This document shows, piece by piece, positions 1 through 64,000 of a DNA stretch of 64,000 nt. The notes beneath the pieces are model-generated. The model was not told the origin of the DNA, did not search any database, and saw nothing but the letters and a program-made list of their open reading frames with translations. A program made the position numbers and the translations under genes. Each line of letters opens with the position of its first letter. The first letter of the stretch is position 1. The stretch spans positions 352,686 through 416,685 of the forward strand of contig NZ_LNYO01000013.1 of the NCBI RefSeq assembly GCF_001467895.1, given 5' to 3'. Origin of the DNA: Legionella nautarum. GTDB lineage: Bacteria; Pseudomonadota; Gammaproteobacteria; Legionellales; Legionellaceae.

Positions 1-1016
1 ACCTCTATCAAGCCGGTAAAAATGCACAGAAGCAGGAAGCAACACAAATCAAAGGTATAGCTAATCCTGAATTGGATGCTTTGCTTGGTGATGTTGCACA
101 AGAATTACGTGACGAGATTGAGCTAGTCAAGGGGGCCTCTCATGAATTTAAGCTTGAAGATTATTTATCTGGAAAGATGACTCCAGTCTATTTTGGCTCG
201 GCGATTAATAATTTTGGTATTAAAGAATTATTAGATGATTTTGCTGAATATGCACCAGGACCACTGTCACGAGCTGCACTTGAACGTCAAGTGAGTCCAG
301 GCGAAGATGCATTTAGTGGTTTTGTCTTTAAAATTCAAGCAAATATGGACCCCAAACACCGTGATCGCATCGCTTTTTTACGCATCTGTTCTGGAACGTT
401 TAAAAAGGGAATGAAATTAAACCATCTACGCCTAGGCAAGGAAGTTCAAATTGCTAATGCGCTTACTTTCATGGCAGGCGATCGCTCCCATGCAGAAATG
501 GCAATGGCGGGTGACATCATTGGTCTCCACAACCATGGCACTATTCGTATCGGTGATACTTTTACTCAAGGAGAAATTTTAAAATTTACTGGTATCCCAA
601 ATTTCGCACCGGAGCTTTTCCGCTTGGTTCGTTTAAAAGATCCACTAAAAAGTAAGGCATTACTTAAAGGATTAATTGAATTGTCTGAAGAGGGGGCAAC
701 CCAAGTATTTAGACCATTGAATAGTAATCAATTAATACTCGGTGCAGTAGGGGTTTTGCAGTTTGATGTTGTTGCTCATCGATTACAGCATGAGTACAAA
801 GTGGATTGCATTTATGAGGCGGTTAATGTCAGTTGCGCACGTTGGGTTTATGCTGAGGATGATAAAGCAATGAGCGAATTTCGTATCAAAGCGCATGATT
901 ATCTGGCTCTAGATGGAAGTGATACTCTGATGTATTTAGCGCCTACCAGAGTGAATTTAACGATGGCCCAAGAGCGCTATCCTAAAATTCAGTTTTCAGC
1001 AACGCGAGAGCATTGA
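1..1016 (+). CDS. prfC: Peptide chain release factor 3, C-terminal part (5' end outside window)
   Basis: Translational GTPase that recycles RF1/RF2 from the ribosome after termination. The frame is open from base 3 to the stop at 1014-1016, so the start and the G domain lie left of the window. What remains covers the end of the G domain plus domains II and III. Stretches such as [44 protein letters not shown] and [12 protein letters not shown] match what I know of E. coli RF3 almost word for word, and the C-terminus QERYPKIQF...TREH is the usual family end. Nothing is odd apart from the window cut. The identification is very secure. Confidence 0.97.
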
Positions 1017-1164
1017 TATTTAGCGTACATCATTCCAGGGTGTGGTAATCGGAGATCCTGGGCCCCCTACGTCAATCCCGAGCATAGCGAAATATCTAAC
1101 ACATACAAAATTGACATACGCTTTGCTCGAGATAACTTACTCAGTGTGAGCAAGAGCTATTACA

Positions 1165-1554
1165 TTAAATTGTACACTTTGCAGTAATGTCGCTTGGGCC
1201 TTTATTAAGTAGTTTTACTACTGCTCTACCATCAGCCTCGAGAATAAGTTTGGATCCAGATGCTATGTTAAAGGTTCGAGGAGGCTCTCCACTATTGACC
1301 GTTTCATTGTTTACTTTGCTTGATTTAAGAACCATTTCAACAACAATGTCATTACTCTCATCTTCGCTGAAAATAGTACAAGTTGCGGTCATTTTGTGAT
1401 AATAAGGATTCCCAACCATGATGGGGCTATTAGCAAGAAGCTTATATTCAAAGCTTGCTCCGGGTCCGGGCATAAGATTGTAGGTCATTGCCAGCACGTT
1501 TGTGCAGAATAGTGAACCTGCGCACAACAAACTATAGCCAATTTTTCGCAGCAT
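1165..1554 (-). CDS. Small secreted protein of unknown function
   Basis: 129 residues beginning with a clear signal peptide (MLRKIGYSLLCAGSLFCTNVLA, cleavage near residue 22). The mature part is about 105 residues and has two cysteines (CTIFSED and the C-terminal CTI) that could form a disulfide, so export to the periplasm or beyond is likely. An AGGAG site sits 7 bases before the ATG. The gene stands alone between prfC and the pnt operon. I do not recognise the family. The fold is probably beta-rich, judging from alternating hydrophobic residues, but that is inference. Confidence 0.75.
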   Translation of the reverse strand: MLRKIGYSLLCAGSLFCTNVLAMTYNLMPGPGASFEYKLLANSPIMVGNPYYHKMTATCTIFSEDESNDIVVEMVLKSSKVNNETVNSGEPPRTFNIASGSKLILEADGRAVVKLLNKGPSDITAKCTI

Positions 1555-1681
1555 TAAAATCTCCTAGTTAAAAATCAGGAGTTAAGATACCGTTATTTTA
1601 TACCTAAGGCAATGAGTGTTTTTTAAAGAGCATTCTCTTATTAGCTTATCTCTAAGTATTTTAGACTGAGATTAATAGATA

Positions 1682-1713
1682 CTTTGATGAAGCAAGCGTT
1701 TACTTCATCAAAG
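1682..1713 (-). terminator. Hairpin terminator of the pnt operon
   Basis: Perfect 11-bp inverted repeat CTTTGATGAAG / CTTCATCAAAG with a 10-base loop. It starts 6 bases after the pntB stop. No strong T-run follows, so it may act by partial termination or by protecting the 3' end. Confidence 0.6.
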
Positions 1714-1718
1714 CCTAA

Positions 1719-3113
1719 TTAAATTTCTGCTAATGCTTTGGCAATTGATTCAGTCATTATTTTCGCATCGCCGAAAAGCATATAGGTATTATCGTGGTAG
1801 AACAAATCATTTTCTACACCGGCATATCCAGGGGAAAGACTTCTTTTTACAAACAAAATAGTTTTGGTTTTCTCAACCTCAAGAACCGGCATTCCATAGA
1901 TAGGAGAGCTCGGGTCTGTCTTCGCCGCCGGATTAGTAATGTCATTTGCACCGATAACAAAGGCAACATCGGCCGTAGCAAAATCACGATTAATTTCACT
2001 CTGCTCAAAGACCCGATCATAAGGAATATTGGCCTCAGCCAATAGCACGTTCATATGTCCTGGCATACGACCAGCAACAGGGTGAATAGCAAAACGGACA
2101 CGAATCGAGCGCTTCTCTAAGGCATCCACTAATTCTTTCACGGCATGTTGAGCATGCGCCACAGCCATACCATAACCGGGAACAATAATGACGTCTTTCG
2201 CATTAGAAAGTAAAAAGGCAGCGTCTTCGCCATTCGCTTGTCTAACTTGTTGATTTTCATGATGGCTACTACTACCTGCCGCGCCCGATGCTTGTATGCC
2301 TCCAAAAATGACATTAAAGATGGAGCGATTCATCCCTACGCACATGATGTAACTCAAGATGGCCCCGCTTGCACCCACTAAAGCACCGGTGATAACGAGC
2401 AAATGGTTGCTTAAAGTAAATCCAATACCTGCAGCAGCCCATCCAGAATAAGAGTTTAACATGGAGATAACAACGGGCATGTCAGCGCCGCCGATGGGAA
2501 CAATCAGCAAGAATCCGATTAAAAAGGATAGTGCAGCAAGAAGACTAAAAACAGAGAGAGATTGTTTTAGAACAAAGAAAATGAGTAAAGCTAAAATAGC
2601 TAATCCTATCAACAAATTAACTACCTTTTGTCCACCGAAACGAATAGGTTGACCCGTCATCCAGCCTTGTAATTTCAAAAAGGCGATGATAGAGCCAGAA
2701 AAAGTAATCGCCCCAATAATCAATCCAAGACTCATTTCAATAAGGCTTGCCGTTTTGATATCTCCAGGAGTCCCTATATGAAAAGAATTAGGTGATAAAA
2801 AGGCACAAAAAGCGACTAATACAGCAGCAAGACCAACCAGCGAGTGGAATCCTGCGACTAGTTGTGGAATTGCCGTCATATTAATTTTAAGCGCTATGAA
2901 GGTTCCAAGCGCACCGCCTGCAAGAATAAGAATGATTAATAGCCAATGATGGTTTATAGAGGACATCATTAAAGTGGAAACAATGGCAAGCGCCATACCA
3001 CAGATACCCAATAAATTACCCCTTCGTGAAGAGGAAGGACTGGCAAGTCCCTTGAGCGCTAAAATAAAACAGATTGCAGCTATAAGGTATAAAAAGGGAA
3101 CTGATGAGGTCAT
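1719..3113 (-). CDS. pntB: NAD(P)(+) transhydrogenase, beta subunit
   Basis: 464 residues, close to the 462 of E. coli PntB. It forms the proton channel and the NADP(H)-binding domain III of the inner-membrane transhydrogenase, which couples proton flow to hydride transfer from NADH to NADP+. The N-terminal half is a run of membrane helices. The C-terminal domain begins near VIIVPGYGMAVAHAQH (the GYGMAVAQAQ-type NADP site) and includes GRMPGHMNVLLAEANIPYD, GANDITNPAA and the KRSLSPGYAGVEN motif typical of the family. It is the last gene of a three-gene operon with split alpha subunits upstream. Confidence 0.96.
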   Translation of the reverse strand: MTSSVPFLYLIAAICFILALKGLASPSSSRRGNLLGICGMALAIVSTLMMSSINHHWLLIILILAGGALGTFIALKINMTAIPQLVAGFHSLVGLAAVLVAFCAFLSPNSFHIGTPGDIKTASLIEMSLGLIIGAITFSGSIIAFLKLQGWMTGQPIRFGGQKVVNLLIGLAILALLIFFVLKQSLSVFSLLAALSFLIGFLLIVPIGGADMPVVISMLNSYSGWAAAGIGFTLSNHLLVITGALVGASGAILSYIMCVGMNRSIFNVIFGGIQASGAAGSSSHHENQQVRQANGEDAAFLLSNAKDVIIVPGYGMAVAHAQHAVKELVDALEKRSIRVRFAIHPVAGRMPGHMNVLLAEANIPYDRVFEQSEINRDFATADVAFVIGANDITNPAAKTDPSSPIYGMPVLEVEKTKTILFVKRSLSPGYAGVENDLFYHDNTYMLFGDAKIMTESIAKALAEI

Positions 3114-3158
3114 GTGATATTCGTCCTATAACAGGTAAGGTCCAAGGTCTTGCCAAAT

Positions 3159-3455
3159 TTATTTTTTATACATGCGTAACATTCTTTGTGTTACCACAAA
3201 ACCACCAAAAATATTAATAGCGGTAATAAAAATTGCGAGACCTCCTAAATAGGTGATAGGACCTATAAATTGGGTGCCTGTAGCAATTAAAGCACCTAAA
3301 ATGATGATACTTGAGATTGCATTGGTTACCGACATCAAGGGAGTATGCAAAGCAGGCGTTACTTTCCAAACCACGTAGTAACCTACAAAACAAGCAAGTA
3401 CGAAAATTGTTAAAATAGCAACATAAGGATTTCCTAGAGTCTCGATACTAGTCAT
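3159..3455 (-). CDS. pntAB: NAD(P) transhydrogenase, alpha subunit membrane part (PntAB type)
   Basis: 98 residues with three or four membrane helices ([51 protein letters not shown]). It matches the C-terminal membrane domain of PntA, here encoded as a separate subunit as in Rhodospirillum-type transhydrogenases. The sequence [23 protein letters not shown] is the family hallmark. The start codon overlaps the stop of the upstream alpha-1 gene by 4 bases (ATGA), so the two are translationally coupled. Confidence 0.95.
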
Positions 3456-4579
3456 AGCGTTTCCTTAGCTTCTTGGAATGGTAAATAATTACCCTCATAG
3501 CAGAGCAGGGCATGTTTAATAATTTCATCTTCTTTATTAAACACAAGCTCGGAAGAGGGACCGACTAACAGCGTAATGAGATGCACGAGGTTATTCGCAT
3601 AAAGTTCACTTGCTGTTGCGGGGATGAGCCCGGCTATGTTGCCATTACCTACTATGGTCACCTCGCCCTCTTTGACAATTTTATTGTGCTGACTTAGCTC
3701 GCAGTTACCGCCGCGAGCAGTTGCCAAATCAACAATGACGGAGCCGGGCTTCATTTTCTCTACAGTTTTCTTAGTCAATAAGATAGGTGCTTGTCGACCC
3801 GGAATTAAAGCTGTGGAAATAACAAGGTCAGATTGCGCCGCGTATTGATCAATCAATTTGGCTTGTTGGTGTTTGTACTCCTCACTGGTCTCGCTCGCAT
3901 AGCCGCCACTGGTTTCATTATCTTGGTCATCGCCTACTTCGATAAACTCAGCGCCTAAGCTTTCAACCTGTTCTTTTGCTGCGCGGCGCACGTCAAAGGC
4001 ATAGACAACGGCTCCTAAACGTTTTGCTGTAGCAATGGCTTGTAAGCCAGCCACTCCAGCACCAAGGATCAGTGCTTTTGCAGGTTGAATCATACCGGCA
4101 GCTGTCATCATCATAGGGATAGCCCGATTGTAATGAACTACAGCCTCAAGAACTGCGCGATAACCAGCAAGGTTGGCTTGAGAGGAAAGGCTATCCATAC
4201 TTTGAGCTCGACTAATTCTGGGAATAAGGTTCATCGAAAAAATGCTCATTTTTTCTTTACAACCCCAGGTAAGTAATTCACCCTCTATGTTATTATCGAT
4301 AGGCGCAATAATGAGCGCTCCAGGGGCTAAATCTTTTAAATCGGAAGCGGAGGGCTCACTCACACAAACCAAAATGTTCGCTTTTTGTAATAGGGATTTG
4401 CGATTGGCAATTTTAGCACCAGCAGCTTCATAATCTGCATCACTAAACCCTGAGGCATGGCCGGCGTTTTTTTCACAAACGACTTCAAGCCCCAATTTTA
4501 GATAATGTTTTATTGCATTGGGTGTGATTGCAACACGAGTTTCATTCGAACTATTCTCATTTAACGCAGCAATAATCAT
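3452..4579 (-). CDS. pntAA: NAD(P) transhydrogenase, alpha subunit 1 (NAD-binding, PntAA type)
   Basis: 375 residues: the soluble NAD(H)-binding domain I of transhydrogenase, related to alanine dehydrogenase. The N-terminal domain ([19 protein letters not shown], then [12 protein letters not shown]) is followed by the Rossmann fold with [20 protein letters not shown] and [19 protein letters not shown]. First gene of the pntAA-pntAB-pntB operon, overlapping pntAB by 4 bases. Start ATG at 4579. Confidence 0.96.
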
Positions 4580-4723
4580 AGAGAAACATCCATTTCACCT
4601 GAGATTCGCTTATCCTATTGTAATCTGATTGATATTTCTAGCGTTTTCTAAAGATTCAAATAAATTGCCTGCGAATTAAACTTACTGTATTCTAAAATCA
4701 CTTTGCTAAGTCCAACACAATAT

Positions 4724-6931
4724 ATGGAAATTCTCTGTTTTTTTGCAGGGATGGCTTTTGTTTATACAAAATCGTTTTATCCCTTGATAATGCTTGCTAT
4801 TAGTTTGTTTTTACGACCTAGATATTCAACGCCTCTAGCATTTTTGCTGGCTCTGTTCTGGGGAGCGATGCATCTTTGGTGGGTTGCGGATCGAGGTATG
4901 CCTGAAGTTCCTGTTATACCAAAAGGCAAATTAAAAGGCACAATCACTTCACTGCCCGTCAGTAATTTTAAAAAAACTCAATTTGAATTTTCGGCTAACC
5001 AATTAGATGGCAAAAAAGTCAATGCTGTGATTTTAATGTCCTGCTATCAGCATTGTCCTGCGTTCAAAGTAGGCCAAACCTGGTCTTTCGAAGCAAAGTT
5101 AAAAAAGCCTGAAAATCTAGCTAACCCTGGCCATTTCGATTTCGTTGGCGGATTAAGCGCGCGTCATATTCACTGGACAGGGTATATTAAACATCACCTC
5201 AAATTGTATCCACTAATAAGCAAGCCTCAACCTTTGCTAATTTTTCGTGAGAAACTGGCTTCAACTTTTGCACAAGCCGTCCCCGACCCCCCTGTATTAG
5301 GTATTTTACAAGCATTAACATTGGGCCTGACTACTCATATTGATAAGTTGCACTGGGATCTGTTTCGGCGCACAGGTACTACTCATCTCATGGTTATTTC
5401 CGGTTCACATATTGGTTTAATTGTAGGATTTAGTTATTGGTTGATGAGGTGGTTATGGTCTCGTTCCAGTCGTCTCTCTTTATTTTGTCCCGCAGCTAAA
5501 ATAGCCACAGCGGCAGGTTTGTTTATGGGGTTTGTTTATGCCTTACTCGCTGGTTTTGCTCCACCGTCTCAGCGTTCGTTGTTAGCTTGTTTTTTTCTAT
5601 TATTACGAAATTTTTTAAACTGCCGATTCAGCGTTTGGCAAGCTTGGCGCTATGGTTTGCTAGCGGTGCTAGTCTATGAGCCCCACGCGGTATTACTGCC
5701 CGGATTTTATTTATCATTTGTTGCTGTTGCTATTTTAATTTTGATTAATCAACGAGTGTCGGGGAACAAGCTTAAGAAGGCCATCTCTATTCAGTTAGCT
5801 TGTTTAATTGGGCTAATGCCGCTCAGTTTATATTGGTTTTCTTATGGGGCTGTGAATGGTTTACTGGCTAATTTATTAGCTATTCCTTGGGTCGGTTTAA
5901 TTATTGTACCCTTGGCTTTAATTAGTTTGTTTTTGCTACATTGCTTTAATTTACATTTTCTAGTCTTTCCTCTTAAAAAAGCAACGGAGGGGTTGCTCTG
6001 TTTTTTACAGTGGGTTGATTCTTTTTCAGCGCTTAATTTGGATTTTTCTTACACTGAATTATTACCACCACTCGCTCTCATGTTGTTGATGTTAATTATT
6101 CTTTTTCTACCTATTAAAGCTATTTTTCCTGCACTAATCGTTTTATTTTTTTCTAGTCTTTTCCCTGGTCATCTAAAAATCAAATCGGGTGAGGTAAAGA
6201 TTGATATCTTAGATGTAGGGCAGGGCTTAGCTGTGGTAGTGAATACTGCAAACCATAGGTTAATTTATGATACGGGAATGAAATTTTACCAAGGCGGAGA
6301 TATGGGAAAGCTTGCCATTATTCCCTATCTTAATACTTTGGGTATTAATAAAATTGATAAAGTAATTATTAGCCATCCAGATTTAGATCATCGGGGTGGC
6401 TTAGCCTCACTCGAAGAAAAATTCCCTATTGCCGATCTTTTAGTGGATAAGGTATCGTTTTATCACCGCGGTAAGCCTTGCCATCGCTATCCGGCATGGC
6501 AATGGGATCAAGTTAGTTTTCGATTTTTAGCAATTAGCAAACAATTTAGAAATAAAAATAATAGTTCCTGTGTCTTACAAATAGAAAATGCAGCCGGAAA
6601 AGTATTATTAACTGGGGATATTGAAAAATTAGCGGAGGACTATTTGATTGACACTTATGGGAATCAGCTTCGCTCAGCGGTTCTACTCGTGCCTCATCAT
6701 GGCTCTAAAACCTCTTCTTCCCCGGCGTTTATTGAGCAAGTGGCACCCCATTATGCTGTCATTTCCTCAGGTTTTGATAATCGCTATCATTTTCCACATC
6801 AACAAACTTTAAGTACTTTTAAGAGGCAAAAAATTGCTGTCTACAACACGGCTGAATGTGGCATGGTTTCAGTAAAATTTGGCAGAATAAATAATGAAAT
6901 TTCAACAAGTTGTTATAAAAAAACAAAATAA
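4724..6931 (+). CDS. comEC: ComEC/Rec2 family DNA-uptake channel
   Basis: About 735 residues. Inner-membrane channel for single-stranded DNA during natural transformation. The order is the standard one: N-terminal helices and a DUF4131-like OB region, the multi-helix competence domain (GILQALTLGL, TGTTHLMVISGSHIGLIVG, AGFAPPSQRSL), and a C-terminal metallo-beta-lactamase-like domain with DVGQGLAVVV, ISHPDLDHRGGL, LLTGDIE and VPHHGSKTSSS, the proposed nuclease. I chose the ATG at 4724 rather than an upstream TTG at 4703. There is no strong ribosome binding site for either. It is divergent from the pnt operon and stands alone, consistent with Legionella competence. Confidence 0.94.
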   Translation: MEILCFFAGMAFVYTKSFYPLIMLAISLFLRPRYSTPLAFLLALFWGAMHLWWVADRGMPEVPVIPKGKLKGTITSLPVSNFKKTQFEFSANQLDGKKVNAVILMSCYQHCPAFKVGQTWSFEAKLKKPENLANPGHFDFVGGLSARHIHWTGYIKHHLKLYPLISKPQPLLIFREKLASTFAQAVPDPPVLGILQALTLGLTTHIDKLHWDLFRRTGTTHLMVISGSHIGLIVGFSYWLMRWLWSRSSRLSLFCPAAKIATAAGLFMGFVYALLAGFAPPSQRSLLACFFLLLRNFLNCRFSVWQAWRYGLLAVLVYEPHAVLLPGFYLSFVAVAILILINQRVSGNKLKKAISIQLACLIGLMPLSLYWFSYGAVNGLLANLLAIPWVGLIIVPLALISLFLLHCFNLHFLVFPLKKATEGLLCFLQWVDSFSALNLDFSYTELLPPLALMLLMLIILFLPIKAIFPALIVLFFSSLFPGHLKIKSGEVKIDILDVGQGLAVVVNTANHRLIYDTGMKFYQGGDMGKLAIIPYLNTLGINKIDKVIISHPDLDHRGGLASLEEKFPIADLLVDKVSFYHRGKPCHRYPAWQWDQVSFRFLAISKQFRNKNNSSCVLQIENAAGKVLLTGDIEKLAEDYLIDTYGNQLRSAVLLVPHHGSKTSSSPAFIEQVAPHYAVISSGFDNRYHFPHQQTLSTFKRQKIAVYNTAECGMVSVKFGRINNEISTSCYKKTK

Positions 6932-6958
6932 TTAAGTGCTGTTTTATTCTAATTCTCA

Positions 6959-6987
6959 TTGACAATAAAATAGTCACAGTGTATCAT
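6959..6987 (+). promoter_or_regulatory. Sigma-70 type promoter of the NTPDase gene
   Basis: TTGACA (6959-6964), 17-base spacer, TATCAT (6982-6987). The -35 is perfect and the -10 matches 5 of 6. Transcription would start about 25 bases before the ATG at 7020. Confidence 0.65.
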
Positions 6988-7019
6988 CTGGCCATCTTAT
7001 GCCCTCTGAGTTGTGAATT

Positions 7020-8165
7020 ATGGCGGTACGCTTGTTGGGATTTTTGGCACTCTTTGTGAGTATTGTTGTTAATGCCGCAAGTTCTGAATGCCAACAACAT
7101 CAATGTATTGGTATAGTTGATGCCGGTAGTACCGGATCTCGTTTGCATCTTTATGCTTACGATATTGATCAAACCAAAACCCCCGTCAATGTAAAAGAGC
7201 TTTGGTCTAAAAAGGTTAAGCCCGGTTTAGCAACCATCGAAGCTAATCAAGCAACTATCGACGCCTACCTGACAAGCTTGTTTTCTGGAGCGACTGAAGA
7301 CAGGATACCCCTCTATTTTTATTCCACCGCAGGTATGCGGCTGTTGCCTGCGCCCAAACAAAAGCAATTTTATGATTTAATACAAAATTGGTTTGCCAAT
7401 CATTCCCAGTGGCAATTGCAAAGTTCTAAAACCATTACTGGTAGTGAAGAAGGACTTTATGGATGGTTAGCCGTCAATTATAAGCTCGATACCTTAACCT
7501 CGAATATTAAAGCCCCAGTTGGTGTGATGGACATGGGTGGGGCGTCGGTGCAAATCGTTTTTCCCGTAACAAAAACTGAGGGAATAAAAAATTCTGACAT
7601 TCAACAATTCGATCTTTATGGTCGTCATCTACAACTTTTCATACATAGCTTTCTAGGGCTTGGACAAACTGAAGTCACTCATCAATTTCTCGATGAAAGT
7701 TCTTGTTTTGCGAACGAATACGAATTACCAACTGGTGTAACGGCAGAAGGGGATGCTACAACTTGTAAAACAGAGGTGGCTACCTTAATGAATAATGTGC
7801 ATCGAGTTAATAGCATTATACAACCTGTAATGAATGCTAATCCTATAAACGATTGGTATGTTATAGGTGGAATGTCCGACCTGGTACAAAGCCAACCTTT
7901 TCAATTTGCAAACAACCAATTTACCAATGAGTCATTATTAGAACAAGCTAATACACTAGTCTGTCATCAACAATGGTCTTCTTTGAGTTCACAATATTCA
8001 GGCAATGAATACCTCTATGGCTATTGTCTATTTCCTGCCTATTACTATGCGTTAATGGTAGATGGCTATGGTATACAATCGCAGCAACCAGTCAACTATC
8101 TTACAGCCAATCAGACAACGGATTGGACTTTAGGGGTTGTTTTATTACAAACCACAAAAGCATAG
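7020..8165 (+). CDS. Ecto-nucleoside triphosphate diphosphohydrolase (GDA1/CD39 family)
   Basis: 381 residues with an N-terminal signal peptide (LLGFLALFVSIVVNA). It hydrolyses nucleoside tri- and diphosphates outside the cytoplasm. Apyrase conserved regions are visible in order: VDAGSTGSRLHLYAY (ACR1, near residue 31), YFYSTAGMRLLP (ACR2, near 101), GSEEGLYGWLAVNY (ACR3), GVMDMGGASVQIVF (ACR4), and VIGGMSDLV near the end. Legionella pneumophila has such an enzyme (Lpg1905) that supports growth in host cells. This family is mostly eukaryotic, so a prokaryotic member points to Legionella. An exact ortholog assignment would need an alignment. Confidence 0.93.
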   Translation: MAVRLLGFLALFVSIVVNAASSECQQHQCIGIVDAGSTGSRLHLYAYDIDQTKTPVNVKELWSKKVKPGLATIEANQATIDAYLTSLFSGATEDRIPLYFYSTAGMRLLPAPKQKQFYDLIQNWFANHSQWQLQSSKTITGSEEGLYGWLAVNYKLDTLTSNIKAPVGVMDMGGASVQIVFPVTKTEGIKNSDIQQFDLYGRHLQLFIHSFLGLGQTEVTHQFLDESSCFANEYELPTGVTAEGDATTCKTEVATLMNNVHRVNSIIQPVMNANPINDWYVIGGMSDLVQSQPFQFANNQFTNESLLEQANTLVCHQQWSSLSSQYSGNEYLYGYCLFPAYYYALMVDGYGIQSQQPVNYLTANQTTDWTLGVVLLQTTKA

Positions 8166-8196
8166 AATAACCTTATTTTCCTAACTAAGATCCTAT

Positions 8197-10068
8197 ATGT
8201 CAAAAGAAGCAATCTATAAAGGCTGGTTTCAAGATTGGCGAAGAGAGAAAGCAGACAAGGAGGACAATTGTTTAAATACCGCGATCTTGATCGGTTCATA
8301 TGTAGAGAAAGCCACTTTAGACGAGATTAAAGCAGATTTCCATGATCATGATTCACCTTTGTTCGCAGAGTTTGCTAGGTATGGTAAACGCACTTATGGC
8401 GCTTTGGCTTTTGGGAGACTTGGGGTTTATGAATACATGGAGTGCCTTCAAAGCTCAGCGGTAGAAGAAAAAGAATTACTCAATAAAGTAATAGAATCTA
8501 TTGATGGACTTTATGACAATCCTACCAGTGGTACTTTGGAAAAAATTGAAACTTTAATCAAGGTATTTAATGATTGGATTGAAAAATTTGCTGAAAAAAA
8601 TCCGAATCGAGAACAAGTCATCAATGCGTTTAAATCCATTTACATGGTGTTGAAGATTGCTGATCTCACTCTAAATAATCTTCCTACGCTTTTGAAAATG
8701 ACAGTGAACCGAATTGTTAATATTAATGTTTTTCATGAGCAAGTGAAGGACTTACTTGATAGAACTGAAAATAAAATTCGGTCGTTAACGGTTAAAGCGG
8801 CTCAAGAAGATTCATCTTCAGGCGTTATTGGTCCGGCCACGATTGCAGAACATCTGCATGCAATTAATCTCACTATTTTGAAAACCAGAGAGATTCCTCT
8901 GATGACTAGAGTTATGCTAGTCCAGCAAAGAACAAGCAATATGGTTAAAGCTCTTGCTTCTTTTGATGAGTTAAGAGGTAGCTTGGAGTTATTAGCTAAA
9001 AAAAAGGAAAATGCAGCAAAACTATTGCGAGCGCTCGTTGAAAACAATCAAAAACCAACGGGGAGATTGTATTTTTTAGATTTTATTGCGAAAAATAAAG
9101 CCAATTTTGATGAGATGATAGCTTATGCTGATGACGATCAAGATAAGCAAGAATTAATCGCGATATGGAAAGAGCTTTTAAATCCAACCGCCTATCGGAA
9201 AACAGTCTCTTTTTTGCAATATGCAACCAGCATAACAACATCGATACCTGGCTGTTTTTTCCGCTATACAGCACCTGGCTATACCAATGCAGTATCCAAG
9301 TATTTACCTGCCACAATAGATAGTGCCGCTAAGAATAAAGTTGAGAAGTTAATAAACAGCTACCTTGCCAAGTTGTCAGAGCAAATCGACAAAGTAAAAA
9401 AAGTCGTTGAAGCCAGTAATGATAAAATTGCTCATGGGGATGAACGAGTAAAACTATTAATTTTAAATTCCGCTTCAGTCGATCTTGATCAGGCTGGTCT
9501 AGATTTAGCTAAATCTCAAGATGCTGAAATTTTGGTCTATGAGTTAATTGAAGATGTAGAAAATAAAAGAAAAATACTTCAATCGGTAGAGGATTACGAA
9601 AGAGAAGTCGAGGCCTTAGATAAAAAACTTAAAGAGCAGTTAGCAAAACCACAGAATATAATGATTAGTTTCTTTGGTTATGACTCAGAATTAGCGAAAA
9701 TTGCTGAGAAGATAACACGACTGAAAATAACTTTGACAAATCTTAAAGTAGAATACACTGCAGCGATCCTTGAAGATACAGACCAATTATCAACCAATGA
9801 GGGAATTAGCGAGCAATTAAGGGAATGTATACTTGCAGAAATAGCTTGTTCTAAAGCACCATCCTACGCACAAACAAAGGAAATTGATGGGAGACTACAA
9901 TTTCTTAGCGTCCAAGATCACTACAATCTCATTGATAGAGAGTTTTCCAGTTTCCTAAAAACCCGCGTAACTTCACAAGCCTTCTTAATTAGAGAAGCAC
10001 AGAAAGCTGAGCAAGAAACACCAAGCCCAACACATTCTGACTTTCCCCCAACTCATCTAACTACATAA
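8197..10068 (+). CDS. Large coiled-coil protein, probable effector
   Basis: 623 residues, no signal peptide and no catalytic motif that I recognise. Highly charged and helical, with long heptad-like stretches (NKVEKLINSYLAKLSEQIDKVKKVV; YEREVEALDKKLKEQLA), a short hydrophobic patch around residues 330-365 and a Pro/Thr-rich C-terminus (TPSPTHSDFPPTHLTT). Length, composition and hydrophilic C-terminal end fit Dot/Icm substrates of Legionella, which is inference only. It starts 31 bases after the NTPDase stop and ends 70 bases before the tRNA gene, just outside the island boundary. Confidence 0.7.
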   Translation: MSKEAIYKGWFQDWRREKADKEDNCLNTAILIGSYVEKATLDEIKADFHDHDSPLFAEFARYGKRTYGALAFGRLGVYEYMECLQSSAVEEKELLNKVIESIDGLYDNPTSGTLEKIETLIKVFNDWIEKFAEKNPNREQVINAFKSIYMVLKIADLTLNNLPTLLKMTVNRIVNINVFHEQVKDLLDRTENKIRSLTVKAAQEDSSSGVIGPATIAEHLHAINLTILKTREIPLMTRVMLVQQRTSNMVKALASFDELRGSLELLAKKKENAAKLLRALVENNQKPTGRLYFLDFIAKNKANFDEMIAYADDDQDKQELIAIWKELLNPTAYRKTVSFLQYATSITTSIPGCFFRYTAPGYTNAVSKYLPATIDSAAKNKVEKLINSYLAKLSEQIDKVKKVVEASNDKIAHGDERVKLLILNSASVDLDQAGLDLAKSQDAEILVYELIEDVENKRKILQSVEDYEREVEALDKKLKEQLAKPQNIMISFFGYDSELAKIAEKITRLKITLTNLKVEYTAAILEDTDQLSTNEGISEQLRECILAEIACSKAPSYAQTKEIDGRLQFLSVQDHYNLIDREFSSFLKTRVTSQAFLIREAQKAEQETPSPTHSDFPPTHLTT

Positions 10069-10097
10069 TTATTTAAAATACCTGCAAAGCCAAAATC

Positions 10098-10127
10098 TTG
10101 CACGCAAATCCTCCACAAGTATATACT
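10098..10127 (+). promoter_or_regulatory. Promoter of tRNA-Thr
   Basis: TTGCAC (10098-10103), 18-base spacer, TATACT (10122-10127), ending 10 bases before the tRNA 5' end. Confidence 0.6.
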
Positions 10128-10137
10128 CCCCAAGTTT

Positions 10138-10210
10138 GCCGTTGTAGCTCAGTCGGTAGAGCAATTGATTCGTAATCAATAGGTCTGCGGTTCGATTCCG
10201 CACAACGGCA
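10138..10210 (+). tRNA. tRNA-Thr (anticodon CGT)
   Basis: 73 bases that fold as a full cloverleaf. The acceptor stem is GCCGTTG/CAACGGC plus discriminator A. The anticodon stem ATTGA/TCAAT closes a loop TTCGTAA, giving anticodon CGT (reads ACG, Thr). The T-arm is TGCGG-TTCGATT-CCGCA. CCA is not encoded. The 3' half is part of the attL repeat of the island, so this copy of the 3' end was delivered by the element. Confidence 0.96.
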
Positions 10211-10229
10211 TTAGTGAAATCAATGAGTT
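10168..10229 (+). repeat. attL: 62-bp direct repeat, left end of the island
   Basis: Starts in the anticodon loop region of tRNA-Thr (ATTCGTAATCAAT...) and runs 19 bases past the gene. It repeats at 23963-24024 with four mismatches in 62 bases. Two of the four are the paired bases of one T-stem pair (T-A here, C-G at the right end), so both copies can fold. This marks integration by a tyrosine recombinase at the tRNA 3' end. Confidence 0.93.
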
Positions 10230-10257
10230 GCGAAATTTTATCGCGGTAGTGATTTTT

Positions 10258-10278
10258 TGTGTCGCAGCTGTGTCGCAG
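10258..10278 (+). repeat. Two TGTGTCGCAG repeats, candidate integrase arm sites (left)
   Basis: TGTGTCGCAG at 10258-10267 and again at 10269-10278, 29 bases inside attL. A ninth-base match, TGTGTCGCA, lies at 23834-23842, just inside the right end. The placement fits arm-type binding sites of the integrase. This is inference from position and repetition. Confidence 0.4.
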
Positions 10279-10392
10279 TTATAAAATTAAATTCCGGCCT
10301 ATTATTTATAAAAAATTAAGTGGAAGTAAAAACAAGAGTGGTCTGGTTGTGTACTAGATCAATCAGTTATTCTCAGATGTCAGGAGATTAAT

Positions 10393-10656
10393 ATGGAATT
10401 GGATAATAATAAATCACTTTTGATAACTAAATATCCAGTTCCTATGAAAAACGGCATAACAGAAGACTTATATTCTATAGTTTGGGGTGTAACTTCTAAT
10501 CCAAGCACTAAAAAATTTTGTAATGTAGAACAAAGTGTTAAATCAACTTGGCCAATGCCTCAGGAACAGAACATCACAAAAATTGATAATACTATCAAAT
10601 TTATAGAGTTTTGTTGCCAAATTATCGAAGAAAATCAATGGGATAAAAATATTTAA
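10393..10656 (+). CDS. Small hypothetical protein on the island
   Basis: 87 residues with a good ribosome binding site (CAGGAG, 7 bases before the ATG). No signal peptide, membrane segment or motif that I recognise. It has a run FIEFCCQIIEENQW near the end. It is convergent with the PIN-type nuclease gene, whose stop is 19 bases away, so the two may share a 3' end. First gene inside the island. Confidence 0.6.
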   Translation: MELDNNKSLLITKYPVPMKNGITEDLYSIVWGVTSNPSTKKFCNVEQSVKSTWPMPQEQNITKIDNTIKFIEFCCQIIEENQWDKNI

Positions 10657-10675
10657 CTTCAAGCCAATACCTATT

Positions 10676-11503
10676 TTAAAGCTCATCTTGATTTAAATCT
10701 TCACTATTAAGTAAATAACAAACCTCATCATTTAGCTCAGGGTTATAATTTGGATGTCTTGTTAACTTACTGAGAAATTCATATATATCACTATCTCCTA
10801 TTATCATATAAATCTGACTATTATTAAGATAACAATTAATAATGTTTTTTATATGTTCAAAATTAAAATTTGGATAAAATTGATTTAATTGATGGATTAA
10901 ATAGTGTGTTGTGCTGAAAGAGTCACTGGTAGCTAAAGAATCAATTAATAAACGAATATTATCAGCAACTTCTGTTTGCTCTTTCAATTCAAATTCGGGT
11001 AAATACTTTTTTAAAAAACTAGAAAGATCTTTAAAAAACTCAATTGAAGAATTTGTTTTGCTATGCCACTCATCTTTTAAAAATGGTTTTATATTGTTTG
11101 CATCTAAAAGACTTGCGAAATCTCCATCCTCTGAAATTATTACTAATTTATTATTGTCTTCTATTTTTAATAAAGACTCCCAATGAACTCTATCTCCTAA
11201 TTCATTTGGTTTTCCTGGTGGATTTTTTAGCCGCATCCTAGTTACAGATTGTTTATAAATCGCTGGTGTAAGGTCAATGGTTTTGGCATTATCAAATATG
11301 CTTTTAATTAAAATATCTGGTTTTAAATTATTAACTACAGCTTCCTTTTTGATATTATCAATGATTTCTTCACATACTATACCAAACTGTTTCGATGCTT
11401 CCTTCAGAGCTTTTAGGGATTTTGTGAATTTTTGGTGTAAATCTGAGTCATTTGAAATTAATGTAGGAAAGTTTTTTTTTAAAATCAATTTTAAAACTTT
11501 CAT
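10676..11503 (-). CDS. PIN-like nuclease (DUF4935 type), C-terminal part after a frameshift
   Basis: 275 residues in the frame that continues the PIN domain started at 11702. It contains the later acidic motifs of a PIN nuclease: GDRVHWESLL and KLVIISEDGDFASLL. The order DAN (other frame), then GDR, then ISEDGDF, is that of DUF4935-type PIN domains. A helical region of unknown role follows. The apparent ATG at 11503 lies inside the upstream reading frame and is probably not the natural start. Removing one A from the A9 run at 11472-11480 joins the two frames. PIN proteins of this type are RNases in toxin or defence settings. Confidence 0.65.
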   Translation of the reverse strand: MKVLKLILKKNFPTLISNDSDLHQKFTKSLKALKEASKQFGIVCEEIIDNIKKEAVVNNLKPDILIKSIFDNAKTIDLTPAIYKQSVTRMRLKNPPGKPNELGDRVHWESLLKIEDNNKLVIISEDGDFASLLDANNIKPFLKDEWHSKTNSSIEFFKDLSSFLKKYLPEFELKEQTEVADNIRLLIDSLATSDSFSTTHYLIHQLNQFYPNFNFEHIKNIINCYLNNSQIYMIIGDSDIYEFLSKLTRHPNYNPELNDEVCYLLNSEDLNQDEL

Positions 11504-11702
11504 TAATAGTTTGTTTGATATAGAACTCCCTGTTCCGATAAAACTCGTCTTTTAATAGAGGAGTTATTACTATTTTAAAATGTTTATCATTTAACTCATG
11601 CGCAATTTTGGAAAGTGTTTCTAAGTCAACTCCGGAATAAGAATAAAATTTTAGATAAATGTTGGCATCCATAAAAAGATAAATATTATGCTTAGTCATC
11701 AC
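11448..11702 (-). CDS. PIN-like nuclease, N-terminal part (frameshifted)
   Basis: 84 residues. The start LFMDANIYLKFY carries the first catalytic aspartate of a PIN domain, followed by FKIVITPLLKDEFYRNRE, where a glutamate is usual. The frame runs off into a short non-homologous tail (KKKLSYINFK) right at a run of nine A (coding strand, 11472-11480). The overlapping downstream frame holds the rest of the domain. Either the gene is broken, the assembly has a homopolymer error, or the run allows slippage. I treat 10676-11702 as one gene. Confidence 0.65.
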   Translation of the reverse strand: MMTKHNIYLFMDANIYLKFYSYSGVDLETLSKIAHELNDKHFKIVITPLLKDEFYRNREFYIKQTINESFKIDFKKKLSYINFK

Positions 11703-11881
11703 CGTCCTTGTAGAATAATATATACATTATAGAAGATAAAATTTAGCTTCCGATTTGTTCACATAACTATAGCAAGCCTTGATGTAGATTCATTACAGTC
11801 ATTTAAAAAATAAAATAATAATATAATCAATTTTTTGATGAAAAATGACTCATTTTACATCTTATTAAATATTTTTGGTGT

Positions 11882-12145
11882 TTAGTTGGTGTTTAACTCT
11901 ACCGAAACTCCATCTTCTGTTTCACCGCTGATTTGACCATGACCACTCCACTGTCCAGTAAACTCAACGGAGTTACCATTCTCGTCTGTAAGTTCGCCAC
12001 TTACATCTTGTTCCCCATTATTTGAGTAAATTGTCCCTTCAAGCTCGTTACCATTTTCGTCTTCACCTGTAACGTCGTAAGAGTAATCTGAAGCAAATCC
12101 TGCCAAACTAATTGTGCATAGCAATACAGCCATTATTTTTTTCAT
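11882..12145 (-). CDS. Small acidic secreted protein beside the hxs genes
   Basis: 87 residues with signal peptide (MKKIMAVLLCTISLAGFAS). The mature part is a string of three imperfect repeats, roughly TGEDENGNELEGT, SGELTDENGNSVEFTG and SGETEDGVSVELN, rich in Asp, Glu, Gly and Asn and lacking Cys. This looks like a small repeated beta structure, perhaps calcium-binding; that is a guess. AAGGG sits 9 bases before the ATG. It lies 76 bases downstream of hxsC on the same strand, so it may be part of the same transcript and could be a partner of the system. Confidence 0.65.
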   Translation of the reverse strand: MKKIMAVLLCTISLAGFASDYSYDVTGEDENGNELEGTIYSNNGEQDVSGELTDENGNSVEFTGQWSGHGQISGETEDGVSVELNTN

Positions 12146-12221
12146 TGTTAACCCTTAATTAATAATTTAAAAATTGACACACTTTGTTGTATCTTTTTTT
12201 GATTTTTAACTGTTTATTTAA

Positions 12222-13385
12222 CTATAGTAACGCTTTAATATTGTTACTATATTTAAAATGTGCTGAACTAAAAAAGCCACCACACTTATATTTAATTGAA
12301 CAACCATTACATTCAGGCATATACTCATTTTTCCAGTCAGAAATACTTTTTTTAGCAAAGCCCCAAAGTCTTTTATCTAGCAAACATAGCTGGTGATTAT
12401 AGATTGAAACATTCATACCGAATTTTTCTAAAATTTGAACTGCTTGGACAAGCTCTAATTGATAATCGATAGGATCGATCCATAGTGAATCAAGATTCGC
12501 TTTAGTAAAGCCAATCATTTCAAGCCCCATTAAAGCCACGTGATCTACGAATAGCAAGTTACGTGTAATAAACTCAGCTAGCTGTGGTAAGCGTTGATAA
12601 GTTTGTTTATGTAGGACAACTCGAATTTCAACTTTCTGATTAACTGATTTTAAATTAATTATGCCTTTTAGTGTCTCATTGTAGGCATTATTCGCTTGTA
12701 CAACATAGTCATGAATACTCGGTACATCTGAATAAAGTGGAATGCCAAACATTAAGTCAGGATGAGCTATTTCAGCAATACTTTTTACTAACTGTGTATC
12801 TATGAAGTTTCTACCGTTCGTTAAAACATGGATTGCGGTGCTTGGTAGGTAATTTTTAAATCGTTTAAACATAGTTACAAGATCGTTACCTAATAATGTA
12901 GGCTCACCACCGGTAATGCCTATTTCAGTTGCGGATGGGCTTATTAGTGGGATCATAGATAGGATTTCATTCACCAAATATCTATCGTTGATATTTCTTG
13001 GAGGCTGTGAACACATTAAGCAAAAATTATTACAATTTTCAGTAACCAAAATTGAATTAAATGGAGTGTTTTTTCTGAAAACGACCTTGATAGAATTTTT
13101 TTCTGGATTAATAACAACAATGTCATCTGCTTCAAGATAGTTAAAATCTTGGGGTATGGAAAAGATATTATCTAATTGATTGTCTAAGTTACTGATATGT
13201 TCATTATCAAAAATAAGATAAGCTTTAAAACCTGTTGGTAGATTCGCTAAGTTAGTTTTATTGACGAATACCAAATTAGCTCGAAGCGCATTTGGTATAG
13301 AATGGTTATCTGTGATTTTCGCAACAAGACGCTCGGTGATATTCATTTTCGATAATGATTTCATTCGAGAGTATAGTTTTAACAT
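12222..13385 (-). CDS. hxsC: His-Xaa-Ser system radical SAM maturase HxsC
   Basis: 387 residues. Radical SAM enzyme: the CX3CX2C cluster motif is in VTENCNNFCLMCSQPPR (near residue 121-128), followed by the GITGGEPTLLG glycine-rich SAM site. The C-terminal MPECNGCSIKYKCGGFF provides cysteines for auxiliary binding. It pairs with the second radical SAM gene upstream. In His-Xaa-Ser systems HxsB and HxsC are thought to modify the HxsA repeat peptide. It starts 3 bases after the hxsB stop, so it is in the same operon. The identification rests on gene order and partner genes as well as motifs. Confidence 0.88.
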   Translation of the reverse strand: MLKLYSRMKSLSKMNITERLVAKITDNHSIPNALRANLVFVNKTNLANLPTGFKAYLIFDNEHISNLDNQLDNIFSIPQDFNYLEADDIVVINPEKNSIKVVFRKNTPFNSILVTENCNNFCLMCSQPPRNINDRYLVNEILSMIPLISPSATEIGITGGEPTLLGNDLVTMFKRFKNYLPSTAIHVLTNGRNFIDTQLVKSIAEIAHPDLMFGIPLYSDVPSIHDYVVQANNAYNETLKGIINLKSVNQKVEIRVVLHKQTYQRLPQLAEFITRNLLFVDHVALMGLEMIGFTKANLDSLWIDPIDYQLELVQAVQILEKFGMNVSIYNHQLCLLDKRLWGFAKKSISDWKNEYMPECNGCSIKYKCGGFFSSAHFKYSNNIKALL

Positions 13386-13388
13386 ATT

Positions 13389-14858
13389 TTAACCTCTCAC
13401 CCAGCTCAATAAAACATTGCGTGTATCTTTATCATCCATCAGTCGTATCAAGTGCTTAAAAATCTCCATGTTCTTATAACAAAATACACTTTTAGGCTTG
13501 TTGCCAACCATATCGCCTTGGGTTGCATGATGAAAGACCGGATCACTTCCACAATAGGGTTGAAAGGCACACTCAGAGCAACCAGGCACACTTTCTGACA
13601 TGGTTTGCTCGAGAATATCTAGTAACTTATCTGAACCAATAATTGCTTCATAAGAATCATGATGCAAATTACCCAGTTTAAAAGTTTCATCTTTCATCTC
13701 AGCTAACATTCGAGCTTCGTCAGAAGCATAAACATTACCATCGTAGTTGAAAACAATTGCACTCAATCCAATACCTGCTGGTGATTGGAGATCCACATAT
13801 CCTGGTTCAGAGGGAGTGAACATTTTGGTTAAAATAATCGAAGCGTATTGCTCGGCAAAATAATGTCCATTTTTGTTAATTTCAATGATGTAATCGAGTC
13901 CATCAAAGTAAAACTTGAGCCACTCTTGAGTATCGTATTTTTTGTAATTTTTTGTTTTAATTGCAAACCCATAAGGACTTAGTGGCCTTAAAAAAATTGA
14001 ATTAAATCCATGTTTAATATATTCATCGATAATTTCAGTTCCTCTGGTGAGGCTTGATTTAGTTGTTGTCATTAAGGCAGAAACATTCTGATGACCTAAA
14101 ACTTCTCTGCTCTTATTTATTCCCTGTATGGTTATCTGGTGACTATTTTTACCAGGTCTAGGGCGATTCTTATTATGTAGATCCTCTGGGCCATCGAGAG
14201 AAGTAGAAATTAGGATATGGTGACTGTTACAAAAGTTTAAAATCTCATCATTTATAAAAACAAGATTGGTTGCAATCACAAATTGGATGTCACGATTTTC
14301 AGTTAGATTTCTTTCTTCAACAGTCAAAACAATGTATTTGATTAAATCAAAATTAAGTAGGGATTCTCCACCTTGAAATTCAAACTTTAAGCTACGAGAA
14401 GGACTTTTAAAAGCAAATGCTATTCCTTTATCTGCTGTTTCAGTGGTCATGTCGTAACGTGAGTTATCGACTATTTGGCGTGATACTTGGCAATATGGGC
14501 AAGAATGGTCACAACGTAAACTAACAACAAATATGTGTAAACTAGTAAACTCAGACAGATTGTTTTTTTTAGTGCGGTATTTTAATGCAAGTAAAGGAAT
14601 AGCCACGTCTGAATTATGATCGTAGATAAAATGTTTTGTAATCAGATTATTATAAGTTTCAGAGCCCGCTAAAAGTTGTTTAGTTATTAAATGATTTAAT
14701 TCTATTTTGGTTAGAACAACGTACTCGCCAGCTAGATTAGTCACTACATATCTGTTGGAATCAAGAGATGTAAAATTAAAGGGTAATAGGTTATAAGGAA
14801 CGTCTTTTTTAGTATCATAGTAAGACAATGGTTTAAATTTAAGTCGCTCATCAGTCAT
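13389..14858 (-). CDS. hxsB: His-Xaa-Ser system radical SAM/SPASM maturase HxsB
   Basis: 489 residues. The radical SAM motif is VVSLRCDHSCPYCQVSRQ (CX3CX2C), then FEFQGGESLLNFD. The C-terminal SPASM-type region has CSECAFQPYCGSDPVFH and a later Cys, expected to hold extra iron-sulfur clusters. The first 100 residues resemble a substrate-recognition region. Size and architecture match peptide maturases that install carbon-based crosslinks in RiPP precursors. It lies 5 bases after the hxsD stop and just before hxsC, in one tight operon. Confidence 0.9.
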   Translation of the reverse strand: MTDERLKFKPLSYYDTKKDVPYNLLPFNFTSLDSNRYVVTNLAGEYVVLTKIELNHLITKQLLAGSETYNNLITKHFIYDHNSDVAIPLLALKYRTKKNNLSEFTSLHIFVVSLRCDHSCPYCQVSRQIVDNSRYDMTTETADKGIAFAFKSPSRSLKFEFQGGESLLNFDLIKYIVLTVEERNLTENRDIQFVIATNLVFINDEILNFCNSHHILISTSLDGPEDLHNKNRPRPGKNSHQITIQGINKSREVLGHQNVSALMTTTKSSLTRGTEIIDEYIKHGFNSIFLRPLSPYGFAIKTKNYKKYDTQEWLKFYFDGLDYIIEINKNGHYFAEQYASIILTKMFTPSEPGYVDLQSPAGIGLSAIVFNYDGNVYASDEARMLAEMKDETFKLGNLHHDSYEAIIGSDKLLDILEQTMSESVPGCSECAFQPYCGSDPVFHHATQGDMVGNKPKSVFCYKNMEIFKHLIRLMDDKDTRNVLLSWVRG

Positions 14859-14863
14859 GGTAA

Positions 14864-15199
14864 CTATGACTCAATTAATGTGGTTTTTGAAAAAGCATGA
14901 GCTAAAATCAAGTTTCTAACATTTTCCGTTTCTTTAAAGACGATTTCTCTCAGATCCTGATCTAAAAGTTCATTTTGAAATTGACGAATTATCTCTGATT
15001 TATTTTCAGGATTAATTGTTGGGTTAAAATCAAAGCAAACTTTAATTTGTTCATCATCAATTTTTTCAAAATTAATTGAAAATTCAGAAGAAAATTTATA
15101 GGCAGCCTTCTTGATGACGTTCAAACAATATACCGATAAATTGAGAACTATGTTGTCATTATTCGATTGTTTATTAATTTCTTCTGTATTCATTTTCAA
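14864..15199 (-). CDS. hxsD: His-Xaa-Ser system protein HxsD
   Basis: 111 residues, no motif of catalysis. The sequence pattern (NIVLNLSVYCLNVIKKAAYKF, then IVFKETENVRNLILAHAF) and the position between the repeat peptide gene and the two radical SAM genes fit HxsD, a small protein always found with HxsB and HxsC. It probably presents the precursor to the enzymes, a common job for small RiPP partner proteins; this is inference. It starts 5 bases after the hxsA stop. Confidence 0.85.
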   Translation of the reverse strand: MKMNTEEINKQSNNDNIVLNLSVYCLNVIKKAAYKFSSEFSINFEKIDDEQIKVCFDFNPTINPENKSEIIRQFQNELLDQDLREIVFKETENVRNLILAHAFSKTTLIES

Positions 15200-15204
15200 T
15201 ACTC

Positions 15205-15492
15205 TTAGTAACTACTAGAGTAGTGAGATGAATGGGATGAGTGTGATGAGTGAGACGAATGCGAGCTATGTGAATAGTGTCCTATTTTTGAAAATTTGGC
15301 ATCAGCGCGTTGTATTAAAAGTGGATTATCAATCACTGAAGATACATTAGATTGTGCTTCTGTGGTTTGGATTGTAGGAGTGCTCATAGCATTAGGCATA
15401 GCACTAGCAACTAAGGGACTAGTTGTGGCTATTAAAGTCAATACAGCTGTCATTGGCTTAAGAAAGCTTCTTTTTTCTTTAGAATCTGACAT
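15205..15492 (-). CDS. hxsA: His-Xaa-Ser repeat peptide HxsA (RiPP precursor)
   Basis: 95 residues from the ATG at 15492, which has AGAGGA 4 bases upstream (an in-frame ATG at 15504 has none). A hydrophobic segment (MTAVLTLIATTSPLVASAM) looks like a signal peptide, so the product is likely exported. A linker leads to the C-terminal core KIGHYSHSSHSSHSS..., with five HSS units followed by HYSSSY. The DNA shows the same 9-base periodicity (15205-15270). The His and Ser side chains are the presumed targets of HxsB and HxsC. First gene of the hxsA-D-B-C operon. Confidence 0.9.
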   Translation of the reverse strand: MSDSKEKRSFLKPMTAVLTLIATTSPLVASAMPNAMSTPTIQTTEAQSNVSSVIDNPLLIQRADAKFSKIGHYSHSSHSSHSSHSSHSSHYSSSY

Positions 15493-15578
15493 AAATCCTC
15501 TCATTCAACATGAATTATATAAAGATAGACCGTTTAGTGACGCCTTTCAAATGATCGATAATTGCTCAAAAGAACGCG

Positions 15579-15607
15579 ATGGTAGGATATGATTAAAATA
15601 TTGTCAA
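15579..15607 (-). promoter_or_regulatory. Promoter of the hxs operon
   Basis: On the minus strand: TTGACA (15607-15602), 17-base spacer, TACCAT (15584-15579). The perfect -35 and correct spacing outweigh the 4-of-6 -10. It implies a leader of about 80 bases before hxsA. Confidence 0.6.
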
Positions 15608-15684
15608 GCAAAAAAAGGTCATGAAGGTTGAATTTAGAGCATGTTGTCTTTAGAAATTTAAATGTAAACAATTACCTAAAAAAT

Positions 15685-15771
15685 GGGGCAATCGGGACAG
15701 CGGGGACAACCTTATAAACATTAGATTTTATGTGTCCCAATGTGAAAAGTTCACTTGGGACAAATGGGACA
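15685..15771. repeat. Iteron cluster 1 (GGGACA / TGTCCC), left of the primase module
   Basis: GGGACA at 15694, 15703, 15757 and 15766 (two pairs, each spaced 9 bases) and the inverted TGTCCC at 15733, plus a degenerate GGGGCA at 15685. The part 15733-15762 is also a hairpin: TGTCCCAA pairs with TTGGGACA and, inside it, GTGAA with TTCAC around a 3-base loop. A matching cluster lies at 18162-18246 on the other side of the regulator-primase pair. Such paired iteron groups are typical of a replication origin bound by the element's own primase/helicase, as in P4-like satellites. Confidence 0.7.
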
Positions 15772-15836
15772 AATTCCGTAAGCAAAATTTTTTTAATAAC
15801 AAACAATATCATTTAATAACAATCAGATCACCAGGC

Positions 15837-15862
15837 TTTAAAAGGCTTGACGGCCTTTTAAA
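15837..15862. other. Perfect hairpin in the gene-free stretch 15608-16037
   Basis: TTTAAAAGGC / GCCTTTTAAA with a 6-base loop, followed further right by the 10-base palindrome TCCGGCCGGA (15950-15959). The whole stretch 15608-16037 otherwise holds only iteron cluster 1 and no convincing gene. It is probably origin or regulatory DNA for the AlpA-like gene that follows. Confidence 0.5.
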
Positions 15863-16037
15863 TTCCAAGCAATACTTATCGCGAGCAGTAAACTTTTGCA
15901 GATCCACGGTTCTGTAAAAGTAACGGAAAATGAAATATCACGACTATTATCCGGCCGGACAGTCAACTGATATTCATCTAGCAGGATGCATACCGTCGGC
16001 ATTAAGCTGAATGAATAATCATTTGATGAGGTTCCAT

Positions 16038-16310
16038 ATGAATAAAAAACCATCTCGTTTACAACTGTTAAACGAATTTGAATCCGCACCAACTTCTGCG
16101 TTGTTTAATCAACACACTTTGGCCGCTGTTTTAGATTGTTCCACCCAACTATTGGAACGCAATCGTTGGGAAGGAAAGGGCGTTCCCTACCTTAAAATAG
16201 GTCGTAAGGTTTTGTATCGAAAAAGTGACGTATTGTCTTTTCTCCAACAACAGAAAATCTATCGCTCTACTGGTGACGTAGGTGAATTTCTTTCAATGGT
16301 CAACGAATAA
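16038..16310 (+). CDS. AlpA-like helix-turn-helix regulator / excisionase
   Basis: 90 residues from the ATG at 16038, chosen because GAGG lies 7 bases upstream; in-frame ATGs at 16011 and 16026 lack a site. The winged-helix signature of the excisionase/AlpA group is clear: TLAAVLDCSTQLLERNRWEGKGVPYLKIGRKVLYRKSDVLSFLQQ. In phage satellites and islands such proteins switch excision or replication genes on. It sits between iteron cluster 1 and the DUF927 gene, 70 bases ahead of it, probably in one transcript. Confidence 0.85.
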   Translation: MNKKPSRLQLLNEFESAPTSALFNQHTLAAVLDCSTQLLERNRWEGKGVPYLKIGRKVLYRKSDVLSFLQQQKIYRSTGDVGEFLSMVNE

Positions 16311-16383
16311 ATTCCATAGAAATAGATTGTTCAAGGATCGATAAGGTTTCTATCTTCTATGAACACTGCGGGGGAAAACAGTG

Positions 16384-18135
16384 ATGTTGCAAAATCAAAT
16401 TATTACCTTAAAGAACAAAAACGGTCATAGTCCTATAACTTGCGAATACGCAGGAGGCTTTTTTAAATTAAATGAGCAGGGTGTGTCTTTCCTTGGAAAG
16501 GATAAAGACGGTAATCCAATGCCGCCAAAGTGGATTTGTTCTCCGTTGTATGTGGTGGCGAAAACGCGTGATGCTAAAAGCGGTGAGTGGGGTCGATTAC
16601 TCGAATGGCAGGATGATGATGGAGTCATTCATCAATGGGCAATGCCATTAGCCTTGTTACAAGGAGATGCATCCGAAGTTAGACGGGAATTGGCTAGTCT
16701 TGGTTTAACCATTTCACCTCATAGAGTTTCTCGGGATTTACTGGCTACCTATTTGCAGGTGTTCCCTGTTGAAGATCGGGCACGTTGTGTCGAGAAATTG
16801 GGGTGGCATGAAAACCTTTTTATCACTCCTTCGCAAATCTTCGGACACTCCTCTGAAAAAATTGTTTTTCAAAATAGCCATGCGATTGAATCTGCTATGT
16901 CTGTTTCCGGTACTGTAGATGATTGGCGAGAATCAATAGGCCGTCTTGCCTCTGGCAATTCTCGGTTAGTTTTCGCCATATCCGCTGCTTTTGCTCCTGC
17001 TTTAGCAAAGATTGCTGGTGAAGATTCAGGTGGATTTCATTTCAGGGGTGCTTCTTCTAGTGGTAAAAGCACCGCTTTAAAAGTAGCTGCTTCGGTTTGG
17101 GGTAATCCACAGGCTTATTGTCGATTATGGCGCAGTACCACTAATGGGCTTGAAGGACTGGCTGCTTTGCATAACGATGGCTTATTAATTCTGGATGAAT
17201 TAAGTCAGATGGATCCCAAAGAAGCAGGGGAGGCGGCTTACTTGCTAGCCAATGGTCAAGGTAAAACACGAGCCTCACGTCATGGAACAGTCAAACCATC
17301 GTCTCGATGGTCATTGTTCTTTCTCTCTGCTGGAGAAGAATCCTTGATGTCTTTGATGGCCAGAGTAGGGCAGAAAACCAATGCTGGTCAAGAAATACGG
17401 TTAGCAGATATTGAAGCTGATGCTGGTTTGAATAAGGGGATTTTTGAAAAAATCCATAATCAACTCAGTCCAGCTACAATGTCCTTATCCTTAAAGGAAT
17501 ATTCCAGTAAGTATTATGGTGCAGTTGGTATGGCATGGCTGCAAAAGGTGGTGGCAAATCAACCAAGTATTGCAACTAACATTGCTGATGCGATGCAAGA
17601 GTTTGTGAATAGTACTGTCTTACCGGATTCAACAGGACAAATTATTCGCGTAGCCCGGCGGTTTGCCTTGGTTGCTGTAGCTGGCGAATTGGCTAGCCAA
17701 TATGGATTGACCGGATGGCAAGAAGGCGAGGCTACCTATGCAGCTTACAAATGTTATAGAGCATGGCTGGATCATTTTGGAATAGAGGGTAACAAGGAGG
17801 ACAGAGCGATATTAGCTCAAGTCAGAGCATTTTTTGAATCTCATGGTGCCAGTCGGTTTGATAATATCAGAACGCCAAACAATGAGAGGATTCAAAATCG
17901 TGCTGGATTTTACCTTACCGATGATGCAGGTTTTCGCGTGTATATGGTATTAACGGAAGTCTTTAAAAAAGAGCTATGCATGGGGTTTGAGCCTAGAATG
18001 GTAGTCCGTATATTAATGAATGAAGGTTGGCTAAAGCCAGCAGCAGATGGATCGCCCTCTCATAAACCAAGAATTAAGGGAGTTGGAACACCCAGACTAT
18101 ACATGTTTACAGATAAAATCTGGGGCGGAGAGTAA
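16384..18135 (+). CDS. DUF927 domain protein, primase/helicase-type ATPase
   Basis: About 583 residues (ATG at 16384; a GTG directly before it is possible). Walker A is FRGASSSGKSTALK and Walker B is GLLILDELSQMD, in a DUF927 setting (WICSPLYVVAKTRDAKSGEWGRLLEWQD at the N-terminus, CRLWRSTTNGLEGLAALHNDG in the middle). The C-terminal part has a winged-helix-like region (GFYLTDDAGFRVYMVLTEVFKKELC). Such proteins are replication ATPases of plasmids, prophages and islands. It is flanked on both sides by GGGACA/TGTCCC clusters, which suggests it initiates replication there. Confidence 0.88.
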   Translation: MLQNQIITLKNKNGHSPITCEYAGGFFKLNEQGVSFLGKDKDGNPMPPKWICSPLYVVAKTRDAKSGEWGRLLEWQDDDGVIHQWAMPLALLQGDASEVRRELASLGLTISPHRVSRDLLATYLQVFPVEDRARCVEKLGWHENLFITPSQIFGHSSEKIVFQNSHAIESAMSVSGTVDDWRESIGRLASGNSRLVFAISAAFAPALAKIAGEDSGGFHFRGASSSGKSTALKVAASVWGNPQAYCRLWRSTTNGLEGLAALHNDGLLILDELSQMDPKEAGEAAYLLANGQGKTRASRHGTVKPSSRWSLFFLSAGEESLMSLMARVGQKTNAGQEIRLADIEADAGLNKGIFEKIHNQLSPATMSLSLKEYSSKYYGAVGMAWLQKVVANQPSIATNIADAMQEFVNSTVLPDSTGQIIRVARRFALVAVAGELASQYGLTGWQEGEATYAAYKCYRAWLDHFGIEGNKEDRAILAQVRAFFESHGASRFDNIRTPNNERIQNRAGFYLTDDAGFRVYMVLTEVFKKELCMGFEPRMVVRILMNEGWLKPAADGSPSHKPRIKGVGTPRLYMFTDKIWGGE

Positions 18136-18161
18136 CCTTATTTCGATAAATCAGAACTATT

Positions 18162-18246
18162 TGTCCCATTATTTTGTAATCTTGGGACATCTTGGGACGG
18201 CTACAAGCCAGTATTTACGGGTTGTCCCTCATGTCCCAATTGTCCC
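18162..18246. repeat. Iteron cluster 2 (TGTCCC), right of the primase gene
   Basis: TGTCCC at 18162, 18223, 18232 and 18241 (the last three spaced exactly 9 bases) and GGGACA at 18184 with GGGACG at 18194. Six hexamers in 85 bases, starting 27 bases after the primase-type gene and ending just before the convergent recombinase-like gene. Same motif and same 9-base step as cluster 1 at 15685-15771. Confidence 0.7.
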
Positions 18247-18256
18247 AGATAAATTT

Positions 18257-19066
18257 CTATTCTTTAAGATATAACCAAAGTGTATTTCGAGATTTTATTC
18301 CCATCTCATCACGTATCAGCAAGCAAGTCCTATAATTTTCATGTTCAGGCAGAAGGTACGCATACATTTGCGTTGCATACAAATAACGCCAGCTTTTGGT
18401 ACTGGATAAACGGTGCTTTGCTAATGCACTGCGCCAGATGATGCGGATTTCTTCGTAAGATTTTAATTGAAGTAAGTTACCATTTTGTTGAGTGAGCCAG
18501 TTAAAAAGATTGAGTACCGCTTTCTGGTTTCCGGTTCGTACAGGTATGGTACGGTCAGTGGAATTAAAAGCAATATCTCGAGTTATCCAAAGTGAGTCTT
18601 CTCTAACTTGGATATGTGGCTTAATCAGAATTGCCTCTTTGAAGGTGAGTCCAAATTCTGTTTGTAATCCCATGATTACTCTGGCTATAGGATCTTGAAG
18701 CGACTTCCAAATATCTGGAGAGATTGTTTTCTTTCTCTTTTTTCTTGCTTTAGGTCTTGAGAGTTCGAGTGATTGATTATCAATATTAGCAATAGGACAA
18801 TTGTTCATCTGCAAAAAACGACGAATGATGGTCATGTATCGCATGATAGTGATTGGATTAATATTCTGTTTTTTCCAATAACGCACCAACTTATGAACCT
18901 GCTCAGATTGCAAAGCCTGCCATGAAGGTGGCATTTGCCGAATAACAAACAAGTCATCAATCATTTTATGAATGACATAAGCACGGTGTTTTCGATATAG
19001 GTACTTGCCTTGCCCATCCTGTTTAATTGGTCGATTAGCGAATTGTCTTAAGGATTGTGTACGCAT
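18257..19066 (-). CDS. Tyrosine-recombinase-like protein with altered active site
   Basis: 269 residues. An N-terminal SAM-like core-binding region (VHKLVRYWKKQNINPITIMRYMTIIRRFL) is followed by a catalytic-domain-like half. The second Arg (KSWRYLYATQMYAYLL) and the final Tyr (MGIKSRNTLWLYLKE) are in place. The first Arg position reads FGLTFKEAIL (Thr for Arg), the His of HxxR is Lys, and the His before the Tyr is Ile. It is therefore either a diverged subfamily (integrase_1-like proteins of integrative elements) or a non-cutting DNA-binding relative. It is not the main integrase, which lies at 22564-23808. Confidence 0.7.
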   Translation of the reverse strand: MRTQSLRQFANRPIKQDGQGKYLYRKHRAYVIHKMIDDLFVIRQMPPSWQALQSEQVHKLVRYWKKQNINPITIMRYMTIIRRFLQMNNCPIANIDNQSLELSRPKARKKRKKTISPDIWKSLQDPIARVIMGLQTEFGLTFKEAILIKPHIQVREDSLWITRDIAFNSTDRTIPVRTGNQKAVLNLFNWLTQQNGNLLQLKSYEEIRIIWRSALAKHRLSSTKSWRYLYATQMYAYLLPEHENYRTCLLIRDEMGIKSRNTLWLYLKE

Positions 19067-19098
19067 CTTCCTATCCGCAAAAATTAGTTAAAAAAAAA

Positions 19099-19660
19099 TT
19101 TGCCCTGTGTATTGTTTAGTGTTGGTCGAGCGGTTCACTCTCTGTTGAAACCCGGTAAAAACCGTAAAGCTCGAAGAAGGGGGCAAATCAATCGTTATAA
19201 GGCAAACGACCTCGCCTGTACTGCTATAGTTTTTTTGGTGGGTTTTTCTCCTTAATAAAATAAAGTAAACGAAAGTGATAAAGCAGGGCTTTATCTCTAA
19301 TCCATGGTCAAATGAAATGACTTAGAGTTCCGAAGAACTCCCCTTACCGAACGGTAAAGGTTCCTGAAGGGTTTCCCGACTATACGTCCAGCCACAAGGT
19401 TAGGGAATGAGAGTGGCTTAGCATAAGACGCCTAAGCGTTTCATCGGATTTTCACCGATTCATCAGTCATGCTTCATCTAAAAAATAGCAAAGTGCAGAT
19501 CTGGGGGCAAGAGCATTTCAGGAATATTTTGTCCTATCATATCTGGTGCGTCAGGACAAATAGTCTTTTAATGCTTGGTGTAGGCGAGTTAGCGATGTCG
19601 AATATTCCTGCGTCACTGCTGGAAAATGGCAGTGACGCAGAAAATATCGTGTTGGGTTTT
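19099..19660. ncRNA. Candidate large structured RNA (or structured DNA) in a gene-free region
   Basis: No convincing gene lies between 19067 and 19841. Instead there are many exact inverted repeats: ATTTGCCC 19099/GGGCAAAT 19182 enclosing TCGAGC 19127/GCTCGA 19170, GGTT 19133/AACC 19150 and CGGT 19154/ACCG 19162; TCGTT 19193/AACGA 19206; GATAAAGC 19278/GCTTTATC 19289; GAGTTC 19325/GAACTC 19335; TTACC/GGTAA near 19344-19357; AGCCAC 19390/GTGGCT 19413; ATCGG 19443/CCGAT 19455; CAGGAATATT 19519/AATATTCCTG 19601 enclosing TTTGTCCT 19528/AGGACAAA 19553; and CTGCGTCACTGC 19608/GCAGTGACGCAG 19629. Strand is unknown. It could be a large ornate RNA of mobile elements, a long leader of the defence operon, or a transfer/replication site. 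Confidence 0.55.
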
Positions 19661-19841
19661 GACCATCATTAATTTGAATAGTTTTCAAAAATCAATCTAA
19701 AGAAGTTTTTGGATTTTGTATTGTTTTTGATATGGAATGGTTAAATTTCGCATGGGAAGCAATCCCTCTTGAAATATAAAAAATCGACTCCATCTAACGG
19801 CAGTTAAACAATAAATATATGTACATACGGAGATGTTTACT

Positions 19842-20231
19842 ATGGCGAAAAAGCGTGTTTTCATTAGCTTCGATTATGACAATGACGCGTTCCTAAAAAC
19901 GGCATTAGTTGGGCAGTCCAAATATTCTGACAGTCCTTTTGAATTTGCCGATCATTCTATTAAAGAGCATTTAACAGGAGATTGGGTAAAGAAGGCAGAA
20001 CCGCGAATTAAGGGGGTTGATGTTGTGGTCGTGATTTGTGGGGAAAAAACTCACACTGCTTCTGGGGTTAGTGCCGAACTTAGGATTGCTCAACAACATA
20101 AAGTACCTTACTTCTTCCTCTCAGGATATTCTGATAGAACATGTACAAAACCAATTGGAGCGGCTCAATCCGATAAACTCTACAGGTGGACTTGGGACAA
20201 CTTGAAAGCTTTAATTAATGGGAGCCGCTGA
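19842..20231 (+). CDS. TIR-like domain protein (ThsB type) of a TIR-caspase defence pair
   Basis: 129 residues from the ATG at 19842, with CGGAG 9 bases upstream (the ATG at 19833 directly abuts that site and is unlikely). A single TIR-like domain: KRVFISFDYDND at the start, HSIKEHLTGDWVKKAEPRI, VDVVVVICGEKTHTASGVSAELRIAQQHKVPYFFLSG. The Glu of SAELRIA is the probable NADase/cyclase residue. This is the ThsB-like (DUF1863) group that makes a nucleotide signal upon phage infection. Its stop overlaps the start of the caspase-like gene by one base (TGATG), so the two proteins are made together. Confidence 0.88.
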   Translation: MAKKRVFISFDYDNDAFLKTALVGQSKYSDSPFEFADHSIKEHLTGDWVKKAEPRIKGVDVVVVICGEKTHTASGVSAELRIAQQHKVPYFFLSGYSDRTCTKPIGAAQSDKLYRWTWDNLKALINGSR

Positions 20232-21178
20232 TGCGTAAAGCACTTGTTATAGGAGTTGATAATTATCCATCTTCACCATTACGTGGATGCGTTAACGACG
20301 CAGCTGCAATTGCTGGTGTGTTAGAAGCAAATGGTGATGGCTCGCCTAACTTTGATGTACGGCTGATAACATCACCGAGCAATATGGTGGATAGAGCTTC
20401 CCTTCGTAAATCAATTCAAGAATTATTTGCCTCGAAGTGCGATGCTGCGTTGTTTTACTTCTCTGGTCATGGGCTGATTAAAAGCACCGGTGGTTTCTTG
20501 GTAACAACGGATTATGCTCAGTATGATGAAGGCGTTTCTATGGATGAGTTACTGTCTTATGCCAATCAGTCGCCTGCACAAGATAAAATAATCATACTCG
20601 ATTGCTGCCATTCTGGTGCAGCTGGTACACCGACAATGAATGAAAATAATATGTCTCAACTGAAGGAAGGTTTATCTGTTCTTACTGCAAGCAGAGATTC
20701 TGAGTCTGCGTTAGAAATAAATGGTCGTGGAGTTTTTACTTCGCTTGTTGTTGATGGTTTGAATGGTGGTGCTGCCGATCTACGAGGTCATGTCACTCCT
20801 GGTAGTATCTATGCCTATGTTGACCAAGCCCTTGGGCCATGGGATCAACGACCTATTTTTAAAACCAATGTGACACGGTTTACTTCTTTGCGCTCAATAA
20901 CACCTAGGGTGCCTTTGGAGAAACTGCGTAAGATAACAGAGTATTTCAAAACCCCATCGGATGAATTTCAACTTGATCCTAGTTATGAGTTTACTTCTGA
21001 TGCTCCGAACGATGAGCATGTTAAAATTTTCCAAGACCTGCAGAAATTCTTTAGTGTGGGGCTTGTTGTTCCTGTCGGAGAGGAGTTTATGTATTTTGCT
21101 GCAATGAATTCGAAATCCTGCCGTCTAACAGCCAGTGGTTACCAATACTGGCGGCTTGTGAATGATAAGCGTATTTAG
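20231..21178 (+). CDS. Caspase-like (C14) protease, effector of the TIR system
   Basis: 315 residues. Residues 1-200 form a caspase/metacaspase p20-like domain: RKALVIGVDNYPSSPLRGCVNDAAAIAGVL, catalytic His80 in YFSGHGLI, catalytic Cys126 in ILDCCHSGAAG. The last ~100 residues (from VPLEKLRKITEYF) form a separate domain that I do not recognise and which may sense the signal. With an upstream ThsB-like TIR gene this matches the recently described TIR-caspase (type IV Thoeris) arrangement, in which the TIR product activates the protease to kill the infected cell. The exact subtype is inference. Confidence 0.88.
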   Translation: MRKALVIGVDNYPSSPLRGCVNDAAAIAGVLEANGDGSPNFDVRLITSPSNMVDRASLRKSIQELFASKCDAALFYFSGHGLIKSTGGFLVTTDYAQYDEGVSMDELLSYANQSPAQDKIIILDCCHSGAAGTPTMNENNMSQLKEGLSVLTASRDSESALEINGRGVFTSLVVDGLNGGAADLRGHVTPGSIYAYVDQALGPWDQRPIFKTNVTRFTSLRSITPRVPLEKLRKITEYFKTPSDEFQLDPSYEFTSDAPNDEHVKIFQDLQKFFSVGLVVPVGEEFMYFAAMNSKSCRLTASGYQYWRLVNDKRI

Positions 21179-21238
21179 ATGGTTGTTTAAAGTGCCAATT
21201 TTATAGCAGTATAAATAATCTTGGCTGCTAGGTTTTAT

Positions 21239-21271
21239 TTTGAACTTTCCGGAAATCCCGGAGAGTTCAAA
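21239..21271 (+). terminator. Strong hairpin after the TIR-caspase operon
   Basis: 14-base-pair stem (TTTGAACTTTCCGG pairs with CCGGAGAGTTCAAA, one G-T pair) with a 5-base loop, 61 bases after the stop. No T-run follows, so termination is probable but not certain. The rest of 21179-21541 holds only the GGACCGC palindrome. Confidence 0.5.
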
Positions 21272-21397
21272 TGATTATAATTTCAGCCAACGACATATTG
21301 GTGAAAAATCTGCGCAAATTGTCGAGAATAAGATAATTTCTTTATTTATTGTTGTTTCTTGAATTTGGCACTCACTGTGTACCAAATTAGTTTTAAA

Positions 21398-21420
21398 TAT
21401 GGACCGCGGTGCGGTCCATA
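21398..21420. repeat. GGACCGC palindrome, intergenic copy
   Basis: TATGGACCGC / GCGGTCCATA with a 3-base centre. A shorter copy with the same 7-base arms (GGACCGC-ACT-GCGGTCC, 22271-22287) lies inside the DUF1016 gene next door. Confidence 0.5.
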
Positions 21421-21541
21421 ACTCGATTCGTAATTATATCTGCTCTGTGTTTATAGCTTGCATATGGATAACTTAAGCAGAATCAATTAATTCCATATAC
21501 ATTTAGAACATTGTGTGTATTGTATTCAAGTATTGCTAATT

Positions 21542-22567
21542 CTACTCATCACAGCCAGGTAATTCATTTAAAATAGCACGCTCACGTTCTAATTCAGATC
21601 GAAGCTCTTCTTCTGTTGGTAAATAATGCAAATACTTGGAAGCAAAGAGCTGTTTGCTTTCGGTTAATACCGAGTATTTAGCAACAGCCTCACTTTTCTC
21701 ACTACATAAAATTAAACCGATGGTTGGGTTGTCGTCAGCGTCTTTGCGATGTTGATCATAAATTCTTACGTAAGTATCCATTTGCCCTACATCTTGATGA
21801 GTCAGTTTACCTATTTTTAAGTCAATAAGAAGGAAGCATTTTAGTTTATAGTTGTAAAACACTAAATCGATGTAAAAATCTTGATCTTCTGTGGCGATTC
21901 GTTGCTGGCGTGCTACAAAAGCAAAGCCTTTTCCGAGCTCTAGTAAAAACTGTTGAAGGTTATTGATCAACGCTTGTTCTAAGTTACTTTCTAATGTTGA
22001 AGCGTAGGGTAAATTCAAAAATTCTAAAATATAGGGATCGCGCAAATAATCTTTTGGGGTGTTTTTTAATTCATCGGTACGGGCTTTCGCTTCATCAATT
22101 ACAGGCTGTTTTTCTTTACTAGATAATAATCGCTCATAATACAGTTTATCTATCTGTCGTTCTAGTGCTCTGGTACTCCAAGACTGTTCTATCGCTTCTT
22201 TCATATACCATTCACGAGCTACTTTATTTTCTACACTTAATAGAGCGCGATAATGTGTCCAGCTTAATTCGGACCGCACTGCGGTCCAAATTGGATAGGC
22301 CAAGTAAAAGGTTCGCATTCTTCTCAAATTGCGTTCATTAAAACCTTTGCCAAACTCAGATTGCAATTGTTTAGAAAGATGTTTTAATTGATATTCTCCA
22401 TAAGTAGCATGTTTTGCACCCTGTTGCTCATGTTCAATAATTAAACGACCGACATTCCAATAAGCTTGCACCATAGTATGGTTAACTGTCTTCTGTAGAT
22501 GGTCTCGTGCTTGATTCAGTATAGAACGAATCGCCGTAAGCAATTCTGGCATTTCAAGCATACTCAT
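21542..22567 (-). CDS. PDDEXK nuclease-like protein, DUF1016 (YhcG) family
   Basis: 341 residues. The N-terminal DUF1016_N region has the usual VNHTMVQAYWNVGRLIIEHEQQG and FGKGFNERNLRRMRTFYLAYP, followed by LSWTHYRALLSV. The C-terminal PDDEXK-type core shows FVARQQRIATEDQDFYIDLVFYNYKLKCFLLIDLKIGKLTHQDVGQM, where D (DFYIDLV) and DLK are the expected metal-binding residues. The family is linked to mobile islands, toxins and defence, with an uncertain role. Its ATG overlaps the integrase stop (ATGA), so it is expressed with the integrase. A GGACCGC palindrome lies within the gene (22271-22287). Confidence 0.88.
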   Translation of the reverse strand: MSMLEMPELLTAIRSILNQARDHLQKTVNHTMVQAYWNVGRLIIEHEQQGAKHATYGEYQLKHLSKQLQSEFGKGFNERNLRRMRTFYLAYPIWTAVRSELSWTHYRALLSVENKVAREWYMKEAIEQSWSTRALERQIDKLYYERLLSSKEKQPVIDEAKARTDELKNTPKDYLRDPYILEFLNLPYASTLESNLEQALINNLQQFLLELGKGFAFVARQQRIATEDQDFYIDLVFYNYKLKCFLLIDLKIGKLTHQDVGQMDTYVRIYDQHRKDADDNPTIGLILCSEKSEAVAKYSVLTESKQLFASKYLHYLPTEEELRSELERERAILNELPGCDE

Positions 22568-23808
22568 TTCAAAAACTCCGTTTTTGTAGGTTGGATGGCA
22601 ATAACATCAGCTGATTTTACTACACCCATGCATTTTAAAATATAATCTGTAATAAGCTGCATAGGCTTTCGTAGCCGCTCAACATCAACAATAATATATC
22701 CAGCAGTTACATCATTACTCATCTTATGGTTCATTAAACGCTTCAATGCATAAGCAGGGATATCCAGACTTTCTGCAATGGTGATAAAAGTACGCCTCAA
22801 ATCATGTACAGTAAAATGAACACCGGAATTTTTTATCACATGCGCCATTGTCTTACGCGGTTCAATAATATGACCTGCAGCCCCCGGTCCTGGGAAAACA
22901 TAGTCGTTGGTTGCTTTTCCTTTTCTGGCAATCAGCAAATCATAAAGAAAGTCAGAAAGGGGGAGGGTGTGGGATTCATTATTTTTGGTTTTATTGATAG
23001 TAAATGATTTTGCTTTTAAGTCGAGATCAGACCATTTCAAAGTCGCTGCTTCTTGTCGGCGTAGACCTGTTAATAAGATTAAAAGCAGATAGTCGCGTAA
23101 TGTATCATTTTGGATTTGTTGTAGCCCAGCATACCATGCGGCTAGTTCATGAGATTTTATATAGGTTTTTCGTCTTTCGATGTGGTACCAGGCGCGTGTT
23201 TGTGAAAGGCGTTTTACTGGGTTATCGATGAAAAGAGAGTGACCACTATTGTCTTCATACTGGCCAGCTGCAAAATTGAATAAAGCTCTTAGAATTCGCA
23301 TGGCTAAATTAGCATAGGCTTCTCCATGCTCATTGCCCAGCTTTTCGTGGTATTTAGCTATGCGATCTCTAGTGATCGATAACATAGGTTTACTCTTCCA
23401 GCTCGTGAAGGCTTTATCTAATATGTGTTTGTAATTGTCTATAGTTCTGGGCTTTAAGTTCTTTCTGGTTTTTAGGTAGTCTTTAAATACTTGATTCAAA
23501 GTTATATCTCGAACCTCAGTTGCCTTCTTCTCAGCAACTGGATCAATGCCCATGGCGATTTGCCCTAAAAGATGAAGGGCTTTGTTTTTTGCCATTTCAG
23601 CAGTCAATTCTGGGTAATGCCCTAAAGTAATGCGACAACGTTTCTTATTTATAAATTTTTCAACGAAAAAGGCTTTTGCTCCTCCCGAGGTCACACGTAT
23701 GCCGAAGCCTTTCAGGTTGTCATCGTAATATCTTTTTTGTGTGGTTTTTCCTACTTCCGTTGCTTGAGGAAGAGGGAGGTTTTCTACGTTTGTTTTGGTT
23801 ATTTTCAT
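22564..23808 (-). CDS. int: Tyrosine-type integrase of the island (P4-like, DUF4102 arm domain)
   Basis: 414 residues. The N-terminal arm-binding DUF4102 region (YDDNLKGFGIRVTSGGAKAFFVEK, ITLGHYPELTAEMAKNKA) is followed by a core-binding region and a full catalytic domain: Arg in LTGLRRQEAATLKW, HDLRRTFITIAESL (HxxR), and LMNHKMSNDVTAGYI with His and the Tyr nucleophile. It starts 155 bases inside attR, so it lies at the end away from the intact tRNA. Together with attL and attR it can excise the 13.8-kb island. The promoter is visible at 23869-23897. Confidence 0.95.
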   Translation of the reverse strand: MKITKTNVENLPLPQATEVGKTTQKRYYDDNLKGFGIRVTSGGAKAFFVEKFINKKRCRITLGHYPELTAEMAKNKALHLLGQIAMGIDPVAEKKATEVRDITLNQVFKDYLKTRKNLKPRTIDNYKHILDKAFTSWKSKPMLSITRDRIAKYHEKLGNEHGEAYANLAMRILRALFNFAAGQYEDNSGHSLFIDNPVKRLSQTRAWYHIERRKTYIKSHELAAWYAGLQQIQNDTLRDYLLLILLTGLRRQEAATLKWSDLDLKAKSFTINKTKNNESHTLPLSDFLYDLLIARKGKATNDYVFPGPGAAGHIIEPRKTMAHVIKNSGVHFTVHDLRRTFITIAESLDIPAYALKRLMNHKMSNDVTAGYIIVDVERLRKPMQLITDYILKCMGVVKSADVIAIQPTKTEFLK

Positions 23809-23833
23809 AATTAACTTTACACTCGTTTTTGAA

Positions 23834-23842
23834 TGTGTCGCA
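23834..23842 (+). repeat. TGTGTCGCA copy, candidate integrase arm site (right)
   Basis: Matches nine of the ten bases of the two left-end TGTGTCGCAG repeats at 10258 and 10269. It lies in the integrase leader, where binding could also allow self-regulation. Confidence 0.35.
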
Positions 23843-23868
23843 CAATTATTTAAAATTCATTAATAGAA

Positions 23869-23897
23869 CTTATAACGTAATAACGCTGTAACATCAA
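23869..23897 (-). promoter_or_regulatory. Promoter of the integrase-DUF1016 operon
   Basis: Minus strand: TTGATG (23897-23892), 17-base spacer, TATAAG (23874-23869), about 60 bases before the integrase ATG. Confidence 0.5.
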
Positions 23898-23962
23898 GTA
23901 AATAAAAGGAAATTAAAAGAATTTAAAAAAGTATCTAATTGGCTAAAACCCATAATTTACTA

Positions 23963-24024
23963 ATTCGTAATCAATAGGTCCGCGGTTCGATTCCGCGCAA
24001 CGGCATCAGTGAAATCAATGGGTT
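23963..24024 (+). repeat. attR: 62-bp direct repeat of the tRNA-Thr 3' end
   Basis: Copy of 10168-10229 with four mismatches; it includes the second half of the anticodon arm and the whole T-arm and 3' acceptor strand of tRNA-Thr. Its T-stem is CGCGG/CCGCG where attL has TGCGG/CCGCA. It should be the original chromosomal 3' end, displaced by integration. Confidence 0.93.
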
Positions 24025-24361
24025 AAAGAAAAAATTTATTACCACGGTTTGGACACGAATTGCGACATCCTCTGCTTTTGGGATTATGATTGATGTTAGC
24101 CTTTTTTCGTTAGTGGCGTTTTATGGCATTGTACCAACTGAAAAACTTGGAAGCGTAATCTTATATGAAGATGCTTATAAAATATCCTACGAAGTACTAT
24201 TAACCCCCGTTTCAATTTTGCTCATTTACTTCCTTAAAGTAAAAGAAAAAGTGGATATCTATGATGAATTATCGAACTTAAATCCGTTTAGAATCAATAC
24301 CAATTATAAATTCAGTGCAAATAAATTTGATGAAAATTATACGAAACCCAAAGGGGAGTAA
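24020..24361 (+). pseudogene. 3' remnant of a YhhQ/VUT-type queuosine-precursor transporter
   Basis: The reading frame is open through attR and encodes the C-terminal end of a VUT (YhhQ) transporter: KFITTVWTRIATSSAFGIMID, VSLFSLVAFYGIVP, then YKISYEVLLTPVSILLIYFLKVKEKVDIYDE. The N-terminal two thirds, with most of the membrane helices, are missing. No ribosome site and no start suited to a whole protein remain; an ATG at 24086 would give a 91-residue piece only. An earlier deletion or integration at this tRNA probably removed the front. The deaminase gene follows 2 bases after the stop and may have been its operon partner. Confidence 0.7.
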
Positions 24362-24363
24362 CA

Positions 24364-24825
24364 ATGGATAAATACATTTTTGATTTTATGGCAGCAACAA
24401 TTGAAGTAGCCTCATCAAACCCTATTGCGCCTTTCGGCGCAATCATTGTTTATGATAATAAAGATATTCTTTTGAAATCCGTAAATAGTGCGCACCATCA
24501 CCCTCTAATGCATGGTGAATTATCAGTTATACATACCTTGTTTAATAATGGTTTTAATAGCGATGTGAGTAAATTAAGTCTTTATACAACAGCTGAGCCA
24601 TGTCCTATGTGTGCTGCTGCAATTTATTGGGCGATGATTCCTAAAGTAATTTATGGGACATCTATCTCATTTTTGCATGAATTGTTTGGGCGACAAATAC
24701 AAGTTAGTGCGGAAGAAATTTTATCAAAGACACCTGATTTTTATAGTTGCCATCTAATTGGAGGGATAATGGAGGATAAATGTAATCAATTGTTTGTTGA
24801 AGCAAAGAAATTAAGAGCATTATGA
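24364..24825 (+). CDS. Nucleoside/guanine deaminase-like zinc enzyme
   Basis: 153 residues of the cytidine-deaminase-like fold. Zinc and catalytic residues: HGELSVIHTL (His and proton-shuttling Glu; Gly replaces the common Ala) and TAEPCPMCAAAIYWAMIPKVIYG (two Cys). The general form fits guanine deaminase and related nucleoside deaminases; the substrate cannot be fixed. The N-terminal FGAIIVYDNKDILLKSVNS is typical. A GGGGAG site lies just before the ATG. The upstream transporter remnant handles deazapurines in intact relatives, so a purine-type substrate is plausible. Confidence 0.85.
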   Translation: MDKYIFDFMAATIEVASSNPIAPFGAIIVYDNKDILLKSVNSAHHHPLMHGELSVIHTLFNNGFNSDVSKLSLYTTAEPCPMCAAAIYWAMIPKVIYGTSISFLHELFGRQIQVSAEEILSKTPDFYSCHLIGGIMEDKCNQLFVEAKKLRAL

Positions 24826-24832
24826 TCAATAT

Positions 24833-25202
24833 CACCGGAAAACAGTAATAAGGATTTGCGTGCAAGCAATTCTCGAAACTTGTGGTCATCCTTTTTTTCT
24901 GAGCTTCTCAGCAACCCACAGCACTTCAATATATACTGACTCGGTATCGAAATGGGCTTGTATACCGCCGAAAATTTGCCCCTAGCCATTTTTTAAAAAT
25001 ACTGAGAATTCTTTGTCTCTAGGCTCGTTATAATAGGTTATATTTGGTTATGATTGCAGTGGCAATATGTGTATTGATTTTAGTGGCAATCTAGTGGCCC
25101 GAGATGCCAAGAAACTATGGTTTACGGCAACAAGCGGTTCAACTATTGATTTAAGCTAACCAATAAATTTTATTATCCTTATTTGTCAAATGTAGAGATC
25201 TT
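24833..25202. other. Gene-free stretch with AGTGGCAAT repeats
   Basis: No convincing gene. AGTGGCAAT occurs at 25058 and 25082 (24 bases apart) with a partial AGTGGCCC at 25093. Repeats of this kind occur at the ends of some insertion sequences, so this may be a decayed element end. Nothing else that I can support. Confidence 0.35.
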
Positions 25203-26069
25203 ATGGATAAAGTAAAAATTGACAAGAACTTAGTCCAAAAGCTGATTTCCGAGCAATTTCCGCAATGGGAATCATTGCCAATACATCCAGTTGCTCAAAG
25301 TGGTTGGGATAATCGAACCTTTCATTTAGGCGAAGAAATGGTGATTCGTTTGCCTAGCGACCTGCATTATGAGCCACAAATAAATAAAGAATATCAATGG
25401 TTGCCTTGGCTGTCTAAACAACTCTCATTTCAAATCACGCAACCTATTGCACTTGGAAAACCATCACCCGTTTATCCCTTGCATTGGAGCATCAATCGTT
25501 GGATTGAAGGGGAGTCTGCTTCTAGACAGAATATCCATGATATCAAATCATTCGCGGAAGCATTAGGAAACTGTTTAAGACAATTTCAATCTATAGATGC
25601 GACAAATGGCCCTTTAGCTGGTGCACATAATTTTTATAGGGGCAGTTCGTTAAAGGCTTATGATCATGAAATGCAACTTGCGATTCTTAAAATTAAAAAC
25701 GTTAATGAACAAAGCCTGGCAAAATCATTATGGCAACGGGCACTCTATTCTGAATGGCGTTTAAAACCTGTGTGGGTTCATGGAGACATAGCCGTCGGAA
25801 ATATTTTAGTTCGTCATGGAAGTCTGTGTGCTATTATCGATTTCGGCCAACTTGCTGTCGGTGATCCTGCCTGTGATTTGGTAATCGCGTGGAATTTTTT
25901 TTCTAGCGAAGAACGAAAAGTATTTAAAAATGCAGTTCAATTGGATAATGATACCTGGATGCGAGCCTTAGGCTGGGCATTTTGGAAAACCTTATGTTGG
26001 CCAATTAAAGAAACTGATGTAGAACAGGTTTTGCATGAAATTTATACGGATTATGATGCGCTTAAATAA
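25203..26069 (+). CDS. Aminoglycoside phosphotransferase (APH) family kinase
   Basis: 288 residues. APH/choline kinase fold with WDNRTFHLGEEMVIRLPS (nucleotide-binding region with the conserved Arg/Lys), the catalytic loop VWVHGDIAVGNILVRHG (HGDxxxxN) and the metal-binding IDFGQLAVGDPACDL. Such proteins phosphorylate aminoglycosides, macrolides or unrelated small metabolites, and the substrate cannot be read from sequence. It is the first of a run of four genes for small-molecule phosphorylation or acetylation right next to the island. Confidence 0.88.
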   Translation: MDKVKIDKNLVQKLISEQFPQWESLPIHPVAQSGWDNRTFHLGEEMVIRLPSDLHYEPQINKEYQWLPWLSKQLSFQITQPIALGKPSPVYPLHWSINRWIEGESASRQNIHDIKSFAEALGNCLRQFQSIDATNGPLAGAHNFYRGSSLKAYDHEMQLAILKIKNVNEQSLAKSLWQRALYSEWRLKPVWVHGDIAVGNILVRHGSLCAIIDFGQLAVGDPACDLVIAWNFFSSEERKVFKNAVQLDNDTWMRALGWAFWKTLCWPIKETDVEQVLHEIYTDYDALK

Positions 26070-26144
26070 ACATGTCGGAAGTATTTATGGGATAGACACC
26101 AGTACAAATCAATGTTTTATAGCAACCCTTTGAGTTTTTAATCA

Positions 26145-26672
26145 ATGATAAACATGAAAAATGAAAACCGATTCCATTTTAAACCTATGAATAAAACACA
26201 AGAAAGGCTTGTTCTTGACTGGATTAGTCAGCCCTATATTAATGAGTGGCTTCATGGCGAAGGTTTAAGTAATACAATAAAGGACATTCAAGAATTTTTA
26301 AACGATGGGGAGCCCTGGGCAATTCATTGGATAGCCTATGATAATGAAATCCCATTCGCTTACTTAATTACTTCTGAAATAGAGAAATCAGAGGAATATC
26401 CCGATGGGGCAGTTACGCTGGATTTATTCATTTGCAGGTTAGATTATATTGGTAAAGGATTGTCCGTACAGATGATTCATGAATTTATCTTAAGTCAATT
26501 TTCTGATTCTAAAATTGTACTTATTGATCCTGAAATTGCTAATGAGCGTGCTGTCCATGTTTATAAAAAGGCAGGATTTAAAATCATTGGGAAATTTATA
26601 GCCTCATGGCATCCCGTGCCGCATTATAAAATGCAATTGTGTATTGACGACTTAGCGAAGGAGAATCAGTAG
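26145..26672 (+). CDS. GNAT acetyltransferase, AAC(6')-like
   Basis: 175 residues. GNAT fold of the type that includes aminoglycoside 6'-N-acetyltransferases and siderophore acetyltransferases: LVLDWISQPYINEWLHGEG at the start, PWAIHWIAYDNEIPFAYLIT, VTLDLFICRLDYIGKGLSVQMIHEFI (acetyl-CoA loop, here IGKGLS), and RAVHVYKKAGFKIIGKF. The preceding gene is a phosphotransferase, which adds to the resistance-like look. The substrate is inferred only. An in-frame ATG at 26154 is an alternative start. Confidence 0.82.
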   Translation: MINMKNENRFHFKPMNKTQERLVLDWISQPYINEWLHGEGLSNTIKDIQEFLNDGEPWAIHWIAYDNEIPFAYLITSEIEKSEEYPDGAVTLDLFICRLDYIGKGLSVQMIHEFILSQFSDSKIVLIDPEIANERAVHVYKKAGFKIIGKFIASWHPVPHYKMQLCIDDLAKENQ

Positions 26673-26701
26673 GTTATGTTCTCCCATGCTTAAACCTTGA
26701 T

Positions 26702-27583
26702 CTATGCGTGAGACAACAGAGGAAACATCAACTGATTTTCATCGAATAAAGCAGTCTTGTCTGCCTCAATAAAAAGCATTTCATCTTTTTCTTTTTCATC
26801 GATAAGAGTTATCTCGTAGGATGAGCAGTCTTTAGGAACAAAACCAAGTCGTAGCGTATCTATAGTTTCGTCACTTAAGGCAGGGATGATGTCGTCTATA
26901 TTTGGCTCTTTTTTGCTAAATACATCTAATAAATGCAATTGTCGACCAGTTATTTCGGCGATGACGATCGTATCCAATTCAGGGAGAAAAAAAACATTAT
27001 CTTTGTAGATTGTGATGCCATAAAACAGGATCAAATCGGCATTTTCTTGCATGGAAATCTTGCTCAGTGGATAGGGGTTTTTGGCATAATCATGAAGTTT
27101 TTTCCTATTTTCTTTGTTATCCATATCCAATTTAACAAAGTGAGCAGAGGCTGTAGGTGTTATTGTTCGCTGGTATTGATACTCTTTAACTGACTTAAAT
27201 CCAAATCTAGGATAGAAGTCCCATACAGTTGAATTAGCAAAAAGATAAATCAAATTGTTTCCTACTTTCCAATCTTCAAATATCTTTTCCATGAGCTTTC
27301 GGCTTAAGCCTTGATTTCTGTAGGCTTCATCAGTCATCACAGTGCCTATCTGGATAGCTCTCTGTTGATGTCCAAAGAGGCTAAAATCCATGATGTTTAC
27401 TGAAACATTGGCAACCGCTTGCTCCCCGTCAAATAAAGTGTAGGGAATGTATTTATCTCGCCAATAGCCGGATTGATACCAGGCTTCAAACGATAAACCA
27501 AAGGTCTTAACGGAAAGCGCGTCAAAAGAGGCCCGTTTTTTATCTTCTTGTTGATAACCTTTTAAAAAAAGGAGTTCTTTCAT
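26702..27583 (-). CDS. GNAT family N-acetyltransferase with C-terminal extension
   Basis: 293 residues. The N-terminal half is GNAT: VANVSVNIMDFSL, IQIGTVMTDEAYRNQGLSRKLMEKIFEDW (acetyl-CoA site QGLSR), DFYPRFGFKSVKEYQY. The C-terminal half (about residues 150-293) is a second domain with no motif that I know, in the place where Eis-type enzymes have extra domains. ATG at 27583. The substrate is unknown. Confidence 0.82.
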   Translation of the reverse strand: MKELLFLKGYQQEDKKRASFDALSVKTFGLSFEAWYQSGYWRDKYIPYTLFDGEQAVANVSVNIMDFSLFGHQQRAIQIGTVMTDEAYRNQGLSRKLMEKIFEDWKVGNNLIYLFANSTVWDFYPRFGFKSVKEYQYQRTITPTASAHFVKLDMDNKENRKKLHDYAKNPYPLSKISMQENADLILFYGITIYKDNVFFLPELDTIVIAEITGRQLHLLDVFSKKEPNIDDIIPALSDETIDTLRLGFVPKDCSSYEITLIDEKEKDEMLFIEADKTALFDENQLMFPLLSHA

Positions 27584-27751
27584 TTGGTCACCTTGTAAAC
27601 TATTAAATTAGGGTTTAGGGATAATTTGATTGGGTCAATTTTCTGTAGTATTCAATCTATGCAAAGTTCTAACGGTGCCTTGAAGAAGGTTAGGCTTTTT
27701 TTAAAATTAGCGCTATCTTGAAATGCTAGGCTGTAGGGAAACTTCATTTTA

Positions 27752-28747
27752 TTATTTCACCTTTTTGGTAAACCATAATATCAAATCATCATCCAAAGAA
27801 ACCATTTTTCCTGGAGTAACCGGTGTATAGTTATAAGTGACCCCTAGCCCATCAGGAATATAGCCGCGTTGGATGTAAAGGCGTTGCGCCTGGCCATATC
27901 CACCATCAGAACCACCATATAACCCAACACCAATACCTACACGATCATGCTGACTTGCTGCTTTTTCTTCAGCAGCTATTAGTAAAGTACTTCCTATTCC
28001 AAGTTTGCGAAAAGAAGGTAATACATTTAAGTCCATAATTTCTGGGATTTGTCTATGGGCAAAGGGTTCATAGAGTGATGTCCATTTTAGCGTCACATAG
28101 CCGGCAATTTGGTCTTGAAAATAAGCTAACCATACTACTCGCTCAGCCTGTTGTTGTTCTTGGTAATACTTTTCAAATAATGATGCAGGCTTTTGCCAAT
28201 TTGCTTTTTGAAAGGCATCAACCAGAAAGGGGATATCAGATAACGCTAGGGCTTTGATAACAATTGCAGGTTTTCTTAGTGTCGATGATTCAAGCTGTTT
28301 CATCATATACGTCATATTCCACTCGTATCCAGCGGGTTTTAAATCAAAAAGAGCTTTAAAACCAACCGCCTGATAGAACCGATAGGTTTTAAGATAATTC
28401 TCTTCTGATTCAGAAGGACTAAGTGTTTCAACGGTCATGGTTTTAGCTCCTCGCATTATAGCAAAATGACAAGCGGTATCAATTAATTGCGTTCCAATAC
28501 CTTGATGGTGAAATTCAGGTCTTACTGCCATCCAATAAATGTTGGCATTATTCGAATAAGGAAAATGAATGGAAATGAGACCAATATAGTTATCATCCTT
28601 TTTCGCAGCAAAATTGATATGGTGTGTAACCCCTATTGCGTAATGTTCGTTTGCTTCTGGTATTCCGAAGTACTCTGGTAACTCCGTGGTTATTGTTCGA
28701 CACAAGTCTTTAGCTAGTTCAACCGTTATTTTTTCAATTTGAATCAT
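27752..28747 (-). CDS. Fusion of two GNAT acetyltransferase domains
   Basis: 331 residues with two GNAT domains in tandem. Domain 1 (residues ~1-150) has IYWMAVRPEFHHQGIGTQLIDTACHFA and YRFYQAVGFKALFDL. Domain 2 (~160-331) has IMDLNVLPSFRKLGIGSTLLIAAEEKA and GGYGQAQRLYIQRGYIPDG. Both acetyl-CoA loops (HQGIGT, KLGIGS) are intact, so both domains may be active. It lies among other acetyltransferase genes; the substrate is unknown. Confidence 0.85.
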   Translation of the reverse strand: MIQIEKITVELAKDLCRTITTELPEYFGIPEANEHYAIGVTHHINFAAKKDDNYIGLISIHFPYSNNANIYWMAVRPEFHHQGIGTQLIDTACHFAIMRGAKTMTVETLSPSESEENYLKTYRFYQAVGFKALFDLKPAGYEWNMTYMMKQLESSTLRKPAIVIKALALSDIPFLVDAFQKANWQKPASLFEKYYQEQQQAERVVWLAYFQDQIAGYVTLKWTSLYEPFAHRQIPEIMDLNVLPSFRKLGIGSTLLIAAEEKAASQHDRVGIGVGLYGGSDGGYGQAQRLYIQRGYIPDGLGVTYNYTPVTPGKMVSLDDDLILWFTKKVK

Positions 28748-28943
28748 AATATTTTCTCTGCCGCAGTATTTGGAGTATTCCTTTTATATGAGTTGAAGGC
28801 AATGGGAGCATATTCTAGATAATAGTGCATTTTTTTCAGAGGGTTGATTTAGAAGCTAAAAAGGAAATGTGCCATAATGGAAGACGGGTTTAATCAGTTA
28901 GTTATTGAGGCAAAAATTAAGAACATTGAAATAAGGAAGAAAG

Positions 28944-29327
28944 ATGCTGCCTAAAAAGGCGAGCTTACGACACGTAGCGCTTGCTGTGAACAAGCTCGAT
29001 GAATGTGAGCAGTTTTATAATTTATTGGGAATGCGTACAGAGCTTAAAACAACTGATTATGTTTATTTAGCAGGTTATGGCGATAACATTTCATTGCATA
29101 GGGTTCAGCATAAATTTGGAGCAACCCAGCGGTTAGAGCATATTGGTTTTGCTCTAGATTCTGTGGAAGCAGTAGAGCAATTATTTAAAGACCTGCAAAA
29201 ATATGGCTTGAATATAGCTCATCCACCTAAAGTATTTGGTGTGGGAACCTGTTCATTTAGTGTATTTGATCCAGATGGAGTCGAGGTTGAATTTACTTAT
29301 CATCCGCCAATGTGGGAGCATTCATGA
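28944..29327 (+). CDS. VOC (glyoxalase/bleomycin-resistance) family protein
   Basis: 127 residues, one vicinal-oxygen-chelate unit pair: LRHVALAVNKLDECEQFYNLLGM at the start and EHIGFALDSVEAVEQLFKDLQKYG in the second half, ending CSFSVFDPDGVEVEFTYHPP. His10-type and Glu metal ligands are present. Members bind divalent metal and act on glyoxal adducts or sequester drugs. Here the substrate is open. GGAAGAAAG precedes the ATG. Confidence 0.85.
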   Translation: MLPKKASLRHVALAVNKLDECEQFYNLLGMRTELKTTDYVYLAGYGDNISLHRVQHKFGATQRLEHIGFALDSVEAVEQLFKDLQKYGLNIAHPPKVFGVGTCSFSVFDPDGVEVEFTYHPPMWEHS

Positions 29328-29517
29328 CAAAAAGGGGAAAAGGGGCTAAAAGAGTTATGAGTAAGCCACAGGGGTATGTTGATTACAATATCTGTCCATT
29401 TTAAGTTTTATAGCGAGGGGGGAGATGAAATTCTTCAGCCTCAAGAAGGCAATAATGAGAATTTACGATCAGGGGCCGTTGCTCGCAATTAGGGTAGTGC
29501 TAAATAAAGCAAGACAG

Positions 29518-30660
29518 CTAATAACAATACTCACCTTCTGCCGCAGGAGCTAGTTTTCCATCAGGTAAAACCGAGCAAGCTAAGCTTTTTGCATTTTTTA
29601 GCTGTTTATTTGTTAGGTTAGAGCCAATCAATATCGCTCTTTTAAAGATTGCTCCTTGAACATTGGCATCGCTAAAATCACTGCTTGATAAATTGGATTT
29701 GATAAATTTAACCTTTTTTAAGCTTGTATTTTTAAAGGAAGATTCACTGAGATGACTAGCTAAAAATTCAGAATAATCGAGTTTTGAGTTTTGGAAGTTA
29801 GTATGCATAAAGTTGGAAAGTAGGATTTTTGCATTAGAAACTAAGCTATTGGTTAATTTAGAGCTTAAAAAATTACATTGCGAAAAAGTACTCTGGCGTA
29901 AATCAGAACTGTCTATGATTGCTCCACTAAAATCGTCATTAAACCAAGAACAGAAATAATGCTTAGATAAATCACAAGCCTGGCATTCTTTAGTCTCGTC
30001 AAAATGCTTAATGTCCGTTGGAGAACTGTAGCTCAGACCTGTTTTTAATTTTGCCTTGTGGTTTTTCGAGCTAGCTTGGGTCACCGCTTCTTTAATTGGA
30101 ATTAAGCAATTAAACTTGCCATTATTATCAAAAACCTCTCCATTCGGAAGGATTGCACAATTATAACTCTTTAAGCTCTTTAGCTGTGCAGATGAAATGT
30201 TTGAATTAAATAAATTTGAGTAAGAGAGACTAGTCTGATTTAAATTAGCATTGGTGAAATCAGCATTGGTAAAATTAGATCCAAAAAAATCGGCATGATC
30301 CATCGCGGCATTGATAAAGGACGCATGAATAAATGATGTTAATATAAAGGTTGAATAGTTCAATGTTGCATTTTTAAAATTAGCATTATTAAACTCGCTA
30401 TTACCGATCGATACATATATGAAGTTAGCTTTTACAAAACTAGAACCATTAGCTTTAATGCCTGAGATACTCGTTGAACCAGTAAAAAAAGAATAATCAT
30501 AGTTAAAATTAGAAAGATCTTCGGGAAAAGATGACTCCGTTAAATCACAGCGTGAGCAGTCTCCCGGTCTGTGAAAGCGTTTATGGTCATTGATTTTATA
30601 AGCTTGTAAGTTTGAACATAAAATGCAACTAGCAAAAAGAACAGACAATTTTTTAATCAC
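29518..30660 (-). CDS. Secreted pentapeptide-repeat protein with two internal halves
   Basis: 380 residues with signal peptide (MIKKLSVLFASCILCSNLQA). Pentapeptide repeats A(D/N)(L/F)xx form two blocks, about residues 35-155 (FVKANFIYVSIGNSEFNNANFKNATL...) and 235-350 (FKNTSLKKVKFIKSNLSSSDFSDANV). Each block is introduced by a CxxC knuckle followed by L(T/S) (CSRCDLTESSF; CQACDLSKHYF) and ends with a similar Cys-containing module (CAILPNGEVFDNNGKFNC; CSVLPDGKLAPAAEGEYC). This is a clear internal duplication. Pentapeptide beta-helices mimic DNA or act as scaffolds; an exported one is unusual. Confidence 0.85.
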   Translation of the reverse strand: MIKKLSVLFASCILCSNLQAYKINDHKRFHRPGDCSRCDLTESSFPEDLSNFNYDYSFFTGSTSISGIKANGSSFVKANFIYVSIGNSEFNNANFKNATLNYSTFILTSFIHASFINAAMDHADFFGSNFTNADFTNANLNQTSLSYSNLFNSNISSAQLKSLKSYNCAILPNGEVFDNNGKFNCLIPIKEAVTQASSKNHKAKLKTGLSYSSPTDIKHFDETKECQACDLSKHYFCSWFNDDFSGAIIDSSDLRQSTFSQCNFLSSKLTNSLVSNAKILLSNFMHTNFQNSKLDYSEFLASHLSESSFKNTSLKKVKFIKSNLSSSDFSDANVQGAIFKRAILIGSNLTNKQLKNAKSLACSVLPDGKLAPAAEGEYCY

Positions 30661-30804
30661 TTTTCATTCCTTTAGTATTATACGCGGTTGGAGGCAGCAA
30701 ATTATAAGCTAACTTCTATCCTTAGTTAACTTATTGGTTGAAAAACAAAATAGCCACTATGTATGTGCTGATTAATTTGGATAAAAAACAAACTTCTTGG
30801 TCAT

Positions 30805-30821
30805 TTTAATAATCCCTTAAG
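30805..30821 (+). promoter_or_regulatory. PmrA-box-like site upstream of the coiled-coil effector candidate
   Basis: TTTAATAATCCCTTAAG: two TTAA half-sites separated by 7 bases, as in the tandem sites bound by Legionella PmrA, which controls Dot/Icm effector genes. It lies 53 bases before the ATG at 30875; a TATACT at 30852-30857 could be the -10. Confidence 0.5.
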
Positions 30822-30874
30822 AAGTTTTTTTTATAATTGAGACCTGAATATTATACTAATTTTAGGTGTCAGCT

Positions 30875-31831
30875 ATGCAAGCAAAACATGATAGCACCTT
30901 AGTCCCCGAGGTTCAGGAGTGGGAAAAGAAGTTAAATCATATTATGTCTATATGTGATTCGATGGCGCAGAGGCGTAATGGTTCAAAAACTAAGGCAGAC
31001 ATCCAAGCTATAGTCAGTGAACAGATTTCCGGATTCCAAGCTAATTTAGACCAAGCAAAACGAGAGTTAAAAAAAGAGATAACGGAAACAATTGAAGAAA
31101 AAATAGAGGAAAAAGTACAGGATATAGTTGTAGGAAAGATAAGCGATACCTTTTTTGCTCCGGTTGAAGAGGGCGCAGGTGCATTAGATCGTAAGATCCA
31201 TGTTGCTCAAAATGGTTTAAAAGCGTTAACAGCAATGTTGGATACACAAGATAAAAGTATTTTTGAAAGAGCCAAGGAAAATACCACGCACTTCATCAAG
31301 GAACAAGGAAGATATGTAAGACAAATGTATGAGCAACTTAAAGAAACAGGCTCTACTAAGACAAATTCCCAGCAATTGTCGGAGAATATCCCTGAAACAA
31401 AAACAAATGCTCGGGCTTTCTTTCAGAGTCCTAGCAAGGAAAAGTTAGAAAGCACCCTGACCTCTGCTAGTAACACAGCAAACTCTTTTCTGCGTTATTT
31501 AGACGATAAGTCGGAAGAAACTGCAAGTATTTTAGAAGAGGGGGAGCGAACCATTGAAAAAAGCATAGAAAAGCATGGCGGGGTTGTCAAATATTCTCAG
31601 AGTCTTATAGACAAGGCGGATAGAGCTCTCGAGAGAGAAGCTGAAAAAATAGATCGATTAGATAGCATATATTCCTTTTATCAAAATGTGAAGAAACAAG
31701 TGAAGAACACGTTTAGCTGTTTATCGATAGAAGATGAGGAGTTAGAGGTTGAGCCTCCAAGTCAACAAAAGCAAGCTGCGGAGGAAAACATGGATGAAAG
31801 TGGTGAATATGCACCTATCGTACTCAATTAA
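30875..31831 (+). CDS. Coiled-coil protein, probable Dot/Icm effector
   Basis: 318 residues from the ATG at 30875 (an upstream GTG at 30866 is possible). Nearly all helical and strongly charged: FQANLDQAKRELKKEITETIEEKIEEKVQDIV near residues 50-75, more heptads near 190-260. The C-terminal tail (EEDELEVEPPSQQKQ...ENMDESGEYAPIVLN) is acidic, similar to the E-block signals of Dot/Icm substrates. A PmrA-like box lies upstream. No enzymatic motif. The effector role is inferred. Confidence 0.72.
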   Translation: MQAKHDSTLVPEVQEWEKKLNHIMSICDSMAQRRNGSKTKADIQAIVSEQISGFQANLDQAKRELKKEITETIEEKIEEKVQDIVVGKISDTFFAPVEEGAGALDRKIHVAQNGLKALTAMLDTQDKSIFERAKENTTHFIKEQGRYVRQMYEQLKETGSTKTNSQQLSENIPETKTNARAFFQSPSKEKLESTLTSASNTANSFLRYLDDKSEETASILEEGERTIEKSIEKHGGVVKYSQSLIDKADRALEREAEKIDRLDSIYSFYQNVKKQVKNTFSCLSIEDEELEVEPPSQQKQAAEENMDESGEYAPIVLN

Positions 31832-31939
31832 AGATATGGCCTTACTATTGCAAATAAAAGAGTCAATTTTCAATAATTCGGCATTCAAAAGTGATGTTCT
31901 AGTCTAAAATAATTAAACGTTTGGCCTCCTCAGCCCGAA

Positions 31940-32207
31940 CTGAGGTACCCCACGACATTAAATAGACTGTTAAGTTCACTGATCGTTATGTTTATCCCGT
32001 TCGCACTGAGGAAGCGCGCAGCGCTGTCTCGAAGTGTCGCAAAAGGTCTCCCTTCGAGGAGCCTCAGGACAGGCCTTTGAGAACTACAGGACAAGCCTTC
32101 GAGAACTTCAGGACAAGCCTTCGAGACGCACGCGATGCGTGCTCCTCAGGCTGAACGGGATAAATTAATACAAATTCCTTTGATACTTATTTCGTGGGGA
32201 TACCTCT
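31940..32207. repeat. Nested inverted-repeat element with internal 22-bp tandem repeats
   Basis: Outer arms CTGAGGTACCCCACGA (31940) and TCGTGGGGATACCTC (32192) match except for one extra base. Inner arms TTTATCCCGTTC (31991) and the reverse complement at 32151-32164 carry further matching blocks (TGAGGA, TCTCGAAG). Inside, CAGGACA(A/G)GCCTT(C/T)GAGAAC recurs at 32065, 32087 and 32109 (22-base step). The stretch 31832-32278 has no gene. It looks like a non-coding mobile repeat (MITE or REP-like). Confidence 0.6.
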
Positions 32208-32278
32208 GAGCATGAACGGAGCACTGATAAAACATGGAAAAATCTCCTTAGCCTGGCAATAGACTAAGACCCAACATT

Positions 32279-32632
32279 TTAAGTCAGATTCACAGTAATC
32301 ATATCCTCATCAATACGGACGGGGTAGATTTTCAGGTTTTTAGGTTTACTAATCTTACCCAGTACTGTACCTACTGCTGGTGGCCATGGAGACCAGCATT
32401 CGGGTTTTCCTGTGTCTAGGTTAAAGGCACTTTTGTGAAAAGGACAGACAATTGTGTTTTCATCTGTAATCACACCCTTAGTCAAGGGTAATTTGAAATG
32501 TGGGCATTGAGAGGCAATGGCATGGACCGAGTTATTATTCCAGATTAATAAAATTTTATGGCCATCGATGGTTTCGCAGTGGCGTCCTTTTTGTTGGAGC
32601 TGGCTTAGCGTAATTGTTTGTTTCCAAGACAT
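32279..32632 (-). CDS. Rieske-type [2Fe-2S] ferredoxin
   Basis: 117 residues from the ATG at 32632 (AAGGAA site upstream; the in-frame ATG 36 bases earlier lacks one). A single Rieske domain: ASQCPHFKLPL and IVCPFHKSAFNLDTG give the C-x-H ... C-x2-H ligands. PECWSPWPPAVGTVLGKI lies in the place of the proline loop. It is likely an electron carrier for an oxygenase or reductase, but no partner gene is adjacent. Confidence 0.88.
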   Translation of the reverse strand: MSWKQTITLSQLQQKGRHCETIDGHKILLIWNNNSVHAIASQCPHFKLPLTKGVITDENTIVCPFHKSAFNLDTGKPECWSPWPPAVGTVLGKISKPKNLKIYPVRIDEDMITVNLT

Positions 32633-32837
32633 AATAAAAATTCCTTTAGTTTTCGTTCGGCTATACAATAAATTTTAACTCGATTTAATACAAGACAACC
32701 ACAGCACTAAATCGTCATTTACATACTGTTTTAAAGCTTCGCTTTAACAAATCCCGACCTATCGTCAGCAAGTTTTGTTATTCTCTAAGTTTTTGGGTAT
32801 AGCTGCCTTTTTGATATCGTACTCAAGGGAGAAAGAA

Positions 32838-32924
32838 ATGCATATCAAAGCCAAATCAAATAAAGAAATTACACAAGAAAGCTATCAAGCGAGAGCGCGG
32901 CTATTTGCTAAGAATGTTGCATAG
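32838..32924 (+). CDS. Tiny ORF, possible gene fragment
   Basis: 28 residues (MHIKAKSNKEITQESYQARA...) with a good GGGAG site 9 bases before the ATG. It might be a real small protein or the remnant of a longer gene cut by a TAG. The surrounding stretch 32669-33032 shows nothing else that I can support. Confidence 0.3.
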   Translation: MHIKAKSNKEITQESYQARARLFAKNVA

Positions 32925-33032
32925 CTTGTGCCCGCGGCATTAATAGAAAAATTTATTAAACTTCTCCCTCCGCTAAAGCTCATGATTTTGAGTTGTACCG
33001 ATTGGCATCGGTAACAACTCTTTCACCCTAGA

Positions 33033-35063
33033 TTATGGATGAGTTATATTTTCAGACCCTTCAGCAGCTGCAACTCGTCGTCTAGCATCATCACAGATTG
33101 CTTCGAGCGCTGCGATAGATGAGGTTTTAATTCCGAACATGCGAGTAAATCTATCTTGTCCTGCAGCAAGTATTTTATATTCAGGAGTTACTTCACCTCC
33201 AATTTCTTTAAAGTCCTTAATTGTTTCCTCAAGCTCATCAGCGTTATTTATTTCACTTAATGAGTCTTTAAAATCACAAAGTAGGGCAGTTTTTAAAGCA
33301 TCGCCTCTCAGTTTTTGATATTTAACGTCCATATCATTAGATGGTTTCGCTTCATAGCTATGCTCTCGAGAAATTGAAGGCGTGGCAAATTCATAGTGTA
33401 AGCCTTGGAACTGTTTAAAATAAGCTAAATGCTTTCTAAAAAGCTGAGATAAATAACTAAATAAGCCATGTGCTTTTAACTCGGTACGGGCTAGATCTTG
33501 TCTCTCTTCCGTTTCATTGGTGGCATCTATTTTGTCATTGCCGTATTCAGTTTCAACATATAGAAGCCGCAGGTTAATTTGCGGTGTTATCCATTCCGCC
33601 ACATTAGTTTTATTTCCGCTGTCAATAATTTTATGTTCAGCCATATAAGCTGTTAATTGATTGCATAGCTCGTTTATTTTGGATTTTGAATAGATTTTAG
33701 GAACATAAAGGGTGAATTGATCGCCGCCAGTTTTATTAGCCACTCTAAATTCAGGGATAGTTTCTTGATGCTTTTCAAGAATATCTATTATTCTATCTTT
33801 ATGTTCTTGATAGTCTTGAGTACTTAGAGAAATATGAATTATGATGTTGCTCAAATCCTTGCGAAGAGTCAGAGCTTCAGGATTTTCATAGATTTCTCTT
33901 TCATGTGCACTTAAAGGTTGAGAATTATTTTCTTTTTTATGGTGGCTGACTTGTCGAGTTTTTCTTGAAGTATCAATATCATTGGTCATTTTAAATTGCG
34001 TATTTTCTTCGCGTGTAGACCCCGATGTGCTACATACTGGGATACCTAGAAGTTCACAGAGACTCTCCTCAGAAACTACATTCCAGTTGATTGTATCTTG
34101 TTGTTCAGGGGAAATTTCTTGTGTGATTGTCTCGATTAAAGCCTCATTGGCTTGCTGCCAACTTAGTAGACCATCCTCTGTCTCATCAAAGGTCTTGCGA
34201 TTTTCTATAAGCTCATGAATTTGTTCTCGGGTCAGTTCGATGGCGGGTTCTTTTCCTTTAACTTTGATTTCTAGTTCTTGAGTGTTGTCTTCTTCGTGTG
34301 CAATATTTAACGCAGGTTGAGTAGCGTGATGGGCATTTCGCAGCGTCTTTTGGGGTAAAAAATAAGTAATAATTGCTGTTGTTGCTCTCTGCGTGTTTGC
34401 TTTCCCAGTTAAATGTTCAGTAATTTCATCAATTGACTCAGTATATGACAAATATCCAGTTGAGGAGTCATAGCTATAATAAACTCCATCTCGTTTGGTA
34501 AGCGATATCGTATGTCCTTGTAATCTTATGGTGATTCCTTGATTATTTTCCAAACGATTAACGACATCTAAAAAATGTCCCTGTAACGAAGGGTCTACTT
34601 CTTCTCGGAGGTGGAGCATGTCTAATAGTTCTTTTTCTTGAATCTTAGACCATACGATGGTTTTACCAGCTTCTTTCTCAATAGCGTCTATCGCATCTAA
34701 ATTTGCAGTAAAAAAAACGGGGTCTAGTTCACCGGAAATAGAAAAACTTTTCCGGTTATTTAATATATCTTTAACCATTTGTACAGTAACGGCTGCTGTT
34801 AATTCCTGCTGATGGGGTGCAGCAAAAAAAGTGGGAAAACACTTTTCCCAGGCATCTTTTTCTAAAACGCCTTGTCTATCTTCGTCTTTAGCTGTGTTAA
34901 GAAATTCCGTTTGGTATTTTGTTTGATAGGTTGTATGAGCTCTGCGGATGTTCCAAACGAGCTTATCTTGGTTTTGGGCAACTAAAATTGCCTGAATCAC
35001 AGCGACACTAATCAATGTGCATGCATTAAACTTTTGAGGAGCGTTGATTTGTATTGTACGCAT
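33033..35063 (-). CDS. Large protein with papain-like Cys-His-Asp pattern, probable effector
   Basis: 676 residues, no signal peptide. The N-terminal third reads like a papain-fold protease: Cys15 at the start of a hydrophobic helix (KFNACTLISVAVIQAILVA), His184 in RLQGHTISLTKRDGVYYSYD, and Asp199 in the YDSSTGYLSY strand-turn, resembling the H..-D/N-P-x-x-G part of C58-type toxins. The middle (residues 260-400) is polar and probably unstructured. The C-terminal part (LRKDLSNIIIHISLSTQDYQEH onward) is helical with no motif that I know. The effector role and the protease fold are inference. Confidence 0.65.
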   Translation of the reverse strand: MRTIQINAPQKFNACTLISVAVIQAILVAQNQDKLVWNIRRAHTTYQTKYQTEFLNTAKDEDRQGVLEKDAWEKCFPTFFAAPHQQELTAAVTVQMVKDILNNRKSFSISGELDPVFFTANLDAIDAIEKEAGKTIVWSKIQEKELLDMLHLREEVDPSLQGHFLDVVNRLENNQGITIRLQGHTISLTKRDGVYYSYDSSTGYLSYTESIDEITEHLTGKANTQRATTAIITYFLPQKTLRNAHHATQPALNIAHEEDNTQELEIKVKGKEPAIELTREQIHELIENRKTFDETEDGLLSWQQANEALIETITQEISPEQQDTINWNVVSEESLCELLGIPVCSTSGSTREENTQFKMTNDIDTSRKTRQVSHHKKENNSQPLSAHEREIYENPEALTLRKDLSNIIIHISLSTQDYQEHKDRIIDILEKHQETIPEFRVANKTGGDQFTLYVPKIYSKSKINELCNQLTAYMAEHKIIDSGNKTNVAEWITPQINLRLLYVETEYGNDKIDATNETEERQDLARTELKAHGLFSYLSQLFRKHLAYFKQFQGLHYEFATPSISREHSYEAKPSNDMDVKYQKLRGDALKTALLCDFKDSLSEINNADELEETIKDFKEIGGEVTPEYKILAAGQDRFTRMFGIKTSSIAALEAICDDARRRVAAAEGSENITHP

Positions 35064-35250
35064 TTATGAATTTCTCTGTTTTAAATAGTCAATAATTTGC
35101 CCTATTGTACGAATAAAATCCAGAGAATATTTTTGTTTTTACTATTCCAACATGGAATGAGAGTTTGCTATCGGCCAAATAATAAACAATTGGCTATGAA
35201 CTTATGTGAGCGCGATTTTGAATAGGAGTAGTTTAGAATGGGAGAATAGT

Positions 35251-35349
35251 TTGGTAAGTTGCAAATTTAACCTCCTGGGCAAACGCGTCCTTGCGTATAA
35301 TCCATCTGAGAACAAATCCTTGTTCTGCTCTAAATTTGCAACTTCCCAA
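35251..35349. repeat. Small palindromic repeat element
   Basis: 99 bases ended by near-perfect inverted repeats: TTGGTAAGTTGCAAATTTA (35251-35269) and its complement TAAATTTGCAACTTCCCAA (35331-35349), one mismatch. Inside is a second hairpin, AGAACAA-ATCC-TTGTTCT. The stretch 35064-35613 holds no gene. The design fits a MITE or an intergenic palindromic repeat. Confidence 0.6.
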
Positions 35350-35613
35350 TATCTATACTTTAGCGAATTTAAATGAAAAACACATTAGGCGATTCGCGCA
35401 CTGGACTCCAAGAGATTTCTTATAACCCATAAAGAATAATCTTTTGGCAGAAGATTTTTTGATTATTTAAGCCGATTATTAATGGAGCAATTTGTTGTAG
35501 AGATAGTATTATTCAAAATGGAACGCCTGTCTACTACTAGCGTAACCTATTGACTATATGATGAAAATTTGTGTTAATTGTAACCCCTATTAGCTTTTAA
35601 AAAGGATTTAATA

Positions 35614-36177
35614 ATGTGGTCAAAATTTTGGGAACCTCTGACTATAGCTACACCATCGTCATCGGAAGCACATCTTAATACTCAGCTTACTAATGGAGCC
35701 ATTGAAATAGCGGGGCAGGTTGTTCAAGGTGTTGCCGGATCTGCAAACCCTTGGGCTAATATAGGCCCTTCATTCGGTCAGGCCTTCGTATCATTTTTTT
35801 CAATCTTTCGTAACGGTACTCTTCCTTATGAAAAACTAATTCTATTATGGCAAACAGCGCTATCGATTACGGAAACTGGTTTGTCTATCTATTTAGTGTT
35901 TGATGGTGAGACTTGCGGTACTGATTTTACTAATAATGTGTGTACTGCTTTCCTTGTATGTAAAACCTTATCTAATACTACCTTAGTTGTATCAGGTACT
36001 GTCGCCAAGCTCTTAGGTCCAAATTCAACCTCTGCTTCAAATACCTCAACGACAGCTAGAGCAACTGCCCAAGTCCAAAGTCAGGGGCATGAGGAGGGAG
36101 AGAAAGAGGAGGAAGTGGAAGATGAGAGTGAGGATGAAGATGAAGAGAAGGGGACGCGGCTTAACAAGATGGGATAG
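35614..36177 (+). CDS. Hydrophobic protein with acidic tail, unknown function
   Basis: 187 residues with AAAGGA 8 bases upstream of the ATG. The first 145 residues include membrane-like segments (IEIAGQVVQGVAGSANPWANIG, LILLWQTALSITETGLSIYLVF, LSNTTLVVSGTVAKLLG). The last 35 residues are almost pure Glu/Asp with Lys (EEGEKEEEVEDESEDED). Acidic C-terminal ends are common in Dot/Icm substrates; membrane segments would suit a host-membrane target. I do not recognise the family. Confidence 0.6.
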   Translation: MWSKFWEPLTIATPSSSEAHLNTQLTNGAIEIAGQVVQGVAGSANPWANIGPSFGQAFVSFFSIFRNGTLPYEKLILLWQTALSITETGLSIYLVFDGETCGTDFTNNVCTAFLVCKTLSNTTLVVSGTVAKLLGPNSTSASNTSTTARATAQVQSQGHEEGEKEEEVEDESEDEDEEKGTRLNKMG

Positions 36178-36246
36178 TAAGATAAGAACGATTATCCTGG
36201 ATGCGAACATCTCTATCTTAGTTACCTCTCTGATAACTCAGTCCCG

Positions 36247-36371
36247 CTCTACTCCAATGTCCCGCGGCTTGTCCAGTGTTTTAGCGTAGATTTCTGAATA
36301 CCGCGGACAAATCGCGGTACGTAGGGACAAGAGTAGAGTTTGTAACAACGCCCGACTAACCGCAGGGCGTT
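36247..36371. other. Cluster of hairpins after the acidic-tail gene
   Basis: TACCGCG/CGCGGTA (36299 and 36313), AACGCCC/GGGCGTT (36347 and 36365), and the longer-range pair CTCTACTC...TGTCCC with GGGACA...GAGTAGAG. No gene lies here. It could be a small RNA, a repeat remnant or a terminator region. Confidence 0.4.
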
Positions 36372-36445
36372 GGCAACGATGTGACTACGATACAGATGCG
36401 AACCTCTAGGCTGTCGTATCAAAGCTAACGACTGACAATTCCCAA

Positions 36446-38842
36446 TTAGTTAAAGCTAAGGCTCCTTGGAGTTGGTTCTTCTTTTAGTAAATTTTCAAAC
36501 TCAGCAACACTGTGCGGTTCTGCCCAAAAATGGAAAAAATTTCTTCTTCTTGCGCAAACCTCTTGAATTTCTAGAATATATCGTTGCTTAGCTTCTTGAG
36601 GTAGTTCTGTTTCTTTTTCCAGGCGATCGGAAATGGATTGGAGTAAATCTGTCTTCCAATCGCTGTATCGTACCGTTTCGCGTCCATTTTTTTGATTGCG
36701 TATATTATCGATAAGTTTTCCTATTATCCCTATTAATTGATCCTTGGGATTAAATCCCTCTTTAGTTTGTAGAGCAGGCCGTGGTAGATGCGATGATAAG
36801 CCATGTTGTTGCAGCTCTTTTCTTTGATTCAACGGATTATCAAAAGATCTGTTAGAAAATGTTTGTTCTGCATTTTGGGGTTGTGAATCATTTCGTTGCT
36901 GTTTCTTTTGGCTCGATGGTTGGCGATCCTCAGAATTAACTTCCTTTTTAGCTTGTTGAGCAGGCTGTGGTAAATGCGTTAAGTCACGTTGTAGCCTCAT
37001 TCTTCTTTGTTCTAACTGTTCACTAAGAGACTGTTTGACTGCTAATATTTGTTCTTCATCTTTCGGTTGCGGATCTTTTTGCTGCTGGTTCTTTTTTTTC
37101 AATGGGTGGCGTTTGAACGGATTATTTTCTCTGAACGTAGGAGTTAAGAAATTCATTGTTCCAAGAGTTGGAGGTGGTATAGAAGCACTTGCAGCCATTC
37201 TAGAAGTTAGCAGTGCAACGATCTCTTTATTGCCTTTACGATTTGCAATTTCAAGCGTACTGACAATATTACCCCTGCTACAAACACCAGATTGAATAAT
37301 GGCGCCATAATCAAGAAGCTTTTCTACAAGCTTGATATCTTGCAAAATCACTGCTAGATGTAATGCTGTTCGCCCCCTGTCATCAAAGGTAATATTCGGA
37401 TCTGCCCCTGATTCTAGAAGAGTAGATGCCATAGCAAGATCTTTATTCCCTACCGCGATGTTAAGTGGTGTTTTTGAATTTCTACAAGCTAGATTTGGCA
37501 AAACTTCTTTTTGGCAATCAAGTAATTGTTGTACAATTTCCTTATTCCCTTCTTCCACTGCGATCGCTAGTGGAGTATAACCTTCCTCATCAAAGTCATT
37601 AATAAGTTTTTTTAAATTAATCCCACGTCCATTATCTATCAACAAGGCTAAAATGTCTTTTCGCCCATAAGCTGCTGCGAGATGAAAAGGATTTCTTCCA
37701 TCATAAGTACATTTTACAGGTACGCCTTTTCCCAACAGCTCGGTAACAAAATCAATCTTGTCTTCTCTGATTGCTAAATGAAGAATAGCAGGGAAAAGAT
37801 GCTTATAATCATTCCAATTATCAATATGCTTTAGAAGCTCAATAACTTTTTCTACGTCTTCTGCGGCAACAGCTATACTTAGCCATGATAAGATTTTTCC
37901 ACTAATGTTGATTACTTTGAAATTTGCTGTTTCATAAGTCGACTTACTTAAGCTTTTCATTACTGAATTTTGGCGCCAAGCATTGAGACAGTCTTCAACT
38001 TTATCTGCATGAACAGTAGGCGCATAAAATTGGCAAGAAAAAAGAAGTTGTGATTCTTGGCGGCTATGAGGTAAAGATTTAACGATTTCCGGGCCAATTG
38101 CCTCATCACTAAAATTGCGCGCATTACCTCGATTAATATTGGCTAATTCCCATCCTGTATCGGTAAATCGGACATTGATCATATGTGTTTGATCAGAAAA
38201 ACAGATGGAGAGACCATGTTTTGAGTTGATCTTAGCTTCTCTTAATGTTTCACTCAGGGTGCTAAAAAAAGTACTTAATTCTTCGGTGGGAAGCACATGA
38301 GGGTAAGAGGCAACTCGTTTTGTTTTTCCTACTAAATCGGGATTGAATAAATACATTAATTCTTGATGAATATCCCGAGTTTGGTTGCGCGGGAGTAGAA
38401 GTGCTCCTCTGATTTGGTCAGATGCCTGATGAAGGATAATTTTATCTATAATATCAACGAGTCCTCGTAACTTTTCAACGGAAAGCTGATGAGACGGCCC
38501 AGTAAATGGAAAAGGAAGTTGTTGATCGACTTTAGACTTAAGCCGTCGATAAAAATCTGCTTTATCAACCATATTGATTCTATTAACTGATTTGATTTCA
38601 CGAAGCAGTTCCGCCTTAGCGTTTATGAATGCTTGGCGACGTTCTTTTAGATAATTCTTAATAACATCAAAAATGGGATCATGTTCTGGTATTGAATTAA
38701 TTTCTTCTAAGAAGTAGTAATATAAGTCTGACTGACCATATTGAAAATTGTAATCAATTTTTGTGAAACTTGCGCCAGTACACAGACCACCTAGTACGCT
38801 TCGCAAGCGAGAAAGTAACCATTTTTGACCACTAGGTAACAT
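36446..38842 (-). CDS. Ankyrin-repeat protein with N-terminal cysteine-protease-like region, probable effector
   Basis: 798 residues. About five ankyrin repeats lie at residues ~340-545 (DGRNPFHLAAAYGRKDILALLIDNG; EGYTPLAIAVEEGNKEIVQQLLD; RGRTALHLAVILQDIKLVEKLLDYG). The N-terminal part has Cys21 in LGGLCTGASF and His220 in DQTHMINVRFTDTGWELANINRGN, the Cys..His..Asn/Asp order of papain-like proteases. A similar ankyrin + protease-like makeup is known in the Legionella effector AnkH. A long Gln/Lys/Pro-rich linker (KNQQQKDPQPKDEEQ) and a helical C-terminal domain (~695-798) follow. GAGG precedes the ATG. Confidence 0.8.
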   Translation of the reverse strand: MLPSGQKWLLSRLRSVLGGLCTGASFTKIDYNFQYGQSDLYYYFLEEINSIPEHDPIFDVIKNYLKERRQAFINAKAELLREIKSVNRINMVDKADFYRRLKSKVDQQLPFPFTGPSHQLSVEKLRGLVDIIDKIILHQASDQIRGALLLPRNQTRDIHQELMYLFNPDLVGKTKRVASYPHVLPTEELSTFFSTLSETLREAKINSKHGLSICFSDQTHMINVRFTDTGWELANINRGNARNFSDEAIGPEIVKSLPHSRQESQLLFSCQFYAPTVHADKVEDCLNAWRQNSVMKSLSKSTYETANFKVINISGKILSWLSIAVAAEDVEKVIELLKHIDNWNDYKHLFPAILHLAIREDKIDFVTELLGKGVPVKCTYDGRNPFHLAAAYGRKDILALLIDNGRGINLKKLINDFDEEGYTPLAIAVEEGNKEIVQQLLDCQKEVLPNLACRNSKTPLNIAVGNKDLAMASTLLESGADPNITFDDRGRTALHLAVILQDIKLVEKLLDYGAIIQSGVCSRGNIVSTLEIANRKGNKEIVALLTSRMAASASIPPPTLGTMNFLTPTFRENNPFKRHPLKKKNQQQKDPQPKDEEQILAVKQSLSEQLEQRRMRLQRDLTHLPQPAQQAKKEVNSEDRQPSSQKKQQRNDSQPQNAEQTFSNRSFDNPLNQRKELQQHGLSSHLPRPALQTKEGFNPKDQLIGIIGKLIDNIRNQKNGRETVRYSDWKTDLLQSISDRLEKETELPQEAKQRYILEIQEVCARRRNFFHFWAEPHSVAEFENLLKEEPTPRSLSFN

Positions 38843-39110
38843 AATTGCCTCAAAAGATTAATTATTGGTCAATTGTAATCTCGTGCTGCATTTTGTCAAT
38901 AGATTATTTTTCTAAGTTATTTTCCGATTTGGAATCCAAAGGTGGATGCTCAATAAAAGTCAATAATGGTTAAAAATAAAACAAAAAGTTTAATGTTTAG
39001 TTAATGTTGAAATGATATTATATTCATATGTAGCAATTAGAGAAAAATATTACTCCTTAGGTTAAAAATCACTCTATATTTTTGTCGGTTGCTACTACAT
39101 TTTTTAAATC

Positions 39111-39743
39111 TTAGGCTCTCCAGCTTAACCAGTAAGCATAAAGCGCATCAACATCTCCCGTGCACATAAGTCCCATCGCTGCTGTTAAACGGTCAATAGG
39201 CCAATCCCACCAAGCCATTTCAAGCAAATTTTGAATCGCTTCTTCAGCAAAACGTTTCCGCACGACTTTAGCAGGATTTCCAACGACAATTGAATAGGGT
39301 TCAACATCTTTGCTAATCACAGCTCGAGAACCAATAACTGCTCCATGGCCTATATGGATGCCTGGCATGATCACCGCTTCTGTACCAATCCAAACATCAG
39401 AACCAATAACGGTGTCGCCTGAGGGTTTATAACCATCTTCAGCGCCAGAAAATTCGGGTTCACCGGCATAGAAGAAGGGGAAGGTAGATATCCATTCCAT
39501 GCGATGTCCTTGATTCCCAGCCATCAAAAAAGCAACTCCACTACCGATTGAGCAAAAACTACCAATGATCAGTTTATCAACTTCAGGTGAATCAGGAATG
39601 AGATAGCGAGCACAGTCATCAAAACTATGGCCGTGATAATAACCTGAATAATAACTATAAGATCCTACGATAATATTGGGATTGCTTATTTGATCTGCAA
39701 GGGGGATACCTTTGAAGGGGGTTTCGAAGTAATTTTTAAGCAT
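39111..39743 (-). CDS. CatB-related O-acetyltransferase (hexapeptide-repeat xenobiotic acetyltransferase)
   Basis: 210 residues, the usual length for CatB/Vat enzymes. Left-handed beta-helix acetyltransferase: [26 protein letters not shown] contains the conserved catalytic His region, then hexapeptide repeats [56 protein letters not shown]. Members acetylate chloramphenicol or streptogramins, and many chromosomal copies have other targets. Stand-alone gene. Confidence 0.92.
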
Positions 39744-39903
39744 GGCCTTCTTCTTTTTTTTTTTGATTTTTTAAGATGAAATCTAAAGTAGCGGTGGAAT
39801 TATAGACCAATCAGAGTGTATTGTAATCTGATATATCTTCATTCCGACAGCCAAATGATTTTGTAGAATTTAATGAAGTTTATTACAGATATTTTATAAG
39901 CTG

Positions 39904-41283
39904 TTATGCTCCAGGCATAGTCATTGGCCCGTCCCAACTTTCATCATCATGATCTTCATCTCCCCATTTGTCTTCAGAGGCTTCCCAGTCGTTTTCTTGT
40001 TGATTTCTAGGCCAGGTTAATTTCATCTTTGGTTTTAAATCCAATCCAATAGCCTGGAAAAAAGAATTCGTTTTATTCGCATAGCTGTAGGCAACCTGGT
40101 TTACTGCTAGAGTGGAGGTATGCTTTATATGAGTCATTAAAGCGGGAGCAGAAGGTGTATTATCTACCTGTTGTGATTTTTGAGCTTCCAAATCAGGGTC
40201 TTGCTTCTTAAGAGAGGATTCTTCCTCCCGTCCTAATTGGCCAAATTTGTTATTACCCATCCCGTATAGTTTACAGGCACTATCTCTCTGTAAATAAAGA
40301 GTATGTCTATCATTAGCATCAAAAATTGCGACATCGGTTGCAATGGTTTCAAATTGATAAAAGACGCCATTTGAAGGGGCAAGTTGTCGTTCTGAATTGG
40401 TTCCTGCGGCCTTTAATTCATGAGCTTCGGTCAAAATAAGACTTCCTAAGGCAGTCGCTTTGATTTTACGCACTTTTTCTTGCAATAAGGGAGTCCACTT
40501 TGTATATTCTGCTATTGCCTGTCCTGCTCCTAATTCACCCGATTGATTAGTACCAAATCCATAGGCTATACCTTCTTTAGTAAGAAGAAGGGCATGCTCT
40601 TTACCTACTGAGATATCAACAATGTCCAGATTTTCATTGGGCAGAGGAACCCAAGCTGGCAATAACCTGATTTCATTAGCAAAAACATAGGGCTTTAATT
40701 CCGCTGTTTTACCTACCTGATGTATGGTCCCAGTTTCATCTATAACAGCGGTCATAAAATCGGAGGCTGTTATTGTTTTGACATTTTGGAATTGAGAAAC
40801 TTTTTGCAAAGAGAGGGGAGCTGGATCTTTTGTCTGAAATGCCAGTTGTTGATCGGCGTTATCTCCCATAATCCAAAGTTCGTTTTCTTTACTTAATAGA
40901 ACTGAATGTTTAAAACCAGCGACGATAGTTTCTATTCGATTTATGCCAATAATTTCGGTAGGGAGGGTCCGATTCTTAAGATCAACAAAACCTGATTGTT
41001 TTTGTTCGTTTGAACCCATCGCAAATACACGTCCACGTTCCAATAAAATCAGGGTATGGTTTTGCCCGCAAGCGATTTGTTTTACCTTTAGTTCACGTGA
41101 AAGATAATGTTCTGCAATTGCTTTTAAATTTCCGTTAACTTTGCGAAGTTGAACGATTGAGTTTATGGGAAGTTTATCAAACATTTCATAATAAATTTCC
41201 AAAGAAAATTGCAATAAAATATTTTCAGAATTATCCTGAGTATTATTTTCTCTTTTTTCATTATCCGTAACTTCCTTTCCCAT
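39904..41283 (-). CDS. F-box-like + RCC1-repeat protein, probable effector
   Basis: 459 residues from the ATG at 41283 (AGGT 5 bases upstream; the longer frame would need a TTG at 41316). Residues ~15-55 (LLQFSLEIYYEMFDKLPINSIVQLRKVNGNLKAIAEHYL) fit an F-box: LP..-helix, L.L..V-N..-. Then come about six RCC1-type blades: IACGQNHTLILLERGRVFAMGSNEQKQSG, IVAGFKHSVLLSKENELWIMGDN, ISVGKEHALLLTKEGIAYGFGTNQSGELG, LYGMGNNKFGQLG. The C-terminus is acidic (DKWGDEDHDDESWDG). Legionella uses RCC1 effectors (LegG1, PieG) on host GTPases and F-box effectors on host SCF ligases. Having both is notable. Confidence 0.78.
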   Translation of the reverse strand: MGKEVTDNEKRENNTQDNSENILLQFSLEIYYEMFDKLPINSIVQLRKVNGNLKAIAEHYLSRELKVKQIACGQNHTLILLERGRVFAMGSNEQKQSGFVDLKNRTLPTEIIGINRIETIVAGFKHSVLLSKENELWIMGDNADQQLAFQTKDPAPLSLQKVSQFQNVKTITASDFMTAVIDETGTIHQVGKTAELKPYVFANEIRLLPAWVPLPNENLDIVDISVGKEHALLLTKEGIAYGFGTNQSGELGAGQAIAEYTKWTPLLQEKVRKIKATALGSLILTEAHELKAAGTNSERQLAPSNGVFYQFETIATDVAIFDANDRHTLYLQRDSACKLYGMGNNKFGQLGREEESSLKKQDPDLEAQKSQQVDNTPSAPALMTHIKHTSTLAVNQVAYSYANKTNSFFQAIGLDLKPKMKLTWPRNQQENDWEASEDKWGDEDHDDESWDGPMTMPGA

Positions 41284-41341
41284 ATTACCTACACTTTTTA
41301 AATAAATAACTTCCAATTATAATCTAATTTTTAAGCCTTGT

Positions 41342-42973
41342 TCAAATTTTATGTTCCATTTTGCTATTTGAACTAAATTCATGATCTTCTGTTTTATCTA
41401 ATGAATTGACTATTTTTTCAATCATTGCAAGGTCTAGAGGATTTTTAACTTGTCCTTTTTTCGCGTCAGTCCCAGTGGAATCAGAAAAATAGGTATACCA
41501 ATATTTGAGCATGGATTCGCTGTTAACTATAGGCAAAATAGATTCATCATCTATAGATGTTTTGCCTTTCCATGAATACCCATGTTCATTTTTTTCTATC
41601 GATCTTGCATAAATAGCTAGAGTGGCTTGATTTATTGCTTTTTCTGGAGATAAATCCTTATTTTTAACTGCGTCAATAAGCTTTATCATTAAGTCTTTTT
41701 TAATCGCATTCCCTAAAGTGTTGTCAGCATATTTCATCAGTCCTGTTAAATATTCAACGGCAGTTCGTTGCTTGAAATCTAATTTTACTTCGGTCTGGTT
41801 TCTTGAAGTTGATCTTTGAAAGAACCGGTCTCTTGATAGAGTATGGCTTAGCTCTTGGACAAGAGAACTCTCTTGTTGATTCGATACAACAGGTGCTTGA
41901 TTATCGTAAGAACACTCTAATTTGGTTGTCATAGCTAGGTAGGGGTAATTTGTTGTAGTAAAAATTCCGTAAGTGTCTCTATATCCCATAGCTACAGCCC
42001 AGGGATCAACAATCAGGGCTCCTGAGAGATCAGTTAAGTCGTCAGAATTATGATTAATTAAAAGAAAAGTGTGTGATCCTAAGCCTTCTTTATGGCTGAC
42101 AATTTTGATGTGCATTGGGCTTAGTTTTCCTTGTTCAATTAAGCTGAGTAGTTCATCAGCTGCTAATTGAGCAAAGGTATGACAGGCTCCCATTTGCATC
42201 TTTTTGACTTGAGTTGCGGTTTGGGCAATGGACTTCCTATCATAACTTGATTGTACTCCCATCCCAATTATTTGGGGTCCATGATAATTTTTTTTGGATT
42301 TTTCTATGACCTCAGCTTCAAAATCGGGATTGATGCATTGAGTAAACCTTAACGCATCCGTAGAACCATAATCCTTAAGTTTTAATTGAGCCATATAAGC
42401 GGTTAGCGGAGTATAAATAAAGCTGTTAGAAGGCACTATACGATTGATAGAAGGTAGTTTATTGAATACAGGATCATTAGCAACAAATTGTAAAACTTGT
42501 AACTGATGAATCGATAAATTGGAGTGGCTTTCAATATATTTCTGTGGGTTGCTAATAAAGGAGTTAAGTTCAGTGTCTGTGTAAATAATTCCTAGAAGTT
42601 GTTTTAAATGCTCTACTGAAACCCTTGATGGAATCTCATATTTTTTTGCTAGAAACCTTGCTAATCGCAGAGCCTTTTTTTCCAGGCTAGTTGATTCATT
42701 TTTCCAAGTTGAAAGTATCCATGATTTTTCTTCGCTTGTTTCTGCACTTTGATGTACTTTCTTAAATACGGCAAGGAGTTTTTCGGCATTAAAGCCTGAT
42801 TTATCTGAAGAATTTATTTTGATTTTTTCTAAAAACATTTTAACAACAAGATGCTTTTCAAATTTGATAAATGCCCCAAGGTCATTAATTAACTGATCTA
42901 CTTTCGGATTGGCCCTGGTTATTGATTGAGTTTTTTCTTGGCCTTTATCTGCTTTATCTATTTTGGCTTTCAT
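41342..42973 (-). CDS. Probable effector with Cys-His-Asp protease-like core
   Basis: 543 residues, no signal peptide. Residues 245-330 carry a cysteine-protease or transglutaminase-like pattern: Cys264 (MQMGACHTFAQLAADEL, at a helix start), His301 (GLGSHTFLLINHN) and Asp323 (GALIVDPWAVAMGY). The spacing and the local strand/helix pattern fit the papain/transglutaminase fold. The N-terminal 240 residues are helical; the C-terminal 200 are polar. A PmrA-like box lies upstream at 43044-43060. Function is inferred; no close family comes to mind. Confidence 0.68.
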   Translation of the reverse strand: MKAKIDKADKGQEKTQSITRANPKVDQLINDLGAFIKFEKHLVVKMFLEKIKINSSDKSGFNAEKLLAVFKKVHQSAETSEEKSWILSTWKNESTSLEKKALRLARFLAKKYEIPSRVSVEHLKQLLGIIYTDTELNSFISNPQKYIESHSNLSIHQLQVLQFVANDPVFNKLPSINRIVPSNSFIYTPLTAYMAQLKLKDYGSTDALRFTQCINPDFEAEVIEKSKKNYHGPQIIGMGVQSSYDRKSIAQTATQVKKMQMGACHTFAQLAADELLSLIEQGKLSPMHIKIVSHKEGLGSHTFLLINHNSDDLTDLSGALIVDPWAVAMGYRDTYGIFTTTNYPYLAMTTKLECSYDNQAPVVSNQQESSLVQELSHTLSRDRFFQRSTSRNQTEVKLDFKQRTAVEYLTGLMKYADNTLGNAIKKDLMIKLIDAVKNKDLSPEKAINQATLAIYARSIEKNEHGYSWKGKTSIDDESILPIVNSESMLKYWYTYFSDSTGTDAKKGQVKNPLDLAMIEKIVNSLDKTEDHEFSSNSKMEHKI

Positions 42974-43043
42974 TTATTTCTCGTTATACATAATGATTAT
43001 CTTTAAGTATATCGAAAGAAAATTAAGCAATTATTACTTGTTT

Positions 43044-43060
43044 ATTAAGGAAAAATTAAG
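43044..43060 (-). promoter_or_regulatory. PmrA-box-like site of the 42973 gene
   Basis: Minus strand CTTAATTTTTCCTTAAT: TTAA half-sites 7 bases apart, 70 bases before the ATG. Same layout as the sites at 30805 and 44223. Confidence 0.4.
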
Positions 43061-43094
43061 TAAATAATTCGTTAAAATCACTAACTAAAAAATA

Positions 43095-43114
43095 GAAATT
43101 TGCTAGCAAATTTC
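43095..43114 (-). terminator. Perfect 20-base palindrome, probable terminator of the carrier-like gene
   Basis: GAAATTTGCTAGCAAATTTC, 43 bases after the carrier-like stop, followed on the minus strand by TATTTTTTAG. It could also be an operator for the next gene. Confidence 0.45.
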
Positions 43115-43157
43115 GCATATTTAAAGCTAATATTTGCTAACAAATGAGATTAAGCAA

Positions 43158-44177
43158 TCAAGGGTGTAAGGGCGTCGAGCTCGTTGTATCTTCTAGTGGA
43201 TTATCTGCTTTAGAGGGAGAAGTTAAGCCCTCAGTGTCAGGACGTGTACTAAAAAAGGTTAGAGCTTGTTTTATTGATTTTAAAGTGTTGTTGCCCAACA
43301 TGTGATCAAAAGATGCAACAATTGCAAAAACAGTTCCGGTGGCACCTGCACGAAGAGGGGCTTGTTTTGCTGCGTTGGCTAAGAACGATTTTCCCATTTC
43401 AGCTGGATGTTGAAAGAACGCTTTCCCTAATTCGCTTAATACAACAAAGGTACCTTTATTTACTAAAAGGTTTTGCTCGTTTACTTTTGCTTGTATAACA
43501 ATATAGTCTTTGCAGACCGCAAAAGGATAAGAGACCGTTCCTGCAATGATTCCACTGATTAATCCTGAGCTAAGATGTTGCCACTTACTGTCTTTAAAGG
43601 GTATTTTTTTTGCAATTTCATCTTCAAGAATACATAAGGCGCCGAAATTGACTAGTCCTGAAGCGTATCTTGGAATGAAGCCATTGGTCATTAGCTGCGG
43701 AATATTTTTGTACCATAAGAATCCTTCAGGTAAAAGTCCATGCACTTTTCTCAAGGTTGACAGTGTTTCTGAAACTTGAGTAGCGACAATGTCGCCGAAT
43801 GCTGCACACACCACATAGCCTGCTTTTTTCAAATTGACTTTGCCGAAAGTTTCATAAGGCGTTTCTTTGCCTTCTGCTGGTTTACCTGTTTTAGCAGCAG
43901 TGACATAAGCTGTTCTAGCGCTAGAGCTGGCAAGAGAGGCTGCAGTACCTGCATACAGTGCACGAAAAAATCCGAATGACCCAATCGATGAATAATTAGG
44001 CATACCTCCACCATTGGTAAGATTGACTTGCATAGTTTTAATGGGACTCTGAATTGCTATTACAGCGGCAGTTGTAATACCGGTTTTTACGAGATAGTCT
44101 AAAGTCTGTAATAGACCAGAGGATTGTTCCGATAAGTTTTCAGTTTGCTCTGTTGATTCATCATTTTTTGTTTTCAT
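43158..44177 (-). CDS. Mitochondrial-carrier-like protein, probable effector (LncP-like)
   Basis: 339 residues made of three ~95-residue repeats, each two membrane helices with a loop. Carrier signatures are recognisable: repeat 1 QSPIKTMQVNL and FFRALYAGTAASLASSSARTAYV; repeat 2 PQLMTNGFIPRYASGLVNFGALCILED; repeat 3 SGLISGIIAGTVSYPFAVCKDYIVIQAK (compare the PxD/ExxK/R..Q motif, partly altered here). Bacteria have no such carriers of their own; the Legionella effector LncP is a carrier sent to host mitochondria. Polar tails at both ends could hold the secretion signal. A PmrA-like box lies 45 bases upstream. Confidence 0.78.
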   Translation of the reverse strand: MKTKNDESTEQTENLSEQSSGLLQTLDYLVKTGITTAAVIAIQSPIKTMQVNLTNGGGMPNYSSIGSFGFFRALYAGTAASLASSSARTAYVTAAKTGKPAEGKETPYETFGKVNLKKAGYVVCAAFGDIVATQVSETLSTLRKVHGLLPEGFLWYKNIPQLMTNGFIPRYASGLVNFGALCILEDEIAKKIPFKDSKWQHLSSGLISGIIAGTVSYPFAVCKDYIVIQAKVNEQNLLVNKGTFVVLSELGKAFFQHPAEMGKSFLANAAKQAPLRAGATGTVFAIVASFDHMLGNNTLKSIKQALTFFSTRPDTEGLTSPSKADNPLEDTTSSTPLHP

Positions 44178-44222
44178 ATACGGCTACTATTACGTTAATT
44201 CTGGCAAATACAGCTTCCCAAT

Positions 44223-44239
44223 ATTAACAAAATATTAAG
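44223..44239 (-). promoter_or_regulatory. PmrA-box-like site of the carrier-like gene
   Basis: Minus strand CTTAATATTTTGTTAAT, the best match in the window to the cTTAATATT-N2-cTTAA pattern. It ends 45 bases before the ATG at 44177. Confidence 0.5.
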
Positions 44240-44333
44240 GAATAGTATTTAAAATTTGCCCTAAGAGAGTTTAGGTGGACTTTTTATAGAAATGGAATAG
44301 TATAGTGAAAGGATAACTTTTAAGGAATATCTT

Positions 44334-44525
44334 GTGTTTAAAGCTTTTCGCAAATCACTTAAAGAGGTTGGCGACCTTACTTTTATGACTGTAGCTTCTA
44401 GTGCAGCAGGCTACACTACTTATAGCTTTGGTTCGTCAATCTATGAGTTTTTTAAGCACCAATCTGAAGAAAAGCCTTCAACTGGCGAGCATAAAGAAAT
44501 AAAAGATGAGAGCTTGCGCTATTAG
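44334..44525 (+). CDS. Small hypothetical protein
   Basis: 63 residues from a GTG start with AAGGA 7 bases upstream. A weakly hydrophobic helix (LTFMTVASSAAGYTTYSF) is followed by a charged tail. No family recognised. Divergent from the carrier-like gene and convergent with the Cys-rich small protein gene. Confidence 0.5.
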   Translation: MFKAFRKSLKEVGDLTFMTVASSAAGYTTYSFGSSIYEFFKHQSEEKPSTGEHKEIKDESLRY

Positions 44526-44539
44526 AGCTTTTCAAGTAA

Positions 44540-44764
44540 TTATTCTCCCGCTTGGCGGCATTCATGTTTAGCATTTTCTTCACAGGCTAGAGAGCAATTA
44601 TTATCGTTTGCTTTTTCGCATACCTGCAGGCACTGTTTAACACGCTGTTGAAAGCAAAGTCCCTGGTCATATTTCTGATCTTTGATTTCTACCTGAGTAG
44701 GGTCGTCCATTGCTTGTACAGGAAGAAAGAACAAGAGTAGCAATATTAGAGTGATTTTTTTCAT
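44540..44764 (-). CDS. Small Cys-rich secreted protein
   Basis: 74 residues from the ATG at 44764, chosen because a signal peptide begins there (MKKITLILLLLFFLPVQAMD). The mature ~55 residues contain six Cys in CX7C, CX3C and similar spacing (LCFQQRVKQCLQVCEKANDNNCSLACEENAKHEC), so three disulfides are likely. It resembles small helical disulfide-rich periplasmic proteins. The stop of the patatin gene (44778) lies 14 bases before the start, so the two are probably co-transcribed. Confidence 0.7.
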   Translation of the reverse strand: MKKITLILLLLFFLPVQAMDDPTQVEIKDQKYDQGLCFQQRVKQCLQVCEKANDNNCSLACEENAKHECRQAGE

Positions 44765-44777
44765 GAATAACTCCTTA

Positions 44778-45968
44778 TCATCGCTCGCTTTGATTCGTGT
44801 AATCAAAAGTGAAGACGCCATCTTGATCAGATGGACGCTGAAAGATTTGGGGATGTTTTAAAGTATGTAAAACGTCACAATAACCCGCTTTCCAGTGTTC
44901 ATTCATGGTTAGGCGAGAAAATTCATAATCTTTGGAGTAACTTTCGTATTGTTGTGAGCGATAAATCAATTGAACAATATTATATACTTTATGGTCAGCT
45001 ATTTGTCTCAAAGTTTTAACTTCCTCCATTTCTTGTAATTCACTAGGTAATTTTTTGAGAAGTTTAGACAAGGTATAACGAGCCTGTTGTAGGCGTTTAA
45101 ATTGAGTCGTTGCAGCGCGCGTTCGACTAGAATATTGAATTTCTTTCTGACGGGTCATGGCTCCCCGAAGATTACGCGGCATTGTGCCTCGAGCACTCCA
45201 GAGATCAACTTGAAACACTAATGTATCTTGACGAGTATCGCCATCGACAATCCACTGCAGAGGCGTATTGGAGATCAATCCGCCATCCCAGTAAAATTCC
45301 CCATCAATTTCAGTTGCAGCGAATCCCGGAGGTAAGGAGCCGCTAGCCAGGACATGTTCGGGACGAATAATATCCTTATCATTGTCGAAATAGATAAAAT
45401 TCCCTGAGCTTATATTAACAGCTCCTATGCTGAATCGAGTCCCTTCTTGATTGATACGATCAAAGTCAATAAAGTGCTCAAGGGTGGTTTTAAGTTTTGT
45501 AGTATCATAAAAACTGGTGGCTTCAATAGTTCCATCCGGTTGGAAGAAGGGAGCAGGCACGCGCGGGGCAAAAAAGTCAGTAGTACCATTCATGAGTGTA
45601 TAGATGGCACTCATATTATTAAATAACCCCCGAGCCAAATCACCTCTAGGAGTTAATTGCGACGATAAAGTCGTCCAGTCAAGTAAGGGGTTTGCTGTAA
45701 TGGTTTCCCAAAAGCGTTTTAGCTTATCAGCTCGTTCTTTTGGGGGATTGCCCGCGATAATTGCTGCATTGATGGCGCCGATGGAGATTCCTGCAACCCA
45801 GTCGGGGTGCAATTCAGCCTCTGCAAGCGCTTCATAGACGCCGCCTTGGTAAGCGCCAAGTGCGCCCCCTCCTTGCAGCACCAGTGCAATACATTCAAAG
45901 GGGGGGCGATTTTTTCCAGTAAAGATTTTATTTTTTCGGCGCGAAGGTTTAGATTTATTATCCTTCAT
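44778..45968 (-). CDS. Patatin-like phospholipase
   Basis: 396 residues. Oxyanion loop VLQGGGALGAYQGGV, nucleophile elbow GISIG with Ser62, and catalytic Asp in YWDGGLISNTPL, the full Ser-Asp dyad set of patatins. The C-terminal ~120 residues (YSSRTRAATTQFKRLQQARYTLSKLL...) match the DUF3734-type extension found in bacterial patatins. Basic N-terminus (KPSRRKNKIF), no signal peptide. Cytosolic lipid hydrolase or possible effector; context does not decide. Confidence 0.93.
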   Translation of the reverse strand: MKDNKSKPSRRKNKIFTGKNRPPFECIALVLQGGGALGAYQGGVYEALAEAELHPDWVAGISIGAINAAIIAGNPPKERADKLKRFWETITANPLLDWTTLSSQLTPRGDLARGLFNNMSAIYTLMNGTTDFFAPRVPAPFFQPDGTIEATSFYDTTKLKTTLEHFIDFDRINQEGTRFSIGAVNISSGNFIYFDNDKDIIRPEHVLASGSLPPGFAATEIDGEFYWDGGLISNTPLQWIVDGDTRQDTLVFQVDLWSARGTMPRNLRGAMTRQKEIQYSSRTRAATTQFKRLQQARYTLSKLLKKLPSELQEMEEVKTLRQIADHKVYNIVQLIYRSQQYESYSKDYEFSRLTMNEHWKAGYCDVLHTLKHPQIFQRPSDQDGVFTFDYTNQSER

Positions 45969-46004
45969 TTTGGCTTCTCCTTTTCCAATAAATATAAGTA
46001 TAAA

Positions 46005-46775
46005 CTAAGCATGCTTTATTAATGGATTCTGGCGATAAAATTGCGACAATAAGATAAAAACTTCAGGATAGTAGTCCTTGAGAATAGCCGGATTTTTAAA
46101 AAATAATTCACTAAATACCGCAAAAAATTCACTTGGTGAGGTAGCAGCATAAGCATCAATAGGAATGGGGGAGTTTTGTTCGAGTCGCTGCTCCAAATCA
46201 AGGTAGGCTTGATTAAACACCTCAGACCACCGTTCCGTCGACATTTCCTTATGCAGAGGTGGATAACCATTGGCGTGACCGTTTAACATGTCCAATTTAT
46301 GAGCAAACTCATGAATTACTACGTTACGGCCGCCATTTTCTCCCTGAGACAGACAAACCTCATCCCAAGAAAGAATGACCGGCCCTCGCAGCCAGGATTC
46401 GCCGCTGAGGTTTGCTCGGCTTAGATGGACTATTCCATACTCATCAATTTCTTTTTGAGTATATGAAAAATTACCGGGGTAAATAATGACAGAGATCCAG
46501 CCTGCATACCAATCTAAGCCCAGATTCAGAATAAGTAGGCAGGCTTGTAAGGCTATATTCAAACGCAGGTTGGTTGTTATTTCTAATTCACCGATTCCCT
46601 CAATCGATTTGTAATGGAGAAATAAGGTAGCTAAGCGTTTAAGTTTTTCTATTTCTTGAGTATTTAAGCGTTGTAATAGGGTTAAAGGCTGAATAGCAGC
46701 TTGCCACTCGGCTTGTGAAATTGCGGAGTTCCTCACGATTCGATTTTGGTGCCATTCTTTTAGCCAGTGAAACAT
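46005..46775 (-). CDS. mtfA: Zinc-dependent peptidase MtfA (M90 family)
   Basis: 256 residues, like E. coli MtfA (265). Zinc site NVVIHEFAHKLDMLNGHANG with the HExxH-type motif (HEFAH) and a downstream Glu in the ATSPSEFFAVFSELFF helix. In E. coli MtfA binds the repressor Mlc and so affects the glucose PTS; peptidase activity is reported. Whether Mlc exists here is unknown. Confidence 0.94.
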   Translation of the reverse strand: MFHWLKEWHQNRIVRNSAISQAEWQAAIQPLTLLQRLNTQEIEKLKRLATLFLHYKSIEGIGELEITTNLRLNIALQACLLILNLGLDWYAGWISVIIYPGNFSYTQKEIDEYGIVHLSRANLSGESWLRGPVILSWDEVCLSQGENGGRNVVIHEFAHKLDMLNGHANGYPPLHKEMSTERWSEVFNQAYLDLEQRLEQNSPIPIDAYAATSPSEFFAVFSELFFKNPAILKDYYPEVFILLSQFYRQNPLIKHA

Positions 46776-46945
46776 GAAGTATCCTGCTGGTACTCCGATA
46801 AAAAGAAAGTCTATATTAAAATTAGCATGGTTGTAAAAAGTTAGGCGTCGTAATTCTCGTCTCCCTCATGTAGTGATTTTAGCCTAAGCGCTTTGCTTAA
46901 ATTTAGATCCATTGTATAGTCAAAATAAAAAAGGATTTTCAAAAG

Positions 46946-48217
46946 ATGAAAGAAATTATTCAACAAACGACTTGGTCAACAAGCCAGGAAACGAGCGCTA
47001 AGTTTGGGTCGTTAGGAATGGCTAAATTTACTGAAACCGCATTTATTTATGGAGAAGGGAAGGAAGAGCGGATAGTTTACTCTGTCAATCAACAGTCCGC
47101 TTGGGCACAAGAATTTCTAAGCAATTTATTTATCGGCAATATCTATTCACTCTATGGCCATTACGATCTTCGTTCGGAATATTCTAAGTATGATTTGATT
47201 ATTGATCTGTCTGAATTTAGTGAGTCGCACCCGTTTATTGAGCGATTTAAAGGGCACCACACTATTGCTGTAGAAGATAATGGGAGAAATTTTTCCCAAA
47301 TTTTAGCCCATATTCAAGCAACAAAGCTCTTTGAAAAGATAACTAAAGCGAGAAAAGACAATAAAAAAGTCTTAATTAATTGCCAAATGGGCATGTCAAG
47401 AAGTGCTACAGTCGCCATTCTATACATGATGGAAACTTATGAGGTCAGCCTAATTCAAGCTTATCATCATTTGCAAAAAAGCCGTCCCATTGTTGAGCCT
47501 AATCCTGGTTATTTTTCTGCACTCTACCATCATCAAATGACCTTAAGCGTAGAAGCGGCACCTTGGGCTGCAGCGGAGTCTTGGCTTAATGAGTTTTTTA
47601 AGAATCAAGATGAGCTAACTATCACTGGAGAGGGAGAGCAAGTTACCCTGACCGTTAAGAGGGATATGAATGATTTTGGGAGTGCTTTTATTGATTTTGT
47701 GTCTTTTTTAGAAATGCTGCACATCCCGTTTAATTTGTTAAATTGCGATTCCAGAAGGGGAGATATCCAAATCAGTTTGGAAGATTCTCAGCAAATTACT
47801 TATCTTTTAAAGCATAAAACACTCCATAAACTGGATAATGAAAGCTGCGATCAACTCTCTATAGCAATGGAAAAAGCGCTTAATAGTTTAGATTCTACGG
47901 TTAATAACAATGAGCAAAAAAGAAGAAAATTAACAAAGTTATTGGATTGTTTTCACCAATATTGTGCGAAAAGACAATGGCATAATGCTTTTGAAACGGT
48001 GATCCAGTTTGTAACTTATGCTTCTACTCCAGTTGCGGATAATAAAAGTTTTAACAAGACGGAATTTGGGCAAACTTCACCTGCCCTTGCATTCCATCAA
48101 TCGCTGGAAAGAGCAGGGTTAAAACATTTTGTCACTTTAATTAAAGACAGGATAGAACCAACGGTAGCAATAACAGCACCTTGTATTGAGAGTAGGTCTA
48201 GCTATTGTTTGGATTAA
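46946..48217 (+). CDS. Dual-specificity phosphatase-like protein, probable effector
   Basis: 423 residues, AAGGA upstream of the ATG. Residues ~50-205 form a DSP-type domain: SVNQQSAWAQEFLSNLFIGNIYSL, then the P-loop LINCQMGMSRSATVAILYMM with Cys146 and Arg152 (CX5R; the usual His before Cys is Asn), and EVSLIQAYHHLQKSRPIVEPNPGYF, which is standard for DSPs. Asp of VEDNGRNF may be the general acid. The C-terminal 220 residues are unknown. Eukaryote-like phosphatases of this kind are typical secreted effectors. Confidence 0.82.
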   Translation: MKEIIQQTTWSTSQETSAKFGSLGMAKFTETAFIYGEGKEERIVYSVNQQSAWAQEFLSNLFIGNIYSLYGHYDLRSEYSKYDLIIDLSEFSESHPFIERFKGHHTIAVEDNGRNFSQILAHIQATKLFEKITKARKDNKKVLINCQMGMSRSATVAILYMMETYEVSLIQAYHHLQKSRPIVEPNPGYFSALYHHQMTLSVEAAPWAAAESWLNEFFKNQDELTITGEGEQVTLTVKRDMNDFGSAFIDFVSFLEMLHIPFNLLNCDSRRGDIQISLEDSQQITYLLKHKTLHKLDNESCDQLSIAMEKALNSLDSTVNNNEQKRRKLTKLLDCFHQYCAKRQWHNAFETVIQFVTYASTPVADNKSFNKTEFGQTSPALAFHQSLERAGLKHFVTLIKDRIEPTVAITAPCIESRSSYCLD

Positions 48218-48226
48218 ATTGAGTGC

Positions 48227-48436
48227 CTAAAAAAGCCCGCGTTCAATATAGTTTTTTGCTAATTCAACTGCTTGATTTTCAGCTTCTTCTTTAGTTTCTG
48301 CAATCTCACTTACAGATTTTTTTATGACATAACTGTATTGATTATTATGGAAAAAAAAGGCACAAAAACCTCGGTACATCCCGTTGTCTTCTAATGCTGA
48401 ACACTCAAATGCAATTCCATGATAAATTTTTTTCAT
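48227..48436 (-). CDS. Small hypothetical protein
   Basis: 69 residues with AAGGAAG 6 bases before the ATG. It reads as a beta-sheet followed by a helix: YHGIAFECSALEDNGMYRGFCAFFFHNNQYSYVIKKS then EAENQAVELAKNYIE. This shape is seen in small DUF-type domains with a dsRBD-like or HicB-like look. Convergent with the phosphatase-like gene, 9 bases apart. Confidence 0.6.
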   Translation of the reverse strand: MKKIYHGIAFECSALEDNGMYRGFCAFFFHNNQYSYVIKKSVSEIAETKEEAENQAVELAKNYIERGLF

Positions 48437-48659
48437 AGACTTCCTTATCTATTCAATATATCAACTATTATTATAGTTTAAATAGTTTAATTTCATTTAT
48501 AAATTTTTTGTAAATAAGTCATAGTTTAAGAGGAATTTTCGTTGAAAATTTGAAAGAAACTAATCGTTAAACTAGTATAATAACAAGGCTAGTATTTTAC
48601 TGATTTGCCTAATGATTTAGTTTCATAGAAAGAAACTATTGAGTTATAAGGAGGTAGGT

Positions 48660-48737
48660 ATGGGTTACATAATCGGCTGGTTATTAGGTGTACCGATAAG
48701 TATATTGATATTGATTTGGCTAGTATCTCATCTCTAA
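48660..48737 (+). CDS. 25-residue single-helix membrane peptide
   Basis: Excellent ribosome site (AAGGAGG, 5 bases before the ATG) and a perfect membrane helix: MGYIIGWLLGVPISILILIW ending VSHL. Similar tiny membrane proteins precede other membrane genes in many Proteobacteria. It lies 40 bases ahead of the four-helix membrane protein and is likely in the same transcript. Confidence 0.6.
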   Translation: MGYIIGWLLGVPISILILIWLVSHL

Positions 48738-48777
48738 TTCGATCTGGAATTTGATAGACAATATAAGGATATTTATC

Positions 48778-49494
48778 ATGCAAAATGAAACAATTATTAC
48801 AACGCCAAATGTCACGAATTTAAATCCCTTTAAGCGCTTATCATGGACTGCAATCTTTATTGGTGCCATCGTTGGAATTGGCCTAAGTTTTCTTTTGGGT
48901 CTCTTTGGTGCAGCGATAGGTCTGAGCATGTTTAGTATGGGTGCGAATGGTGATATTACATTGGCTGTTGGGGGATTAATCGGTATTGCTATCTGTATTA
49001 TCGTTTCTATGTTAGCAGCGGGGTATACAGCGGGTTACCTAGGCCGTTTGTACTGCCCAAGACGTAATTTAGGGATTTTGTACGGTTTTAGTGCTTGGAC
49101 TGTTGCGTTGATGCTAAGTGCTATACTCACTACCCACATGAGCGCTTATCTCTCATCGTTTGGGGCAGGATCCTCTGCACAAGTGAATGTAGGTGCTCCA
49201 CAAGCGTGGTCATCTTCACAAGCAACGATGCCAAAAGCTCCAGCTCCTACTCCTAAAGGAACTAATGCCACAACAGGGGTGACAAACAATACTACTACAG
49301 AAAATACAAGCTCTCCATTGAGTGTTCAGACAAGTGCTTCACAATCATCTAATGGTAATCAGATCATTACTGTGCAAGCCTCACCCAATGCTTTAGCTTG
49401 GGGTGCTTTCATCTTCTTTGCCTTCTTCTTTATTGGAGCATTTTTTTGCTGTATAGGTGCTTGCTGGGGAATGAGTTGTAAACGAGAAGATTAA
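48778..49494 (+). CDS. Membrane protein of unknown function
   Basis: 238 residues from the ATG at 48778 (AAGGAT site). Three or four membrane helices in the first half (WTAIFIGAIVGIGLSFLLGLFGAAIGL; GGLIGIAICIIVSMLAAGYTAGYL; SAWTVALMLSAILTTHM), then a ~70-residue Ser/Thr/Pro/Ala-rich linker (KAPAPTPKGTNATTG...), then a last helix with Cys (WGAFIFFAFFFIGAFFCCIGACWG). The helix-linker-helix design suggests an exposed periplasmic loop. No function assigned. Confidence 0.75.
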   Translation: MQNETIITTPNVTNLNPFKRLSWTAIFIGAIVGIGLSFLLGLFGAAIGLSMFSMGANGDITLAVGGLIGIAICIIVSMLAAGYTAGYLGRLYCPRRNLGILYGFSAWTVALMLSAILTTHMSAYLSSFGAGSSAQVNVGAPQAWSSSQATMPKAPAPTPKGTNATTGVTNNTTTENTSSPLSVQTSASQSSNGNQIITVQASPNALAWGAFIFFAFFFIGAFFCCIGACWGMSCKRED

Positions 49495-49501
49495 AAAAAC
49501 T

Positions 49502-49535
49502 GAATTACCCCGGCTATTAGGTTCCGGGGTAATTC
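49502..49535. terminator. Bidirectional terminator
   Basis: 12-bp perfect stem GAATTACCCCGG / CCGGGGTAATTC with a 10-base loop, between two convergent genes (stops at 49494 and 49539). Confidence 0.75.
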
Positions 49536-49538
49536 GAT

Positions 49539-50027
49539 TTAATGATTGACTCTCGGTTTACGATTGCGTTTCATTTTCTTAATTGCATCTTCTGTTATGG
49601 ATTTTGCTGTTTCCGATGTAGCAGACCTCGTTGTTGATAGGACAGTTGATTTGAGTATATCGAGAGGATCGGTATCAATAGCAGGAGAGAAAACTGCCTT
49701 GGTTATATTGCCGACGAACACATCTGGTGTTGTCAAAAAAGTGCTTACTACCTTTAAAAAATTAGTCCCTTGTTGAAGATCTGAGGTTTCTGAAGTGGAT
49801 TCTGGTATCATACGAGCAAATATTTCCCAAGATTGTTTTATATACTCTAAAAATAATATGCTGTTACTAATCGCAATTTTAATTTGATTTTCTAATAACT
49901 TATCCGGTTTGTTAACAAAATCAGTAATCTCAATCTGAGATAGATTTTTTATTATTTGAAGATTAAGATTAAGCAATGAGTTTAACGGCGATTCCGATTT
50001 ATTTCCAATATTTCCTTTGGTTGCCAT
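49539..50027 (-). CDS. Phasin-like helical protein
   Basis: 162 residues, mostly amphipathic helix (LLNLNLQIIKNLSQIEITDFVNKPDKLLENQIKIAISNSILFLEYIKQSWEIFARM), with a basic C-terminus (KKMKRNRKPRVNH). Length and helix pattern resemble phasins that coat polyhydroxybutyrate granules, which Legionella makes. This is a weak structural guess, not a motif match. Confidence 0.55.
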   Translation of the reverse strand: MATKGNIGNKSESPLNSLLNLNLQIIKNLSQIEITDFVNKPDKLLENQIKIAISNSILFLEYIKQSWEIFARMIPESTSETSDLQQGTNFLKVVSTFLTTPDVFVGNITKAVFSPAIDTDPLDILKSTVLSTTRSATSETAKSITEDAIKKMKRNRKPRVNH

Positions 50028-50252
50028 GAGTTGTCCTTAGATAACAATGGTATTTAAACTATAGGTTATAATGAATAAATTACCAATAAATTTTCTAATT
50101 AATTGCAGTTTTATAGCTTAAAATTTATATTGTTAATAATCTAATTTTATTAAAAGAAAAATTACTGTTAATTATCTGTTATATTTATAGATATATTGTG
50201 AGTATTTTTCCTGGATTTTTTGGGAAAAATTTATTTCTCAAGGAGAGCCATA

Positions 50253-50810
50253 ATGAATGAACTAAATGGATTTAAAGTGGCGATTTTAGCGGCAGATGGT
50301 TTCGAAGAAGTTGAATTAGAAAAGCCACGTAAAGCTTTAGAGAAGGAAGGAGCAACAACCTATCTAATTTCTCCTGAAGATGAGTTTGTCCAGGGTTGGA
50401 ATCACCTCGAAGTAGGCGATACTTTTACAGTTGACGTACCACTCAATGAAGCAAATGCGGCAGATTATGATGCTTTATTATTGCCGGGCGGTGTAGTAAA
50501 CCCAGATAAATTAAGGATAATTCCAGAGGCAATTTCGTTTATAAAAGAAATCAATAAACAGAAAAAACCGATTGCTGCAATTTGCCATGGTCCTTCGTTA
50601 TTAATTAATGCTGGAGCGGCAAAAGATCATAAAGTCACCTTCTGGTCATCTATCAAGTTAGATTTAATCAACGCAGGTGCGAATTGGGTCGATGAACCTG
50701 TTGTATCTGACGATAATTTAGTAACAAGCAGAAATCCGCAAGATATACCTTTATTCAATGAAGGAATGATTAAGCTGTTTAAATTATGGAAAAAAAATCA
50801 TCATCTATAA
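50253..50810 (+). CDS. DJ-1/PfpI family protein
   Basis: 185 residues from the ATG at 50253 (AAGGAGAG site; the frame is open from 50220 without one). FKVAILAADGFEEVELEKPRKAL, the nucleophile elbow PIAAICHGPSLLINAG with Cys-His, and DEPVVSDDNLVTSRNPQDIPLFNE are standard for PfpI-type proteins. They act as protease/chaperone, deglycase or general stress proteins; the true reaction is debated. Confidence 0.93.
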   Translation: MNELNGFKVAILAADGFEEVELEKPRKALEKEGATTYLISPEDEFVQGWNHLEVGDTFTVDVPLNEANAADYDALLLPGGVVNPDKLRIIPEAISFIKEINKQKKPIAAICHGPSLLINAGAAKDHKVTFWSSIKLDLINAGANWVDEPVVSDDNLVTSRNPQDIPLFNEGMIKLFKLWKKNHHL

Positions 50811-50858
50811 TGATAGCTCTGACATACGGGGCTGGGATTGACATAGAGAGATGAGGGA

Positions 50859-51632
50859 TTACCAATCCATTGCTTCCAATGAGTTGATGTATAATTTATC
50901 GATAAGTTCTGTTTTTAAAGAAGCAGGGCCGCGAGCTCGTGTAGACACAGAGCCAACACAATTTCCATAGAATTCTACTGCGGACCGGGCCGCAGTAAAT
51001 CGGTCTTTTTCAACGGTATGAAAACCACCAATAATTGCGGAAAGAAGACTATCTATACCAGCGACTTTTTGTAGAAGAGTTGAGTCAAAATTAAATTTGT
51101 CTATTTTATTTGAATCAATCACTGTATTGAACTTCCCGCTAACGACTACGACGAGGTCATATTTTTCTGATAATTTTTTCGCATTTGTCAGCACTTGTTC
51201 ATCCAAGGGATTATTATCATTTGGTACAGTGATTTTTTCGGTCAATAAGCTCTCAAGTTCGTTTGAATAACCTCGAACAACAGAAATTTTATGATTTTTA
51301 ATAAAACTAAGCGCAGTATCTGTTCTGTAATGACTTACACCAGTACCCACTGGATCCAAAATAATGGGTTTATTATTAGCATTTGCCGATTGACAAATGT
51401 GATAACAAAGTTTGATAAATTTGTCATCTAATTTACCTATGTTAATTACAACTGCACTAGCTAAATCAAGCAGCTCATCAACTTCTTGCTCAGCGTTACT
51501 CATGAAGGGATGGATACCAATACTGCGTAATCCACTGGCTATAAGCTCCATTGGATAATAATTAAGAATATTTAATACAAAAGGCCTTTTTTTGCGAATT
51601 GCCTTCAGTATTTTTTTAACTTCACTCACCAT
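50859..51632 (-). CDS. Hydroxyethylthiazole kinase-like protein (ThiM family)
   Basis: 257 residues, ribokinase-like fold of the ThiM type: VLNILNYYPMELIASGLRSIGIHPFMSNAEQEVDEL matches the ThiM N-terminus, and NNKPIILDPVGTGVSHYRTD is the family motif. The C-terminal phosphate loop, usually GTGC, reads VAGIDSLLSAIIGG here, so the catalytic Cys is replaced and the glycine pattern altered. Activity on thiazole is therefore doubtful. It follows the L,D-transpeptidase gene by 3 bases. No TPP riboswitch was seen. Confidence 0.8.
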   Translation of the reverse strand: MVSEVKKILKAIRKKRPFVLNILNYYPMELIASGLRSIGIHPFMSNAEQEVDELLDLASAVVINIGKLDDKFIKLCYHICQSANANNKPIILDPVGTGVSHYRTDTALSFIKNHKISVVRGYSNELESLLTEKITVPNDNNPLDEQVLTNAKKLSEKYDLVVVVSGKFNTVIDSNKIDKFNFDSTLLQKVAGIDSLLSAIIGGFHTVEKDRFTAARSAVEFYGNCVGSVSTRARGPASLKTELIDKLYINSLEAMDW

Positions 51633-51635
51633 AAT

Positions 51636-52862
51636 TTATAATCCTAACCAACGAATAAATTCGTTAGTCGATCTAAGTGTAATAGATGGTTTAGCTTCAA
51701 AATCAACGGTATAGTTTTTAGAGGAAGGATCCGAAGGAAGTCTAACATCCTTGATTTTCCCTAAATCAACAATATGCATTTCAGTTGCATAATAACCGCG
51801 TTCCATTTTTACCACTGGGATAACAAAATTAACGCTGCTTAACGCATTTTTATTATTGGTAATTAAGTTTTCAAGTTCTGCATTGGATAGAGCAATATAT
51901 TCTACATTGTTAATTTGTCGGCGCAGCATCCGCTCTAAAGGGACTTTAGTATGAAATAGTTGTTCATAATTATCAGCAGTTATCACCAAAATTGGTTCAG
52001 TTCCTAAATTTTTACTGTTGATATGGGCAAAAAGGACAGGCTCTCTGTGTTCCTCTGCTGACTTGATTTCTGTATCTTTTGTTGATGCATAACGTGTTGG
52101 GGAAAGGTTATCGCAATTAAGAAATTTTGATTTTAAAAACCAATTATCACTTGGATAATAACTGACAAATAGAGACTTGTCTTTTATGGTGTTAATAATG
52201 TCTGAAGTAAGATTTTCTGGCAGTGCTGGGCAGCCCCAACTGCGGCCGGCCCTTCCATATTTTTTAATAAAACTTTCATCGACATACCATCCGCCGTGCA
52301 TTACCACAGAACGATTAGAGGCATTATCATTAAAACCGCGATCTAAGCCATCTAATTTTAAAGAAAGACCATGTCGACCATAGTAAGTATCTTCAGTTTG
52401 ATAGACGCCAATACTGCTCGATTTAGAGTTAAATTTGTTTGAAAAACTTGTTGATAATAGAGTACCCGATTTAATACCATGTGATACGTAGGTGTGGAAT
52501 AGCAATTTTTTTGAATACAAATCAAATACCCATAAGCGTTTGTCGCTCGAAGGGATTGAGTAATCGATAATTGTTAAAATATTATTGTGGTCGACATTAT
52601 ATTCACTTGCGCATTTTAAGGTTTTTAATACCTTATCAATAACAAGCTTATTTAAGTTGCTTGCTAAAAGCATGTCTTCAATTTCTTTTAATGACGAATT
52701 GGTTGTTTTTGGAGAAATAAGATCAGGACTGATTAGCGCCATGATCTGCAGAATTTGATTATTGTCTTCTTTTGTCACTGCTTTTTCATGCACATGTTTG
52801 TGAGAGGACTGGGAAAAACAAGTTGAAGTGACTGCTAACATCCATAGCAGAATTTTTCTCAT
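51636..52862 (-). CDS. Murein L,D-transpeptidase-family protein, exported
   Basis: 408 residues with a signal peptide (MRKILLWMLAVTSTCFSQ). The catalytic region is of the YkuD_2 type: IIDYSIPSSDKRLWVFDLYSKKLLFHTYVSHG, then VMHGGWYVDESFIKKYGRAGRSWGCPALPENL, with His and the nucleophile Cys in SWGC. It would form 3-3 peptidoglycan crosslinks or act as an L,D-carboxypeptidase. The C-terminal 130 residues are a family extension. Co-transcribed with the ThiM-like gene. Confidence 0.88.
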   Translation of the reverse strand: MRKILLWMLAVTSTCFSQSSHKHVHEKAVTKEDNNQILQIMALISPDLISPKTTNSSLKEIEDMLLASNLNKLVIDKVLKTLKCASEYNVDHNNILTIIDYSIPSSDKRLWVFDLYSKKLLFHTYVSHGIKSGTLLSTSFSNKFNSKSSSIGVYQTEDTYYGRHGLSLKLDGLDRGFNDNASNRSVVMHGGWYVDESFIKKYGRAGRSWGCPALPENLTSDIINTIKDKSLFVSYYPSDNWFLKSKFLNCDNLSPTRYASTKDTEIKSAEEHREPVLFAHINSKNLGTEPILVITADNYEQLFHTKVPLERMLRRQINNVEYIALSNAELENLITNNKNALSSVNFVIPVVKMERGYYATEMHIVDLGKIKDVRLPSDPSSKNYTVDFEAKPSITLRSTNEFIRWLGL

Positions 52863-53165
52863 GGCATTTCCTTGATTAATTTTTTATAGTTTTATTGTCC
52901 TATATAAGGTATAGCTCAATTTTAAACAAATGAGATATATTTTAATCATAATGAACTTAAATATCATGAGCTTGTGCAGTAGCACATCTTTGCAGAGGAT
53001 AAAAAACCCTCTCACTTAACACTCGTCGCTTGTTCTTGGTTTCCATGCAATCTTTTTTAATATTGAGATCTCTGTAACAAGTCGCGTGACGTAGCGATGG
53101 GGTAAATGCAGTCAACAAATTTCTTAAGACAGTACAATGCTTGCCTTGGGAGTAAGCAGGAGGTT
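52863..53165. other. Intergenic region without a recognisable gene
   Basis: I see no gene, repeat or strong hairpin here. It contains the upstream region of the L,D-transpeptidase gene. Confidence 0.5.
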
Positions 53166-53549
53166 TCAGTTATCTTTTTCAGATTCTTCAATCACTTGAC
53201 CGAGATATTTATATTTAATAGAAGAAATTTCTTGTTCGATGGCAAGGTCTATTTTATAGAGCGCATCGTTAACTGCTTCTACCATTAGTTCACAAGTTCT
53301 TATATGGTTATCCCAATCTGGATAAGAAGGATCAACGCTAAGTTCGAGCAATTGATGATTACCATTTACTTTCGCTTTAATCAGTCCGGCAGTTGAGAAT
53401 CCTTCTTTCTCTAAATATTCAAGATCTTCCATTTTAGCTGCAAGTTCTGCTTCCATTTGAGCACTTTTTATTCGTATTGCTTTAGCTGCGCGAGCACCAA
53501 GTGCTTTTAAAATATCTTCGTTAATTACAACTCCACTTGATGGTTTCAT
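53166..53549 (-). CDS. Divergent YbaB/EbfC-like protein
   Basis: 127 residues from the ATG at 53549 (AGGAG 8 bases upstream). An N-terminal helix with heptads (IKSAQMEAELAAKMEDLEYLEKEG) leads into GLIKAKVNGNHQLLELSVDPSYPDWDNHIRTCELMVEAVNDALYKID, which follows the YbaB pattern of G.V.V..NG...-..-.IDPS......-..L...A.NDA. YbaB proteins are nucleoid-associated. The genome should have its own ybaB next to dnaX/recR, so this is an extra, diverged copy beside effector-like genes. Inference from pattern only. Confidence 0.55.
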   Translation of the reverse strand: MKPSSGVVINEDILKALGARAAKAIRIKSAQMEAELAAKMEDLEYLEKEGFSTAGLIKAKVNGNHQLLELSVDPSYPDWDNHIRTCELMVEAVNDALYKIDLAIEQEISSIKYKYLGQVIEESEKDN

Positions 53550-53583
53550 TAGAATAGCTCCTATGAAGTTTAGTATCGATAAA

Positions 53584-54519
53584 TCACAGCTTATTACTGG
53601 ATGGGGGAGAAGATAACTCATCTTTTTTCAATAAGCCGCGAGCTTCTAGAATTTTAGGTATCTCAGAATGCAGCTCAACGCTAACTACTGGATTATTACT
53701 AACTCCGCGCCCCAGATTGTCTGTCGCAACTTTTGATAGTACATTGGCAACTGCCTGGATATCTTTATTGGCTTTATCCGGATCTGCACTCTTATCTTTA
53801 TGAAGGATCTTAATTAATTCCCCTGTTCCATAGATTGAAGCCGAATAGCAATTAGAAACATAAAGAGTACAATGTTGTGGTTCACAAATAGTCTTATTAA
53901 TACGGTCAAAAAGCTTTTTGGCTTGTTTTCCGGTTATTACAACCGCATCAGGATTCGCAGGTCTTTCGTCACTCACACGCCTGAATGCCAAGGAAGAATG
54001 ATAAAAAGGGGATTGTTGTGTCCTATCCGCAAAAGCTTGTTTTTTTGCAAAACATACCTCAAATTTTTCATCGTCTCCTATTTCATAAGGTTCCATATTG
54101 AGCATTTGAGCAGGTTTTATAAGCACTTTAGGTGCGGTTTTATCGTTGGTCATGGGTTCGCTAATAAAATCACTACCTTCAAGTAAGTCATAGTGCTTTT
54201 CATTATCTAAATGGGTACCAAGCGCTTTAAATACCAAGGGACTTTGCGTTATTTTATTTAAAAGATTGTCTTTTGGATTTGTATTTCTCGCATAGTGTGG
54301 ACTTTGTCGTCCAACTACTAACCATTCTTTGTGCTTTGCCTCAACGATCTCTCTTTTAGGCGCTGTTTTTTCTTCAGGTTCGGCGATACTTTGCATAGTA
54401 TCTTTTAATTTTTTGTATTTATAGGTTTCATCCGCTAAATAATATCCACCAACACCTACAATTCCACCTACTATATGAGGTTGTTTAAAAAATACAGATA
54501 CTGCTCTCCAAGCCATCAT
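53584..54519 (-). CDS. Hypothetical protein with permuted papain-like His...Asn-Cys pattern (paralog 1)
   Basis: 311 residues. A short hydrophobic N-terminal segment (PHIVGGIVGVGGYYL) may be a membrane anchor. The core has His174 in PFYHSSLAF followed by Cys224 in YVSNCYSASIYG, the His-first, Asn-Cys-later order of circularly permuted NlpC/P60-like folds (PPPDE, LRAT, YiiX). The 54812 gene across the intergenic gap carries the same motifs (HSAVAF, NSNCYSAS, LGxGVxNNxVV), so the two are diverged paralogs, oriented head to head. Effector status is inferred. Confidence 0.65.
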   Translation of the reverse strand: MMAWRAVSVFFKQPHIVGGIVGVGGYYLADETYKYKKLKDTMQSIAEPEEKTAPKREIVEAKHKEWLVVGRQSPHYARNTNPKDNLLNKITQSPLVFKALGTHLDNEKHYDLLEGSDFISEPMTNDKTAPKVLIKPAQMLNMEPYEIGDDEKFEVCFAKKQAFADRTQQSPFYHSSLAFRRVSDERPANPDAVVITGKQAKKLFDRINKTICEPQHCTLYVSNCYSASIYGTGELIKILHKDKSADPDKANKDIQAVANVLSKVATDNLGRGVSNNPVVSVELHSEIPKILEARGLLKKDELSSPPSSNKL

Positions 54520-54811
54520 TAACCCTCTTTAAGTCATTTAAACAAAGTATATAACTTAAACATTAAGGGTTTATTATGGTCGTGGAATTTCTAAATTGCG
54601 CATAGAGAAAGGTTTGTTGCATTGACTCGACATCTTACAGTCTATTCATGACCCTGTTTTTCTAAAATTGATTGATAGAACCTGGCTTATGTGCAAAAAT
54701 AAAGAACACTAAGCTCAGTTTATAATAATTGCTAATAAGAGGTTTAAAACCGGCTTAGTTTTATTTGAAAAGACCATATTTGTTTTAAACGGAGTTTTAT
54801 ACGCTAGGAAT

Positions 54812-55714
54812 ATGGAGTCCGCAAACAATTTACCTAGGAGAAGGATAGTGCCATTGGAAAGATTTTTTGTACGTGGAACCTTAGGGCTAATTGGGAATCA
54901 ATCAGTAAAATTATCTACCACCCTTAATCGCTCTTTTCTTAATCGTTCATTATTTTTTGCTGCAACTCAATCGACCAGCACAGCGTCAAAGACCTTCAGT
55001 TTAGACCCAGTAGAAATACCCCCAGAAAAAATGAAATCCTTGGATGAAATGCCGAATAATGGACAATATGAATTAATGTTTGCCACTAAATCAGGGCTTC
55101 CTATTCCAATGCTTCCTATTAGCCATTCAGCAGTTGCCTTTAAAGATACACAAACCGACAACATCTTTGTTTATGGTCGTCAAAGTCCCTGGGATTTTTT
55201 CAATTGGGTACGAGATGGGATTAGTTTCCGTACTGAAATGGATAACGAAAGAAAATACCTCAATAAAAATTATCCCTTCACTGCGTACCCTACCGGTGCT
55301 TTATTTGCGAAAGACGAGATTGCAGCGTTTTTTAATAAGACAGATACCCTGATTAATAAAAAACAATTTTGTAATATGTTTAACTCTAATTGCTATTCTG
55401 CTTCTGTTACCGTATTCGCGCTAGCTCTTGAAATCTTAGCTAAAAGAGAAAAGTTTGTTGCTGAAGAGATCAATAACGTCTTAAAAGTATTAGAAGGTCA
55501 TCCCTTACAAGATCATTTATCTTTAGGGGTTATGAATAACTCGGTAGTGCAAAGCAGCTTGAAATCAGCTGTTTCTTCAGTGCAGGCACGGGTAACTTCG
55601 ATAAAAAACCCCACCGCAGCAGAACAGGAATTGCAACAGCAAACTGAAGAGTTGCTTAGAACCTTGGCTCATGAGGGAAGTGAAAAGTTGACGAGAGATT
55701 GTTTTTCAATTTAA
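54812..55714 (+). CDS. Hypothetical protein with permuted papain-like His...Asn-Cys pattern (paralog 2)
   Basis: 300 residues, AGGA before the ATG. Shared with the divergent neighbour: YELMFATKSG...HSAVAF (His105), FNSNCYSASVTVFALAL (Cys194) and LSLGVMNNSVVQSSL. His-Cys spacing is 89 here against 50 in the partner; the extra part includes DFFNWVRDGISFRTEM. The N-terminal 70 residues are basic and Ser/Thr-rich. I do not know the family; the fold reading is from motif order and local strand pattern. Confidence 0.65.
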   Translation: MESANNLPRRRIVPLERFFVRGTLGLIGNQSVKLSTTLNRSFLNRSLFFAATQSTSTASKTFSLDPVEIPPEKMKSLDEMPNNGQYELMFATKSGLPIPMLPISHSAVAFKDTQTDNIFVYGRQSPWDFFNWVRDGISFRTEMDNERKYLNKNYPFTAYPTGALFAKDEIAAFFNKTDTLINKKQFCNMFNSNCYSASVTVFALALEILAKREKFVAEEINNVLKVLEGHPLQDHLSLGVMNNSVVQSSLKSAVSSVQARVTSIKNPTAAEQELQQQTEELLRTLAHEGSEKLTRDCFSI

Positions 55715-55788
55715 TTTCTGCAGATCCGCAGGTTGCATGCCTAAATCAACTTGTTACTTTTTGTGAAGCTTAGGGATGATTAAAAGAC

Positions 55789-55810
55789 GGATACCCCATT
55801 TGGGGCATCC
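55789..55810 (-). terminator. Terminator after precursor 1 of the MNIO operon
   Basis: Minus strand GGATGCCCC-AAAT-GGGGTATCC followed by GTCTTTTAATC. Almost the same hairpin follows precursor 2 (57953-57974). Confidence 0.75.
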
Positions 55811-55825
55811 GTAGTACCATTAATA

Positions 55826-56155
55826 TTAGCTTTTGCAGCCGTTGGCGCTTTTGCATTTATTGTAAGTTTTGCAGTTATGGGAGCTTTTGCATTTATTGTA
55901 ACTTTTGCAGTTATGGGAGCTTTTGCATTTATTGTAACTCTTGCAGTTGTGGGAGCTTTTGCATTTATTGTAACTCTTGCAGTTATGGGAGCTTTTGCAA
56001 TGATTGTGACACTTACAAGAATTTTTAGCGTAATTAGCACCTGGACTAACCTGAGTGCTTGAACCTCCAGTTCCGGAATTAGTGCTTGCGGCATAAAGAC
56101 CAGATGCGAAGAGGGCTGCTGCTGCGGTTGCGATAATGCGGGCTTTCTTATCCAT
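55826..56155 (-). CDS. Cys-repeat RiPP precursor 1 (MNIO substrate)
   Basis: 109 residues from the ATG at 56155 (GGAG 6 bases upstream). Signal peptide DKKARIIATAAAALFASGLYAA, a 25-residue linker, then a core with 12 Cys at mostly 6-residue steps: SSHNCKSYNKCK repeated four times. The signal peptide is near-identical to that of precursor 2 upstream, and so is the promoter region. MNIO enzymes with a DUF2063 partner convert Cys of exported precursors to oxazolone/thioamide or thiooxazole groups that bind metal, as in bufferins. The motif here is N-C-K-S rather than the known EGKCG, so the chemistry is open. Confidence 0.82.
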   Translation of the reverse strand: MDKKARIIATAAAALFASGLYAASTNSGTGGSSTQVSPGANYAKNSCKCHNHCKSSHNCKSYNKCKSSHNCKSYNKCKSSHNCKSYNKCKSSHNCKTYNKCKSANGCKS

Positions 56156-56191
56156 ATCAATCTCCATTTGTTATAGACAAAAATCTCTTTA

Positions 56192-56220
56192 AGAATAGAT
56201 GGCTGACTAACATTTTGCAA
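56192..56220 (-). promoter_or_regulatory. Promoter of precursor 1
   Basis: Minus strand TTGCAA (56220-56215), 17-base spacer, TATTCT (56197-56192). The same spacing and the same CATCTATTCTTAA context occur before precursor 2. Confidence 0.6.
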
Positions 56221-56274
56221 GGTACATTAAATTTATTGCTGGCTGAGTGTTTATTGCTCATCACAAGCTTGTGC

Positions 56275-57045
56275 CTATTTTCGTTCAAAAAGATGATCAT
56301 TTAACCATGAGTGAAGTTTTTGTACTATATAACTTGCTACTTCGGTTTCAGGTATTTTATGGCTGAGCTGCTCACAAAGTTCCATAAAAGTCGCTTGAGA
56401 TTGGATTGCCTGTAGTAGAGTTTGCTCTAAGTGATCAAGTTTATAATAGTGCACTTCAAGTTGACGTCGCCAAATGAGTACAAATTGCGGGTTTTTAAGT
56501 TTTCTAGGCTGAGGTATTGCAAGACCTCGTCGTACCGCTTCAATAAGCGCCAGACTATTCCAATGCATACAAAGAATTTGGCTGGAAGGATGGAGGTATA
56601 ATCTAAGCTTAGGCCAGGCTTTGGGGGCTAAGTCCCGTAAATCGGATTCTGAAAGCAGTTCGGCATTAGGTCTAACAATTGCCTCGGATTCAGCCCATTC
56701 AAAGGCGGCAATTTCACTTAAATAAGTTTTTTTCCTAAAAGCTGGTGTTTCTAGGAGAAATTGGCTGAAATGTTGACCGAATGAATTAAGTGAATAATGG
56801 TAGGAGGGATAGGCGTCGATGTATTTTCGACAAACCGTATTAAATTTTGATTCGCCTAATACTGCAGCTAAGGTTGAGTAATCATTCGCCAATGTTTCTT
56901 CGAGTCGACCATAGAATCCGTGGGCATAAATAGCAACGCGGTCGTCAATAGAGCCCCGTGGCGGTGGGCAAAGATAAGGCTCGATCAAAGGATCTAAAGT
57001 CAACATCGAATTTTGAAATAAACTATGTAATTCATTGAGTTTCAT
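56275..57045 (-). CDS. DUF2063 partner protein of the MNIO enzyme (HvfC/BufC type)
   Basis: 256 residues. The N-terminal DUF2063 region is recognisable: RVAIYAHGFYGRLEETLANDYSTLAAVLGESKFNTVCRKYIDAYPSYHYSLNSFGQHF. The C-terminal part (residues ~150-256) is a winged-helix-like or docking domain. In related systems it binds the precursor and feeds it to the DUF692 enzyme. It overlaps the MNIO gene by 14 bases, so the two subunits are coupled. Confidence 0.92.
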   Translation of the reverse strand: MKLNELHSLFQNSMLTLDPLIEPYLCPPPRGSIDDRVAIYAHGFYGRLEETLANDYSTLAAVLGESKFNTVCRKYIDAYPSYHYSLNSFGQHFSQFLLETPAFRKKTYLSEIAAFEWAESEAIVRPNAELLSESDLRDLAPKAWPKLRLYLHPSSQILCMHWNSLALIEAVRRGLAIPQPRKLKNPQFVLIWRRQLEVHYYKLDHLEQTLLQAIQSQATFMELCEQLSHKIPETEVASYIVQKLHSWLNDHLFERK

Positions 57046-57913
57046 GTTCCAAGCTCGCTTCTATAGTAGCTAAAGAATTTTGTTTAATCATTTTTGCATA
57101 ATCTAATTCTTGCCATAATTCTTCAAAAGGGGGGATATGATCATCGCGTTCTATCATCGTTGATATATCGCCAAAGCGTTTGACCGCTTTAGCATAAAGC
57201 TCCCAAACCTCAGTAATAATCGGGTGATCGTGAGTATCAATAATATAGTTTTCACAATTCAAATGACCGGCTAAATGAAATTGCTGGACGCGATTGATTG
57301 GAATTGAATCAATGTAAAGAAGCGGATCAAAGCCATGGTTGAAGGCACTGACAAAGATATTATTAATATCCAATAGAATTAGACAATCAGCACGATTCGC
57401 GATTTCAGTAAGAAATTCCCATTCTGTCATTTCCGAGGTTTTATAAGTGATATAACTGGATACGTTTTCGAGTAGGATTTGCCGTTGATAAAAATCCTGT
57501 ACGTATTTTACCCGCTCTACAACATGTTCAATTGCTTCTTCGGTGTAAGCTAAGGGTAACAAATCATGCATATTCCTTTGATGAACGCCTGTCCAACAGA
57601 GATGATCGGAAATCCATTGTGGTTGAATACGATCCGCTAATTGCTTGACCTGTTTTAAATAATCAATATTGAGCGGATCAGTGCTACCAATCGATAAGGA
57701 TACACCATGCATAACAAGGGGATAGTTTTCACGTATTTTATCTAGATAGTAAAGTGGATTTCCTCCATCAACCAGATAGTTTTCAGTAAGAATTTCAAAC
57801 CAATCGATCGTTGGGTTCTGTTCTAAAATAAACTGATAATGCTCTGAACGTAAGCCTAATCCCATACCTAAAGATAGGTATTTTCTTTCTTGAATGTGAT
57901 TATTGTTTTCCAT
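57032..57913 (-). CDS. Multinuclear non-heme iron oxidative enzyme (MNIO, DUF692; HvfB/BufB type)
   Basis: 293 residues, TIM-barrel of the DUF692 family. Metal-binding residues are visible in order: FEILTENY (Glu), VMHGVSLSIGS (His), WISDHLCWTG (Asp-His), LLENVSSY (Glu-Asn), LLDINNIFVSAFNHG (Asp-Asn, His), FHLAGH (His), DTHDHPI (Asp-His) and IERDDHIP (Glu-Asp). It oxidises Cys residues of a peptide using two or three iron ions and oxygen. It is placed after precursor 2 and an attenuator-like hairpin, and before its partner gene. Confidence 0.94.
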   Translation of the reverse strand: MENNNHIQERKYLSLGMGLGLRSEHYQFILEQNPTIDWFEILTENYLVDGGNPLYYLDKIRENYPLVMHGVSLSIGSTDPLNIDYLKQVKQLADRIQPQWISDHLCWTGVHQRNMHDLLPLAYTEEAIEHVVERVKYVQDFYQRQILLENVSSYITYKTSEMTEWEFLTEIANRADCLILLDINNIFVSAFNHGFDPLLYIDSIPINRVQQFHLAGHLNCENYIIDTHDHPIITEVWELYAKAVKRFGDISTMIERDDHIPPFEELWQELDYAKMIKQNSLATIEASLEHETQ

Positions 57914-57952
57914 CGATTATCGGTTCCTAAAATGGATAAATAAGTTGAAGAC

Positions 57953-57974
57953 AGATGCCCCAATTGGGGCATCT
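57953..57974 (-). terminator. Attenuator hairpin between precursor 2 and the MNIO gene
   Basis: Perfect AGATGCCCC-AATT-GGGGCATCT, 8 bases after the precursor stop and 40 bases before the MNIO ATG. Partial termination here would yield much more precursor than enzyme. Confidence 0.7.
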
Positions 57975-57981
57975 TAGTGTA

Positions 57982-58599
57982 TTAATAAGAGTCGCTAGAG
58001 CTTTTGCAGCTATGTTTGCTCTTGCAGTTGTTGTAACTTTTACAATTGTTATGGCTTTTGCAGTTGTTATAACTTTTGCAGTTGTTTTTGCTTTTACAGT
58101 TGTTATAACTTTTGCAGTTGTTTTTGCTCTTGCTTTTGCAATTGTTATAAGTTTTGCAATTGTTGTAACTTTTACAGTTGTTTTTGCTCTTGCTTTTGCA
58201 GTTGTTATAACTTTTGCAGTTGTTGTAACTTTTGCAGTTGTTTTTCCCCTTGTTATAACTCTTGCAGGAGTGTTTAGAGCCTCCAGAATCCCCATAACCA
58301 CTATCGGAGTTTCCTCCATAGCCACTATTGGAGTTTCCTCCATAACCGCTATTGGAGTTTCCTCCATAACCACTATTGGATTTGCCACCGGAGTTTCCTC
58401 CAGTAGGAGTTCCGTAAGTACCACCGCCTGGACTTGTTCCCCAACCTCCGGATGTTTTTCCTCCAGAGCTATTATTGGAGCTGTTTGATCCCCCATAACC
58501 ACTATTGGAGTCAGAGCCTCCGTATCCGGAAGAGGCATAAAGACCAGAGGCAAAGAGAGCTGCTGCTGTTGTTGCGATGATGCGGGCTTTCTTATCCAT
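57982..58599 (-). CDS. Cys-repeat RiPP precursor 2 (MNIO substrate)
   Basis: 205 residues from the ATG at 58599 (GGAG upstream). Signal peptide as in precursor 1 (DKKARIIATTAAALFASGLYAS). A Gly/Ser/Asn/Tyr-rich linker of ~80 residues with NSGYGG repeats follows, then a ~100-residue core with 14 Cys in KSYNNC / KSKNNC units. The DNA shows the same repeats, which create spurious long frames on the other strand. First gene of the operon precursor 2 - MNIO - DUF2063. The core is far longer than that of known bufferins. Confidence 0.85.
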   Translation of the reverse strand: MDKKARIIATTAAALFASGLYASSGYGGSDSNSGYGGSNSSNNSSGGKTSGGWGTSPGGGTYGTPTGGNSGGKSNSGYGGNSNSGYGGNSNSGYGGNSDSGYGDSGGSKHSCKSYNKGKNNCKSYNNCKSYNNCKSKSKNNCKSYNNCKTYNNCKSKSKNNCKSYNNCKSKNNCKSYNNCKSHNNCKSYNNCKSKHSCKSSSDSY

Positions 58600-58636
58600 T
58601 TCAATCTCCATTTGTAATAGACAAAAATCTTAATTA

Positions 58637-58665
58637 AGAATAGATGAATGATTAACTATCTTCAA
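58637..58665 (-). promoter_or_regulatory. Promoter of precursor 2 and the MNIO operon
   Basis: Minus strand TTGAAG (58665-58660), 17-base spacer, TATTCT (58642-58637). Matches the promoter of precursor 1 in spacing, -10 and flanks; the leader ATTTTTGTCTAT also recurs. Confidence 0.6.
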
Positions 58666-58713
58666 GGTGTATAAAATTTGAATGGCCTGAATGTTGCTAG
58701 GGGTTCAAGGGTA

Positions 58714-58749
58714 GCAAAGCTTATCAAGATTAATCTTGATAAGCTTTGC
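58714..58749. terminator. 36-base perfect palindrome
   Basis: Each 18-base arm reads GCAAAGCTTATCAAGATT. It lies 47 bases after the MFS stop and just upstream of the precursor promoter. Likely a terminator for the MFS gene; a cruciform or operator role is possible. Confidence 0.6.
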
Positions 58750-58796
58750 ATTTCTGTCGTTTAAATTTTCAGTGCTCAAATAGCAACTCTTTGATT

Positions 58797-60029
58797 TCAC
58801 AGTACACTATTTGCAGCGAAAGGAGTTTTTTCGCGCTCTTGATAAGAAAGCGCAAAGAAACCAATCACGGCTAGGGCTAAAGTCAAAGGGATAACACTTA
58901 AGCCATAAATGAATGCACTTGATAGACTAGGGCCACCGAAAGTATTGATCAAAAGTCCTATTGTGGTGTGAAAAGCGTAACCAAAACTCATGATGATCAT
59001 ATTGGCAATCGCAGTGGTAATCCCTGCAACACTCTCAGGTAAATAGGTTGATGCTTTATAAATAGCCAAAATCTGATAAGCAGAACAAACGCCAACTAAA
59101 ATAAAGCCAATAGCCATGGTATTGACTGTCAATTGTTGCGAAATTAAAGCGAGAAATACCAGCATCATAGCTATCCCAGCGCCAATAATAACCGCAAGAT
59201 AATTATTCGCTTTTTCCGCAATAAAACTTAAGACGGGTGCGCCAAAGCACATACCAATAAAAATCATTGACGGTAAATAACTGGCAAGAGTTGGATCAAA
59301 GCCATAAACACGTTTTATAAACGCTGAGCCCCAGACATCGGCAAAACCTTCTAATGGTCCGACCATTAGACCTGATAAAAGGCATAAAGCAATAATTTGC
59401 CGATTAGTCAGTACCCGCTTGATATCAGCCATAATCGAGTTTGATTGATTAGTCTTGTCAATTTCCGGCACGATGAAGTAGGTGAGAGCTGCTAATAAAA
59501 TGCCAAAGAAAGCAAAAAGTTGCACGACAGTCTTATACCCTAAACTGCTGCAGAGATAGCTCACTGGCCCACCGCCGTAGATCGCTCCGATTAAGCCTAT
59601 AGTGACTGAAAAGCTGAGCATGCGCGTGAAAAGTTGCTCTTTAAAGGCCATGCGAATTATTTTGAAAGTGCCTAAGATTGCTGCGGAAGACCCAATGCCA
59701 ATTAAAGCACGGCCAATCATGGGGTAGACCCATTGCTCAGCGAAAAGAATAGGTAAAAGACCAATGACTGTCAGCAAAATGCAACCGGTCATTACTTTTT
59801 TGGGGCCAAAACGATCGAGCATAATGCCAATAGGCAAATGCATTAAAGAATAACCAAGGTAGTAAATACCAGAAAATTGGCCAAACACTGCCGTGTCGAT
59901 ATGAAATTGCTGAATAAAATTATCCAGCATAATATTAGGCATGACGCGCAAAATGTATTGATAAGCATAGAATAATGAAGCAATGATCCATATTCCCCAT
60001 GCCGCAATGCGTGTAATCGATTTATTCAT
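58797..60029 (-). CDS. MFS transporter
   Basis: 410 residues, 12 membrane helices. The loop 2-3 motif YLGYSLMHLPIGIMLDRFGPKKVMTGC is the typical MFS signature (G.LxDRxGxxxxx). Others: IGRALIGIGSSAAILGTFKII and GFADVWGSAFIKRVYGF. It has the look of anion:cation symporter or phthalate-permease relatives common in Legionella. The substrate is unknown. ATG at 60029. Confidence 0.92.
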   Translation of the reverse strand: MNKSITRIAAWGIWIIASLFYAYQYILRVMPNIMLDNFIQQFHIDTAVFGQFSGIYYLGYSLMHLPIGIMLDRFGPKKVMTGCILLTVIGLLPILFAEQWVYPMIGRALIGIGSSAAILGTFKIIRMAFKEQLFTRMLSFSVTIGLIGAIYGGGPVSYLCSSLGYKTVVQLFAFFGILLAALTYFIVPEIDKTNQSNSIMADIKRVLTNRQIIALCLLSGLMVGPLEGFADVWGSAFIKRVYGFDPTLASYLPSMIFIGMCFGAPVLSFIAEKANNYLAVIIGAGIAMMLVFLALISQQLTVNTMAIGFILVGVCSAYQILAIYKASTYLPESVAGITTAIANMIIMSFGYAFHTTIGLLINTFGGPSLSSAFIYGLSVIPLTLALAVIGFFALSYQEREKTPFAANSVL

Positions 60030-60449
60030 AAGTTATCACTTCGGTTGTTTATTTCTTTGAAAATTAACTCTGTGTTTTTTAAGAGTTAGGGATTTAAATT
60101 GTGGATGCTAGATAATACTCCGCTCAGCGGAGAAGATTGCTTAGAAGTGACCTAAAAAAATGTTCGCGAGTAGACATCTTTGTTTTCTCACAAAGAGTAA
60201 AAATCATTGCCATAAAAAGCATAATATGTTCATTCTTGAAAGATGTCAACACTGAAGAAATATTCTCCTCAAAACAAATTGGATGAAAATTAATTTTTTA
60301 TAGCCAAAAATTGCAAAGAAAGCATAAATTTTTTTTGCATATTGTAATTATATTTGGCAATTTATGTGGAAATTGTTACTATATGCTCAGTTGGGAACTT
60401 CTTTTTTAGTAATTATTCGGTTGCTATCTTACTTTGTGAGAAATTTATT
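60030..60449. other. Intergenic region between divergent genes
   Basis: 420 bases, AT-rich, containing the two divergent promoters that must drive the MFS and the CE-clan-like genes. A frame continues upstream of 60450 to a TTG at 60354 but lacks a ribosome site. I see no repeat or RNA. Confidence 0.4.
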
Positions 60450-62357
60450 ATGGGTCAGGTTAGTAAAGCAGAATTAGAAGATGGGTATGAAGGTTTAGGT
60501 AAAGCTTTTTTAATTCTCGAAAGTGATCAAAGAACTTTTGTTAGATTACGTGAGCCAATTGTTAAATATTGTCTAGTTAAAGATATACCCTTGTACAATC
60601 TAAGCGCCGTAAATTACGCAACCGGCCAAAAATTGCTAAAAGAGTTGATTGATATTTTCTCAGTACGTGCGTTTCAATATACGGAGATGCGATTAAGGAA
60701 ATGGGAAGCTGAATTTAAAAGAGCGATTGAACTTAATGACTTAGCAGTTCGTAATAGCCGTCAGGAAATTTATAGCTCTGTAAGGGATCAACAACAAAAA
60801 ACCAACGGCGTTACTAGCGATACTTTATTATGCGAGAAAGACCTGGACTCTCTTCTTGGTGTTGAAGACTTTAGTTCTACTAAGATACTAAAATCCAAGT
60901 CTTTTGAGTTGCCAGATTTTTCCACTGAAGAAACGGATTTATCGAGTGTAGTTTTGAAGAATGATGCATCGGCAGTTAAGCAACTGAAGAGAGGGGATGA
61001 CTTCTTAGCTAAACGGTTGCCGGATAGTGTGGAAAAATCACTCACTGATCTGATTGCTCAAGAAAAGGATATATTTTTGCCCATTGCGCATAAAGGGCAC
61101 TGGGTTAGTTTGGTTAGAGAAGATGGCGATTGGACTGTTTATGATTCACAGCCTTATAATGAGAGAAAACCCTTAGATCGACAAGTTTTTATTCGAACTA
61201 ATTGCGCCCTTTTATTAGCGGCGTATGTCGATAATTTTAAAGGATTAGCCTATAAGTCGACTAATAAACAATCCGCCTTTTTTGATTGCGGTACGCATGT
61301 TGTTAATGATTGGCGAAAAAGAGTTAGGAAAGATTATGATGAGAAAACTCATGAGGAAATGCTAAAGGAAGCAGGTGATATACAGGGTGTCGAAGTAAAG
61401 ATTGTACCTCCTCGTCCAGTTAACGCCACTACATCTAGTACTAGCTATCGAGCATCAGTTGGGTTATTTGATCGTAAATCTGCTCCCCCTAAGGAAAGGA
61501 AGGACAAGGAAAAAGAGCGAGATGATAATCTTGATTGGGGTTGGGAAGACCACTCTAGTCTAGAACCGATTGTAACTACTAGACGTTCAGTACATGTACC
61601 TTTGGACACTTCTGATTCCCCAGATTATTTTGATTCTTTAGGCATTCCTGATGATGCTTCGGGCCGGTTAGACTTTAGTTGGGGAACGCGTCATCCCATA
61701 AAGGGTCTGCGCTGGAGAGAACCTGTGTCTTCAGACTCCACTGTTCCTGAGGACTCTTCTTTTAAAACCAAAAAATATGAGCCAATTCCACCACAAATTA
61801 GGCAAATTAATGAGCAAAACAAAAACAGAAATAAACAAATTGATGAACAAATTGAGAAGATAGAAGCAGTTTTAAGAGAGCTTAAAGAAAAAGAGGAAGA
61901 ATATAAGAGCAAGAAAGGATTGTTTGAAAAGAAAACAAAATTTGCTAATGAAGAGGAACGTGCTGAATATACTAAAGAACGCGATGAATATATCAATAAG
62001 TATGAAGTTGCTGAGGAAAATGCGAAGGGTTTGCATGAAGGAGTTCAACAGGCATTAAATCTCTTTAAACAAAGTTCAAGAGAGTTTAGCGATTATAATA
62101 CTTTCAGAAATGAAACAAATCGTTTAATCATAAAGCATAAATCGCCTCTTTCCACTCACCGTGATCTAAGTAATATTCGCCTGTGTAATGCTATTGTAGG
62201 CTTTCTCCTAGGCATCTATACGATTTATTTAGCCATCATGGCGACGAGTTACCTATGCTCGAATAGAACCTCTTATTTTTGGCGTACTGATGCTGAGAGA
62301 AAGATCTATGATTTAGAAGATGCGGTAGAAGAGCTGGAGCCATTCTGTCCTAAATAA
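60450..62357 (+). CDS. CE-clan (ULP/YopJ-like) cysteine protease-type protein, probable effector
   Basis: 635 residues from the ATG at 60450. Residues ~205-295 carry the CE-clan order: His217 (KGHWVSLVRED), Asp232 (WTVYDSQPYN), Gln274 (NKQSAFFDCG) and Cys280 (FFDCGTHVVNDW). This is the pattern of SUMO/NEDD8/ubiquitin proteases (ChlaDub, RickCE and Legionella members) and of YopJ-type acetyltransferases. Then come a polar region, a coiled coil (residues ~455-550, QIEKIEAVLRELKEKEEEYKSKKG) and a C-terminal membrane hairpin (AIVGFLLGIYTIYLAIMATSYL). The likely site of action is a host membrane. Confidence 0.82.
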   Translation: MGQVSKAELEDGYEGLGKAFLILESDQRTFVRLREPIVKYCLVKDIPLYNLSAVNYATGQKLLKELIDIFSVRAFQYTEMRLRKWEAEFKRAIELNDLAVRNSRQEIYSSVRDQQQKTNGVTSDTLLCEKDLDSLLGVEDFSSTKILKSKSFELPDFSTEETDLSSVVLKNDASAVKQLKRGDDFLAKRLPDSVEKSLTDLIAQEKDIFLPIAHKGHWVSLVREDGDWTVYDSQPYNERKPLDRQVFIRTNCALLLAAYVDNFKGLAYKSTNKQSAFFDCGTHVVNDWRKRVRKDYDEKTHEEMLKEAGDIQGVEVKIVPPRPVNATTSSTSYRASVGLFDRKSAPPKERKDKEKERDDNLDWGWEDHSSLEPIVTTRRSVHVPLDTSDSPDYFDSLGIPDDASGRLDFSWGTRHPIKGLRWREPVSSDSTVPEDSSFKTKKYEPIPPQIRQINEQNKNRNKQIDEQIEKIEAVLRELKEKEEEYKSKKGLFEKKTKFANEEERAEYTKERDEYINKYEVAEENAKGLHEGVQQALNLFKQSSREFSDYNTFRNETNRLIIKHKSPLSTHRDLSNIRLCNAIVGFLLGIYTIYLAIMATSYLCSNRTSYFWRTDAERKIYDLEDAVEELEPFCPK

Positions 62358-62393
62358 ATCGAAAGGTTTATCTAGGCTACGAAAATTAATAAC

Positions 62394-62969
62394 TCATTGG
62401 GTTTTAGGTTCACAATGAGTTAGTATTTTTTGTATTTCTTCCCGCCCTAGTTGCCGCATAGACTCAATATTAAGTGCAGGGATTTTTTCTGTATCCCCGT
62501 AAAAAGCAATGGCTTTTTCGACAGTTTCCTCACGTAAAAGATGAATCATTGGATAGGGCGACCGGTTTGTATAATTAGAAACCTCATCAAACTCAACATC
62601 CGCAAAACAATAATCGGGGTGAAACGTAGCTAATTGATAAATTCCTTCGTAGCCTTGCTCATTCATCAGTGCTTCTGCTAAATCAACAAAATCTAAATAA
62701 TGAAAAAAGTCTCTAAATAAAGAAGGAAAAATGAGAAGCGTTGTTTCCACGCCTGGTTGCTTGTCTAAGCAATCGATTTCTGCCATGAATTCTTCCAGTG
62801 CTAATTCTATTTTTTTTGCATGACTCACTTGAAATCTCACGGTGCCTCTGGTGATTTCACGTTTAGCAAAAGGGCAAATATTTAGTTTGATAATAAAAGA
62901 GTGAATCCAATTTTGTGTGTGTTGAATAATAAATTCATCGGACTGTGACATAGCTAATTTTAAGGCCAT
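62394..62969 (-). CDS. DUF1415 family protein
   Basis: 191 residues (185 if the in-frame ATG at 62951 is used, which fits the family length better). The usual DUF1415 features are present: WIHSFIIKLNICPFAKRE at the start, LLIFPSLFRDFFHYLDFVDLAEAL, LATFHPDYCFADVEFDEVSNYTNRSPYPMIHLLREE. The family is widespread in Gammaproteobacteria and has no known function; the conserved Cys and His hint at a redox or metal role. Confidence 0.93.
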   Translation of the reverse strand: MALKLAMSQSDEFIIQHTQNWIHSFIIKLNICPFAKREITRGTVRFQVSHAKKIELALEEFMAEIDCLDKQPGVETTLLIFPSLFRDFFHYLDFVDLAEALMNEQGYEGIYQLATFHPDYCFADVEFDEVSNYTNRSPYPMIHLLREETVEKAIAFYGDTEKIPALNIESMRQLGREEIQKILTHCEPKTQ

Positions 62970-63190
62970 TTTATTGAATTGGCCATACTATAATAAAATG
63001 AGCCTCTTACCAAGAAAGGAACAAAAATGATAAGTCAGCGATAGGGCTTCGTCGTTTTTTCTTAGGGCTCTCCTCCAGTGACTTTTGCTTAGAAGCAGGT
63101 TCAGTAAAAGGAATTTATTGATGCTAAGCAGTTGTAAAAATATTGAGTGTTGCGCTTGGGGCGATACCGGTGGTTTGGTATCTTATAGCA

Positions 63191-63901
63191 TTAGACAAGC
63201 AGTTTCGCGGGTGTCTTTTTATAAACCGCAGTAATTTTTTCACCTGTCCAGACATAACTATAGTGAGCACTTTGAATGCAATGGTGAATGTTTTTGGGTT
63301 TGAAGAGGGCAAAGTTTCGGTCGTCAGGGCTTGCAGTGCGAACAGAATGATAGACTAAACCTTCGGTTCCTCGTTGTTTTGCCTCAGCGCCCAAAGCTTG
63401 GCTTGCGTTGTAATTAGCCAATGCATAGATGGGATGTTCCGCTTTATTTAAAGCTAATAAATCATACAAACTAGCGCTGAATTCCGCGATCAAGGTTCGC
63501 ATATCAATTTCTTGTGCCGGTTCTTTGGTATAGCTGAGAAAGCGTTCTCGATGATAAACTGTTTCAGCAATCGCTGTATTTAGGGATTCCGAAGCATAAT
63601 AAACCCCAAAGTCCCCATTCGAAAAGCGACTGCCATCTGGATTAACGTGAGTAAAGGCTGCCATAACATAGCCGGAGCCGGGTGCAGAATAGAGACGTTC
63701 GCCTTCAGGCACTAATGAAAGCTCGCCGATTTCGTCTTGAATTCTGGGATTGGTCAGTGCTTGTATTGCATACAAAGCATCAAAGTCTTCTTGATCAGCC
63801 ACATCTTCAAATAAATAAATAGGGGGAAATTTAGAAGGAATTAGGCGATAACATCGTTGATTTATAAAAACTCGTTGTTCTAATTCGTTACAGAAAGTCA
63901 T
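63191..63901 (-). CDS. RES-domain toxin (NAD+-degrading) of a RES-Xre pair
   Basis: 236 residues. RES domain: RCYRLIPSKFPPIYLFEDVADQEDFDALYAIQALTNPRI, GERLYSAPGSGYVMAAFTHVNPDGSRFSNGDFGVYYASESLNTAIAETVYHRERFL, ending LVYHSVR. The Arg, Tyr, Glu and Ser typical of the NAD+ pocket are present. RES toxins deplete NAD+ when freed from their antitoxin. The start codon overlaps the stop of the upstream antitoxin (TAATG). Confidence 0.92.
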   Translation of the reverse strand: MTFCNELEQRVFINQRCYRLIPSKFPPIYLFEDVADQEDFDALYAIQALTNPRIQDEIGELSLVPEGERLYSAPGSGYVMAAFTHVNPDGSRFSNGDFGVYYASESLNTAIAETVYHRERFLSYTKEPAQEIDMRTLIAEFSASLYDLLALNKAEHPIYALANYNASQALGAEAKQRGTEGLVYHSVRTASPDDRNFALFKPKNIHHCIQSAHYSYVWTGEKITAVYKKTPAKLLV

Positions 63902-64000
63902 TATGATTTACCACCTCGTTCCGCATTGAGGCGACTAGCAACTGCCCAAAGATCTACCACTCGTCCTTGTAACATAATATCCATCGCCGATTTGCCATTA
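63901..64000 (-). CDS. Xre/MbcA/ParS-type antitoxin, C-terminal end (cut by window)
   Basis: Only the last 33 residues are in the window: NGKSAMDIMLQGRVVDLWAVASRLNAERGGKS. The pattern NGKxxxDIMLxGR...V...L.R...G is the toxin-binding end of MbcA/ParS/Xre antitoxins. The gene is directly upstream of, and overlaps, the RES toxin gene. Confidence 0.85.
   Translation of the reverse strand, partial: NGKSAMDIMLQGRVVDLWAVASRLNAERGGKS

What the first reader, a model, noticed from the sequence alone, without database searches (positions are those of the whole stretch)
19067..19841. Gene-free region packed with exact hairpins, directly upstream of a TIR-caspase defence operon
At least ten exact inverted repeats lie within 560 bases, several nested (ATTTGCCC/GGGCAAAT around TCGAGC/GCTCGA, GGTT/AACC and CGGT/ACCG) and one a 12-bp perfect stem (19608/19629) sitting next to a 10-bp long-range helix (19519/19601). 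The only frame present (19469-19672) runs through these stems. This density is far beyond ordinary intergenic DNA and points to a large folded RNA of a mobile element or a structured replication/transfer site. I cannot match it to a known class. Size and setting recall ornate RNAs such as GOLLD or ROOL, but the sequence gives no proof of kinship. A role linked to the neighbouring defence genes would be new.
Basis: partly seen in the sequence, partly recalled or inferred. Interest (0 to 1): 0.8.

Follow-up and report, generated by a model that had tools for sequence, protein, structure and literature searches.

The report
Ribozyme-bearing candidate DNA-transfer module in Legionella
The hairpin-rich gap is a conserved control and transfer region of Legionella mobile islands, with a predicted self-cleaving ribozyme and other structured RNAs, and it is probably the unrecognised start site that these islands use to move between cells, not a part of the neighbouring defence genes.

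Summary
The hairpins are real. They belong to a ~550-bp module read on the MINUS strand, ahead of the recombinase-like gene 18257-19066 (Int1). The + strand TIR-caspase pair is one of many unrelated cargoes beyond it.

Order: two inverted repeats (IR1, IR2); a promoter (67 of 68 copies); a type I hammerhead ribozyme that Rfam's threshold misses (core intact in 68 of 68; 11 of 15 pairs covarying); a pseudoknot running into RAGATH-32; RAGATH-13; Int1.

The module goes with Legionella GI-T4SS conjugation clusters (51 of 56 genomes with the cluster marker have RAGATH-13, against 25 of 87 without), there followed by Int1 and a catalytically complete partner, Int2. Int2 is homologous to MpsA, the proposed atypical relaxase of SGI1, whose transfer needs a self-encoded RNA. 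Published work says these elements conjugate but no relaxase or oriT was found.

Best explanation: their mobilisation module (candidate oriT, processed RNA, tyrosine-recombinase-type relaxase). The window island is a passenger without Int2. Homology, covariation and co-location are shown; nicking, transfer, cleavage and expression are inferred. Four genomes with the marker lack both Int2 and RAGATH-13. Parts were known singly; I found no report of the assembly.

The parts
19605..19643 (.). IR1: inverted repeat CTGCGTCACTGC - 9 nt - GCAGTGACGCAG (19608-19619 / 19629-19640); outer edge of the conserved module, junction with cargo; part of the candidate oriT
   Evidence: Sharp left edge of conservation in 68 non-redundant copies; 97.3% of cells paired in 50 aligned copies; exact pattern once in own genome and in 80 of 103 loci.
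19528..19560 (.). IR2: inverted repeat TTTGTCCT...AGGACAAA; part of the candidate oriT
   Evidence: 10 of 15 pairs with changes on both sides, 86.0% of cells paired, 50 copies; an extra IR1+IR2 unit without promoter or ribozyme in L065, L069, L075, L095.
19482..19510 (-). Promoter-like sequence: TTGCCC (19510-19505), 17 nt, extended -10 TGC-TATTTT (19487-19482); predicted start near 19475, at the 5' end of the ribozyme
   Evidence: TTGnnn-17-(TGn)TAnnnT ending 12-16 nt before CTGANGA in 67 of 68 copies; 0 of 1360 base-shuffled segments.
19421..19472 (-). Type I hammerhead ribozyme; predicted cleavage between 19427 (C17) and 19426
   Evidence: Rfam weak hit only (19.4 bits, threshold 48.5); CUGANGA, GAAA and GUC invariant in 68 of 68; 98.4% of cells paired, 11 of 15 pairs covarying, 112 double-change cells against 28 in shuffles.
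19373..19418 (-). Pseudoknot directly after the cleavage site: AGCCAC 19418-19413 / GTGGCT 19395-19390 crossed by TTCCC 19407-19403 / GGGAA 19377-19373
   Evidence: 97.0% and 95.9% of cells paired, two pairs with double changes in each helix, 46 copies. The number of pair types does not exceed the shuffles (149 of 500 reach it).
19318..19395 (-). RAGATH-32 RNA (RF02922); its 5' end is the 3' half of the pseudoknot
   Evidence: 105.2 bits against gathering 41.8.
19192..19209 (-). Conserved hairpin TCGTT/AACGA just 5' of RAGATH-13
   Evidence: 89.2% of cells paired, 2 of 5 pairs covarying.
19098..19192 (-). RAGATH-13 RNA (RF02688; Rfam types it as a ribozyme, not tested here), followed by T9 in the window
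   Evidence: 107.3 bits against gathering 80; double changes in its two internal hairpins and one pair of P2, none in the outer stem P1; pair types do not exceed the shuffles (139 of 500 reach it). The T run is not kept in distant copies.
18257..19066 (-). Int1 (269 aa): tyrosine-recombinase relative with a degraded active site (R227 and Y266 kept in 32 of 32; my reading puts T141 at the place of the first Arg)
   Evidence: Profile match to Int2 (hhalign 99.1%; genome model hit E 1.8e-10); invariant residues.
18162..18246 (.). TGTCCC/GGGACA repeats beside the helicase gene (iteron-like)
   Evidence: 3 or more such repeats in 19 copies with Int1 and 2 without intact Int1, of 68.
15694..15771 (.). 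Second TGTCCC/GGGACA cluster on the other side of the replication genes
16011..16310 (+). HTH protein of the island core
   Evidence: PF12728 at E 2.1e-05, just under Pfam's cut-off.
16381..18135 (+). DUF927 helicase-like replication protein, distantly like SCC Cch1
   Evidence: PF06048 E 3.2e-109; NF047345 E 3.4e-18, far below its equivalog cut-off.
22564..23808 (-). Integrase of the island
   Evidence: PF00589 and PF13356.
10168..10229 (.). Left attachment repeat, from the 3' part of tRNA-Thr 10137-10211
   Evidence: 62 bp, 93.5% identical to 23963-24024.
23963..24024 (.). Right attachment repeat
19833..21178 (+). Cargo: TIR-like protein (19833-20231) and caspase-like protein (20231-21178)
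   Evidence: PF08937 and PF00656; ThsB and caspase models; position is a variable junction.

Best explanation
The region is the mobilisation module of Legionella GI-T4SS conjugative elements and of smaller islands that ride on them. IR1-IR2 (about 120 bp) is the candidate origin of transfer. A promoter next to it makes an RNA that starts at a hammerhead ribozyme. The ribozyme should cut itself off and leave a 5'-OH RNA capped by a pseudoknot, carrying RAGATH-32 and RAGATH-13, ahead of int1 (and int2 in full elements). Int2, a complete tyrosine recombinase of the MpsA family, would nick the origin; Int1, a degraded paralogue, would be its DNA-binding partner; the RNA would act like the sgm-sRNA of SGI1, needed for transfer and not merely an mRNA leader. 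The window island is a passenger with Int1 but no Int2, so it would need an element that supplies Int2 and the T4SS. Shown: sequence, covariation, homology, co-location, boundaries. Inferred: nicking, RNA cleavage, expression, the role of the RNA, dependence on a helper.
For: Genome level: RAGATH-13 is in 51 of 56 genomes of the order with the GI-T4SS marker TIGR03759 and in 25 of 87 without (Fisher P 5e-14, not corrected for relatedness). Locus level: in 21 genomes that I chose for having RAGATH-13, 23 of 25 marker loci have Int2 and RAGATH-13 on the same contig within 52 kb (rough chance 0.07 per locus; two of them share one Int2), and 0 of 25 have TraI_2 within 60 kb. 34 of 35 near-full-length Int2 genes there have RAGATH-13 within 2.5 kb. 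[quoted passage not shown] Int2 keeps R145, K171, H229, R232, H233, H288, Y297 in 16 of 16. It matches a 321-aa protein of OR851053.1 (BLASTP E 2e-24; hhalign 99.3%; tblastn E 3e-14) that has R162, H247, R250, H251, Y319 and is followed after one codon by a 98-aa frame, as PMC6414798 reports for SGI1 mpsA-mpsB. Int2 relatives on plasmids sit beside a T4SS coupling-protein gene: 40 of the 46 best coupling-protein records are also among the printed Int2 rows (many near-identical plasmids); direct neighbours in Pleionea. Hammerhead, IR2, pseudoknot and RAGATH-13 covary. 13 of 68 copies have no intact Int1 yet keep the ribozyme core; in six of these (L063, L065, L069, L075, L081, L095) no int1-like start follows RAGATH-13.
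Against: Order-wide, RAGATH-13 lies within 60 kb on the same contig for only 46 of 79 marker loci; 5 are farther (67, 70, 73, 119 and 449 kb) and 28 have none on their contig. Broken assemblies explain part of this, but not all: five genomes with the marker have no RAGATH-13 hit, and in four of them (G056, G133, G045, G011; the first three at least 95% complete) no Int2 was found either, so some elements lack the module. No nick site, transcript or cleavage is shown. MpsB is not detectably related to Int1 (hhalign 0.2%). In SGI1 the oriT lies inside the primary transcript; here IR1-IR2 is upstream of the promoter. The SGI1 contig shows no RAGATH or hammerhead match. Of relaxase families only TraI_2 was searched in the genomes. 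Of 173 plasmid records with Int2 relatives, 62 are typed conjugative or mobilizable, and rhizobial plasmids carry canonical transfer or relaxase genes too. The own genome has neither the marker nor Int2. Rfam found no hammerhead at E 0.1-0.5 near Int2 relatives outside Legionella in L221-L223 and L226-L229. Loss of Int1 could be recent, which would leave the RNA intact without function.
Confidence: 0.64

Rival explanations
1. The RNAs are only a cis-regulatory leader of int1-int2: ribozyme and RAGATH motifs set the stability or translation of the recombinase mRNA, which controls excision of the island.
For: The RNAs lie between a promoter and the start codon. RAGATH-32 is typed Cis-reg in Rfam. 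Wee et al. report, citing Lautner 2013 (not held), that deleting one of the tandem integrases raises the episomal form.
Against: 13 of 68 copies keep the module, ribozyme core included, without an intact Int1, though recent loss is possible. IR1 and IR2, outside the predicted RNA, are conserved too.
Confidence: 0.17
2. IR1 is a recombination site used by Int1/Int2 to capture or swap cargo, as attI does for integrons; the variable genes beyond it are its cassettes.
For: 48 families of nearest frames beyond IR1 in 75 loci, not de-duplicated. In L065, L075 and L095 a frame lies between two IR1-IR2 units. Int2 is a complete tyrosine recombinase.
Against: The spacer between IR1 arms varies, about 5 to 15 nt, which does not suit strand exchange. 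The window has one site and no half-sites elsewhere. Of the loci scanned at up to 2 mismatches per arm (L001-L103, L219, L220), only L065, L067, L069, L075, L090 and L095 have two; L067 holds two modules and L090's second was not examined.
Confidence: 0.11
3. The module is a replication control region: the structured RNA is a primer or copy-number RNA for the DUF927/iteron replicon.
For: 21 of 68 copies adjoin iteron-like repeats (19 with Int1, 2 without). Structured RNAs near origins often control replication (general knowledge).
Against: 33 of 68 copies are the Int1+Int2 type without those repeats, and the module goes with the T4SS marker instead.
Confidence: 0.05
4. A chance cluster of ordinary RNA elements of mobile DNA with no joint function.
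For: Each RNA family is already known alone; hammerheads are common near integrases (passage in PMC3088659).
Against: Order, spacing, edge and promoter are kept across 68 copies with covariation.
Confidence: 0.03

Closest known systems
Mobilisation module of Salmonella Genomic Island 1 (oriT, MpsA, MpsB, sgm-sRNA)
   Same: Tyrosine-recombinase-type protein of the same family (Int2 and MpsA), tandem partner gene, inverted-repeat region beside it, RNA made from an upstream promoter running toward the recombinase genes, use by helper-dependent islands.
   Different: Here elements with their own T4SS carry it too. The RNA begins with a hammerhead and contains RAGATH-32 and RAGATH-13, not seen in the SGI1 contig. 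Gene order is degraded partner first, catalytic protein second. MpsB and Int1 show no detectable homology.
MOBM relaxase TcpM (pCW3) and MobK (pIGRK)
   Same: Tyrosine-recombinase-like relaxases; MobK has its oriT region directly upstream (passages in PMC12857230 and PMC8152469).
   Different: No RNA component appears in the passages read; direct sequence comparison was not done.
RAGATH-13 (RF02688) and RAGATH-32 (RF02922)
   Same: Full-length matches above the gathering scores.
   Different: Rfam types them as ribozyme and cis-reg; I found no paper on either. Here they are placed in one predicted transcript with a hammerhead and a pseudoknot that extends RAGATH-32 5'.
Type I hammerhead ribozymes of bacteria and prophages
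   Same: Canonical core, three stems, GUC cut site; the 2011 survey notes hammerheads upstream of ardA in three Legionella strains (passage).
   Different: This copy lies at the predicted 5' end of the transcript before a pseudoknot and misses Rfam's threshold.
GOLLD / ROOL RNAs
   Same: Ornate RNA in mobile DNA (recalled).
   Different: No Rfam match to either; different parts.

Membership tests
SGI1-type mobilisation module | Catalytic tyrosine-recombinase protein homologous to MpsA with R, H, R, H, Y residues | tested here: met
   Int2 of sister copies. Not present in the window's own genome.
SGI1-type mobilisation module | MpsB homologue in tandem | tested here: not met
   Int1 shows no detectable homology to the 98-aa MpsB frame.
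SGI1-type mobilisation module | Inverted-repeat oriT beside the mps genes | tested here: inconclusive
   IR1-IR2 conserved and duplicated as a unit in four islands; origin function untested.
SGI1-type mobilisation module | Self-encoded RNA required for transfer | not testable with these tools
   Conserved promoter and covarying RNA found; requirement not tested.
Type I hammerhead ribozyme | CUGANGA, GAAA, cleavage-site triplet and three stems with open stem I | tested here: met
   Core invariant in 68 of 68 copies; stems 98.4% of cells paired.
Type I hammerhead ribozyme | Rfam gathering score | tested here: not met
   19.4 bits against 48.5 for Hammerhead_3; the core and covariation above outweigh this in my judgement.
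Type I hammerhead ribozyme | Self-cleavage | not testable with these tools
   Needs an RNA assay.
RAGATH-13 (RF02688) | Score above gathering threshold over the full model | tested here: met
   107.3 against 80 bits, positions 1-95.
RAGATH-32 (RF02922) | Score above gathering threshold over the full model | tested here: met
   105.2 against 41.8 bits, positions 1-78.
MOBM relaxase | Tyrosine-recombinase fold with catalytic tyrosine, acting as a relaxase at oriT | tested here: inconclusive
   Catalytic residues met for Int2, Pfam integrase domains; no PDB sequence match at E 0.01; nicking and homology to TcpM not tested.
GOLLD / ROOL | Rfam match | tested here: not met
   No match at gathering in the window or at E 5 in 18000-20300, 4227 families.

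The most novel reading that the evidence does not exclude
A self-cleaving ribozyme is a working part of a bacterial conjugation system: the hammerhead trims a nascent transcript beside oriT to a 5'-OH, pseudoknot-capped RNA that binds the Int1/Int2 relaxosome and is needed for DNA transfer, in a family of Legionella conjugative elements and their passenger islands. If RAGATH-13 also cleaves, as its Rfam type suggests, the RNA would be cut free at both ends.
Probability: 0.32. Interest if true: 0.92.

Novelty: new variant of a known kind. Interest (0 to 1): 0.79.

Why it matters
It offers a concrete answer to a question stated in print in 2013: how Legionella genomic-island T4SS elements conjugate without a recognisable relaxase or oriT (PMC3864950). 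It links two orphan RNA families and a hammerhead to one process, and it suggests that the RNA requirement found in SGI1 is not a one-off but may recur in tyrosine-recombinase-type mobilisation. It may also explain why such elements are scored non-mobilizable by typing tools: 111 of 173 plasmid records with Int2 relatives are so typed.

Tried and rejected
Readings rejected. GOLLD/ROOL: no Rfam match. Rho-independent terminator at the T9 after RAGATH-13: the T run is lost in distant copies. Integron-like att site: variable spacer, usually a single site (kept as a rival). The 10-bp helix 19519/19601: not kept in distant rows. My first reading by eye of the hammerhead placed stem III wrongly; alignment with homologues corrected it. 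MobI/SXT-type oriT: considered, no test made. Phage element: no blastn match of 19098-19478 in 50,697 phage records.

Led nowhere. Paper searches for 'RAGATH-13' and 'RAGATH-32' gave 0 papers; two RAGATH discovery papers and Lautner 2013 are not held. PDB sequence search with Int2 gave nothing. Structure prediction never ran. The viral-contig scan for IR1 returned 112 stretches that I did not examine. Two other Legionella papers looked at by passages (PMC10537758, PMC7811196) and one on k-turns (PMC8191799, passages) did not bear on the question.

Limits. The 21 genomes were chosen among those with RAGATH-13; the order-wide count was made to correct for this and is less clean. Places were copied from printed tables; the RAGATH-13 table is cut off at the end, scoring over 40 genomes uses stricter filters, and fragments of Int2 were left out. 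The 68-copy set is non-redundant at 95% identity out of 96 aligned copies; alignments A5, A6 and A7 used 44, 50 and 46 of these 68, chosen by me for diversity. In one search the copy L091 was scored Int1 only although one search lists an Int2 for it; 'intact Int1' there means a frame of 251-299 aa starting within 70 nt of RAGATH-13. The PADLOC and Pfam scans of 48 cargo proteins print only the first 25 of 145 and of 49 families. A loose pattern search for hammerheads gave three hits in L222 that I did not take for hammerheads, and none in L225. My odds for the best explanation were lowered from 0.68 to 0.64.

Full report
WHAT IS THERE. The window lies in a Legionellaceae genome: 19 of the 20 homologous loci are Legionella or Legionellaceae (the other is a weak match in a gammaproteobacterial bin), and both plasmid hits are Legionella. 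The stretch 19067-19841 has an excess of inverted repeats: 6 pairs with 8-nt arms against 1.4 +/- 1.25 in shuffles, 0 of 300. Rfam finds two full-length families, both on the MINUS strand: RAGATH-13 at 19192-19098 (107.3 bits) and RAGATH-32 at 19395-19318 (105.2 bits). The RNA strand therefore runs toward the minus-strand ORF 18257-19066, away from the plus-strand TIR-caspase pair.

THE HAMMERHEAD. A weak Hammerhead_3 hit (19.4 bits against 48.5) turned out to be a canonical type I hammerhead once homologues were lined up: stem I 19472-19467/19426-19421, CTGATGA 19466-19460, stem II, GAAA, stem III, GUC with the predicted cut between 19427 and 19426. In 68 non-redundant copies CUGANGA, GAAA and GUC are invariant. 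98.4% of cells pair, 11 of 15 pairs change on both sides, with 112 double-change cells against 28 in shuffles and 1-8 in slid controls.

THE REST OF THE RNA AND THE PROMOTER. Just 5' of the ribozyme is a promoter-like sequence TTGnnn-17-(TGn)TAnnnT, ending 12-16 nt before the ribozyme core in 67 of 68 copies and in 0 of 1360 shuffled segments. The transcript should thus begin at stem I. Right after the cut site is a pseudoknot (19418-19373) whose 3' half is the start of the RAGATH-32 model; 10 of 21 pairs of pseudoknot plus neighbouring and RAGATH-32 hairpins show double changes, with 93.5% of cells paired, but the number of pair types does not exceed shuffles. Then come RAGATH-32, a small hairpin and RAGATH-13; 10 of 28 pairs of the last two covary, again without an excess of pair types, and the outer stem of RAGATH-13 shows no double change. 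By pattern, 124 hammerheads were counted in the loci, not de-duplicated; 21 of them have no RAGATH-13 downstream and 17 of these 21 have the pseudoknot pattern. Several follow int2. The 2011 hammerhead survey mentions hammerheads before ardA in three Legionella strains (passage of PMC3088659).

UPSTREAM OF THE PROMOTER. Two inverted repeats, IR1 and IR2, lie outside the predicted transcript. IR1 arms are almost invariant in sequence (97.3% of cells paired); IR2 keeps pairing while its sequence changes (10 of 15 pairs with double changes, 86.0% of cells paired). No blastn alignment through the module runs past 19647, apart from the two loci cut from the own genome, and the 68-copy alignment shows the same edge. 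In 75 loci, not de-duplicated, the nearest frame of 90 aa or more beyond IR1 falls into 48 families; PADLOC matches among them include SIR2, PtuA-like ATPase, AbiLi and reverse-transcriptase models, and Pfam matches include unrelated enzymes. The TIR-caspase pair is one of these cargoes. In four islands an extra IR1-IR2 unit stands alone.

THREE KINDS OF COPY. Of 68 copies, 33 are followed by Int1 and Int2, 19 (the window type) by Int1 and then iteron-like repeats, 3 by Int1 only, and 13 have no intact Int1 (L091, scored Int1 only, does have Int2). The window island runs between 62-bp repeats of tRNA-Thr (10168-10229 and 23963-24024, 93.5% identical), with its own integrase at 22564-23808 and a DUF927 helicase gene; I saw no transfer system among the island proteins that I scanned.

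LINK TO CONJUGATION. RAGATH-13 was found in 76 of 143 genomes of the order and in 3 of 369 sampled genomes of the class, all three in the window's own family and one of them the own genome. The GI-T4SS marker TIGR03759 is in 56 of the 143: 51 of these 56 have RAGATH-13, against 25 of 87 without the marker. In 21 genomes picked for having RAGATH-13, 23 of 25 marker loci have Int2 and RAGATH-13 within 52 kb on the same contig, and none of the 25 has a TraI_2 protein within 60 kb, the nearest on the same contig being 354 kb away. Over the whole order the figure is 46 of 79 marker loci within 60 kb, 5 farther, and 28 with none on the contig, many of these in broken assemblies. Five genomes with the marker have no RAGATH-13; four of these (G056, G133, G045, G011) also gave no Int2 match, so some elements do without the module. 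34 of 35 near-full-length Int2 genes in the 21 genomes have RAGATH-13 within 2.5 kb. [quoted passage not shown] I take Int1-Int2 to be that pair; this rests on position and annotation and was not checked gene by gene.

INT2 AND MPSA. Int2 keeps all recombinase residues in 16 of 16 sequences. A 3,144-base Salmonella Kentucky contig filed as a phage (OR851053.1) encodes a 321-aa protein with R162, H247, R250, H251 and Y319 and, one codon after its stop, a 98-aa frame. These are the features that PMC6414798 (abstract and discussion read in full) gives for MpsA and MpsB of SGI1, so I identify it as SGI1 mpsAB. Int2 matches it with 31% identity over 248 positions, E 2e-24, and 99.3% in profile comparison. 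By those papers SGI1 transfer needs MpsA, MpsB, an inverted-repeat oriT and a self-encoded RNA (PMC6414798; PMC9299015, abstract and discussion read in full). Int1 is a relative of Int2 (99.1%) but not detectably of MpsB. Int2 relatives on plasmids of Acinetobacter, Psychrobacter, Pleionea and Vibrio share their record with a T4SS coupling-protein gene: 40 of the best 46 coupling-protein records also appear in the printed Int2 rows, the other 6 are not in those printed rows (many are near-identical plasmids, so not independent).

AGAINST. Besides the marker genomes without the module: canonical transfer or relaxase genes occur with Int2 relatives on three rhizobial plasmids, and 62 of 173 plasmid records with Int2 relatives are typed mobilizable or conjugative. 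The SGI1 contig shows no hammerhead or RAGATH match. The own genome lacks both the marker and Int2. The folding energy is unremarkable (z -1.33). Nothing here shows transcription, cleavage, nicking or transfer.

VERDICT. Best reading: a mobilisation module with a candidate oriT, a ribozyme-processed RNA and a tyrosine-recombinase-type relaxase pair, of which the window island carries the cis part, the RNA and Int1. The parts are known singly. I found no paper that joins them in my ten searches, which cover open-licence papers only and of which I opened few. The expansion of the name RAGATH (RNAs associated with genes associated with twister and hammerhead ribozymes) is recalled and comes from no call, though one search phrase used part of it.

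Noticed in passing
window 12222-14858 (-): Two adjacent radical-SAM genes with weak matches to the pVip (prokaryotic viperin) model (E 4e-07 and 1e-07): further cargo of the same island.
   Followed up: no
window 21542-22567 (-): DUF1016/YhcG PDDEXK protein matching PADLOC candidate PDC-S02 (E 4e-144), beside the integrase.
   Followed up: no
L065, L069, L075: Three islands without Int1, with different frames inside, sit near what look like the same uvrB and aminotransferase genes (by eye) and share an unnamed gene beginning MNFLFANAHELAALLEL (no Pfam match in L075) next to the extra IR1-IR2 unit.
   Followed up: partly
L226 4947-6139, L227 4947-6157, L228 5010-6190: Rhizobial plasmids carry an Int2 relative overlapping a frame of about 100 aa, a layout like SGI1 mpsA-mpsB, with canonical transfer genes nearby.
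   Followed up: partly
L222 1639-4637: A 5.7-kb Acinetobacter plasmid typed non-mobilizable has an Int2 relative in a run with a T4SS coupling-protein gene.
   Followed up: partly
L220 2497-2533: abiF RNA (Rfam, above threshold) beside an Abi family gene on the Legionella israelensis plasmid that also carries a RAGATH-13-like RNA (76.1 bits, just under threshold), Int1 and Int2.
   Followed up: no
L225: A 'Salmonella phage' record of 3,144 bases appears to be a piece of host SGI1 (mpsA, mpsB), not phage.
   Followed up: yes
L019 11424, L020 11896, L066 7028, L002 3147: A second promoter-hammerhead-pseudoknot unit without RAGATH-13, beyond the recombinase genes in full elements.
   Followed up: partly
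G056, G133, G045, G011: Genomes with the GI-T4SS marker but no RAGATH-13 and no Int2 match: what these elements use instead is open.
   Followed up: no
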